A program made the translations under genes and the position numbers. A model generated the notes under the pieces. The model was given only the letters and a program-made list of their open reading frames with translations. It was not told the DNA's origin and made no database searches. From positions 1-39,142 of the forward strand of contig QBXO01000016.1 in the NCBI GenBank assembly GCA_003284565.1: a stretch of 39,142 bases of DNA, given 5' to 3'. The stretch comes from SAR116 cluster bacterium AG-321-K23 (GTDB taxonomy: Bacteria > Pseudomonadota > Alphaproteobacteria > Puniceispirillales > Marisalimonadaceae). How positions within the stretch are numbered: the stretch's first letter is position 1; every line of letters starts with the position of its first letter. Positions 1-39,142 of the stretch are shown here, piece after piece.

Positions 1-52
1 TATAAATATATATAAAAATTTATTTTAGTTCTTTTGGAGAAATTAAAAAGTA

Positions 53-2746
53 ATGGATTATATAAAAAATATAGCTGAAGATGTGATTAAAACTTTTGAA
101 AAAGTCTCGAATTTAGTTAAATCACAATCAGATGATTATAAATCAATAAATCCATCGAGCATTGCAAGTATGAATACTTTTACCAGTGAGGCTGCAATTG
201 AAAATCTTGACATTATAAGTTCTGCAAATATTTCAAGTATCAAAATAATTGCTAATGAACCAGCTATAGCAAGAATTATTTGTGAAGATGAAGTAGGTGT
301 TCCCATAATTTATTATATAACTAGGACCACACCAATTTCTGGTTTAAATGAATTAGGAACTAAGTTTGCTAGTTATCGTTCTCCTGTTGGAGCCTTGGCC
401 GCACGGAATGTAGGTAGTGAATTTGTCTTACCAAATGGTAAACATTTAACAATTTTAGAAAAATCTATGCTTCAGCCAACAAGATTACCTAACGGATGGG
501 ATTCATTGGATACCTTCATATCATCCAATGATTTTGATGATGTTACTGTGCAGTCGCTTAGAGCAATTTTGATAGATAGAAAAGATGACCAAGACTCTGA
601 AATTGAAGATAAATTATCTAAACTTTTAGAAAAAGAAGATGAAACAGTAAATATTTTTCAAGGCAAGAAAAGATCTATGATCGAAAAGATGGGTTTGAGA
701 GATCGTCCAATTCTTGATGAATATCAAGATGAAATTTTCAGAATGCCAATAAACAAAAAACTAATTATTTTGGGGCCACCGGGAACAGGTAAAACTACCA
801 CATTAATTAAAAGGTTGGGACAAAAATTAGATATAGAAAATTTAGGATCTTCAGAAAGAAATATAATAAATAATGCAAGTATTTATAATCAAGAAAATAA
901 TTTTGATAGTTGGATTATGTTCACTCCAACAATATTATTAAAGCAATATTTAAAAGAGGCTTTTTCAAGAGAAAACGTACCAGCATCAGATCTTAGAATT
1001 AAAACATGGGAAGATTATAGAAGGGAACTTGCTCGATCATTTTTTTCAATTCTAAAAACTGCAAACGGTGGTTTATTTATTCTCAATAATTTTAGTATAA
1101 TAACACCTCAGGCTATTGCAAACCCTCATTCGTGGTTTGAAGAATTTTATAAGTGGCAAAAAAATTATTTCTTTATAAATCTTAAAAAATCTATTTTAGT
1201 TTTAAACGAAGATAAAGATTCCAATATTAATAACATTGTTGGTAAACTTGCCAAAATTTTAGAAAATGAGGAAGAAATTAATGCTGTTAGTGTTTTTTCT
1301 GAGCTTGCAGCAAAACAAGACAAGCTTAGAGAAATTGATAATGAATTAAAATCATCAATAAATAAGATAATAAATCTATTCTTTAACATTCAGCTTGATA
1401 AAGACGATAAATTTTTAAATGAATTTTCTGACTTCTTAGATGTTTTCATTAATACAAATCAAGATGAAGATGAAGATAATGAAATTGATGATGAAGAAAT
1501 AGACGATGATCTAGAAAGTGATCAACCTATTGTTTCATCTCATCAAAGATTAACAAATGCAAAAATCACTCTAGAACGAGCTATAAAAGTAGAAGCACGT
1601 ATGTTTGTGAATAAACGTTATTTGAATAAAAATTCTAAAAATTTCAAAATAATAGAATGGCTTAATTCTCGTTGTTTAGATAATGAATCAAAAAGTAATT
1701 TGGGAGCTTTGCTCCAAAAACAATCTGATATAAGAAAGTTAATTAATCCATTGAGTAAATATTTAAACAGAATACCTTCTAGGTACAAAATTTACAGAAG
1801 AGAAGTAAAAAGTAGCTCTCTCTGGTATAAAAATGATTTTAAAAATGAAAATATAAATGATCTTGAAATTGATATTTTAATTCTTTCAATATTAAGCTCG
1901 TATAACGAGTTTGTTCAAATACAAGATATATTTAATAAAATTGATGAACCTATTTGGTCACCACTTAAGAGGATTTTAGTTTTATATAAAAACCAAGTTT
2001 TAGTTGATGAAGCTACTGATTTTTCTTCTATTCAATTAGCATGCATGTATGCATTATCAAATCCAAAAATAAATTCTTTTTTCTTATGTGGTGATCTCAA
2101 TCAACGTCTAACTAATTGGGGTATAAAAACAACCAAAGAGTTAGAAACAATTTTTTCAAATTTAGAGATTAAGAAATTAGATTTTCCCTACAGACAAAGT
2201 AGACAATTACATGAGTTTTCTAATCAAATAATTAAAAATATGGATGAAAATTTTGTTCCACTTAATATTAGTAGTAAAGATTTATTTGAAGGTGTTTTTC
2301 CAACATTGCTTGCAAATGCAAATACAATAGATCATGAAGTGGAATGGTTGTCAGAAAGAATTAAGGAAATAGAAAGCTTTATTGGAAAAGTTCCTTCAAC
2401 AGCTGTTTTTGTTAATTCTGAAGATCAAGTGCAAGTAATAGGTATGCTATTAAGAAAAGCACTTGAAAAGTATAATATTAATGTTGTTCCCTGCCCAATG
2501 GGGCAAGCAACAGGACAGGATAATGATGTAAGAGTTTTTGATATACAACATATCAAAGGGCTTGAATTTGAATCAGTATTTTTTGTTTCTATTGATGATT
2601 TGTTCATAAAAAATCCAGAGCTTTTTGATAAGTATTTGTACGTTGGCGTAACCAGAGCTGCTAATTACTTTGGTTGTACATGCAAATTCGATTTACCTAA
2701 AAAAATTGAAAATCTTAGATCTCATTTCAAGTCTAAGTGGAGTTAA
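53..2746 (+). CDS. UvrD/Rep-like superfamily 1 helicase
   Basis: This 897-residue protein carries the SF1 helicase motif series: Walker A GPPGTGKT at residues 241-248, Walker B with D652-E653 (VDEAT), motif III CGDLNQR near 680, a motif IV-like FPYRQSR, motif V (IKGLEFESVFF) and motif VI VGVTRAAN near 862. It should be an ATP-driven DNA (or RNA) translocase. About 400 residues separate motifs I and II, much longer than in simple UvrD proteins; this insert is helical and includes an Asp/Glu-rich tract at about 471-492. The first 235 residues match nothing I recognise and no nuclease motif is visible. A GGAGA at 36-40 sits 12 nt before the ATG, a long spacing. The stop is 2 nt from that of the convergent gene. 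The SF1 class is certain; a role in defence or element maintenance is inference from the island setting. Confidence 0.85.
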   Translation: MDYIKNIAEDVIKTFEKVSNLVKSQSDDYKSINPSSIASMNTFTSEAAIENLDIISSANISSIKIIANEPAIARIICEDEVGVPIIYYITRTTPISGLNELGTKFASYRSPVGALAARNVGSEFVLPNGKHLTILEKSMLQPTRLPNGWDSLDTFISSNDFDDVTVQSLRAILIDRKDDQDSEIEDKLSKLLEKEDETVNIFQGKKRSMIEKMGLRDRPILDEYQDEIFRMPINKKLIILGPPGTGKTTTLIKRLGQKLDIENLGSSERNIINNASIYNQENNFDSWIMFTPTILLKQYLKEAFSRENVPASDLRIKTWEDYRRELARSFFSILKTANGGLFILNNFSIITPQAIANPHSWFEEFYKWQKNYFFINLKKSILVLNEDKDSNINNIVGKLAKILENEEEINAVSVFSELAAKQDKLREIDNELKSSINKIINLFFNIQLDKDDKFLNEFSDFLDVFINTNQDEDEDNEIDDEEIDDDLESDQPIVSSHQRLTNAKITLERAIKVEARMFVNKRYLNKNSKNFKIIEWLNSRCLDNESKSNLGALLQKQSDIRKLINPLSKYLNRIPSRYKIYRREVKSSSLWYKNDFKNENINDLEIDILILSILSSYNEFVQIQDIFNKIDEPIWSPLKRILVLYKNQVLVDEATDFSSIQLACMYALSNPKINSFFLCGDLNQRLTNWGIKTTKELETIFSNLEIKKLDFPYRQSRQLHEFSNQIIKNMDENFVPLNISSKDLFEGVFPTLLANANTIDHEVEWLSERIKEIESFIGKVPSTAVFVNSEDQVQVIGMLLRKALEKYNINVVPCPMGQATGQDNDVRVFDIQHIKGLEFESVFFVSIDDLFIKNPELFDKYLYVGVTRAANYFGCTCKFDLPKKIENLRSHFKSKWS

Positions 2747-2748
2747 TT

Positions 2749-3771
2749 TTATTTTTGGGATGCAAGTCTTATTTTAAAATTTTTAAAATATGTATTCATT
2801 GTTCCATTTTCACCAGCATTCCTAATTTCAGAATTTCTTTCAATAGTTGAATCAGTGTAAGGTTCATTTTTTTTAATGAATTTATCTATTCTATTTAGTA
2901 TCAAATTAGACCATTGTTTTTTACATTTTTCTGAAACACTCTCATTAAAACAACTTGATAATATTTTTTTAATAAATGGTTTCATATCCATTAATATGGA
3001 ACAAAACAACAAAGCTGCCTCTATATTTTGATATATATTGGATTTATCATCATTAATGATTTTATGTAAATATGTTAAGTGACAAGAAACATAAGGCTTA
3101 ATAAAATTTAAAAATATTTCTTTTTTTTCCTTTTGTTCCAATGTCATTTCGTTAGTAGACAAAAAAGTTCTTACGCACAAACTATTTTGATGTAGATGGC
3201 AAATAAATATGCCATCTTTTGTAGGAATTGGAATAATGAAATAGTTATTATTTTCAAAAAGTTTCTTTTCTTCAAGACTTAAAAAATTAAAATATAATTT
3301 TAACACGTAAGAAAAAACAGTAATATACTTTAATTCTTCGTTTATTACTTCGTAGGCAATGTTAAAGTCTTTCATTTTTTTATTTGGATGTCTTTCAAAA
3401 ATTCTTTCAAATACGTGCATGCTAACTTCAAAGTTAGTCATTTCATCAAAATCGAAATTAAAAGGGTTCTTTGAAAAATATACGCTAGCACTGCATAAAT
3501 TGTCTTCTTCCCATTCTTTTTCTTCATTAAAACGAGATGCTAATAAAAATGTTATTCCTAACATCGGATTTTTATTTGATCCAAACTCTGACTTATGGAT
3601 TGCAAACTTTTTGCAAGTTTCAAAGTAATGTAAAATTTTATTCCATGATCTATTCGAATAATTGTATGTTTTTAATTTTGAAAAAAATATATCTAGAGTT
3701 TGATGAACAAATCTATCAGATTGAAAAATAAATTGTTTTGCTAATCCTTTTTTTAATTGTGATTGTTCCAT
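2749..3771 (-). CDS. hypothetical protein, 340 residues, probably cytoplasmic and helical
   Basis: I do not recognise this protein. It has no signal peptide, no long hydrophobic segment and no obvious catalytic or metal-binding motif; it looks mostly alpha-helical with a basic C-terminus. It is the last gene of the leftward set MORN protein, HTH-membrane protein, this gene, with a 48-nt gap after the preceding stop. Its own stop lies 2 nt from the stop of the convergent helicase, so the two transcripts probably run into each other. No clear Shine-Dalgarno precedes the ATG at 3771. Its long uninterrupted reading frame in AT-rich DNA supports it being a real gene. Confidence 0.6.
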   Translation of the reverse strand: MEQSQLKKGLAKQFIFQSDRFVHQTLDIFFSKLKTYNYSNRSWNKILHYFETCKKFAIHKSEFGSNKNPMLGITFLLASRFNEEKEWEEDNLCSASVYFSKNPFNFDFDEMTNFEVSMHVFERIFERHPNKKMKDFNIAYEVINEELKYITVFSYVLKLYFNFLSLEEKKLFENNNYFIIPIPTKDGIFICHLHQNSLCVRTFLSTNEMTLEQKEKKEIFLNFIKPYVSCHLTYLHKIINDDKSNIYQNIEAALLFCSILMDMKPFIKKILSSCFNESVSEKCKKQWSNLILNRIDKFIKKNEPYTDSTIERNSEIRNAGENGTMNTYFKNFKIRLASQK

Positions 3772-3819
3772 AAGATTTATTGATCAAATATTATTTTATT
3801 AAGTAGTTTAATTTAAAAA

Positions 3820-4140
3820 TTAATGATAAAAAATACTAAAAATTATTATTTCCAAAATATTTAATCTTGGCTCTACTACAAATATCATTGTTAAAAAAGT
3901 TACCAAAAAAAAATGGTAGAAAAAGTCTATTAATAAAAATTTTTTATTTTCTTTTTCAGTTTTAGTTTTAACTGGTGTTATTACGCCATTAATTAAACCT
4001 AATCTTATCAAATTGTTTCTAATTGATTTTTGACTTCTATTTAGGTTTCTACAAATTTTGTAAGTTGAATAGCCGTCATTAAACATCTTTATGAGATTGG
4101 CTGTTTCTTCTTTTGTATACCTTCCTGTTCTTCTGGTCAT
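3820..4140 (-). CDS. small HTH protein with C-terminal membrane segments
   Basis: The 106-residue product combines two unlike parts. Residues 5-52 form a homeodomain/SANT-like helix-turn-helix (YTKEETANLIKMF, then YSTYKICRNLNRSQKSIRN, followed by LIRLGLI), similar in style to GcrA-type or resolvase-type HTH domains. Residues 66-106 are strongly hydrophobic with one break around EPRL and could form two membrane helices. The predicted product is therefore a membrane-tethered DNA-binding protein. It starts 3 nt after the stop of the upstream MORN gene and lacks its own clear ribosome site, so translational coupling is likely. No sensor domain is visible. The HTH call is by pattern; the target DNA is unknown, though the divergent control region at 4570-4649 is an obvious candidate. 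Confidence 0.6.
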   Translation of the reverse strand: MTRRTGRYTKEETANLIKMFNDGYSTYKICRNLNRSQKSIRNNLIRLGLINGVITPVKTKTEKENKKFLLIDFFYHFFLVTFLTMIFVVEPRLNILEIIIFSIFYH

Positions 4141-4143
4141 TGA

Positions 4144-4527
4144 CTAAGATTTTGTTATTTTTCTAATAAATTTATTTTCTTTAAATTCCCCTTCCAAAAC
4201 TTCCCCATGTCTATCAACAAGCGTTCCTTTCCCATGATATTGTCCATACTGAAATTCACCTTCATATTGCTCAACAATGTCATCGCCGTCCTTGTAATTC
4301 ATTTTACCTTTGCCGTGAGGATATAGCATGTGATATGGATAAGGTTGACTATTAAAATCTTCTCTTAATTTTTTTCCGTTATTTTGAAAGACAAGTGTTT
4401 CAGCAGCATATTCAGGTGAGATTAATGTACCTTCATAATGAACAACAATATCGTCTGCGTCGTAGATCCTACCTTCATCATCAACATTTCTAAGTTGTAT
4501 CTTTTTATTTTTAAAAAAATTAAACAT
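4144..4527 (-). CDS. MORN-repeat protein
   Basis: This 127-residue cytoplasmic protein has at least two MORN-type motifs in its C-terminal half: HGKGKMNYKDGD followed by YEGEFQYGQYHGKGTLVDRHG and LEGEFKENKF (residues 71-120), plus a weaker copy near 28-36 (VVHYEGTL). MORN repeats are short beta-hairpins that mediate protein or lipid contact. I start it at the ATG at 4527 because GGAG at 4535-4538 lies 7 nt upstream; the frame stays open to 4602, but that extension would cover the promoter region. It is first in a leftward operon with the HTH-membrane protein 3 nt downstream. A structural or scaffold role is inference. Confidence 0.7.
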   Translation of the reverse strand: MFNFFKNKKIQLRNVDDEGRIYDADDIVVHYEGTLISPEYAAETLVFQNNGKKLREDFNSQPYPYHMLYPHGKGKMNYKDGDDIVEQYEGEFQYGQYHGKGTLVDRHGEVLEGEFKENKFIRKITKS

Positions 4528-4569
4528 TATTTTACTCCAAGTAAACTTAAGTAACTTTATGGACTGTAA

Positions 4570-4649
4570 AGTATAATAAACATTTAAAAATGTCAATGAC
4601 ATTATCTATTGACATTTATAAATTAATAGTTATATTGACATTTATCAAT
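4570..4649. promoter_or_regulatory. divergent promoter/operator region with repeated TTGACA sites
   Basis: The gap between the MORN gene (leftward) and the MerR-like gene (rightward) holds three copies of ATTGACA: inverted at 4591-4597, and direct at 4608-4614 and 4634-4640. The two direct copies extend to a 12-nt repeat, ATTGACATTTAT, 26 bp apart (4608-4619 and 4634-4645). TCAAT at 4645-4649 gives the last copy a palindromic partner. The copies also fit as -35 boxes: rightward TTGACA 4609-4614 with TATATT 4631-4636 (16-nt spacer), leftward TTGACA 4596-4591 with TACTTT 4573-4568 (17 nt) or TATACT 4575-4570 (15 nt). The region could thus serve as paired promoters, operators, or both; the adjacent MerR-like protein is the likeliest regulator. 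Confidence 0.55.
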
Positions 4650-4672
4650 GTAATTTACGAAAAGTTTATGTT

Positions 4673-5746
4673 ATGAAATTATTAAATGAAAATAAAAAAA
4701 TTGAAGTAAACATCAAAGAGTTCATTGTTTTATGTGAAGAATGGTTAAATACTTTCTTGATTGGTAAAAAAGGATTTATTCCTAATGAAAGACTCATAAG
4801 AGGTTATGTTTCAGAGGGAATATTACCAAAACCAGAAAGAAAAGGTAAAGAATCATTTTATGGTTATAAGCATTTAATTTACTTTCTAGTTTGTAGGGAT
4901 CTTTTTTCAGAAAGTTGGCCTTTAGCCAAAATTAATGAATACTTTAAAAATGCAATTTTTGAAGAGTTAGAATTAAATTTTTTAAATAAATATAACCAAC
5001 AAGCCTTGAATGATTCTTTAGAAGTTATTGGTGAGTTAAAGAAAAGTTCACAAAATAAAATTCAAAAACAAAAAAATAAAGAAACTAATAACAACTTTAC
5101 CAAAAGTTTAATGTTACGTTCATATCAGAATTCTCAACAATCTATAAAGGAATTTGGAAGTGACTTAAACAACGTTTTTAAAGATGAATTTACAACTTTT
5201 ACATTAGCCAGTTGGCTGTCTGTGGCTATCAAAACCAAGAAGTTATCAGAAATAGATGCTGATTTAGCTTACAGAATAAGTAACGCAATTAAGTCAGCGC
5301 TATTAGATACAAACCTTGATGAAAATACATTGATGTACAAAGAAGTAAAACAAACTTCAGACTTAGATCTAAAAAACCAACAACTTGAAAGAGAAAATTT
5401 CACTCTTAGAAAAGATAAATCATTATTAGAAAATAAGATCAAATACAATGAACATGAAACACATCTTAAAGATTTAGAAATTCAAAGGATGGAAAATCTT
5501 ATTAAAGCAAAAGAAGAAAACTTAATGGCTCAATTAGATGAGAGAACTGCTCTCTATGAAAAACAAATACAAACACTAGAAATCCGTAATCAAGAAGAAA
5601 GAAAGATTATAGAAACAGACATGAATAAAAAAATGGAGGAAATAAATTTAAACTATCAGATGGAAATGCAAGATCAAAAATCAATAATTAAACAATATGA
5701 AATAAAATTATTGGAATTAGAAAAAGAGTTAAAAACTAAGAAGTAA
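4673..5746 (+). CDS. MerR-like winged-HTH protein with long C-terminal coiled coil
   Basis: The 357-residue product begins with a MerR-like winged helix-turn-helix at about residues 35-95 (PNERLIRGYVSEGILPKP, then a basic wing and GYKHLIYFLVCRDLF). The middle, about 100-220, is helical and unassigned. From about 225 to the end lies an almost continuous Glu/Lys/Gln-rich coiled coil. Classical MerR regulators are 100-150 residues with a short dimerisation helix, so this is a large variant, perhaps a DNA-binding scaffold rather than a simple repressor. It opens the rightward operon and its promoter region holds repeated TTGACA sites. No strong ribosome site precedes the ATG. The wHTH assignment is fairly sure; autoregulation is inference from position. 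Confidence 0.65.
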   Translation: MKLLNENKKIEVNIKEFIVLCEEWLNTFLIGKKGFIPNERLIRGYVSEGILPKPERKGKESFYGYKHLIYFLVCRDLFSESWPLAKINEYFKNAIFEELELNFLNKYNQQALNDSLEVIGELKKSSQNKIQKQKNKETNNNFTKSLMLRSYQNSQQSIKEFGSDLNNVFKDEFTTFTLASWLSVAIKTKKLSEIDADLAYRISNAIKSALLDTNLDENTLMYKEVKQTSDLDLKNQQLERENFTLRKDKSLLENKIKYNEHETHLKDLEIQRMENLIKAKEENLMAQLDERTALYEKQIQTLEIRNQEERKIIETDMNKKMEEINLNYQMEMQDQKSIIKQYEIKLLELEKELKTKK

Positions 5747-5750
5747 ATTT

Positions 5751-5789
5751 AATAAATAAAAAATTTATTCAGAAAAACACTATTTCTGA
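5751..5789 (+). other. two small tandem stem-loops in VWA gene leader
   Basis: Directly after the MerR-like gene, AATAAAT/ATTTATT (5751-5757 with 5763-5769) can pair around an A5 loop, and TCAGAAA/TTTCTGA (5769-5775 with 5783-5789) around a 7-nt loop. The two share base 5769, so they are adjacent or mutually exclusive. Neither is followed by a T-run, so they do not look like terminators. They could affect mRNA processing or translation of the VWA gene. Confidence 0.3.
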
Positions 5790-5825
5790 CAACAAGATAA
5801 CTATGTCTAAATGAAAGGAAAAAAT

Positions 5826-7151
5826 ATGACAATTACATTAAACTTAAAACCACAAAGAAATGCTTTACTAAGAGGCTTTGACAATGAATTTCATGGTTTG
5901 TTAGAGGTAAAACATACCCAACAAGGTCAGCAAAATTCTCCTCGTAAATCTTTAAATTTATCAATTGTCTTAGACCGATCTGGATCAATGGCTGGTCAGC
6001 CTCTTTTTGAAGCTAAACAAGCGGCAATTATGATGGTTAACAAAATGAGACCTTCTGATCAAATTTCAGTTGTTGCCTATGATGACACAGCTAATCTGAT
6101 TGTTCCAAGTACTCCATGTAGTAACAAACAAGATATTATTACAGCGATACAGAATATCCACGAAGGAAATTTAACAAATCTTCATGGTGGATGGATTATG
6201 GGAGCTGAACAAGTTGCCACGAAAAAAAATGTAAAAAGTATAAATAGAGTTTTATTACTTTCCGATGGTAACGCCAATGTAGGTTTGACAGACGTTAGTG
6301 AATTAAAAAATCAATGTTCAAGACTAGCTGAAACAAATATCACTACTTCAACGTATGGTCTTGGACATTCTTTTAATGAAGAATTAATGGTAAATATTGC
6401 AGGTGCTGGTTTAGGACATAGTTATTATGGGCAAACATCTGATGATTTGATGGATCCTTTTAATGAAGAATTTGAAACTTTATTAAACACAGTTGCTACA
6501 GATTTGCAGGTTATATCTGAATCTTCAAATAATGTAGATTTGGAATTAATGAATAATTATAATGTTGTGGAAAATAATCCTAATCAATTAAGATTTAAAA
6601 TGCCCGATCTTGCTGAAAATGGTGAAGCTTGGGCTTTATTTAAAATTAAAATTAATCTTGAGCACGTTCGAAATCAAAGGTTGGAAGTCCTTAGATGTAA
6701 TGTGTCTTTTAGGAATAATGATGGTGAATTAATTAACAAAGGACCTGCTAAAATAATATTAGATGCAGTTAATCAAAACGCTTTTTCACAAATTTCTGAG
6801 GATGAAAAAGTTAGATTAAGAATCACAGAAATTAATGTTGCAAGGTTTCAAGACAGAGCACGTGAAGCCGCAAGAGTAGGGGATTGGGCATTAACAGAAT
6901 TTTTTATTCGTGAGGCAAGAAGAGAGGCAAAAGGTAATGAATGGTTGAATTCAGTTATAGATAGATTGGAGGTATATGCAAAAGATAGGCAAAGGGAGAA
7001 TTTCAGCAAAGAAGCTCTCTATAGCTCAGATAAAATGAATAAAAGGTTAGTTAGTGATGATGAACTTAATATGAATTACAGTATTGATTTAGAATCTAGT
7101 AAAAATGCTTACCTTCGAAGAAAAGTTGAGAGGGGTAAAAGATTTTCATAA
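5826..7151 (+). CDS. VWA (von Willebrand factor A) domain protein with intact MIDAS
   Basis: This protein (about 441 residues) has a VWA domain at about 40-220. The metal-ion-dependent adhesion site is complete: D50-x-S52-x-S54 (LDRSGSM), a threonine near 118 (LTNLHGG) and an aspartate near 149 (LLSDGNANVG). It should bind a divalent cation and mediate a protein interaction. A beta-rich middle and a helical, charged C-terminus (about 325-430) follow. There is no signal peptide or membrane anchor, so it is cytoplasmic. I start at 5826, preceded by AAAGGA at a 7-nt spacing, rather than the in-frame ATG at 5811, which has no ribosome site. VWA proteins occur in many bacterial conflict and stress operons (for example TerY), usually with a partner ATPase or protease; no MoxR ATPase is seen here. 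Confidence 0.85.
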   Translation: MTITLNLKPQRNALLRGFDNEFHGLLEVKHTQQGQQNSPRKSLNLSIVLDRSGSMAGQPLFEAKQAAIMMVNKMRPSDQISVVAYDDTANLIVPSTPCSNKQDIITAIQNIHEGNLTNLHGGWIMGAEQVATKKNVKSINRVLLLSDGNANVGLTDVSELKNQCSRLAETNITTSTYGLGHSFNEELMVNIAGAGLGHSYYGQTSDDLMDPFNEEFETLLNTVATDLQVISESSNNVDLELMNNYNVVENNPNQLRFKMPDLAENGEAWALFKIKINLEHVRNQRLEVLRCNVSFRNNDGELINKGPAKIILDAVNQNAFSQISEDEKVRLRITEINVARFQDRAREAARVGDWALTEFFIREARREAKGNEWLNSVIDRLEVYAKDRQRENFSKEALYSSDKMNKRLVSDDELNMNYSIDLESSKNAYLRRKVERGKRFS

Positions 7152-7161
7152 ATCTTTTACC
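7134..7161 (+). other. perfect 12-bp hairpin over the VWA stop codon
   Basis: GGTAAAAGATTT (7134-7145) pairs perfectly with AAATCTTTTACC (7150-7161) around a TCAT loop, and the VWA stop codon (7149-7151) lies at the loop and start of the right arm. An AT-only 7-bp hairpin follows (7167-7173 with 7178-7184). The main stem is not followed by a T-run, so it is not a typical Rho-independent terminator. It is better seen as an intra-operon RNA element for processing, mRNA stability or partial attenuation before the 82-residue gene, whose ribosome site GAGG is at 7194-7197. Confidence 0.5.
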
Positions 7162-7202
7162 TACCTTAAAAATAGAAATTTTTATACTTAGGCGAGGTTA
7201 AA

Positions 7203-7451
7203 ATGGAAGATGAATGGATAGATTATTATTCTGAAATTTCAAATTTAGAGGATTACGATGAGGATTTTAATGAAAAAATACACGATGGCGGTTTCATAAA
7301 TAGAAAATTTAAATATTTGAGTAATTATTTCAAAAAATTGAAGACTGAAAATCCTGAATATTGGAATTTTTATTATAACCCCAAGTTAGATGTAGATATT
7401 TTTGCATTTAATCAATTATCAGATGAAGAAAAAAAGAAGATAGCAAATTAA
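7203..7451 (+). CDS. small acidic hypothetical protein, 82 residues
   Basis: I do not recognise this protein. It is rich in Asp, Glu, Tyr and Phe, with an acidic N-terminus and no Cys, signal peptide or membrane helix. GAGG at 7194-7197 lies 5 nt before the ATG, and the strong ribosome site of the next gene follows its stop closely, so it is very likely translated as part of the operon. Its acidic character and its place between the VWA and nuclease-like genes would fit an inhibitor or adaptor for one of those proteins, but that is speculation. Confidence 0.6.
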   Translation: MEDEWIDYYSEISNLEDYDEDFNEKIHDGGFINRKFKYLSNYFKKLKTENPEYWNFYYNPKLDVDIFAFNQLSDEEKKKIAN

Positions 7452-7468
7452 CAAATAAGGAGTTCTAA

Positions 7469-8635
7469 ATGAGTGAAATAACATGTCCAAACTGTGACAG
7501 TAAATTTAACATTGATGATGTGAGCTACTCTAATATTCTTAAACAAGTTCATAACCAAGAGTTTGAAAATGAGATTAATGAGAGAATAAAAAGTCTAGAA
7601 AGAGAGCATAGTTCTGCTCTAACAATCTATAAAAAAGATGCAGAATTAAAACTTGAAAAAGCTGTAAATAATAAAGACAAAGAGATTGAAACTATAAAGT
7701 TAAATAATCGGGAAGAACTTAGAAAATCTGAAGATAAAATCAAAGATTTGAAAAATGAAAATGAAATATCTGAAATTAAAATCAAAAGTGAATATGAACA
7801 AAAAATTAATTCTGACGCTGAATATTATAAAAATCAGATTAAAGATAGAGAAGAGACAATTGATCGTATGAAAGAGATGAAAGCAAAGCTTTCAACAAAA
7901 ATGGTCGGCGAAACTCTTGAGCAACACTGTGAAACAGAATTTAATACGTTACGTGCTACAGCTTTTCAAAATGCATATTTTGAAAAAGATAATGATGCAT
8001 CATCTGGGAGTAAAGGGGATTATATCTTTAGAGATAAGGATGATAGTAACAATGAAATTGTATCAGTAATGTTTGAAATGAAAAATGAGAATGATACAAC
8101 AGCAACTAAAACTAAAAACGAGCATTTCTTTAAAGAGTTAGATAAGGACAGAAATGAAAAGGGTTGTGAGTATGCTGTTTTAGTTTCATTGCTAGAGCAG
8201 GAAAGTGAACTTTACAATTCTGGTATTGTAGATGTTTCTCATAAGTATCCAAAAATGTATGTTGTAAGACCCCAATTTTTCATTCCAATTATTACACTTT
8301 TAAGAAATGCGGCAATGAATTCTTTGGAATACAAAAAAGAATTAGCTCAAATTAGAAACCAAAATATTGACATTACAAACTTTGAAGCTGACCTAAATAA
8401 TTTCAAAGAAAATTTTGGAAGAAATTATAGTTTAGCGTCTCGGCAATTTTTCAATGCAATTGATCAAATTGATAAGACCATATCTAGTATGCAAAAAATC
8501 AAAGATGAATTGTTACGCAGCAATAACAATTTAAGATTAGCAAATGATAAAGCAGATAATTTAACTATAACAAGGTTAACAAGAAATAATCCTACTATGG
8601 CTGCTATGTTTGACAGTCAATCTGGAGATAATTGA
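7469..8635 (+). CDS. DUF2130 protein, PD-(D/E)xK nuclease-like
   Basis: The 388-residue product matches the DUF2130 family: an N-terminal MSEITCPNCDSKF with a single CxxC, a coiled coil at about 30-150, then a compact alpha/beta domain. That domain contains GDYIF (D184) and VMFEMKNE (E203-x-K205), the spacing expected for the core of a PD-(D/E)xK nuclease fold; DUF2130 has been linked to restriction-endonuclease-like folds. A helical tail follows from about 290. Only one CxxC pair is visible, so a full zinc ribbon would need a partner chain. The start is firm: AAGGAG sits 6 nt before the ATG. DNA is the expected substrate but cleavage activity is not proven for the family. It is probably the effector-like component of the operon. 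Confidence 0.8.
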   Translation: MSEITCPNCDSKFNIDDVSYSNILKQVHNQEFENEINERIKSLEREHSSALTIYKKDAELKLEKAVNNKDKEIETIKLNNREELRKSEDKIKDLKNENEISEIKIKSEYEQKINSDAEYYKNQIKDREETIDRMKEMKAKLSTKMVGETLEQHCETEFNTLRATAFQNAYFEKDNDASSGSKGDYIFRDKDDSNNEIVSVMFEMKNENDTTATKTKNEHFFKELDKDRNEKGCEYAVLVSLLEQESELYNSGIVDVSHKYPKMYVVRPQFFIPIITLLRNAAMNSLEYKKELAQIRNQNIDITNFEADLNNFKENFGRNYSLASRQFFNAIDQIDKTISSMQKIKDELLRSNNNLRLANDKADNLTITRLTRNNPTMAAMFDSQSGDN

Positions 8636-8660
8636 TAGTTTAAATAAATATGGAGTAATG

Positions 8661-9941
8661 ATGTTACTTAAATGCCAAAAAAATTATATTTCGATAATTA
8701 TTTTATTTTTCTCACTAACTTTTTCAATAAATGTCTTTGCTAAGAGCTTTATAGACAACGCATCAAATTACACAGTTCGTTTTAGAGTTTTAGTAGATCA
8801 TCCATTTGTTGAAGATACTAACGACGATCGAATTATAAGATCATGGGTAGGAGCAGGTTTTGTTGTCGACAAATCTTTAGGACTAATTGTAACTAACGCA
8901 CACGTGTCTGGGGTAGGTAACACTTATATTAAAATTGCATTTAAAGGCGAGAAGTTTTTGAAAGCAGAACTGATTTATGTTGATCCTGAACTAGACTTGG
9001 CATTAGTTAAAGTTGATACAAAAAAAATGCCGCAAAATTCAAGCGAAGCTGAACTTAGTTGTGAAAAGTCTATTGCAAATGGAACTGCAGTTGCTGCATA
9101 TGGTCATCCAAAAGGGCTTAAATTTTCTGCATCTAGGGGCATTATATCAAATCAAAGGTTTCTTTATGGTAAAGAAGTAATACAAACAGACGCAGCTATA
9201 AATACTGGAAATTCTGGTGGGCCTTTAATTAACTTGGATACAGGCTTGATAGTAGGGATTAATAAGTCAACTATTAAGAAATCAAGTGGTATAGGTTTGG
9301 CTATTCCCTCTTATTTGTTATGTAAAATTTTAGATCTTTATAAGGCAGGGAAAAGTCCACTACCTATGGAAGTTCCAATAAAATTCGCTAAAGATAACGA
9401 AACAGAACAATATAATATAGTTTCTGAACTTCATTTGGACGGAAAGATTTTAGAGATAGGTTCAAGCTTAATAAAAGTAAATGACCAGTTCATTAAAACC
9501 CCTGCTGACATGAGTTATATTTTAAGAGGATTAGATGGAAAAGCAAAATTTACATTTAAAAATCAAGATAGAGAAAAGGACTATTTTATTGATTTAAAGA
9601 AGAAACAAAACAGTATTTATAGGGACTATATAAATTTAGGGGGTGCTGTAATAGCTGCTAAAAATTATGAAAAAATCAGTTCTGAGCAACGTCCTTTTTA
9701 TATTCATAGTATTAAAGTAGGTTCAGACGCTGATATCTATGGAATTTGGAAGGACTGTTGGATTAAATACGTAAATGCAACTATACCAAAATCATTAAGT
9801 GATATTGCTAAAATTACAAAAGGAAAAAAAGAAATCAATTTAATAACAAGTTGTTACACGTCTAGACAAGGATTTTTAACTTTAGATTATTCTGTTCGAC
9901 TAGAGCTTGAAAAAGATAAAATAGAATACATAAAACGATGA
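8661..9941 (+). CDS. exported trypsin-like (HtrA/S1C-type) serine protease
   Basis: The product has a Sec signal peptide (residues 1-27, likely cut after VFA) and a trypsin-fold domain with the full catalytic triad: H81 in TNAHV, D112 in ELDLALV and S185 in GNSGGPL. Beyond about 240 come two degenerate PDZ-like modules; the second has a clear VGSDADIYGIW...INLI pattern. This matches the layout of DegP/HtrA quality-control proteases and would place it in the periplasm. I start at 8661 because GGAG at 8652-8655 is 5 nt upstream; the adjacent ATG at 8658 would be too close. The start lies 25 nt after the DUF2130 stop and the gene ends in an ATGA overlap with the next. An exported protease beside cytoplasmic VWA and nuclease-like proteins is unusual. 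Confidence 0.85.
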   Translation: MLLKCQKNYISIIILFFSLTFSINVFAKSFIDNASNYTVRFRVLVDHPFVEDTNDDRIIRSWVGAGFVVDKSLGLIVTNAHVSGVGNTYIKIAFKGEKFLKAELIYVDPELDLALVKVDTKKMPQNSSEAELSCEKSIANGTAVAAYGHPKGLKFSASRGIISNQRFLYGKEVIQTDAAINTGNSGGPLINLDTGLIVGINKSTIKKSSGIGLAIPSYLLCKILDLYKAGKSPLPMEVPIKFAKDNETEQYNIVSELHLDGKILEIGSSLIKVNDQFIKTPADMSYILRGLDGKAKFTFKNQDREKDYFIDLKKKQNSIYRDYINLGGAVIAAKNYEKISSEQRPFYIHSIKVGSDADIYGIWKDCWIKYVNATIPKSLSDIAKITKGKKEINLITSCYTSRQGFLTLDYSVRLELEKDKIEYIKR

Positions 9942-10198
9942 AAACAATAACAGAGCGACAAACTAAAATTATAAATTTTTCAAATTATCAAAAGAAAAAA
10001 ATTTATAATGATTTTCATGCAATAATTTACAAAGAGTTTAATAAAAGTATTTCTGACATAAATTATTTTTTCAAATATGAAAATAATCATATTTTTGAGG
10101 TTCTTGAAGAAGCTTATGATGATGGTGGTCCAATAAGAATGAGAAAAGAAGTTGATTATACAATTCAATCTTTCAGGTTAGCATTTAATTGTCCATAA
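9938..10198 (+). CDS. small hypothetical protein, 86 residues
   Basis: I do not recognise it. It is Lys/Tyr/Phe-rich with a short acidic patch ending in DDGGP, and has no signal peptide or membrane helix. Its ATG overlaps the protease stop (ATGA), so it is translationally coupled to the protease gene and is the last gene of the rightward operon. Its last 21 nt overlap the 3' end of the convergent gene on the minus strand. The coupling supports a real gene. A cytoplasmic product coupled to an exported protease has no obvious direct partner in that compartment. Confidence 0.5.
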   Translation: MKTITERQTKIINFSNYQKKKIYNDFHAIIYKEFNKSISDINYFFKYENNHIFEVLEEAYDDGGPIRMRKEVDYTIQSFRLAFNCP

Positions 10199-10869
10199 AC
10201 CATGTTTTTCATGAATAAAAGTTTCATTATTAACAATTATTTCAGAATTAAGTGAAGGTTTGTTAGAAGACATTATTACTTGTATTTTTTCCCAATTAAT
10301 TTCGTCTTTATCGTATTCAATTTCTAATAATTGACCATTATCTCTTTCTTGAATTATATAATGTTGATCTAAAGCTTCAATGAGTGACAATGGACCAATT
10401 GTATCTATCTCAAGACCATAAAAGAAATATAAATCATAGAATTTAAATATACCATTCCAGTACTCACTGTTTTCTTCAATCATAAAAATAGTTTTAGAGT
10501 TAAGATCAATAATTTGATCAAAGTCTCCATTATCATGAATATCATTAAAGATTTGTTCGTTATTTAAAATATTTTTATTAATTTTACTAACATTAGCTTT
10601 TAAACTATCTGGAGCATCTTTTGGATGATTTTTACAGAACCAATAAAATAACTCTTCCTTATCATACTCATCGAAGCGCATTTTATTAATATTAAAAAAA
10701 TCCTTTTTATCCCAATACATATCAGCTGTGCTCTGAATTAATTCTTTTTGTTTCTTATATTTTGTTTGTGTGAAATACTTCCCATGCCAAACATTTCCTC
10801 AATAAAAGAATCCCAACTCTTCGCTATTTTAGAATATATAACTAAAAAAAATCTAAATTTTTTGTACAT
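10178..10869 (-). pseudogene. hypothetical gene with probable -1 nt frameshift (about 230 residues if repaired)
   Basis: Two overlapping minus-strand frames seem to be one gene. The upstream frame starts at 10869 with a good ribosome site (GAGG, 7 nt before ATG) and gives 43 residues (starts MYKKFRFFLVIYSK, reaches FIEEMFGMG) before a stop. The downstream frame, 180 residues from an ATG at 10720, has no ribosome site there but stays open upstream to just before 10783. Joining them at ATGGGAAG (about 10781-10785) reads MFGMG-KYFTQTKYKK and continues naturally. One lost base, probably G or A, would explain it. It could be a real lesion, a sequencing error or programmed slippage. The family is unknown; the product looks cytoplasmic and acidic. 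The rightward 86-residue gene overlaps its 3' end by 21 nt. Confidence 0.55.
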
Positions 10870-10911
10870 ATTACACCTCAATTAATTTTCAAAAAAATGT
10901 TCTTTCAAATT

Positions 10912-11109
10912 TTATAAACCTTTATTAAGCTTTAACCTTAATCTAATTATTTCTGCAAACATTATAAGACTTATTAAAGGCCATATAACTACGAATAACC
11001 ATACATTAATCTCTTCGTAGGTAATTCCAAATAACGAGCCGATATTATACAATAAAATTACACAAAAATTAAAAATATTATCTACCCATTCTATTCCACT
11101 ATTTGCCAT
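10912..11109 (-). CDS. small membrane protein, two helices
   Basis: This 65-residue product has two hydrophobic segments (about residues 12-30 and 36-54), the second rich in Trp, Ile and Leu, and a short basic C-terminus (RLRLKLNKGL) that suggests a cytoplasmic tail. AAAGGAG followed by AAAAGG precedes the ATG at 11109, a strong ribosome site. It lies 42 nt upstream of the probable frameshifted gene on the same strand, so the two may be one transcript. Small two-helix proteins are common in phage and defence cargo (holin-like or membrane-depolarising effectors), but nothing in the sequence assigns such a role here. Confidence 0.55.
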   Translation of the reverse strand: MANSGIEWVDNIFNFCVILLYNIGSLFGITYEEINVWLFVVIWPLISLIMFAEIIRLRLKLNKGL

Positions 11110-11197
11110 CCTTTTGCTCCTTTAACAATAATTTTAAAAGGCAAATTAGACAGAAAGATGTTTTAAAAAAGATATTTTTTGGCTCTTACGAAAATAA

Positions 11198-11404
11198 TTA
11201 GATATGAATGTTAGTATCTAAATTTTGAAGTTGTTCAATAGAAATGTAATTTTTTTCGAGAAGCTTTTTAGAATATTTTTTACAATAGCTATGAAACTTG
11301 TTCTTACATTTATTAGAGCAAAATATTTTTGTAGAACCACCTGTGGTTCTTGGTATGAAACTAGATTGACACAATTTAGATTTATATTTATTTGAATTAA
11401 GCAT
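11198..11404 (-). CDS. small zinc-finger-like protein coupled to the integrase
   Basis: The 68-residue product has a Cys/His array, C12, C29, C33, H38 and C41 (CQSSFIPRT ... FCSNKCKNKFHSYC), resembling the short zinc-finger proteins that often follow alphaproteobacterial integrase genes. It should bind one zinc ion and probably DNA; the Lys-rich tail supports nucleic-acid contact. Its ATG begins 1 nt after the integrase stop (TAAGATG), so translation is likely coupled. A role as recombination directionality factor or integrase regulator is inference from position. The usual first CxxC of such fingers is reduced here to a single Cys, so metal binding is not certain. Confidence 0.6.
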   Translation of the reverse strand: MLNSNKYKSKLCQSSFIPRTTGGSTKIFCSNKCKNKFHSYCKKYSKKLLEKNYISIEQLQNLDTNIHI

Positions 11405-11405
11405 C

Positions 11406-12596
11406 TTAATTAGTTTTTCCTTTCAAATAATTGTCCCATTCATTCATAATGAGATGCCGCTTTTGAAGAAGCTTTGATCTTAGGTAAGCTTCTTCTGTTT
11501 TATCTTTGTTCTGATGACTTAAACATAGCTCCACAGCTCTTCTTGAAAAGTTGTGTTGTTCCTCAGCCCAATCTCTAAATGATGATCTAAAACCATGTGT
11601 AACTGATTGCTTATAGATCTCAGGGAAGTTATTTTTTAAAAGTTTTAACATAGAATTATTTGAAATATGCGTATCAGCTTTTGTCCCCGGGAACACATAC
11701 TTACTATCAGATATATTTTTTAGTTCTTTTAGTAACTCCAATGCGCTTTCATTAAGAGTTACGCTATGTTTGTTTCTAATTTTTATTCTGTTTTCTGGTA
11801 TGTTCCATATTTTGAGTTTAAAATTAAACTCATCCCATTCAGCTGCAATAACTTCGCTAGTTCGTGAAGCTGTAAGTATCAAAAAAAGAAGAGCTTTAGC
11901 CGAGTATAAGTTAGTTTTCTTTAATTCAGATACAAATTCTGGAAGATTTTCATACGGTAAAGATCTATGATGTTGAACTGATCTAATTGAGGAAGATTTT
12001 GGTAGTAAATATTCTAAATTTCCATTAAGTGCAGCTGGGTTAGGGTGGTCTCTATATCCTAGGGTGATTGACCAATTTAGTACTTTCTCAATCCTTTGTC
12101 TTACTCTTGTTGCAGTTTCATTTTTTGTAGACCAAATTGGTTTTAATATTTTAAGAACATCTATGTTTTTAATCTTTGAAACGGGATAATTACCTATGTG
12201 AGGGTAAACATATCTTTTGAGTGTATTTACCCATTGCTGGCTGTGTTTTTTATTAGTCCATTGATCTTTAAATGTTTCAATATAGCTAGAAGCAGCAACT
12301 TTAAACGTCATTGCTTCTTTTTTAATTAAATCTATTTTTATTTTATTTTTTTCAAAAATTGGATCTAAGTCTTGAAGTACTAATTCTTTTTGTTGATCTC
12401 TTTTTTTGCGTGCATTAGCTAATGAAATTTGTGGAAAAGATCCAAGCCCCATATCTTTAGTTTTTCCAAATAATCTATACCTAAAAATCCAACTTTTTTT
12501 CCCGGTTTTTGTTATTCTTAATCTAAGGCCGTCACCGTCACCATAAATACCCGGTTTTTTAAGATTTATAATTTTAGCTGCACTCATTCTATTCAA
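11406..12596 (-). CDS. P4-type tyrosine integrase
   Basis: This 396-residue tyrosine recombinase has an N-terminal DUF4102-type arm-binding domain (about 10-75, DGDGLRLRI and WIFRYRLFGK), a SAM-like core-binding domain (about 95-185) and a catalytic domain with R245 (TASRTSEV), a likely K276, H334-x-x-R337 (HGFRSSF), H361 and nucleophile Y371. All catalytic residues are present, so it appears functional. The first in-frame start is a TTG at 12596 with AGAGGGA 6 nt upstream; an ATG at 12587 is the alternative but is too far from that ribosome site. It lies next to the 3' end of tRNA-Ser(GCU), the expected target of this family, and should catalyse integration and excision of the island. Confidence 0.92.
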   Translation of the reverse strand: MNRMSAAKIINLKKPGIYGDGDGLRLRITKTGKKSWIFRYRLFGKTKDMGLGSFPQISLANARKKRDQQKELVLQDLDPIFEKNKIKIDLIKKEAMTFKVAASSYIETFKDQWTNKKHSQQWVNTLKRYVYPHIGNYPVSKIKNIDVLKILKPIWSTKNETATRVRQRIEKVLNWSITLGYRDHPNPAALNGNLEYLLPKSSSIRSVQHHRSLPYENLPEFVSELKKTNLYSAKALLFLILTASRTSEVIAAEWDEFNFKLKIWNIPENRIKIRNKHSVTLNESALELLKELKNISDSKYVFPGTKADTHISNNSMLKLLKNNFPEIYKQSVTHGFRSSFRDWAEEQHNFSRRAVELCLSHQNKDKTEEAYLRSKLLQKRHLIMNEWDNYLKGKTN

Positions 12597-12602
12597 TTTT
12601 AA

Positions 12603-12625
12603 TCCCTCTTTTAGTCCCTCTTTTA
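12603..12625. repeat. tandem 11-bp direct repeat upstream of integrase
   Basis: TCCCTCTTTTA occurs at 12603-12613 and again at 12615-12625, a 12-bp period. Read on the minus strand it is TAAAAGAGGGA twice, just before the integrase start, and the proximal copy supplies the ribosome site. Short iterated sites between an integrase gene and its tRNA are typical arm-type integrase or excisionase sites; that role is inferred. Confidence 0.45.
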
Positions 12626-12647
12626 CGAATCATAACAAAGTCTATGT

Positions 12648-12757
12648 CCATTATAACAATTCAGGGCATTCCGCACAAGTACTTGAATTTATTATATTTT
12701 TTAAAACTATAATGATACTCTATGTAACTCTATGGACAATAATGGGAATTATAATGG
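12648..12757. repeat. separated 9-bp inverted repeat in the attachment region
   Basis: CCATTATAA at 12648-12656 has an exact inverted partner, TTATAATGG, at 12749-12757; the flanks extend the match imperfectly (AACAATTC against GAATT). The right arm ends inside the encoded CCA of the tRNA-Ser gene. In AT-rich DNA a 9-bp match about 90 bp apart could be chance, but its position between integrase and tRNA makes an accessory recombination site possible. Confidence 0.25.
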
Positions 12758-12846
12758 CGGAGGGAGGGGGATTCGAACCCCCGAAAGGGATTGCTCCCTT
12801 TAACGATTTAGCAAACCGGCGCCTTCAGCCACTCAGCCACCCCTCC
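12755..12846 (-). tRNA. tRNA-Ser(GCU), CCA encoded
   Basis: On the minus strand the gene folds as a class II tRNA. The acceptor arm is GGAGGGG paired with TCCCTCC (ending in a G-T pair), discriminator G, and an encoded CCA at 12757-12755. The D arm contains GCTGAGTGGCTGAAGG. The anticodon loop TTGCTAA carries GCT, reading AGC/AGT serine codons. A long variable arm (AAAGGGAGCAATCCCTTT) and a T arm with GGTTCGAATCC follow. The anticodon stem has one imperfect pair at its base (C-T). The long variable arm and anticodon agree on serine. Its 3' half is the likely integration target of the adjacent integrase. Confidence 0.95.
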
Positions 12847-12896
12847 GCGGGTTCGTTATACGTCTTAAGTGTCTACTTCACGCTGTATGCATCTTC

Positions 12897-12925
12897 GTAA
12901 TACGAAATGACAAAAATTATTTCAA
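12897..12925 (-). promoter_or_regulatory. probable sigma-70-type promoter for tRNA-Ser
   Basis: On the minus strand TTGAAA (12925-12920) and TATTAC (12902-12897) are separated by exactly 17 nt, about 50 nt upstream of the tRNA 5' end. The -10 box lies in an 11-nt palindrome (TCGTATTACGA). Spacing and similarity to consensus support it, but short AT-rich boxes are easily found by chance. Confidence 0.4.
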
Positions 12926-12992
12926 GTTTTTTTAATGTATTATAGAAAATAAAACTGTTTATGTTATTTATAGGCTTATTGGAAGGTGAAAT

Positions 12993-13937
12993 ATGGATCT
13001 AATATCTGGAATGAGAGTTTTTGTATCTATTGCTGATAATGGCTCACTCGCAAAAGCTGGCAGGGAACTAGATTTATCACCGTCTGTGGTCTCAAAACAC
13101 ATATCTGCTTTGGAAGATAGATTAGGAGCAAGATTACTCTATAGAACCACTAGATCTGTTTCACTTACTGAGGTTGGTTTAGCTTATCTAGATAGAGCAA
13201 GAAGAATAATCGGTGATGTAGATGAAGCTGAGGCAGCTGTTTCAAGCGCTACTAATGCTCCTAGAGGACATCTTAGGATTACAGCGCCAGGAACGTTTTC
13301 TTATAGACACATTGCACCACATCTTCCTTTATTTAGAGAGCGTTTCCCAGAAGTAGAAATAGAGATGATCATTTCAGACGAAGTTGTTGATTTAGTTGAT
13401 AATAACATAGATTTGGGTATAAGAATTGCGGTTATGAAAGACTCATCACTTATAGCAAGAAAGCTCGCTCCTAATCCAAGAACTTTGTTTGCGTCTCCAG
13501 GATATATTAAAAAAAATGGTAAACCAAATCACCCGGACGAAGTATTAAATCATGATATTATTTCATTTAGAAGTGGGAGCCCCTATAACGACTGGCACTT
13601 TCTAGTGGATGGTAAAATTAAATTGATCCATGCTAAAGGAAAGTTGCAGTTCAATCATGGTGATGCAATCCTTAGATCAGCAATTAATGGTGGTGGCTTA
13701 GCCATGTTGTCAAGATTTGTGGTTGGAAGACATATAGCTGCAGGTACGTTGGTATCAATTTTAGATGAATATGTTCAAGAAGATGTACCAATCTACGCAG
13801 TCTACCCAAGTGGAAAACATTTATCTCCTAAAGTAAGAGCATTTCTAGATTTTTTGATAGAAATTTACGGGCCAATCCCATACTGGGATGAAGCTGGTGA
13901 CCATACTTCAGAGGCTGCAAAAAGGACTATTATTTAA
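12993..13937 (+). CDS. LysR-family transcriptional regulator
   Basis: The 314-residue product has the N-terminal LysR winged HTH at about 1-60 (FVSIADNGSLAKAGRELDLSPSVVSKHISALEDRLG, then LLYRTTRSVSLTEVG), the dimerisation helix (about 60-88) and a periplasmic-binding-protein-like effector domain from about 90 (GHLRITAPGTFSYRHIAPHLPLF). It belongs to the large subgroup resembling DsdC/PecT-like AaeR regulators. GGAAGGTGA before the ATG fixes the start. No divergently transcribed target lies beside it: on one side is tRNA-Ser, on the other a convergent flavoprotein gene whose stop is 1 nt away, so its target and inducer cannot be deduced. It marks the return to ordinary chromosome after the island. 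Confidence 0.92.
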   Translation: MDLISGMRVFVSIADNGSLAKAGRELDLSPSVVSKHISALEDRLGARLLYRTTRSVSLTEVGLAYLDRARRIIGDVDEAEAAVSSATNAPRGHLRITAPGTFSYRHIAPHLPLFRERFPEVEIEMIISDEVVDLVDNNIDLGIRIAVMKDSSLIARKLAPNPRTLFASPGYIKKNGKPNHPDEVLNHDIISFRSGSPYNDWHFLVDGKIKLIHAKGKLQFNHGDAILRSAINGGGLAMLSRFVVGRHIAAGTLVSILDEYVQEDVPIYAVYPSGKHLSPKVRAFLDFLIEIYGPIPYWDEAGDHTSEAAKRTII

Positions 13938-13938
13938 C

Positions 13939-15120
13939 TCAAACATTTTGACCCGCAGCATAACCGCTTGACCAAGCCCATTGAAAATTATGTCCACCTA
14001 AATGTCCTGTTACGTCAATAACTTCTCCAATAAAATATAATCCAGAATATTTTTTACATTCCATAGTAGATGAATCAATTTCACTTGTATCAATCCCACC
14101 CAATGTAACCTCTGCGGTCTTGTAACCTTCAGTTCCTGTTGGTAAGACCCTCAATTTATTAATAAAATCAGAAATCTTATTAAGTGTTTCATTAGATGCT
14201 TCACCAATTTTTTGTTTTGTATTTAGCAAGTTAGTAATGGCTAAAGCTAATTTATTTGGAAGAAAATCTGATATAACATTTGAAATATTTTGTTTAGGTG
14301 TTTTTTTTCTTCTCTCTTTTAAAATTTCATCCATAGAATTTTGTGGTGATAAATTAACTTCTATCTCATTACCAGGTTTCCAGTATGAAGAAATTTGTAA
14401 AATTGAGGGTCCACTAATACCTCTATGAGTAAAAATCAATCCTTCATTGAAAATTGTTTTATTAATTTTTACCGTTGCTTCAACTGAAATACCTGCTAGT
14501 GATTTACAAAATTCTAAAGTGTTGTCTTGAAAAGTTAATGGGACAAGAGCAGGGTAAAGTTTAGTAACTTTAAGATCAAATTGATTAGCTATTTTATATC
14601 CAAAATCAGATGCACCTATTTTAGGTATTGATAATCCACCAGTAGCAATAACAAGAGAAGAACATAAAAAATTTTCATTTGCTGTCTTTAATGTATATAA
14701 ATTTCCTTTACGAACTATTGATTTAACTTTTGTGTCTATTTTGATCTTAACATTTTGCATTTCACATTCATTAATTAACATCTCAATGATATCTTTTGCA
14801 GAATTATTGCAGAAAAGCTGACCTAATTTCTTTTCATGAAAATCAATTTTATGTTTCTTAAATAAATTTATAAAATCATTTTGTGTGTATTTTGAAAAAG
14901 CTGATTTACAAAAATGATTGTTTTTTGATAAAAAATTTTCATTATTACTGTATAAATTTGTAAAATTGCATCTTCCTCCACCAGATATTCTTATTTTTTC
15001 TGCTATCTTGGAAGTATGTTCTATAATAAGAACTTTTTTATTTCTTTTTCCTGCTTCAATTCCACACATTAAACCAGCTGCACCGGCTCCAATAATAATG
15101 ACATCAAAGTTCTTTTGCAT
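13939..15120 (-). CDS. HI0933/YhiN-family flavoprotein (NAD(P)/FAD-dependent oxidoreductase)
   Basis: This 393-residue protein has an N-terminal dinucleotide-binding motif (DVIIIGAGAAGL at about 5-16), the family signature SGGGRCNFTN at about 45-54, a middle insert domain, and a C-terminal FAD-contact motif (GLYFIGEVIDVTGHLGGHNFQWAWSSG). These define the HI0933-like flavoprotein family, whose reaction is unknown. I start at the ATG at 15120; the frame remains open to a TTG at 15162, but that adds residues before the Rossmann strand not seen in the family, and neither start has a strong ribosome site. It is convergent with the LysR gene. It appears intact and is probably a single-gene transcript. 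Confidence 0.88.
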   Translation of the reverse strand: MQKNFDVIIIGAGAAGLMCGIEAGKRNKKVLIIEHTSKIAEKIRISGGGRCNFTNLYSNNENFLSKNNHFCKSAFSKYTQNDFINLFKKHKIDFHEKKLGQLFCNNSAKDIIEMLINECEMQNVKIKIDTKVKSIVRKGNLYTLKTANENFLCSSLVIATGGLSIPKIGASDFGYKIANQFDLKVTKLYPALVPLTFQDNTLEFCKSLAGISVEATVKINKTIFNEGLIFTHRGISGPSILQISSYWKPGNEIEVNLSPQNSMDEILKERRKKTPKQNISNVISDFLPNKLALAITNLLNTKQKIGEASNETLNKISDFINKLRVLPTGTEGYKTAEVTLGGIDTSEIDSSTMECKKYSGLYFIGEVIDVTGHLGGHNFQWAWSSGYAAGQNV

Positions 15121-15289
15121 TTTCAATATTTTTACTATTTCTAAATTAAGATTTAATAACAAATAAAACGTTGTAAAGCTTTACTTTATTGATATTGAAG
15201 ACTAAAAGGACAGTCTAGTTAATTATTTTATTTAAAATGAAATATGGAAAGTATTTCTTAAAACATCTCTTATAAACTGAAAGTTAATC

Positions 15290-17125
15290 ATGTTAAAAAA
15301 ATCAGGAATCCCAAGTGCTTTAGCCGAAGCAATGATTAAGAGAGGGTATGAAAAATTAACACCTGTTCAAGAAGAAGTTGTTAAAAAAAGTTATTCTGGA
15401 TTAGATTTATTAGTTTCTGCACAAACAGGTTCTGGTAAAACAATTGCATTTGGATTTTCCATTGTAGAAAATATACTTGGCAAAGAAACTAATTTTAAAA
15501 ATTTAAAACTGCCTCAAGCACTTATCATTGTTCCTACACGAGAACTAGCTTTACAAGTAAAAAACGAGTTGACTTGGCTTCTTGAGAGTTGTGATGCAAA
15601 AATAATCTCTTGTGTGGGCGGAATGGATATACGTGCTGAAAAAAGAAACTTAGAAATGAAACCTAACATTGTTGTTGGTACACCCGGAAGATTAAGAGAT
15701 CATATTGAAAGCAATAAATTAAAATTAAAGGAAATTAAAACTGTAGTTCTAGATGAAGCTGACGAGATGTTAGATATGGGATTCAAAGAAGATTTAGAAG
15801 CTATTTTGGACACCACACCTGAGGAAAAACAAACATTAATGTTTTCAGCAACAGTTCCTAAGGCGATTGCTAATCTTGCAAAAGGCTATCAAAAAGATGC
15901 TGTTAGAATTAGTATTGGAAAGTCTAATTCACAGCATATCGATATTGAATATAAAGCATTTAAAATTGTTTCAAGTGATCAAGAAAACGCCATCATTAAC
16001 ACTCTTAGATATTATGAGGCGACAAACTCTATAATTTTCTGTGCTACTAGAATGGCTGTAAATCATATGACTAGTCGTTTAACTAACAGAGGTATTTCAG
16101 CTGTTGCGCTTTCAGGGGAATTAAGCCAGAACGAAAGAAATATGGCTTTACAAGCTATGAGATCTTCTAAGGCAAGAGTATGCGTTGCTACTGATGTTGC
16201 TGCTAGAGGTTTAGACTTACCAAATCTTGATTTAGTCATACATGCGGATATACCAAGAACATCAGATACATTACTTCATAGAAGTGGAAGAACTGGTAGA
16301 GCAGGCAGAAAAGGAGTATGTGTAATTCTTGTTCCTCAAAATCGAAATAGAACTGCTGAACGTTTGTTTGGCCAAGCTAATATAAAGCCTCACTGGACTT
16401 TACCTCCATCAAGAGAAGAAATATTAAGTGAAGACAAAAAAAGAATTCTTGAAAACAAAATTTTTGACGATCCAATAGAAACAGAAGAACAAGATTTTGT
16501 AGATGAATTAGTTTCAAAAAATTCAATTAATCAGTTGGCTGCTGCATATTACAGACTAGTTAGTAAGGATTTATCTGTTCCAGAAGATTTAAAAAATCCA
16601 TCCGACAAAAGAAATTCAAATTCAAAAAACTCTACTTTTACCAAAAGCATATGGTTTGAACTTTCTGTTGGAAGAGATGATACTGCAGAACCAAGATGGT
16701 TGGTAGCAATGCTCTGTAAAGCAGGAAATCTATCAAAAAGAGACATTGGTTCTATTAAGATACAAACAAAAGTTACTTATGTCGAAATTTCAGAACAAAC
16801 TTCTAGTTCATTGCTTGAGTTTGTAAATAATAAAAAGCCAATAGAACGACATATCATGGTAAAATTATTAAAAGAACCACCAAAACTTGATGGAGCAAAT
16901 TCCCAACCTTCACAAAACAAGAAAAGAAGAAGTAAAAAATTATTTTTAAAAGACAAAGATCAAGAGAAATTAAATAAACCTAAAAATATTGATTTTAAAG
17001 GAAAAAGAAAATCTGACAGGTGGAAAAAAATAGAAAAAAGAAGTAAGCCTAAGAGTAATTTTTCTAGCCAAAACAAAGATAAAAAAAATAATAAAAGTTC
17101 AAAAAAAAATAGAGTTAAAAATTAA
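15290..17125 (+). CDS. DEAD-box ATP-dependent RNA helicase with DbpA-like C-terminal domain
   Basis: The 611-residue product has all DEAD-box motifs: Q motif (YEKLTPVQ), AQTGSGKT at about 44-51, PTRELAL, TPGR, DEAD at 155-158, SAT, a motif V ARGLDLPNLD and motif VI HRSGRTGRAGRKG. After the two RecA domains come a helical linker and a DbpA-type RNA-binding domain at about 455-530 (WFELSVGRDDTAEPRWLVAML). The last 70 residues are a disordered Lys/Arg/Ser tail, as in CsdA/DeaD-type helicases. It probably unwinds structured RNA in ribosome assembly or cold adaptation. No clear ribosome site precedes the ATG at 15290. The downstream gene is convergent. Confidence 0.92.
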   Translation: MLKKSGIPSALAEAMIKRGYEKLTPVQEEVVKKSYSGLDLLVSAQTGSGKTIAFGFSIVENILGKETNFKNLKLPQALIIVPTRELALQVKNELTWLLESCDAKIISCVGGMDIRAEKRNLEMKPNIVVGTPGRLRDHIESNKLKLKEIKTVVLDEADEMLDMGFKEDLEAILDTTPEEKQTLMFSATVPKAIANLAKGYQKDAVRISIGKSNSQHIDIEYKAFKIVSSDQENAIINTLRYYEATNSIIFCATRMAVNHMTSRLTNRGISAVALSGELSQNERNMALQAMRSSKARVCVATDVAARGLDLPNLDLVIHADIPRTSDTLLHRSGRTGRAGRKGVCVILVPQNRNRTAERLFGQANIKPHWTLPPSREEILSEDKKRILENKIFDDPIETEEQDFVDELVSKNSINQLAAAYYRLVSKDLSVPEDLKNPSDKRNSNSKNSTFTKSIWFELSVGRDDTAEPRWLVAMLCKAGNLSKRDIGSIKIQTKVTYVEISEQTSSSLLEFVNNKKPIERHIMVKLLKEPPKLDGANSQPSQNKKRRSKKLFLKDKDQEKLNKPKNIDFKGKRKSDRWKKIEKRSKPKSNFSSQNKDKKNNKSSKKNRVKN

Positions 17126-17137
17126 AAAGCATAAATA

Positions 17138-18040
17138 TCAGATTAATTTTGAATTTCTTTTATTTATTAGATAGATACCAAGACAAGTAAAAAATAAAGA
17201 CAAATAAATTTGTTTATTTATTGGGTCATCCATAATTAACCACCCAAATAAAACGCCAAATATTGGTGTTAAAAAGGCAAACGAACTAGTGCTACTTGCA
17301 GAATATTTTGACATTATCCATAACCATCCTATAAACCCCATACACATAATTACAATGACTTGAAAAGAAAAAATTAATATCAATTCTAAATCAATATTTC
17401 TGACGTAATCAGGTATTTGCATTGATAAAGGTAATAAAATAACTCCAGAAATGACAAGTTGATACAATAGTTGTGTTTCAGGTGTCGCTTTTGAAAGGCG
17501 CGTGGTTTTGAGCATTATGGCTATTGTTGCCCAGCACAGACTTGCCATTAATGAATATGCATCTCCATATAATTGTGACTTATCATAGCCAGTAGTTGGT
17601 TCATAAACAGCTAGGAACAACCCTGCTAAAGCAATTATCAAACCTAATACTTTATTTAGATTGAGTTTATCATTTTCTATTAAAAAATGTGCAGCTACAG
17701 TAAGCCACACAGGCATTGTATAAAAAATTAGTGATACGCGTGTGACTGTTGAGTAGTCTAAGGCTGTAAATAAAAAAATAAACTCTATTGCAAACAATAT
17801 TCCTGCGATAATTCCAGGTATTAAACTGCCGTTGTTTATGATAATTTTCTTTTTTAAAAAGTAGCAATAAATTAAGATTGGAAAAATTGCAAAAGTGGAT
17901 CTTAAAGCCACCTGAAAAACTGGATGCATACCTTCATTTACTAACTTAACCATAACTTGGTTTAAGCCTAACAAAATTGAAAATATTATTAAAAAAGATG
18001 CAGCTAGAAAATCAACTGGTCTATTTTTTATATTATTCAT
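17138..18040 (-). CDS. EamA/DMT-family transporter
   Basis: The 300-residue membrane protein has ten hydrophobic helices in two five-helix EamA repeats, the second including PETQLLYQLVISG and the pattern FLTPIFGVLFGWLIMDDP near the C-terminus that is typical of drug/metabolite transporters (RhaT/YdcZ-like). It should export a small metabolite or amino acid at the inner membrane. The start lies 11 nt after the stop of an SDR gene on the same strand, so the two form an operon and the transporter may handle a substrate or product of that enzyme. The substrate cannot be read from sequence. Confidence 0.88.
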   Translation of the reverse strand: MNNIKNRPVDFLAASFLIIFSILLGLNQVMVKLVNEGMHPVFQVALRSTFAIFPILIYCYFLKKKIIINNGSLIPGIIAGILFAIEFIFLFTALDYSTVTRVSLIFYTMPVWLTVAAHFLIENDKLNLNKVLGLIIALAGLFLAVYEPTTGYDKSQLYGDAYSLMASLCWATIAIMLKTTRLSKATPETQLLYQLVISGVILLPLSMQIPDYVRNIDLELILIFSFQVIVIMCMGFIGWLWIMSKYSASSTSSFAFLTPIFGVLFGWLIMDDPINKQIYLSLFFTCLGIYLINKRNSKLI

Positions 18041-18051
18041 TTTTTAATATT

Positions 18052-18798
18052 TTATGGAAAATAACTACCACCATTAACATGAATTGTTTGTCCAGTTATA
18101 AAATCAGAATTAGGACCACATAAATTAGAAATCATAGTAGCAACTTCAACAGGATAACCTTTTCTTCCAATAGGAGGATTTGAATGAGATGGATGGACAA
18201 GACTTCTTCCTGCTGAAGCACCTCTAACGGTATCGATCAACCCTGGCACAACCGTATTAATTGTAATACCTGACTCAGCATACTCCATTGCTAGTGCTCT
18301 GGAAAAACCAATTACTGCTGACTTTGATGTTATAACGTGGGCCCTTCCTATTGCACTTATATGTGCTGACAATCCTCCAAGATTTACAATTCTTCCCCAA
18401 TTATTTTTTTTCATCTGTGGAATTACTGCCTTACAAGTATGAAATAATGTATCAATGTTAATCGACATAACAAATCTCCACTGATCAAAAGTCATATCAT
18501 CAAACTTATTAAACTCTCTTTGTGATGCATTATTTACTAAAACTGAAACTTCGCCTAATTTAGACGCCTCACTAACGAGTTGCTTTGATGTTTCTTCAAT
18601 GGTCAAGTCACCAATCATTATGTCAGCATTCACACTGTTCTTCTTTACAATATTTAAGGTCTCTAATGCACCGTCTTTGTCAGAATTAGCATGCACTAAA
18701 ACGTTGAAACCTAATTTAGATAAACTTTCACATGTGGCACGTCCTATGTTTTTGGCAGCACCAGTAACTATGGCAACCTTGTCCTTATTTTTCTCCAT
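18052..18798 (-). CDS. SDR-family protein with non-canonical active site
   Basis: This 248-residue Rossmann-fold protein has the SDR nucleotide-binding loop TGAAKNIG (12-19), VNNAS (88-92) and the C-terminal GQTIHVNGGSYF. At the active site the usual Ser...YxxxK is altered. The lysine is present (K159), but the tyrosine position is V155 (HVITSK) and the serine position is G142 within NLGGLS. A GG-L-S/T-x-H...RAHVxTxK pattern recurs in a subgroup of SDR proteins annotated as reductases, so this is a lineage feature, not decay. Its reaction is therefore uncertain. AGGA lies 10 nt before the ATG. It is first in a two-gene operon with an EamA transporter and is divergent from the comDE-like operon. 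Confidence 0.85.
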   Translation of the reverse strand: MEKNKDKVAIVTGAAKNIGRATCESLSKLGFNVLVHANSDKDGALETLNIVKKNSVNADIMIGDLTIEETSKQLVSEASKLGEVSVLVNNASQREFNKFDDMTFDQWRFVMSINIDTLFHTCKAVIPQMKKNNWGRIVNLGGLSAHISAIGRAHVITSKSAVIGFSRALAMEYAESGITINTVVPGLIDTVRGASAGRSLVHPSHSNPPIGRKGYPVEVATMISNLCGPNSDFITGQTIHVNGGSYFP

Positions 18799-18949
18799 TT
18801 ATTAAGTGTCCTGTAAATTTGATTAATGGTTAGGGTTTTTATTTATATGAACAAAACGTATAAAATATTTATACTAAAATATTAACATGTAAACTTGTAT
18901 TATTTAAATAACAATTTAACATAAAATTAGACATTAACAAACGGATTAA

Positions 18950-19480
18950 ATGATGACTGCTGTAACAAAAGATTGGCGAGATGATATATATAAAGTCTTC
19001 AAAGATTTAGACATAACTATGGTTTCTCATGTTCCTGATGCCGGTCATACACCTCTTATAAATCTCTGTGAAAAAGATAATGAAATCGATGTTATTACAC
19101 TTACCACAGAGCAGGATGGGGTTGGTTTATCTTGTGGAGCTTATGCTGGAGGAAGAAAGAGTGCACTACTGATGCAATCCAGTGGGGTTGGTAATTGCAT
19201 TAATGCTCTTGCTCTACCAAACATATGTAGGATCCCTTTTCTTACTTTGGTTTCAATGAGAGGTGAATGGGGAGAATTTATACCATGGCAGGTTCCCATG
19301 GGTTTGGGAACTCCAAAGGTTTTAGAAGCAATGGATGTTAAAATTTTTAGAGCTGATTACAAAGAAGAAGTTGGATCAACTGTAGATGCAGCTGCAAGAT
19401 TTGCTTTTAATACTAATCGGTCTGCAGCGGTTTTGTTATCGCAAAAGATGATCGGTGCAAAACAATTTAAGAATGGATGA
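18950..19480 (+). CDS. comD: sulfopyruvate/phosphonopyruvate decarboxylase-like, alpha subunit (TPP Pyr domain)
   Basis: The 176-residue product is a free-standing pyrimidine-binding domain of thiamine-diphosphate enzymes. It matches ComD-type sulfopyruvate decarboxylase alpha subunits: SHVPDAGHTPLI near 26-37 and the conserved activating glutamate E54 in LTTEQDGVGLSCGAY, followed by LLMQSSGVGNCINAL. With the next gene it should form a 2-oxo-acid decarboxylase. In methanogens ComDE works in coenzyme M synthesis; in bacteria relatives act on sulfopyruvate, phosphonopyruvate or other 2-oxo acids. No sulfolactate, phosphonate or coenzyme M genes are nearby, so the substrate is open. It opens an operon and its stop overlaps the beta-subunit start (ATGATAA). 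Confidence 0.8.
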   Translation: MMTAVTKDWRDDIYKVFKDLDITMVSHVPDAGHTPLINLCEKDNEIDVITLTTEQDGVGLSCGAYAGGRKSALLMQSSGVGNCINALALPNICRIPFLTLVSMRGEWGEFIPWQVPMGLGTPKVLEAMDVKIFRADYKEEVGSTVDAAARFAFNTNRSAAVLLSQKMIGAKQFKNG

Positions 19481-20055
19481 TAAATATGATTGATAGAAGA
19501 CCTTTTGTTCAAAAAATTTTAAAAAATAGAAAACCCAATCTTCGTGTAATTAGTGGTCTTGGAACATCAACATGGGATATTATGTCTGCAGGAGATAATA
19601 TTGGTAATTTTGGATTTATTGGAGCTATGGGACAGGCTATCCCGTTTTCATTGGGTTTAGCTACTTCACAGCCAGATTTAAGAATTCTATTATTTACTGG
19701 TGATGGTGATACTCTAATGAGCCTTGGCTCTATCGCAACTGTTGCAAATCATCCAGTTACAAATCTAACTATAGTTGTATTGGATAATGAGTCTTATGTT
19801 GAAACAGGTAGTCAACCTACAGCTACAGCAGGTAAAACAGACTTAGAACTTGTTTCTAAAGGATCAGGCTTAAGTAACTCTTATACCATACGAAGCGAAA
19901 ATGATTATAATAAATTAATTAAAACAATTTATGTAGAAGAAGGCCCATCCCTGGTAGTTGCAAAATGTCAAGCTAAGGCAACACCTTTAGTTTTTCCACA
20001 TTCTTTTGACGGATCTGTATCCATAAATAGGTTTATGAGTTCTATCAAATCATAA
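19477..20055 (+). CDS. comE: sulfopyruvate/phosphonopyruvate decarboxylase-like, beta subunit (TPP PP domain)
   Basis: The 192-residue product is the pyrophosphate-binding half of the split TPP enzyme. The TPP/Mg motif is intact: GDGD at 75-78, then N104 in VVLDN, with the typical 27-28 residue spacing. The stretch ETGSQPTATAGKTDLE also matches the family. It overlaps the alpha gene by 4 nt and its stop overlaps the next start by one base (TAATG), so expression of the three is coupled. A second ATG at 19486 is possible. Split subunits are the normal ComDE arrangement and not evidence of a frameshift. Confidence 0.8.
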   Translation: MINMIDRRPFVQKILKNRKPNLRVISGLGTSTWDIMSAGDNIGNFGFIGAMGQAIPFSLGLATSQPDLRILLFTGDGDTLMSLGSIATVANHPVTNLTIVVLDNESYVETGSQPTATAGKTDLELVSKGSGLSNSYTIRSENDYNKLIKTIYVEEGPSLVVAKCQAKATPLVFPHSFDGSVSINRFMSSIKS

Positions 20056-21098
20056 TGAAAGCAGAAAAATCTATTAATCTAGCCATCATGGGCATCGGCA
20101 CTATTGGAAAGCGCCATTTAATGGCTATTAGAGCTATAGATGATGTCAATTTTTGTGGTGTCGTTGATATTAGTAAAGAAGCTAAGTTATACTGTGAAAT
20201 TAATAACATACCGATTTACAGCAATTTAATAGAGTTAAAAGATAATAAAACTGTTGATGGTGTTGTAATTTCAACGCCAACAATTATGCATTATAAACAT
20301 GCATTATCTGCTTTTGAACAAGGTTTAGATGTTTTAATTGAAAAACCAATTTCAGCAAATGTACATGAAGCTGAAGAAATTTCTGAAACTGCGTTTAAAA
20401 AAAAATGTTCAGTACTAGTCGGGCATCATAGGCGATTTAATCCTGTAGTTTTAAAAACAAAACAAATCATATCAGAAAATATAATTGGGAATGTTATTGG
20501 TTTATCAGGAATTTGGGCTTTAAGAAAAGATCAAGATTATTTTGTACCTGATTGGAGAAAGAAAATTACTGCAGGTCCTGTTATCACAAATCTTATACAT
20601 GACATTGATTATTTAAGATTTATATTTGGAGAAATTAGAGGGGTATCTGGATTTTCTTCAAATGAGGTAAACAATTTTGAAAAAGAAGATGTTATGTCTG
20701 TAAATTTAAAATTCGAACAAGGTGTATTAGGAAATTTCCTAATTACTGATAGCGGTACTTCTCCATGGTCGTGGGAAACCTCCACAAGGGAAAATATACA
20801 TTTACCCTATTCAAATGAAAGCAATCTTAGAATAATTGGAACAGAGGGTTCTTTAGAGTTTCCTAATCTACGATTATGGAAATATAAAGAAGGTGAAGAG
20901 AATTGGAAAAATAAATTAGAAAAAGTGAATATAAAGTGCGAAACTATAGACCCATACATTTCACAAATTAAACACTTTATTGATGTAATTAATAAAAAAG
21001 TGAAACCAATAACTGATGCTTCAGAAGCAAAACAAAATCTGAAAGTAGCACTATCTATTCTTGAGTCAGCTAATAAAAATAGTATAGTAAAAATTTAA
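20055..21098 (+). CDS. Gfo/Idh/MocA-family oxidoreductase
   Basis: This 347-residue NAD(P)-dependent dehydrogenase has the N-terminal Rossmann motif (MGIGTIGKRHLMAI), the family signature IEKPISANVHEAEE with the catalytic-site lysine near 96, VGHHRRFNP, and the C-terminal alpha/beta sheet with LIHDIDYLRFIFG. Family members oxidise or reduce sugars, inositols and related polyols. The ATG overlaps the comE stop, placing it firmly in the operon, so it probably acts just before or after the decarboxylase in one pathway. The substrate cannot be named. Confidence 0.9.
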   Translation: MKAEKSINLAIMGIGTIGKRHLMAIRAIDDVNFCGVVDISKEAKLYCEINNIPIYSNLIELKDNKTVDGVVISTPTIMHYKHALSAFEQGLDVLIEKPISANVHEAEEISETAFKKKCSVLVGHHRRFNPVVLKTKQIISENIIGNVIGLSGIWALRKDQDYFVPDWRKKITAGPVITNLIHDIDYLRFIFGEIRGVSGFSSNEVNNFEKEDVMSVNLKFEQGVLGNFLITDSGTSPWSWETSTRENIHLPYSNESNLRIIGTEGSLEFPNLRLWKYKEGEENWKNKLEKVNIKCETIDPYISQIKHFIDVINKKVKPITDASEAKQNLKVALSILESANKNSIVKI

Positions 21099-21125
21099 GC
21101 ACTTACTAATAACTGGAGACTTTGA

Positions 21126-21899
21126 ATGTATGACTTAGACCTGAAAAACAAAATAATTCTTATAACTGGAGGAAGTGATGGATTAGGTTTTGCTTCTGCC
21201 GAATTATTGTCATCTGAGGGGGCGAATGTAGTAATTTGTGGTAGAAGAGGTGACTATTTAGGTGAAAAAGCAAAGATTATTTCAGAAAAAACAAATAATG
21301 ACGTTTTACCAATACAAGCTGATGTAAGTAAAGCAGATGATTGCAAAAGACTTGTTGAAGAAACAATATCTAAATTTAAGAAAATTGATGTTTTAGTTAA
21401 TAATGCTGGAGCTTCAGCAGCTGCTTTGTTTGAAGATGTTAGCGATAAAAACTGGGAAGATGACATTAATTTGAAACTAATGTCTACAATAAGAATGTGT
21501 CGATTAGTAATTCCATACATGAGATCAAATAATGGCGGAGTAATTATTAATGCTACGATTGGTGGAGGTAAAGCCCCAAACGCTGGTTCATTGCCAACCA
21601 CAGTTACTAGAGCTGCTGGCATTAATTTAACAAAGTCTCTTGCTAATCAATATGCCAAAGACCAAATCAGAGTTAATACAATATGTATTGGATTAATTAA
21701 AAGTGCTCAATGGGAACGAAGAGCTGGGTCAGGAAATATTGATGACTTTTATAAAGAATTATCAAATAAGGTACCTATGGGCATGGTTGGAGAAGAAATT
21801 GATTACGCAAATTTAGTTGCATTTTTATCTTCTAAAAGAAGTGCATATATAACAGGTACTGCAATAAATTTAGACGGAGGTTTATGTCCTGTTGTGTAA
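21126..21899 (+). CDS. SDR-family protein with non-canonical active site
   Basis: The 257-residue protein has an SDR cofactor loop TGGSDGLG (14-21), VNNAG (91-95) and the C-terminal YITGTAINLDGG. At the usual YxxxK position the sequence is T158...R162 (PTTVTRAAGINL), so both catalytic Tyr and Lys are replaced; T144 is near the serine position. GGGKAPNAGS with PTTVTRAAG occurs in a recognisable SDR subgroup, so this is not random decay. It may catalyse a different reaction or bind cofactor without classical dehydrogenase chemistry. GGAGA lies upstream of the ATG, and the 27-nt gap to the Gfo/Idh gene makes it the fourth gene of the comDE operon. Its stop faces the convergent HIBADH-like gene 17 nt away. 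Confidence 0.85.
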   Translation: MYDLDLKNKIILITGGSDGLGFASAELLSSEGANVVICGRRGDYLGEKAKIISEKTNNDVLPIQADVSKADDCKRLVEETISKFKKIDVLVNNAGASAAALFEDVSDKNWEDDINLKLMSTIRMCRLVIPYMRSNNGGVIINATIGGGKAPNAGSLPTTVTRAAGINLTKSLANQYAKDQIRVNTICIGLIKSAQWERRAGSGNIDDFYKELSNKVPMGMVGEEIDYANLVAFLSSKRSAYITGTAINLDGGLCPVV

Positions 21900-21916
21900 A
21901 CTTGTTATATTAATAA

Positions 21917-22825
21917 CTATGATTTTTTTATTCTTGGAGGTTCAACTTCTGCAAGTTCACAAGCATAATCTAGTAATGCGCTAAAATCTTTTTTAGCAAA
22001 TTTACCTGATCTTGCTTGACCATAAACTGCTTGTACTGACGAGCCAACAGGTAAACCAACTCTGAAACTATTGGCAGTTTCTATTGCTAATCCCATATCT
22101 TTATGAGCAAGATCAATTGTAAATCCAGGTTCAATATCATTTTGTAGTACTTTTGATAGAAAATTGATATGGAATTGTCCGTTGTTAGCAGTTGTTCCTT
22201 CATTTACCTCTTTAAACGTATCTAAATCTAAACCAATTTTTTGAGCAAGTGTAAGTGCTTCAGCTGTTATTTGAGCAATGCTTAGTATTTGAAAATTATT
22301 AACAACTTTTGCTCTTATTCCTGAGCCAACTTTACCACATCTTATAATGGTAGTTCCCATAGCATTTAATAACGGCTCAACTTTTTTAAAAGCATCTTCG
22401 TTATCACATCCAATCATAAAAAGAGAATCTCCAGAAATGGCGTGACTTACTAATCTACCCACCGGAGCATCAATGAAATCTATATTTTTTTCTTTGCATA
22501 TTTTATTCACTTCATCTGTTCCTGTTGGTGCAATTGTACTCATATCTAGTACAATGGATCCGGGCTTAATGTATGACAATACACCATTTGGATCAGTTAT
22601 TACTGATTTAACATTTTCTGTAGATGGCAACATTGTTATGACAATATCTGCATTTTCAACAGTATCTCTAATATTATTTCCAGGAATTGCTCCTAGCTCG
22701 ATATGGGGACGCATTTTTTCTTTTTCTATGTCATAAATAGATAAATTAGTTTCTTTTTTGATAATATTTAGTGCCATCGGTCCACCCATTGCACCAAGGC
22801 CAATAAATGCTACTTTTCTACTCAT
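21917..22825 (-). CDS. 3-hydroxyisobutyrate dehydrogenase-like NAD(P) oxidoreductase
   Basis: The 302-residue product is a beta-hydroxyacid dehydrogenase: Rossmann motif FIGLGAMGGPMA at 5-16, MSTIAPTGTDEV in the substrate loop, DAPVGRLVSHAISGDSLFMIGC, then GSGIRAKVVNN with the catalytic lysine, and the C-terminal DLAHKDMGLAIETA. It should oxidise a 2-methyl-3-hydroxy acid, tartronate semialdehyde or similar acid. GAGGAG 6 nt before the ATG gives a firm start. It follows the M20 hydrolase gene by 50 nt on the same strand, so the two are probably co-transcribed, and it converges on the comDE operon. Confidence 0.9.
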   Translation of the reverse strand: MSRKVAFIGLGAMGGPMALNIIKKETNLSIYDIEKEKMRPHIELGAIPGNNIRDTVENADIVITMLPSTENVKSVITDPNGVLSYIKPGSIVLDMSTIAPTGTDEVNKICKEKNIDFIDAPVGRLVSHAISGDSLFMIGCDNEDAFKKVEPLLNAMGTTIIRCGKVGSGIRAKVVNNFQILSIAQITAEALTLAQKIGLDLDTFKEVNEGTTANNGQFHINFLSKVLQNDIEPGFTIDLAHKDMGLAIETANSFRVGLPVGSSVQAVYGQARSGKFAKKDFSALLDYACELAEVEPPRIKKS

Positions 22826-22875
22826 GTTAATCTCCTCATATTAATACTAATCCACTTAAACTAAAATAATTTGTT

Positions 22876-24114
22876 CTAGGTCGCTGATGCTATTGCAGAA
22901 TGTAATAATACATTTGTACTTGAAGAAGCCCATTCAGGCTTTATTTCTTCTGCTTCATTATGACTTAAACCGTCAACACATGGACACATTATCATTGCTG
23001 AAGGTGCAACTGTATTAATCCAGCAGGCATCATGCCCAGCACCTGAAACTATATCTTTGTAGGAATATCCAAATTTTTTGGCACTATCTCTTATGTTATC
23101 AAGACAAACTTTATCAAAGGCAACGGGATCAAAACCACCAATTTGTTCCATTTCAAAGTTTACATTATATTTCTCACAAATTTTCTTAGTAAATGACTTT
23201 ATTTCGTTTTCCATTTTTTTAAGTTTATTAATATCAGGAGATCTAATATCAATTGTAAATGTTGTTTGGCCAGCAATCACATTTCTTGAGTTAGGCGATA
23301 CTTCAATGTGTCCTACACTACCAAGTGCATTGGGTTGGTTTTGATTTGCAATTTTATTTACGATTAAAATAATTTCTGACATTGCTAGAGAAGTATCCTT
23401 TCTTACATTCATGGGTGTTGTTCCAGTATGTTGTTCAACCCCAGTAAGTTGGACTTCTAGCCATTTTAAACCCTGACCATGAGTGACTACTCCAATATCT
23501 ATATTTTCATTTTCAAGGATTGGTCCTTGTTCAATATGAAGTTCATAGTAACAATGAAATTTTTCTTTACCGACTGGTTCGGTTCCTTTCCACCCAATTT
23601 TTTCGAGCTCTTTACCAAAAATATTTCCGTCAATATCAGTTGCAGCAAGTAAAGTATTAACGTCATAAATACCAGCATAACCAGCTGAAGCCATCATAGC
23701 AGGAGGGAAACGAGATCCTTCTTCATTAGTCCAATTTACAACTACAATAGGTCTTTTTGTTTGTATATTTAAGTCATTAAGAGTTCTGATAACTTCTAGG
23801 CCGGCAAGAACCCCTAGAACACCGTCATATTTTCCGCCTGTTGGTTGAGTGTCCAGGTGACTTCCTATAACTACAGGAAGGGCTTGATTTTCTATTCCAT
23901 CTCTTTTGAAAAACATTGATCCAAGCTGATCAACTTTCAGTGACATACCCGCTTCTGAAGCCCATTTTTGTAAAAGCTTTCTAGCTTCACCATCTTCAAA
24001 GGTAACTGTTTGTCTATTGTTACCTCCAGCTATTCCAGGTCCAATTTTTGCAATTTCCATCAAACTATCCCACAGCCTATTCTCATTGATTGATATATTT
24101 GTTTCATTAACCAT
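22876..24114 (-). CDS. M20-family amidase/N-carbamoylase (hydantoinase/carbamoylase type Zn hydrolase)
   Basis: This 412-residue metallohydrolase matches N-carbamoyl-L-amino-acid hydrolase, beta-ureidopropionase and allantoate amidohydrolase. Metal ligands are visible: H87 (GSHLDT), D98 (GGKYDGVLGV), E131-E132 (WTNEEGSRF), H193 (ELHIEQGP) and a C-terminal His in SGAGHDA. A lid/dimerisation domain lies at about 215-330. It should cleave a carbamoyl or ureido group, releasing CO2, ammonia and an amino acid. AAGGGA is 7 nt before the ATG. It is first in an operon with the HIBADH-like gene, which would fit pyrimidine or hydantoin breakdown, but the exact substrate within the family is not determined. 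Confidence 0.9.
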   Translation of the reverse strand: MVNETNISINENRLWDSLMEIAKIGPGIAGGNNRQTVTFEDGEARKLLQKWASEAGMSLKVDQLGSMFFKRDGIENQALPVVIGSHLDTQPTGGKYDGVLGVLAGLEVIRTLNDLNIQTKRPIVVVNWTNEEGSRFPPAMMASAGYAGIYDVNTLLAATDIDGNIFGKELEKIGWKGTEPVGKEKFHCYYELHIEQGPILENENIDIGVVTHGQGLKWLEVQLTGVEQHTGTTPMNVRKDTSLAMSEIILIVNKIANQNQPNALGSVGHIEVSPNSRNVIAGQTTFTIDIRSPDINKLKKMENEIKSFTKKICEKYNVNFEMEQIGGFDPVAFDKVCLDNIRDSAKKFGYSYKDIVSGAGHDACWINTVAPSAMIMCPCVDGLSHNEAEEIKPEWASSSTNVLLHSAIASAT

Positions 24115-24197
24115 TGGACTTTCCCTTAACTTGAAATCTTTATTAACTTGCTAAATCATAATAATATAAAATTTAATCAATTTACTAGGAAATAGAA

Positions 24198-24605
24198 ATG
24201 TTTAAATTAGATAATAAAATAGAACAGGATAGTTTTCTAGTTAAAGAATTTAATGATTTTCAAATTAGGATAATGGATGTAGAAGAAGTTTTTTGGATTA
24301 TTCTAATTCCCATGAAAAGTAATTTAATTGAGTTAAGTGACTTAGACATTGACAAAAGAAACAACCTAATAAATTTTGCAATTAATCTAGGTGACTTTCT
24401 TAAATCAAATGAAGAATATGATAAAATTAATATCGGTATGTTAGGAAACATTGTATCTCAATTACATTTACATTTAATTCTAAGAAATAAAGATGATCCT
24501 GCTTGGCCCGGTCCTGTTTGGGGATTTAATTTTAATACAAAACTTAATAGAAAAACTAAAGAACACAGGCGTCAGTCCATTCTTAAATTTTACTTACCAA
24601 AATAA
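24198..24605 (+). CDS. HIT-domain protein
   Basis: The 135-residue product has the HIT-fold C-terminal signature with Q88-x-H90-x-H92 (VSQLHLHLILR) followed by the characteristic DDPAWPGPVWG. The first His of the canonical HxHxH is Gln, a replacement that recurs in this DDPAWPxPVWG subgroup; the catalytic central His region is otherwise kept. HIT proteins hydrolyse or transfer nucleotides; the specific substrate is unknown. AGGA lies upstream of the ATG. It is a single gene, divergent from the M20 gene and convergent with an EamA transporter. Confidence 0.85.
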   Translation: MFKLDNKIEQDSFLVKEFNDFQIRIMDVEEVFWIILIPMKSNLIELSDLDIDKRNNLINFAINLGDFLKSNEEYDKINIGMLGNIVSQLHLHLILRNKDDPAWPGPVWGFNFNTKLNRKTKEHRRQSILKFYLPK

Positions 24606-24685
24606 TTTTTATGAAACTAATTTTGGTCAAGGAGAATTTAAAGATTAGAATGCGGTAACTACATATTTACTCAATAAAAAGTAAA

Positions 24686-25582
24686 TTATTTAGTAATTTT
24701 TTTTATTTGATCTACTAATATATACCAAGCAAGGCTTAAAATAACTATAACTCCGCCAGAAATCATAAATAAATTTGGAGTTTCGTTTGTTCCTAACCAA
24801 ACCCAAAATGGTCCAAGGGCTGTTTCTAACAACATTAAAAGGCTAATATTTGAAGCTTGTGTATACCTGGTTGCAAAGGTTAAGCATGCAAATGATATTG
24901 GAAGAATTATTAACCCGGACAATGAAATAGATATTATATCGCCTTGAAAAAGCAAGCTAGGTGACACTATTAACAAACCAATAAAACCATTCCCCATAGC
25001 ACTTATACCAGTAACTGTCATAGCAGGAATATTTGGTTGGTACCTCAATAATACCAAGCTTAAACCTAAAGATGCTGCTGCTCCTATCCCACATATAGTT
25101 CCTATTAAAACACTACCCTGAGGTGCATTAAGTACATTTTCGCCGTTGGCAACTGAAATTCCTATACCAATTAAGGCTAGGCAAGCCGTAATCCATGTTG
25201 ACTTTGTTGTTTTTTCTCCAAGTATAAATATTGAAAATATAGCAGCAAAAATAGGCGATGTTGCTAAAGTAAATAATATCAAGGAAGCTGAAGTTTCAGC
25301 AATGCCATAAGTAAAAAAAATTGAACTTATAATCTGGCAAAAAATTATACCAAAACCAACTCTGGAAATAATGTATTTAAAATTATTTCTGAAAACTTTA
25401 AAACAACTTGAAAATAAGATTAAAATGACACCCATTTCAAGTCCTCTCCAAGTAAGCATTGACCAAACATCCATTTCAGACCATCTCATAAAAAGAACGT
25501 CGGGTGATAAAATTAACGCGCCAATACTAGCTATTCCAATTCCCTTAAATAGGTTTCCAGAAAAAGAGAAGTTCAAAATCAC
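24686..25582 (-). CDS. EamA/DMT-family transporter
   Basis: A ten-helix membrane protein of about 298 residues with two EamA repeats; the first ends with ATSPIFAAIFSIFILGEKTTKSTWI, the second with LLETALGPFWVWLGTNETP. It is a probable exporter of small metabolites. The start is unusual: the GTG at 25582 overlaps its own AGGAG, while a TTG at 25576 lies 5 nt after that AGGAG and is the more plausible start; no ATG is nearby. It follows the alpha/beta hydrolase stop by 2 nt, so it is the third gene of an operon with the enolase-superfamily enzyme and that hydrolase. Confidence 0.87.
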   Translation of the reverse strand: MILNFSFSGNLFKGIGIASIGALILSPDVLFMRWSEMDVWSMLTWRGLEMGVILILFSSCFKVFRNNFKYIISRVGFGIIFCQIISSIFFTYGIAETSASLILFTLATSPIFAAIFSIFILGEKTTKSTWITACLALIGIGISVANGENVLNAPQGSVLIGTICGIGAAASLGLSLVLLRYQPNIPAMTVTGISAMGNGFIGLLIVSPSLLFQGDIISISLSGLIILPISFACLTFATRYTQASNISLLMLLETALGPFWVWLGTNETPNLFMISGGVIVILSLAWYILVDQIKKITK

Positions 25583-25584
25583 TC

Positions 25585-26700
25585 CTAAGAGATATTATTT
25601 TTATTATAAAAATTTATTAAAGTTTTAATGACATCTTTCGGATTTTCTTGTTGAACCCAATGTCCTGCATTTTTGATAATATGTCTACCTTTATAATTTA
25701 AACATAAATTATTTTCCATTAAATCTAATGCTCCTGGTTTTTGATATATGCCCCAATCTTTTTCGCCTGCAATAAAACAAGACGGAACTTCAATTTTTTT
25801 ATTTGAAAAAACTCTTAAATCACTATTAAGATAATTTGAAGTCATGCATCTATACCAATTTAATGCAGGTTGAAAACTATTTTCTAAAAAGCTATCAGTA
25901 TAAACTTCTAATTCTTTGTCATTTAACCAATTTTCATAACAATTGTTTTGAGGATAGTGAGGCATCACGCTTTGGACCATGTTTTGGTTAAGATGCATAA
26001 TGTAATATTCAGGCATTTTAGCTAAGTTTTCTGCATCCCAAGCATTCAACTCAAAGGGTAAGTTTTCTTTCCAGTCTGCACTTTTCATATGATAGTATGC
26101 TCGTAAAAATTTGTGTAATTTTTCTTTTTTTAAATGCATATCTTTATTGGCTTCAACAGTAGAGTAATACCACTGATAATGTTTTCTGGGAGGATCTAAT
26201 TTTGCTAAATCTTTATGAAGAGGATCTTCAAATGATAAATCGCTTTTAATATTTGGAACTCCACTATATGGAGCACTCATCATTACTACAGATTTAAAAA
26301 TGTCCGGTCTAATTAGAGCAGATACTGCAGCAACTGATGAACCTGCATCATGACCTACTAATAAATCAATTTTATCAATATTTAACGAACTCAAAAGACT
26401 TATAATGTCAGTGGTTAAGTTTAATAATCGATATTCAGATATGTCAGCATCAAAATCTTTTGCTCCTCCTGAGGTAAGACCATAACCTCTCATGTCAGGT
26501 GCAATAACTCTAAAGCCCTCATTTGCTAGGCTAGGTATGATTTTACGCCAACTAAAACTTAATTCGGGGAAACCATGTAGAAGAAGAGCAGTTCTTTTTT
26601 TGGGGTTATGTGAATTAGCTTCTAAATAATGCACATTTAGACCGTTTGAGATTTCTATCTTATGCGATTTGATTATTGGATCTAAGAGTTCAATCATCAT
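25585..26700 (-). CDS. alpha/beta hydrolase, epoxide-hydrolase-like
   Basis: The 371-residue protein has an alpha/beta-hydrolase core with HGFPE at 42-46 (oxyanion hole), the nucleophile elbow VGHDAGSS with D118, and the catalytic base H347 in NAGHWVQ. An Asp nucleophile is typical of epoxide hydrolases and haloalkane dehalogenases; the HGFPE motif and PDMRGYG favour epoxide hydrolase. An insert at about 170-270 forms the cap, larger than in minimal members. It starts with two ATG codons, without a strong ribosome site, 5 nt after the enolase-superfamily gene, suggesting coupling. No signal peptide. Confidence 0.88.
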   Translation of the reverse strand: MMIELLDPIIKSHKIEISNGLNVHYLEANSHNPKKRTALLLHGFPELSFSWRKIIPSLANEGFRVIAPDMRGYGLTSGGAKDFDADISEYRLLNLTTDIISLLSSLNIDKIDLLVGHDAGSSVAAVSALIRPDIFKSVVMMSAPYSGVPNIKSDLSFEDPLHKDLAKLDPPRKHYQWYYSTVEANKDMHLKKEKLHKFLRAYYHMKSADWKENLPFELNAWDAENLAKMPEYYIMHLNQNMVQSVMPHYPQNNCYENWLNDKELEVYTDSFLENSFQPALNWYRCMTSNYLNSDLRVFSNKKIEVPSCFIAGEKDWGIYQKPGALDLMENNLCLNYKGRHIIKNAGHWVQQENPKDVIKTLINFYNKNNIS

Positions 26701-26705
26701 CTGAG

Positions 26706-27860
26706 TTAATTAGTCTTATATTTTTTAATTGTATTTAAATTAATCTCAATTCCTAAACCTTTCCCTTTTGGTACGTTGACCATACCATTTTGAAGCTCAA
26801 ATGGATTTTCAAGTAATTCTCTTCTAAAAGGATGACTTGATTGATCATATTCTAAAATAGGTTCTCTAGCAAAAACTGAAAAATGGGTCACTGGAATTGA
26901 TGCAATTACTTGAATTGAAGCTGCTTGAGCAATTGCGGAACCCCACACATGTGGATTTACTTCTACTCCAAAACTATGTGCTAAATTGATAATATGTTTG
27001 GCACCTGTTATACCTCCACAAGAACCAATATCTGGTTGAGCAATATCAACTGCATTATTTACAAAGAGTGATTTAAATCCAAATAGAGTATGTTCATTTT
27101 CACCTCCTGCTATAGGAATGTCTAATTTAGATCTTAATTCTGAATAACCTTTAATATCCTCAGGAACTACTGGTTCTTCGTACCAGCGTAATTTATATTC
27201 CTCTAAGCTTTTTCCTAATTGCAGTGCCTCAGATCTACCATAAGCGTGATTAATATCAATCATAAGAGTAATATTTTTGTCTTTTAGTGCATTACGTATA
27301 GTTTCCATACAGTTTAAATCATCTTCTATTCCAAAACCAAGTTTGACTTTCATGTGGTCAAAACCATTTTCGAAATGACATAAAGCTTCTTCTGCTAATC
27401 TGTTAGCTTCACCTTTTCCTTTTAATCTATAAAAACCAGTTGCGTAAGGTTTGATTTTTGTCCTAAATGCACCTCCTAATAATTGATATATAGGTTGATC
27501 GAAGTATTTTCCTGCAATGTCCCATAATGCTATATCCACAGCACTTATACCAGATATGACAGATCCTTTTCTTCCATAATCTCTTGTTGCGTTATACATT
27601 TTATGCCATAGGACTTCTATATTTAGCGGAGATTCTTCTAACAAAATGGGTTTTAAAGCGTTTTCAATAACAGCTGCGGATATCTCAGGAGGCTCTAAAC
27701 CTTGGCAGAATGCTTCACCCCATCCAACTATGCCTCCACTAGCTTTAACTTGGACAATAGTTGCTGATCTTTTATTTACCCAGCCTTGTGAGAATGCAAA
27801 AGGTGTATCTAATTTTGATTTAATAACATGGACAGTAACATCGATGATTTTTATATTCAT
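26706..27860 (-). CDS. mandelate racemase/muconate-lactonizing family enzyme (enolase superfamily)
   Basis: The 384-residue enzyme has an intact enolase-superfamily active site: K171-x-K173 (MKVKLGFG), metal ligands D202 (MIDIN), E228 (WYEEP) and E254 (GGENEHT), and H304 (VNPHVWG). The KxK plus His arrangement is that of mandelate-racemase-like members, which abstract a proton alpha to a carboxylate to racemise, dehydrate or cycloisomerise. GGAGA lies 6 nt before the ATG. It is first in a tight operon with an epoxide-hydrolase-like protein and an EamA exporter. Acid-sugar dehydration or a cycloisomerase reaction are both possible; the substrate is not clear. Confidence 0.9.
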   Translation of the reverse strand: MNIKIIDVTVHVIKSKLDTPFAFSQGWVNKRSATIVQVKASGGIVGWGEAFCQGLEPPEISAAVIENALKPILLEESPLNIEVLWHKMYNATRDYGRKGSVISGISAVDIALWDIAGKYFDQPIYQLLGGAFRTKIKPYATGFYRLKGKGEANRLAEEALCHFENGFDHMKVKLGFGIEDDLNCMETIRNALKDKNITLMIDINHAYGRSEALQLGKSLEEYKLRWYEEPVVPEDIKGYSELRSKLDIPIAGGENEHTLFGFKSLFVNNAVDIAQPDIGSCGGITGAKHIINLAHSFGVEVNPHVWGSAIAQAASIQVIASIPVTHFSVFAREPILEYDQSSHPFRRELLENPFELQNGMVNVPKGKGLGIEINLNTIKKYKTN

Positions 27861-27895
27861 TTTGTGTCTCCATATCGTACTTATTGCTATTAAAT

Positions 27896-28435
27896 TTATT
27901 TAGTTGTAATTCTTCCTTTTAATGTAATTGGTAATTGGCACAACATAAAAATACCAACTAGTGGTGATAAAACAAAAACCTTTATAAACACCCAATCATC
28001 TGTATCAAGAAATCTCCAAGATAATTCATTAATAAGAGTAAGAAATAAAAAAAACAAACCCCATCTTAAACTTAGTTTGTACCATGTTTCATCATTAAGA
28101 GAGAATTGAGATCCAAAAAATTGTTTCATCATGGCTTTCTTATAAAATATACCAATCAGTAAGACTGCACTAAAAAAACCATTGAAAATTGTAGGTTGGA
28201 TTTTTACAAATTGGTCATCATTAAACAAATATGCAAATAAAGTAAAAAGGGCTGACATACAAATTCCAAAGATTTGAAACTTAGAAATACGTTTTTCTAT
28301 TAAATAAAATGTAAGCATGACGAAGAGTCCAAGAATTAATGATATTATGGCAGCAATAATTAAAGTGTAATATTGAGCGCCTATAAAAAATCCAGATAAA
28401 GGGACAATTTCAAAGAAAAATGCACTCAATTTCAT
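27896..28435 (-). CDS. yciB: YciB/IspZ-like inner-membrane septation protein A family
   Basis: The 179-residue protein has five or six hydrophobic helices and matches the YciB (intracellular septation protein A) pattern: KLSAFFFEIVPLSGFFIG at the N-terminus, FNGFFSAVLLIGIFYKKAMMK in the middle, and WYKLSLRWGLFFLFLTLINELSWRF. YciB is an inner-membrane protein linked to envelope growth and division. AGGGG precedes the ATG. It is the last gene of a three-gene operon with the chalcone-isomerase-like and DUF3833 genes, 11 nt after the former, which supports an envelope role. Confidence 0.75.
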   Translation of the reverse strand: MKLSAFFFEIVPLSGFFIGAQYYTLIIAAIISLILGLFVMLTFYLIEKRISKFQIFGICMSALFTLFAYLFNDDQFVKIQPTIFNGFFSAVLLIGIFYKKAMMKQFFGSQFSLNDETWYKLSLRWGLFFLFLTLINELSWRFLDTDDWVFIKVFVLSPLVGIFMLCQLPITLKGRITTK

Positions 28436-28446
28436 TTTAGGTACCC

Positions 28447-28998
28447 CTAACTCTTTCCCAATAAATTTCTTGTAAACTCTGGGTTTTGACTATCTTTTCT
28501 TAACCATATATCAAAAAAGTGATTTATGAATTCAGTGTTATTTGTTTCTAAAACTTTTTCATTTTCAAAATAAAAGACTGCTTCATTATTATTTTTTATA
28601 CCAATAAATTTATTATTCTTTTTTATTTCTCTGAATGCTCTATTCAACAATGCTTTAACTTCTTCTAATTCTTGTTGATTGTATGTTTTTTGTTTTTCTA
28701 GTTGATTAATTGTTTCATCTACAACGCTTTTTTTTGAAAAATCTTTATTATATCTTAAAATTAAAGCAAACTTTTTTGAAGGATAGTCACCACTTTCAGT
28801 AATAAGTTTGGCATCGTACATATTCCAAAAAAGAAATTTAAAATTAGCTTTCCCAACTACAATTTGTTCAGATAGATAATTTTTTAATATATTTAGAGTT
28901 TTTTGGTCTTCTTCAATTATGTTTTTAGTATTTGAAAGTACTACATCAGAAAATGAAAGAAAGATTAATATAAAAATAAGATGTAATTTTTTTTGCAT
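28447..28998 (-). CDS. periplasmic chalcone-isomerase-like protein
   Basis: The product (183 residues) has a signal peptide (ending near DVVLSN) and resembles the bacterial chalcone-isomerase-like family: VVGKANFKFLFWNMYDAKL, then FALILRYNKDFSKKSVVDETINQLEK and a C-terminal FFDIWLRKDSQNPEFTRNLLG. Bacterial members are not flavonoid enzymes; the fold is thought to bind fatty acids or lipids. The ATG at 28998 follows the DUF3833 stop closely; a TTG at 29001 is the only alternative. It sits between a lipoprotein gene and an inner-membrane protein gene, which suggests an envelope lipid-related role. Confidence 0.75.
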   Translation of the reverse strand: MQKKLHLIFILIFLSFSDVVLSNTKNIIEEDQKTLNILKNYLSEQIVVGKANFKFLFWNMYDAKLITESGDYPSKKFALILRYNKDFSKKSVVDETINQLEKQKTYNQQELEEVKALLNRAFREIKKNNKFIGIKNNNEAVFYFENEKVLETNNTEFINHFFDIWLRKDSQNPEFTRNLLGKS

Positions 28999-29004
28999 CA
29001 AATA

Positions 29005-29607
29005 CTACCAGCTATTGAGATTTAGAGGTCCTATTTGTGCAGCAGTCTCACCTCTTAAAAAAACCAGAGTAACTGATCCAATATTGATGCCAAATTTACT
29101 TACATAAGCCCTGTTGATTGCCAAGTTTTCACTTTGTTTGTAAATCCAATCATTAAAGTGGACTTTTATATTAGATCCTTTGATATTGAGATAAATATCA
29201 TAAGACCAATTCATCGTATTGCCAGATACTGATCCAGACGCTTTACCTTCAATATCATCAGCTTGGCCTTCATATGCTATCTTATTATTTTCAGTAGTCT
29301 TTTTGATTTTCCAAATACGATTTGCTTGTTCGCCATCATCATATAAAAATTCTTCGTCAAGGGTTAATGTTTGATTTTCAATTTTTCCAGAGATATTTAC
29401 TCTGAACTGTCTTTTCAGGTTTCCAAATCTATCTTCAAAAATTCCATATGCAATTGTATTTCCCTCAAAAAAAGAGAACAAATCTAGGTTCGGTGTGTTA
29501 TTTTCAAATTGTTTCATATCGATCTTACTACATGCACTAAGTGATAAAATAAATGTAAATATTAAAATGATATTTAATTTGTATACAAATTTTTGAATTG
29601 AAAACAA
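29005..29607 (-). CDS. DUF3833-family lipoprotein
   Basis: This 200-residue product is a lipoprotein: a hydrophobic signal ends in LSAC with the lipidated Cys at 26. The body matches DUF3833, with NLDLFSFFEGNTIAYGIFEDRFGNLKR, TLDEEFLYDDGE, YEGQADDIEGKASG and a C-terminal NRAYVSKFG. The function of the family is unknown, though it is often found with chalcone-isomerase-like genes, as here. The start is a TTG at 29607 with GGAG 6 nt upstream; no ATG occurs before the lipobox, so the rare start is firmly supported. It is first in the three-gene envelope operon. Confidence 0.82.
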   Translation of the reverse strand: MFSIQKFVYKLNIILIFTFILSLSACSKIDMKQFENNTPNLDLFSFFEGNTIAYGIFEDRFGNLKRQFRVNISGKIENQTLTLDEEFLYDDGEQANRIWKIKKTTENNKIAYEGQADDIEGKASGSVSGNTMNWSYDIYLNIKGSNIKVHFNDWIYKQSENLAINRAYVSKFGINIGSVTLVFLRGETAAQIGPLNLNSW

Positions 29608-29661
29608 TTTTTACTCCATTATTGATTAACTTGATATAAGAAGTTTTTAAAAAAATTCAAT

Positions 29662-30696
29662 TTATATAGAGGTTTTCTCAAGTTCTTTTTCTGAAGAAAG
29701 ACTAAATGTATCTGCAAAAATTTCATAAGACTTCATGCGAGATTTTTCGTCATGACACCATGTTAAAATTGCAATTTCGTCAATTTTGTTGTCATTTACT
29801 AATTTTAAAATTTTATCTTTTGTAATCTTAGCATCTCCTACAATTGAATTTTGATACATGCTTTCAAATTGTTCAATCCAATTATTCTCATTTATAATAT
29901 TTAAGGCATTGTCGGGATCAGTTATAGGCCCAAGTTGGCCATAATTCCTTCCAATCTTCCAAGCTGCTCTAGATGAAAATAAATATTTTGCTTCTTCATT
30001 TGTATTAGCAGTTAATGCCCACAAGCAAACATTAACAATAGGTTTTTGATATTGTTTTGATGGACGAAATTCAGATCTATATATGTTTAAAGCTTCTTTA
30101 ACTCCCCGTCCATCTGTAATAAAGTGAGCAAAACAATATGGAATTCCTAAATATGCTGCTAATTGAGCTCCGTAGTTAGATGTCCCCAACATCCAAATTT
30201 CTGGTGAAGTATTAGAAATAGGTTGAGCAACTAAATTTCTAAATGGATGACCTTCTATTAATTTATTATTTGAAACCCATGCCATTAAATCTCTTACATT
30301 ACTTGGAAAATGTTCACTGTCATTTCGGCTATTTGGATTTAATGCCAATGCAGTTCTTCCATCAGAACCTGGCGCTCTTCCCAAACCTAAATCAATTCTG
30401 TTGGGGGCTATCGCTTCTAAAACTCTAAATTGTTCTGCAACTTTAAGTGGTGAATAATGAGGTAACATTATTCCTGCGCTTCCAATCCTTATTGTAGATG
30501 TATTACATGCTATGGCCGCCATCAATATTTCAGGTGCGGTCCCAATAATTGTAGGATGGTTATGGTGTTCTGAAACCCAAAATCTTTTGTAACCAAGTTT
30601 TTCGGCTTTTTTAGCTAAATTTATACTATCTTTTATAGTTACCGACTGAGGTTTTCCTTCAACTGAAACTGATTGTTCAAGAATTGAAACTTTCAT
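29662..30696 (-). CDS. LLM-class flavin-dependent oxidoreductase
   Basis: The 344-residue protein is a luciferase-like TIM-barrel oxidoreductase using FMN: YKRFWVSEHHNHPTIIGTAPEIL near 37-59, RIGSAGIMLPHYSPLKVAEQFRVLEAIAPNRIDLGLGRAPGSD, and PEIWMLGTSNYGAQLAAYLGIPYCFAHF. These match the widespread MsnO8-type LLM subgroup. AGG lies upstream of the ATG. It sits alone between the envelope operon and an amidohydrolase gene 22 nt upstream on the same strand, with which it may be co-transcribed. The substrate is unknown. Confidence 0.9.
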   Translation of the reverse strand: MKVSILEQSVSVEGKPQSVTIKDSINLAKKAEKLGYKRFWVSEHHNHPTIIGTAPEILMAAIACNTSTIRIGSAGIMLPHYSPLKVAEQFRVLEAIAPNRIDLGLGRAPGSDGRTALALNPNSRNDSEHFPSNVRDLMAWVSNNKLIEGHPFRNLVAQPISNTSPEIWMLGTSNYGAQLAAYLGIPYCFAHFITDGRGVKEALNIYRSEFRPSKQYQKPIVNVCLWALTANTNEEAKYLFSSRAAWKIGRNYGQLGPITDPDNALNIINENNWIEQFESMYQNSIVGDAKITKDKILKLVNDNKIDEIAILTWCHDEKSRMKSYEIFADTFSLSSEKELEKTSI

Positions 30697-30718
30697 ACAA
30701 TTTGCCTAAAGATAATAA

Positions 30719-31762
30719 TCATAATTGTATCTTATATGTTTTTGCAGCATTTTCATAAAATAATTTATTTTTTTCATTGTCTGACATGTTTTCTGAAATT
30801 ATTTTAAATGCGTTCCATAATGAACCATAACTGCAAGAACCTTTATCTACTGGAAAATTACTTTCAAACATGCATTTATCTACACCAAACATGTTAATTG
30901 TTTCATATATCCAAGGTTTCCATATATTAGCTAATTCAAAGGAATTTGGTGGATCTTGATTTAAGTGAAATTTTGCACCATTTACTTCCATACCCAATCC
31001 ACCTAATTTAACTTTGATGTTTGGTAATCTTGATAATCTCATCATAGCCGTACGCCACTCTCTGTGGGTCAAGGCTTGCTTTCCTTCATATTCACCAAGA
31101 TGAATAGGTCCTCCAATGTGATTAAGAATAATGCTAAGTTCTGGTAGCGTCCTGGCTATTTTTTCCATTTCACCCAATTGTGTGTGGTATATCCAAAAAT
31201 CAAGTGAAAGTCCTGCGTCTTGCAGGCATCTTGCACCTTCAACAAACTTAGGATGAGACATAAGAGATAAATCAGACTTTACAGCCCCTGATTTAATCCT
31301 AGGATCTGGGTGTGCTGCCAAAAGCATTCTTATACCCTTTAATCGTCCTTCACTTATTTCCAAACCCTTTTCAATTACTGGTTTCAATTTATTTCCGTAA
31401 GTTAGGTCAAGAGAACCTACTATAGATGCATTTACTCTAACTTTGTTATTTTTTATCAGATCAGCTCTTTTACCTTCATTTGTGGCAAATTCAATTTCAC
31501 TAAGAGGTTTGAATTCTTCAGGACCATTTTTTAGATAAATTTTTGTATTTGACGAGCTCATTATATAAACCGTTGCTTTGATGTTATGGCCTGAAGTATT
31601 AATATCCTCCAACAATTCTTCCACGTAGTATCTACCAAATCCGACGTCCCAAAGATGATGATGTGGATCAATAATATTTAGATTTGGAAGAATGGGCTTT
31701 TCTTTTAATTTATTTAACCAACTAGGGCGTACGTCGAGGTGCGGTGATGTAATTTTTTTCAT
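30719..31762 (-). CDS. amidohydrolase family protein (Amidohydro_2, PDC-lactonase-like)
   Basis: The 347-residue TIM-barrel hydrolase has the metal-binding start motif IIDPHHHLWD, ILNHIGGPIHLGEYEG in the middle and MFESNFPVDKGSCSYG near the C-terminus with the active-site Asp region. These features are shared by 2-pyrone-4,6-dicarboxylate lactonase, sugar lactonases and related decarboxylases. It should hydrolyse a lactone or decarboxylate an aromatic or sugar acid. It is divergent from the TauD-type dioxygenase gene with a 127-nt gap that must contain both promoters, and may share an operon with the LLM oxidoreductase. Confidence 0.87.
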   Translation of the reverse strand: MKKITSPHLDVRPSWLNKLKEKPILPNLNIIDPHHHLWDVGFGRYYVEELLEDINTSGHNIKATVYIMSSSNTKIYLKNGPEEFKPLSEIEFATNEGKRADLIKNNKVRVNASIVGSLDLTYGNKLKPVIEKGLEISEGRLKGIRMLLAAHPDPRIKSGAVKSDLSLMSHPKFVEGARCLQDAGLSLDFWIYHTQLGEMEKIARTLPELSIILNHIGGPIHLGEYEGKQALTHREWRTAMMRLSRLPNIKVKLGGLGMEVNGAKFHLNQDPPNSFELANIWKPWIYETINMFGVDKCMFESNFPVDKGSCSYGSLWNAFKIISENMSDNEKNKLFYENAAKTYKIQL

Positions 31763-31889
31763 TCAAATTACTCTGTATAAATTGAAAAATATTTATTTTT
31801 ATCTATGATTTAAATTATTTATTACTAATCAAATTAGTGCAAATAAATTTTAAATATTTTATAACCCGATTTTAGGATACATTAAAAAA

Positions 31890-32753
31890 ATGAACCTTTA
31901 TGTTAAGACGAAAACGAATTTTGAGAATATTGAAGTAAAACCGATTGCAGGTGCCCTTGGTGCTCAGATTGAAAACATAAATCTTTCAGAAAATCTTTCT
32001 GATGAAATCATTTCCGAAATTTATAGCGCTTTATTATCTTATCAAGTGATATTTTTTAGAGATCAGGAATTTAGTCCTAGTTCTTTTAAAACATTTGCAG
32101 AAAAAATTGGTAAGCCAATTATATATCCTTTTGTAAAGAGTTTAGAAAATTTTCCAGAAATTACACCAATTTTAAAAAAAGAAACTGATAAAAATAACTT
32201 TGGGGGTATATGGCATAGTGATACTACATATCAAGACAAGCCCCCAATGGGTACAATGTTATATGGTATAGAAATACCTGATTATGGAGGAGATACTGAG
32301 TGGTCTAATCAATATATGGCTTACGAAAGCTTATCAGATGGAATGAAAAAATTCTTAGACACTTTAGAAGCAGTCAACATTTCAGGGAAGTCAAGAGTAG
32401 CTAAAACAAGATCTGATATTATGAAGCATGCATCTGTTGGATTAAAAGGTGACGAACTAAAGGCAATTCATCCTGTTGTTAGAACTCACCCAGAAACAAA
32501 AAGAAAATCCTTATATGTTAATGAAGCCCATACAACTAATTTTGTAGGTATGACTGAAGATGAGAGCACACCAATTTTAGAGTATTTATACAAGCATCAG
32601 ATTAAATCAGAATTTACTTGTAGATTTCAATGGAAACCTGGATCTGTAGCAATATGGGATAACAGGTGTACAATGCATAATCCTATTAATGATTACCATG
32701 GACAAAGAAGATTAATGCATAGAATTACTTTTGCCGGTGACAAACCTTCTTAA
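31890..32753 (+). CDS. TauD/TfdA-family 2-oxoglutarate-dependent dioxygenase
   Basis: The 287-residue Fe(II)/2-oxoglutarate dioxygenase has the facial triad H109-x-D111 (WHSDTTY) and H263 (RCTMHN), with R274 expected to bind 2-oxoglutarate. The surrounding PPMGTMLYGIEIPDYGGDTEWSNQYMAYESL and PGSVAIWDNRCTMH match TauD-like enzymes, which hydroxylate taurine, 2,4-D, carnitine precursors and similar anions to release a leaving group. The family is certain; the substrate is not. It is the first gene of an operon with a cupin protein and a DsbA-like isomerase. Confidence 0.92.
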   Translation: MNLYVKTKTNFENIEVKPIAGALGAQIENINLSENLSDEIISEIYSALLSYQVIFFRDQEFSPSSFKTFAEKIGKPIIYPFVKSLENFPEITPILKKETDKNNFGGIWHSDTTYQDKPPMGTMLYGIEIPDYGGDTEWSNQYMAYESLSDGMKKFLDTLEAVNISGKSRVAKTRSDIMKHASVGLKGDELKAIHPVVRTHPETKRKSLYVNEAHTTNFVGMTEDESTPILEYLYKHQIKSEFTCRFQWKPGSVAIWDNRCTMHNPINDYHGQRRLMHRITFAGDKPS

Positions 32754-32773
32754 GTGTACAATTGGAGACAATA

Positions 32774-33145
32774 ATGTCACAGAAAAATTTTTTTCATAAT
32801 ATCAATGACTTAGATGCTGGAATTAAAAGAGAACTTGCAGAAGGTGTGACCACAAGAATATTTTGTGGAAGTGATGCTATGTTATCCATTGTCAATATTG
32901 AGGCGAATGCAAAAGGTAAAATTCATTCTCACCCAGAAGAACAATGGGGTTTTTTGATTGAAGGTTCAGGAATTAGAATTCAAAATGGTGAAGAAATAGA
33001 AATTAAAAAAGGAGATTTTTGGCAAACACCTGGTGGAGTTGAACATGGAATAATTGCAGGTCCACAAGGTGCTAAAATCCTTGATGTATTTAGTCCACCC
33101 AGAGAAGAATATAAAACTGCAGGCTCTGGATTTGGTTCAAAATGA
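32774..33145 (+). CDS. cupin-domain protein
   Basis: The product (123 residues) is a single-domain cupin with the two conserved motifs: HSHPEEQWGFLIEGSGIRI (motif 1, HxH...E) and PGGVEHGIIAGPQGAKILDVF (motif 2, with a conserved His). Metal binding is expected. I start at the ATG at 32774, 6 nt after GGAG at 32764-32767, rather than the in-frame TTG at 32762 inside that ribosome site. It lies 20 nt after the dioxygenase gene and overlaps the next start (ATGA), so the three genes are one transcript. A small-molecule binding, isomerase or dioxygenase role is possible. Confidence 0.85.
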   Translation: MSQKNFFHNINDLDAGIKRELAEGVTTRIFCGSDAMLSIVNIEANAKGKIHSHPEEQWGFLIEGSGIRIQNGEEIEIKKGDFWQTPGGVEHGIIAGPQGAKILDVFSPPREEYKTAGSGFGSK

Positions 33146-33750
33146 TTTCAATTGATTATTTTATGAGTCATGGAAGTCCCTGGACATTCTTGGGACATAA
33201 TAGACTTGGTGATTTGGTAAATAAATTTAATGCTAAACTTAACATATACCCAGTTAACTATGGGGAGATATTTCCAATATCAGGAGGACTTCCTGTATCC
33301 AAAAGACCACCACAAAGACAAAAATTAAGATTACAAGAATTAACTAGATGGTCTAAATTTTTAAATATAAATTTAAATACTCAACCTAATTTTTTTCCTT
33401 CAAAATCTCTTTTACCTTCTTTAATCATTATTGCAGCAAAAATTGAAAAGTTAGATAATTATTTCGAACTTGCTTTTAAAATTATGAATTCTTTATGGGT
33501 AGAAAACCTGGATATTGATGATGAAGATGTTTTAAAAAAAATTTTAAATAGAATGAATTTTGATGCTGAAAATATCATCTTATTAGCTAAAAGTGAAAAA
33601 TGTTCGGATATCATGAACAAATATACTCAACTAGCTATAACAAAAAATGTTTTTGGTGCACCTACGTATATTATTGAAGATCAAATTTACTGGGGACAAG
33701 ATAGATTAGACTTTGTAGAGAGACACTTAAACAGTATGAATATGGACTAA
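33142..33750 (+). CDS. 2-hydroxychromene-2-carboxylate isomerase/DsbA-like thioredoxin-fold protein
   Basis: The 202-residue product has the thioredoxin-like fold of HCCA isomerase (kappa-class GST-like): SIDYFMSHGSPWTFLGHNRL at the start (catalytic Ser region), PPQRQKLRLQELTRW, and FGAPTYIIEDQIYWGQDRLDFVERHL at the end. Family members carry out glutathione-dependent isomerisation in aromatic catabolism. It is coupled to the cupin gene by an ATGA overlap. With a dioxygenase and a cupin it suggests breakdown of an aromatic or related compound, but the path is inferred only from neighbours. Confidence 0.85.
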   Translation: MISIDYFMSHGSPWTFLGHNRLGDLVNKFNAKLNIYPVNYGEIFPISGGLPVSKRPPQRQKLRLQELTRWSKFLNINLNTQPNFFPSKSLLPSLIIIAAKIEKLDNYFELAFKIMNSLWVENLDIDDEDVLKKILNRMNFDAENIILLAKSEKCSDIMNKYTQLAITKNVFGAPTYIIEDQIYWGQDRLDFVERHLNSMNMD

Positions 33751-33807
33751 TAAGTATTGTTTTTAAAATTTATTTAAGTATTATGCATAAAAAATTAAGG
33801 ATGTACG

Positions 33808-35043
33808 ATGGACACAAGCATTGATATTGACAAAAATGTAGTTGATATAAAAACAACAAAATCTAAACCTAAATTTAATTGGGAAGACCCACTCTTATTA
33901 GATTCTCTAATATCTGAAGAAGAAGCTCTAATTAAATCTACTGCTCATGAATACGCGCAAGCTAAACTTTTACCCAGGGTAGAAGAAGCATTTCTAGAAG
34001 AACAAACAGACAAAAATATTTTTAGAGAAATGGGTGAACTCGGTTTATTGGGAATAACAATCCCAGAAAAATATGGCTGTGCAGGCGCCTCATACGTTTC
34101 TTATGGCTTGGTAGCCAAAGAAATTGAAAGAGTTGATTCAGGTTACAGATCAATGATGTCCGTACAATCTTCACTTGTTATGCATCCAATATACGCTTAT
34201 GGAACTGAAGATCAAAGACAAAAATATTTGCCTAAGCTTGCTTCTGGTGAACTAATTGGATGTTTTGGATTAACCGAACCTGACGCAGGTTCAGATCCAA
34301 GTTCTATGAAAACAACTGCTAGTAAAGTAAAAGGTGGATATTCCTTATCTGGTTCTAAAATGTGGATTTCAAATTCGCCAATTGCTGATGTGTTTGTTGT
34401 TTGGGCAAAGTCAAAAGAACATGGTGACGCAATCAAAGGTTTTATTCTAGAAAAGGAAATGAATGGTTTAAGCGCGCCTAAAATTAAAGGTAAATTATCT
34501 CTAAGAGCCTCAATAACTGGTGAAATTGTAATGAATGATGTATTCGTTCCAGAAGAAAACTTAATGCCTAACGTTACTGGTTTAAAAGGTCCTTTTGGAT
34601 GTTTGAATAGAGCTAGATACGGAATAGCTTGGGGTGTCATGGGTGCTGCGGAAGATTGTTGGCATAGGGCTCGTCAATATACATTAGATAGAAAACAATT
34701 TGGTAAACCATTGGCAGCTACTCAACTAATTCAAAAAAAATTAGCAGATATGCAAACTGAAATTGCATTAGGTTTAGGTGCTGCTCTTCAAGTTGGGAGA
34801 TTATTTGATCAGGGTAGTTTAGCACCAGAAGCAATTTCGCTCATAAAAAGAAATAATTGTGGAAAAGCACTCGAAATTGCTAGACATTCAAGGGATATGC
34901 ACGGGGGAAATGGTATACATGCTGAATACCAAGTGATGCGTCATCTAATGAATTTAGAAACTGTTAATACATATGAAGGCACTCATGACGTTCATGCACT
35001 TATATTAGGAAGAGCACAAACGGGTATTCAGGCCTTTTTTTGA
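33808..35043 (+). CDS. gcdH: glutaryl-CoA dehydrogenase
   Basis: The 411-residue acyl-CoA dehydrogenase carries glutaryl-CoA-specific features: [16 protein letters not shown] with R114 (the glutarate-carboxylate Arg of the family), [38 protein letters not shown], and the catalytic base E390 in [15 protein letters not shown]. It should oxidise and decarboxylate glutaryl-CoA to crotonyl-CoA with FAD, a step in lysine and tryptophan catabolism. AAGGA lies 6 nt before the ATG. The usual neighbouring CoA-transferase gene is not seen in this window, so glutaryl-CoA must be formed by genes elsewhere. Confidence 0.93.
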
Positions 35044-35076
35044 TTTAATTTCTGTAGTTTTTAGAAGTATTTAAAA

Positions 35077-35445
35077 ATGCTTAAGAGTATTTTTATAATT
35101 TTATTATACCAACTAATAGGTGAACTTTTTCAGAAATTTTTTGGTTTGAGTATTCCTGGACCAGTTGTTGGTCTAGTTTTACTTTTAATTACACTGCTTC
35201 TAATACAAAAAAGAGAAAGAGCAGTACTCATTAAAGAAGATTTGTATAATTCAGCAGAAATTTTATTAAATTATCTTCCGCTTTTATTTATTCCGGTTGG
35301 AGTAGGTGTTGTAATGCATCTTTCTCTTTTAGAAGATAATCTTGCTTCAGTTGTCTTGGTAATTATTTTAGGGACATTATTAACCCTTGCTTTAACGGCG
35401 TATGTTATGGAAAAAATTCTTAGAAAGAAAACTCTAGATGATTGA
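35077..35445 (+). CDS. lrgA: LrgA/CidA-family membrane protein
   Basis: The 122-residue product has four hydrophobic helices and the family pattern LIGELFQKFFGLSIPGPVVGLVLLLITLLL and LLFIPVGVGVVMHLSLLEDN. LrgA/CidA proteins are holin-like and, in several bacteria, pair with LrgB in pyruvate or small-acid transport. It overlaps the lrgB gene by 8 nt (ATGATTGA), so the two are coupled. It lies 33 nt after gcdH on the same strand and may be co-transcribed with it. Confidence 0.88.
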   Translation: MLKSIFIILLYQLIGELFQKFFGLSIPGPVVGLVLLLITLLLIQKRERAVLIKEDLYNSAEILLNYLPLLFIPVGVGVVMHLSLLEDNLASVVLVIILGTLLTLALTAYVMEKILRKKTLDD

Positions 35446-36160
35446 TCAGGACAAATTATATAGTATTTGGGTTTATCTACAAGCCGAGCCATTATTTTGG
35501 TTAACACTTACTATTGGATCTTATTTAATAGCAGATATGGCATATAAAAAATCCAACTTGTTTCCTCTTTTAAACCCTGTGGCAATGAGTGTTCTAATAG
35601 TGAGTTTAATTTTAATTTTATTTAATATTAAGTATGAACGTTACTTTGATGGCGCAAAGTTTATTCACTTCCTTTTAGGTCCTGCGACAGTAGCTTTAGC
35701 AATACCAATTTATAAAAAATGGAATTTAATTATCTTAAATAGTAAAGCCATACTAATATCGTTAATCTTAGGGTCAACTTTTGCAATTTTAATTACATAT
35801 TCTCTATCTTTATACCTAGAATTACCAAAAGAATTAATAATGAGCCTCCTTCCAAGGAATGTAACTGCACCTATAGCAATGGGTATTTCTGAAATAATTG
35901 GTGGCATCCCATCTTTAACCGCAATTATTACTATTTTGACTGGAGTAGTTGGTGCTTCATTGGGTGCTTTTGTATTTGATGTAATGAAATTAAAAAATAT
36001 GGACGCAAGAGGATTTAGCTTAGGACTAACAAGTCATGGTATTGGAACAGCAAGGGCTATGAGTAGAAATAAAAATGCAGGTGTCTATGCAGCAGTAGGT
36101 ATGGGATTAAGCGGATTATTAACATCAATCTTAGTCCCGTTATTTTTAAAGATTATTTAA
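35438..36160 (+). CDS. lrgB: LrgB/CidB-family membrane protein
   Basis: The 240-residue protein has about six to seven hydrophobic helices and the LrgB signature: PRNVTAPIAMGISEIIGGIPSLTA, GASLGAFVFDVMKLKN and ARGFSLGLTSHGIGTARAMS. Homologues include plant plastidial glycolate/glycerate transporter PLGG1 and bacterial LrgAB involved in pyruvate transport. The coupled LrgA gene makes a two-component membrane system. The full set suggests small-organic-acid transport, in keeping with the surrounding catabolic genes. Confidence 0.9.
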   Translation: MIDQDKLYSIWVYLQAEPLFWLTLTIGSYLIADMAYKKSNLFPLLNPVAMSVLIVSLILILFNIKYERYFDGAKFIHFLLGPATVALAIPIYKKWNLIILNSKAILISLILGSTFAILITYSLSLYLELPKELIMSLLPRNVTAPIAMGISEIIGGIPSLTAIITILTGVVGASLGAFVFDVMKLKNMDARGFSLGLTSHGIGTARAMSRNKNAGVYAAVGMGLSGLLTSILVPLFLKII

Positions 36161-36175
36161 ATTATTCAATTACGA

Positions 36176-36373
36176 CTAAGAAAGACTAAAATAGTTGTCA
36201 ATTTCATTTAATTGAAGTGACCTCAAAATTTGGACCGATGTATTCCCAAATTTTACATCAATTTTAATTTTTGCATATCGAACTTTATCTTTATCAAAAT
36301 AGTCAATTATTTGAGCTTTTGATCCAGTTTTTAAGCAAATTAATTGGTCATCAGTTTTATTATTACTAATCAT
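36176..36373 (-). CDS. small hypothetical protein, 65 residues
   Basis: This short frame, antisense to its neighbours, encodes a soluble, Lys/Asp/Ile-rich protein with no recognised motif (starts MISNNKTDDQLICLKTGSKAQI). Its stop is 15 nt from that of the convergent lrgB. A weak GAAG lies upstream of the ATG. It fills the only gap between lrgB and the cyclase gene, and its pattern of beta-strand-like alternation (KAQIIDYF, RYAKIKIDV) looks protein-like, but it could be a chance frame. Confidence 0.4.
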   Translation of the reverse strand: MISNNKTDDQLICLKTGSKAQIIDYFDKDKVRYAKIKIDVKFGNTSVQILRSLQLNEIDNYFSLS

Positions 36374-36479
36374 TAACTTTTACTTCAATTATTATAAAAA
36401 AATCGTAACATACAAATTGTAGGTTAATTTTATTTCTGTTCACGAAATGAGAATAATTTTAAGATTCGGTTAGGTTTAT

Positions 36480-38222
36480 ATGTCTGAGGTAAAAAGAAAA
36501 TTAGCAACAATTTTAGCAGCTGATTGTGTTGGTTTCAGCAAACATATGGAATCCCAAGAAGAAAAAACTTTAATTAGCTTAAAAGAATGTAGAGAAATTA
36601 TAGACCCTATAATAAGTAAATTTGCTGGTAGAATATTTCACACAGCTGGCGACTCAATAATAGCAGAATTTGATAGTCCAGTTGGAGCCACTAAAGCAGC
36701 TATTAATTTTCAAAATTCTATAAAAAATAGAAATTTAGTTGAAGAAACAAATCCTAAATTATCATGGAGAGTAGGGATACACCTAGATGATATTATAATT
36801 GAAGGTGATAATATTTATGGAAATGGGGTGAACATAGCAGCTCGTCTTGAAAGCCAATCACCAGTTGGTGAAATATTAATTTCAGAAGTTGTTAAGCAAC
36901 AAATTCATAATAAAATTGACGAAACCATTCATGCTTTAGGTAAAATTGAATTAAAAAATATTTCAAATGATTTTGAAGTTTTTTCTTTACTGGGTGATGG
37001 CAAAAGTAAAATAAAAAATACTACGAAAATAAATATTAATAAAAAACCCAAATTTGCAATCTTACCTTTTGCTAACACAAGTAAAGATGAAGATAGTGGT
37101 TTTTTAGTTGATGGTATAGTTGAAGATCTAATAACTGAATTTTCTATGATGCGTGAGTTTGAGATAATCTCAAGACAAACAACTGTAAATTTTAAAGACG
37201 AAAATCAAGATATTAGAGAATTTTCTAAGAAATTCGATTTAGATTTTATTGTAACAGGAGGCATAAGGGCTTCGGGTAAGAGAGTTAGAATAAGTATCGA
37301 ATTGAGCGATGCAAAAGATGATAATATTATTTGGAGTAATAAGTACGATAGGGTACTTGAGGATATATTTGACTTGCAGGACGAAATAGTTAGAAAAATT
37401 TCAATTGCTCTTTTAGGTGAAATTGAGATCAGTTCTTTGCAAAGATCTAAAAGAAAGCCCACTGAAAATATAAGTTCATACGAATATTTACTTAGGGGTA
37501 AGGAAAACCATCATAAATTTACAAAAGAAGCTTGTCAGGAAGCTTTAAAAAATTTCGACAAAGCTATTGAAGCTGATGTAAATAATGCCCAAGCATATGC
37601 TTGGAAATGTTGTACTTTAGGTCAAGCAATGTTTAGAGGTTTTTCTGACCAAAATGCTGAAGAAATTTTTGCGGAAGCTAAACAAAATATAGATAAAGCC
37701 TTAGAATTGAATGAAAATGATTTTGAATGTCACCGAATGTTATCAGCAGTTTATTTAAGCAACCACGATTATGTTTTGGCGGAAGATCACGGAAGAAAGG
37801 CATTTAACATGGTTCCTAATGACCCAAGAGTACTTTCTGGTTACGGAGAGGTTCTAGTTAGAACTGGTAAGGTTGATGAAGGATTAGAGTTACTGAATAA
37901 GGCATATGAACTGGATCCAATTCCTCAAGGTCAGTCATCATCCGATAATAGAGTTAAAGACTTAATTCTTGGATATTTTTTTGCTGAGGATTACAATAAG
38001 GTAGTCGAACTAAGCTTTGATGTTAGGGTAATGGACCCAAGAGCAATTGCATTAATACTGTATTCAAGATCGAAATTAAAACAAGACTTACAAATAAGTA
38101 ATGAATATAAAATCTTAAAGAAAGAGTTCGCCGATACCGATTGGCCACAGGCAGTAGATAGGTTTCATATTCAAAGTGAAGATATCAAAAAAAATTTATT
38201 AGACTTTATTGAAAGTGTTTAA
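36480..38222 (+). CDS. class III adenylate/guanylate cyclase with TolB-like and TPR domains
   Basis: The 580-residue protein has three parts. Residues 1-185 are a class III nucleotide cyclase with metal-binding D15 (ILAADCVGF) and D58 (HTAGDSIIAEF) and the transition-state pair N118/R122 (NIAARLE), so it appears catalytically competent. Residues about 190-320 form a TolB-N/FlgO-like domain (FAILPFANTSKDEDSGFLVDGIVEDL, then IVTGGIRASGKRVRI). From about 340 come tetratricopeptide repeats (AQAYAWKCC, FECHRMLSAVYLSNHDY, PRVLSGYGEVLVRTG). No membrane helix is seen. This layout is common in Alphaproteobacteria; the TPRs likely couple the cyclase to a partner. The signal it senses is unknown. Confidence 0.92.
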   Translation: MSEVKRKLATILAADCVGFSKHMESQEEKTLISLKECREIIDPIISKFAGRIFHTAGDSIIAEFDSPVGATKAAINFQNSIKNRNLVEETNPKLSWRVGIHLDDIIIEGDNIYGNGVNIAARLESQSPVGEILISEVVKQQIHNKIDETIHALGKIELKNISNDFEVFSLLGDGKSKIKNTTKININKKPKFAILPFANTSKDEDSGFLVDGIVEDLITEFSMMREFEIISRQTTVNFKDENQDIREFSKKFDLDFIVTGGIRASGKRVRISIELSDAKDDNIIWSNKYDRVLEDIFDLQDEIVRKISIALLGEIEISSLQRSKRKPTENISSYEYLLRGKENHHKFTKEACQEALKNFDKAIEADVNNAQAYAWKCCTLGQAMFRGFSDQNAEEIFAEAKQNIDKALELNENDFECHRMLSAVYLSNHDYVLAEDHGRKAFNMVPNDPRVLSGYGEVLVRTGKVDEGLELLNKAYELDPIPQGQSSSDNRVKDLILGYFFAEDYNKVVELSFDVRVMDPRAIALILYSRSKLKQDLQISNEYKILKKEFADTDWPQAVDRFHIQSEDIKKNLLDFIESV

Positions 38223-38228
38223 TTAATT

Positions 38229-39142
38229 TTAATTTTTACCATAGCCGCCACCTCCTGGTGTTTCCATAATAAAAAGATCATTAACTTTAACTTCACAACT
38301 ATCATTTCCTTTTAAATTTAAAATACTGCCATCAGTTTTTTCAAGCCATTCTCTCCCGCAATCACCAGGGTTACCACCATTCAAACCAAATGGTTTTATC
38401 TTTCTATGTGAACATAATGTTGTAACTGTCATTGGCTCTAAAAATCTTAGTTTTCTTGTAACTCCGTTACCCCCATTAAACTTACCCTTACCACCAGAAT
38501 TTTTCCTAATTGAAAATTCTTCCAGTCTTACAGGAAAACGAGTTTCCAATACTTCAGGATCAGTGCTTCTTGTGTTAGTCATATGAGTTTGAATAGCCGA
38601 AGTGCCATTAAAGTTAGGACCAGCGCCAGTGCCACCACAAATAGTCTCATAATTTTGAATTTTGTCATTCCCCCAAATAAAATTATTCATAGTTGCTTGA
38701 CTCCCAGAAATCACCCCTAATGCACCGAACAAAGCGTTACATGTCAATTGGCTTACCTCTGTATTTCCTGCTATGACTGCGGACGGATACTTGGCATTTA
38801 TCATAGAGTTATTTGGTATAATTATCTTAATTGGTTTAAAGCATCCCTCATTCAGCGGTATATTGTTACCTACCAATGTTCTAAAAACGTATAATACTAC
38901 TGCATTGCAGACAGCCTTTGGAGCATTATAATTAAAAGGATTTTTGGAAGCTGTACCCGTAAAGTCTATTATAGCTTCTCGATTTTTCTTATTAATTTTT
39001 ACATTAACCCTTATGAACTCTCCATTATCAAGTTCATATTCATATTTACCTTCTTTTAGAGTAACAATGGCTTTGCGAATACTTTCTTCGGCGTTATCTT
39101 GCACATGGTTCATATAAGCATGGACAGTTTCAATACCAAATT
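38229..39142 (-). CDS. hydantoinase B/oxoprolinase family protein (3' part, truncated by window edge)
   Basis: The C-terminal part (about 304 codons to the window edge) matches HyuB/hydantoinase B-oxoprolinase: HAYMNHVQDNAEESIRKAI, IIDFTGTASKNPFNYNAPKAV, GNTEVSQLTCNALFGALGV, and the C-terminal IRKNSGGKGKFNGGNGVTRKLRFL and METPGGGGYGKN. The frame continues upstream of the ATG at 39113 through residues FGIETVHAY to the window edge, so the real start is outside. The ATP-dependent enzymes of the family open 5-oxoproline, hydantoins or related lactams with a HyuA partner. Its stop is 7 nt from that of the cyclase gene, convergent. Confidence 0.9.
   Translation of the reverse strand, partial: FGIETVHAYMNHVQDNAEESIRKAIVTLKEGKYEYELDNGEFIRVNVKINKKNREAIIDFTGTASKNPFNYNAPKAVCNAVVLYVFRTLVGNNIPLNEGCFKPIKIIIPNNSMINAKYPSAVIAGNTEVSQLTCNALFGALGVISGSQATMNNFIWGNDKIQNYETICGGTGAGPNFNGTSAIQTHMTNTRSTDPEVLETRFPVRLEEFSIRKNSGGKGKFNGGNGVTRKLRFLEPMTVTTLCSHRKIKPFGLNGGNPGDCGREWLEKTDGSILNLKGNDSCEVKVNDLFIMETPGGGGYGKN

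Follow-up and report, generated by a model that had tools for sequence, protein, structure and literature searches.

The window analyzed here is a stretch of 39,142 nucleotides from a SAR116 cluster bacterium, in which two divergent operons are separated by a 145-bp intergenic region that carries several copies of one short word. The questions were whether these copies form a genuine control element, which protein would bind them, and what would be controlled. The rightward operon starts with the gene of a MerR-like regulator of 357 aa (4673–5746, forward strand), the proposed operator binder. Its winged helix-turn-helix (wHTH) occupies about residues 10–98 and its coiled coil about residues 218–356; Pfam MerR_1 scored below the cut-off (16.9 vs 21.6 bits), and the protein had no other Pfam hit. 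The second gene (5811–7151, forward strand) encodes a vWA-domain protein (Pfam VWA, E=4.7e-18), and the remaining genes (7203–10198, forward strand) encode an 82-aa protein, a DUF2130 protein, a trypsin-like/HtrA-type protease, and an 86-aa protein. The divergent operon begins with a MORN protein gene (4144–4527, reverse strand), whose ATG at 4527 is behind GGAG. Its second gene (3820–4140, reverse strand) encodes a small HTH protein with a C-terminal hydrophobic stretch (the HTH-membrane protein below), which gave a weak Cbp1 HTH hit and matched a phage D5-like regulator (E=1e-07).

An earlier sequence-only reading of this DNA had noted three copies of ATTGACA in less than 60 bp, one inverted and two direct, with the direct pair extended to a 12-nt repeat 26 bp apart. 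The copies were found at 4591–4597 (reverse strand), 4608–4614 (forward strand), and 4634–4640 (forward strand), and the 12-nt repeat ATTGACATTTAT at 4608 and 4634. ATTGACATTTAT had five occurrences in the whole assembly (1,806,458 bases, 68.75% complete). Shuffling the window 300 times produced three ATTGACA copies within 50 bp once, and 5000 shuffles of the intergenic region never did; a scan of the whole window located four TGWCA words within 50 bp only at 4591/4597/4610/4636. The cluster between the divergent genes is real and beyond chance. A contrary reading is that the copies are ordinary -35 boxes that cluster by accident in an A+T-rich spacer. TTGACA is indeed the sigma-70 consensus, and over the whole window ATTGACA was at background level (11 observed vs 10.1 expected). 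Moreover, a 3-kb scan gave fewer promoter-like sites than shuffles did (11 vs 18.4), so the scan proves nothing alone. The intergenic shuffles argue against this reading, as do the control upstream regions, which carried one TTGACA in only 6 of 78 cases and two in none, and the conservation of dyads across proteobacterial classes; it is scarcely credible.

Further words in the same region had been overlooked. TGACA at 4597–4601 forms, with the inverted copy beside it, the dyad TGTCA-A-TGACA at 4591–4601 (TGTCANTGACA), which occurred a single time in the 1.8-Mb assembly; the half-sites TGTAA (4649–4653) and TTACG (4655–4659) had likewise been missed. The orientation of TGWCA copies is little informative because TGACA and TGTCA differ in the central base only. 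Read from the DNA, the unit is best described as an array of TGTNA/TNACA half-sites rather than as ATTGACA itself, and the three ATTGACA copies are half-sites within this array.

Two putative operators, neither assigned to a strand, were delimited by matches to the triplet TNACA-N8-TGTNA-N1-TNACA. With one mismatch allowed, the triplet matched at 4578–4601 (forward strand) and 4591–4614 (reverse strand), which overlap on both strands, and also at 4636–4659 (forward strand); operator 1 was hence placed at 4578–4614 and the start of operator 2 at 4636. Putative operator 1 contains AAACA (4578–4582, one mismatch to TNACA), TGTCA (4591–4595), TGACA (4597–4601), and TGACA (4610–4614), with start-to-start spacings of 13, 6, and 13; its one-mismatch triplet was reached in 0 of 100 shuffles. 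Putative operator 2 (about 4636–4673; spacings of 13, 6, and 14) is weaker and contains TGACA (4636–4640), TGTAA (4649–4653), TTACG (4655–4659, one mismatch), and possibly TGTTA (4669–4673), which was assigned by eye. Relaxed half-sites alone were not significant in the window, where six were found and as many occurred in 42 of 500 shuffles. Across the assembly, no regulon stood out, as 25 triplet matches with at most one mismatch (three of them in the window) against 20 for a reversed control denote background. The sole exact triplet match in this genome fell inside a gene that resembles rmuC. A longer MORN reading frame up to an ATG at 4602, passing through operator 1, is probably spurious. 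This upstream reading (4528–4602 of the window) begins with MSLTF inside the dyad, and the in-frame dyad of two other loci (L030 and L031) also reads MSLT, a false N-terminus from operator DNA.

The MerR-like gene has relatives in alpha-, beta-, and gammaproteobacteria, whose proteins are 17–29% identical to the window protein across the aligned part. Counting the window, 7 of 151 related genomes and 3 of 385 class genomes had the gene (of the latter, G320 serves as L041, and the weak L042 was left out), and the species collection added 20 loci (genome contigs, with a five-sequence alignment as the query). The total was 22 distinct proteobacterial loci, namely, the window, L019–L038, and L041. 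The relatives at the genus and order levels were SAR116 cluster bins, and the order search returned 11 of 136 genomes, five of them full members already known and the other six partial or distant. The window protein alone as the query retrieved no relative from the genome contigs or viral contigs. The sole viral match of the five-sequence alignment (L039) lay inside a 3490-codon frame and was dropped as false. Among plasmids, the proteins of the window, L034, L030, and L037 gave no match as queries, and the L041 protein led to cyanobacterial fusions. In the phylum sample, 15 of 398 genomes matched, including the window's own, and the other matches were other MerR proteins; the family of G812 had no relative in 398 genomes, and that of G320 had one in 75, G320 itself. 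The bin of L030, titled Klebsiella pneumoniae, closely matched L031 (uncultured Gammaproteobacteria) in both the MerR-like gene and the upstream DNA, and its species label is doubtful. A vWA gene came directly after the MerR-like gene in 18 of the 19 loci whose contig continued past the gene, the exception being L037; the contig ended after the MerR-like gene in L021, L029, and L038.

Loss of the repeats where the genes persist had been named as a refuting outcome, but the repeats were conserved with the gene across the proteobacterial loci; the searches returned no close orthologue of the intergenic region itself. Usable upstream DNA was available for 20 loci, with L019 (44 bp upstream) and L026 (gene at the contig edge) excluded. 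The near-duplicates L025, L029, L031, and L038 were left out of the counts, and L028 was omitted from the 5-mer ranking only. TGACA ranked first of 512 5-mer classes from -120 to -1 in 15 non-redundant upstream regions, with 43 copies vs 5.8 in shuffles (z 17.2). At least two copies were present in 12 of these 15 loci, whereas 200 shuffles gave a mean of 0.83 and a largest value of 4. With L028 added, at least two TGWCA words lay upstream of 13 of 16 MerR-like genes but in only 2 of 78 control regions upstream of other genes in those loci. Upstream of 17 other MerR genes, TGWCA was absent in 13, single in two, double in one, and triple in one; the two regions with at least two copies, L044 and L046, were both beside vWA-like sequence. 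Between 76 and 40 bp upstream of its MerR start codon, the reverse strand of L046 reads TGACA-TGACA-TAACA-TGTCA at exact 12-bp steps. The upstream regions aligned poorly save for four near-duplicate pairs; thus, the sites are conserved within otherwise diverged DNA. L023 had none of these sites upstream of its MerR-like gene, and L020 had a single exact TGWCA. L021 had no TGWCA within 120 bp because its operators sit at -193 to -93.

The arrangement of the half-sites was clearest in L021 and L022. Exact operators of four half-sites started at -193/-180/-174/-162 and -124/-111/-105/-93 in L021 and at -107/-94/-88/-76 and -41/-28/-22/-10 in L022, with the spacing 13-6-12 in all four operators; operator 2 of the window takes the same place as operator 2 of these two loci. 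The triplet TNACA-N8-TGTNA-N1-TNACA was exact in 6 of 20 regions, and another 7, the window among them, had it within one mismatch, each reached in 0–1 of 100 shuffles. A variant, TGACA-N14-TGTCA-N3-TNACA, was exact in 7 of 20 regions, all with beta or Rubrivivax/Polynucleobacter-like labels. Either pattern (the triplet with at most one mismatch or the exact N14 variant) was present in 16 of 20 regions. L033 and L037 had the triplet with two mismatches (0 of 100 shuffles), and L035 had the N3 dyad only. These gapped patterns were written after viewing the loci, and the shuffle counts are not independent. The cyanobacterial relatives L083 and L084 were found after the pattern was fixed, and both had TTACA-N8-TGTAA at -50, as did 10 and 7 of 1000 shuffles, respectively.

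The sequence-only reading had named two candidate binders, the MerR-like protein and the HTH-membrane protein. The HTH of the latter weakly matches a CRISPR-repeat-binding protein and a phage regulator, its gene adjoins the repeats, and the gene stays with MORN in L014. However, outside the window the HTH-membrane and MORN genes were recognized only in that same contig (L014/L021), whereas half-sites occur upstream of most MerR-like genes; it is very unlikely that the HTH-membrane protein, or another regulator, binds the repeats. The MerR-like candidate is favored, the sites traveling with its gene. Its AlphaFold2 model had a pLDDT of >90 over most of residues 11–100 and showed a wHTH of high confidence together with a long coiled coil. 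MerR-family structures matched the model at Z 9.3–9.7, which identifies a MerR-type winged HTH; in this structure aligner, the second one used, TnrA and GlnR (Z 9.7) were not separated from other MerR proteins (Z 9.3–9.6). GlnR was first when the family profile was compared with the PDB (E 0.005–0.0096), and the first row from Foldseek was GlnR-DNA (E 0.013), with no match reaching E 0.001. The absence of a family from the structure-aligner matches was not counted as evidence.

According to the retrieved part of a structural study (PMC9249791), the GlnR site is TGTNA-N7-TNACA, the crystal DNA contains TGTCA...TGACA, and, in the Sa numbering, Arg28 reads G4, Arg31 touches T7', and Tyr32 touches T3. 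The motif ERLVRYY of the MerR-like family aligns with ARQIRYY of GlnR, and R40 and R43 therefore correspond to Arg28 and Arg31. Neither arginine varied among 21 rows, near-duplicates counted, or among 14 rows that took in the cyanobacterial relatives. The position of Tyr32 is residue 44, which is a glycine (Gly44) in the window protein and Tyr or Asp in other members. Hence, the half-sites and the conserved arginines agree on half-site and reader by two independent routes. On this comparison of residues and sites, the MerR-like protein, not the HTH-membrane protein, probably binds the array, and we hold with high confidence that the array is the operator of the MerR-like protein.

The position of the array relative to the promoters bears on what binding would do. 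The predicted rightward promoter (4609–4636, forward strand) consists of the -35 box TTGACA (4609–4614), a 16-nt spacer, and the -10 box TATATT (4631–4636); it matched 11 of 12 consensus positions and was the top of the 3-kb scan. Its -35 box sits in the last half-site of operator 1, and its -10 box abuts the first half-site of operator 2. The last ATTGACA copy had been said to overlap the rightward -10, and it does so by one base. The proposal that each divergent promoter uses a copy as its -35 box agrees with the predicted rightward promoter and is uncertain for the leftward one. The possible leftward promoter is weak (4570–4596, reverse strand; TTGACA at 4596–4591, 15 nt, TATACT at 4575–4570), the scanner preferred another on the same strand (ATGTCA at 4602–4597, 18 nt, TATTAT at 4578–4573), and the leftward spacing was not conserved in L014 and L022. 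The best-scoring promoter had TTGACA as its -35 box in 17 of 22 loci, with two cyanobacterial loci and near-duplicates counted, and a T preceded TGACA in 24 of 37 sense copies. In several beta loci, a TGTCA half-site follows 17 nt on, and its CA forms the start of the best -10 box. The start codons of the loci were chosen by hand; the ATG chosen for L024 falls within TATAATG, so its TTGACA-16-TATAAT is absent from the promoter tally, and its true start is probably further downstream.

Half-sites over both the -35 and -10 boxes would argue for repression. Many MerR proteins, by comparison, twist a long-spaced promoter, and the MerR-like protein could act in the same way as an activator or dual regulator. 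Its MerR fold and the longer spacers of some relatives, such as TTGACA-19-TATACT in L037, are in accordance with such a role. However, the operators of classical MerR activators lie in promoters with a 19–20 bp spacer, whereas the spacer in the window is 16 nt and the half-sites cover both promoter elements, and activation is regarded as unlikely.

Repression by the MerR-like protein is the preferred reading. The half-sites and their retention beside the gene, the modeled wHTH fold, and the two unvarying arginines were observed, and a mechanism is proposed from them. The ideal operator would comprise four GlnR-type half-sites whose successive starts lie about 13, 6, and 12–13 positions apart. 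Operator 1 would lie between the divergent genes, its last half-site doubling as the rightward -35 box, and operator 2 would extend from the rightward -10 box toward the start codon. The MerR-like protein, as a dimer or larger oligomer probably held by the coiled coil, would occupy both operators. The bound protein would block RNA polymerase at the rightward promoter, thereby autorepressing merR-vwa-DUF2130-protease, and could also occlude the leftward MORN promoter. An inducing signal, which the vWA partner may sense, would remove the protein, and both operons would open together. We consider it likely that the MerR-like protein represses its own operon and controls the divergent MORN operon through the two operators.

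Among known systems, GlnR/TnrA, the nitrogen regulators of the MerR family in Gram-positive bacteria, share the TGTNA/TNACA half-sites, the wHTH, and the two base-reading arginines. The spacing differs. GlnR/TnrA uses TGTNA-N7-TNACA, whereas the MerR-like arrays have N1, N3, or N8 between half-sites and four half-sites per array. The N7 form was exact in 1 of 20 regions (L024), and the window showed it with two mismatches, as good a match as in 98 of 100 shuffles. A C-terminal tail of GlnR/TnrA binds glutamine synthetase; the C-terminus of the MerR-like protein is a predicted coiled coil. Unlike GlnR/TnrA, the protein has this long coiled coil and a vWA partner, and no glutamine synthetase link was seen. 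BldC, as described in the retrieved part of PMC5859096, resembles it in having a MerR-like wHTH that acts at promoters with a varying number of repeats. However, that BldC is a protein of 68 residues without a coiled coil that recognizes head-to-tail AATTnnnn(C), whereas the MerR-like protein has 357 aa, a predicted coiled coil (218–356), the motif TGACA, and an array in which dyads dominate; on these points it departs from BldC. CvkR shares the MerR fold (Z 7.5). In the accessible sections of its paper (PMC9938897), CvkR is a MerR-type repressor of type V-K CRISPR-associated transposons with a short palindrome, AnnACATnATGTnnT, which is another motif, and the data given there point away from autoregulation.

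Local repressors of defence islands are already known, including BrxR (PMC9122601) and RptR (PMC12255303), in the portions of those reports that were available. From the same portion of the BrxR report, the shared traits are autoregulation within a defence island, repeats placed downstream of the regulator's promoter, and a second operator; BrxR differs in its WYL domain and 11-bp inverted repeats, and no WYL hit was found in the MerR-like protein (Pfam, E 0.01). A further relation is provided by L083 and L084, two cyanobacterial plasmid loci (3977–5476 in each) in which a MerR-like wHTH is fused to a pPIWI-RE REase protein (PF18154, E 1.3e-13). The wHTH is related and the same half-site words lie upstream, but it is fused to an effector, whereas the MerR-like protein is instead paired with vWA. 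The two domains are 96% alike and represent one lineage. The accessible text of the 2013 pPIWI-RE paper (PMC3702460) mentions MerR HTH fusions and suggests autoregulation.

Anti-phage Zorya genes neighbor the MerR-like gene in some relatives. In genome G046 (L015/L022), ZorA2 lies across a shared 187-bp spacer from merR-vwa and is followed by ZorB2 and ZorE2 (E 3e-90, 3e-55, and 1e-55, respectively), and genome G023 (L016/L029) has the same gene order; the divergent merR-vwa and Zorya II genes are at 4614–8111 and 8299–10962 of L015 and at 5650–9776 of L016. ZorA1/ZorB1-like genes and a UvrD-like helicase are present beyond Zorya II in L015 and L016. In L034 (8919–16079, bin labeled Rubrivivax), merR-vwa is followed after ~1.8 kb by ZorA1-ZorB1-ZorC1 of Zorya I. 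PADLOC, given 10 of the window proteins, detected no system and neither ZorA nor ZorB in this set; its hits to the UvrD-like, DUF2130, and protease proteins were weak or partial.

As the array separates merR-vwa from Zorya II in two relatives, it may represent a control module that is transferable between defence islands. Tentatively, the MerR-like/vWA pair and its TGTNA/TNACA array could form a self-regulated module in which the vWA sensor strips off the repressor on infection, opening both operons. It is possible, although doubtful, that this module serves Zorya II in the two SAR116 genomes, Zorya I nearby in the Rubrivivax bin, and pPIWI-RE through the fused relative. With the same reserve, the window island might be an undescribed vWA-DUF2130-protease system. 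Literature searches, some of them noisy with medical papers, returned no merR-vwa(-DUF2130) cassette or MerR regulator of Zorya, and the text of a Zorya paper (PMC11890865) contained none of the terms MerR, vWA, repressor, and transcription factor. No description of the MerR-like family, the operator grammar, or the Zorya link was found in the literature searched; GlnR-type half-sites are already known.

Little is known on how defence islands stay silent and when they open. The MerR-like family keeps a recognizable operator at no more than 30% protein identity over three proteobacterial classes, with Zorya neighbors in some loci, and thus offers a defined DNA target together with a protein. 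Further islands with this family could be found from 100 bp of promoter. Furthermore, the GlnR half-site would be used here by a quite different coiled-coil MerR family under new spacing rules. Two observations concern the surroundings. ADP-ribosylglycohydrolase genes (PF03747) lie near the MerR-like genes in L025 (10846–11829), L014 (655–1524), and L017 (1708–2571), which are Polynucleobacter and SAR116 loci. In the window, a tyrosine integrase gene (11406–12596) adjoins tRNA-Ser (12755–12846), and this pair is likely the attachment end of the island.
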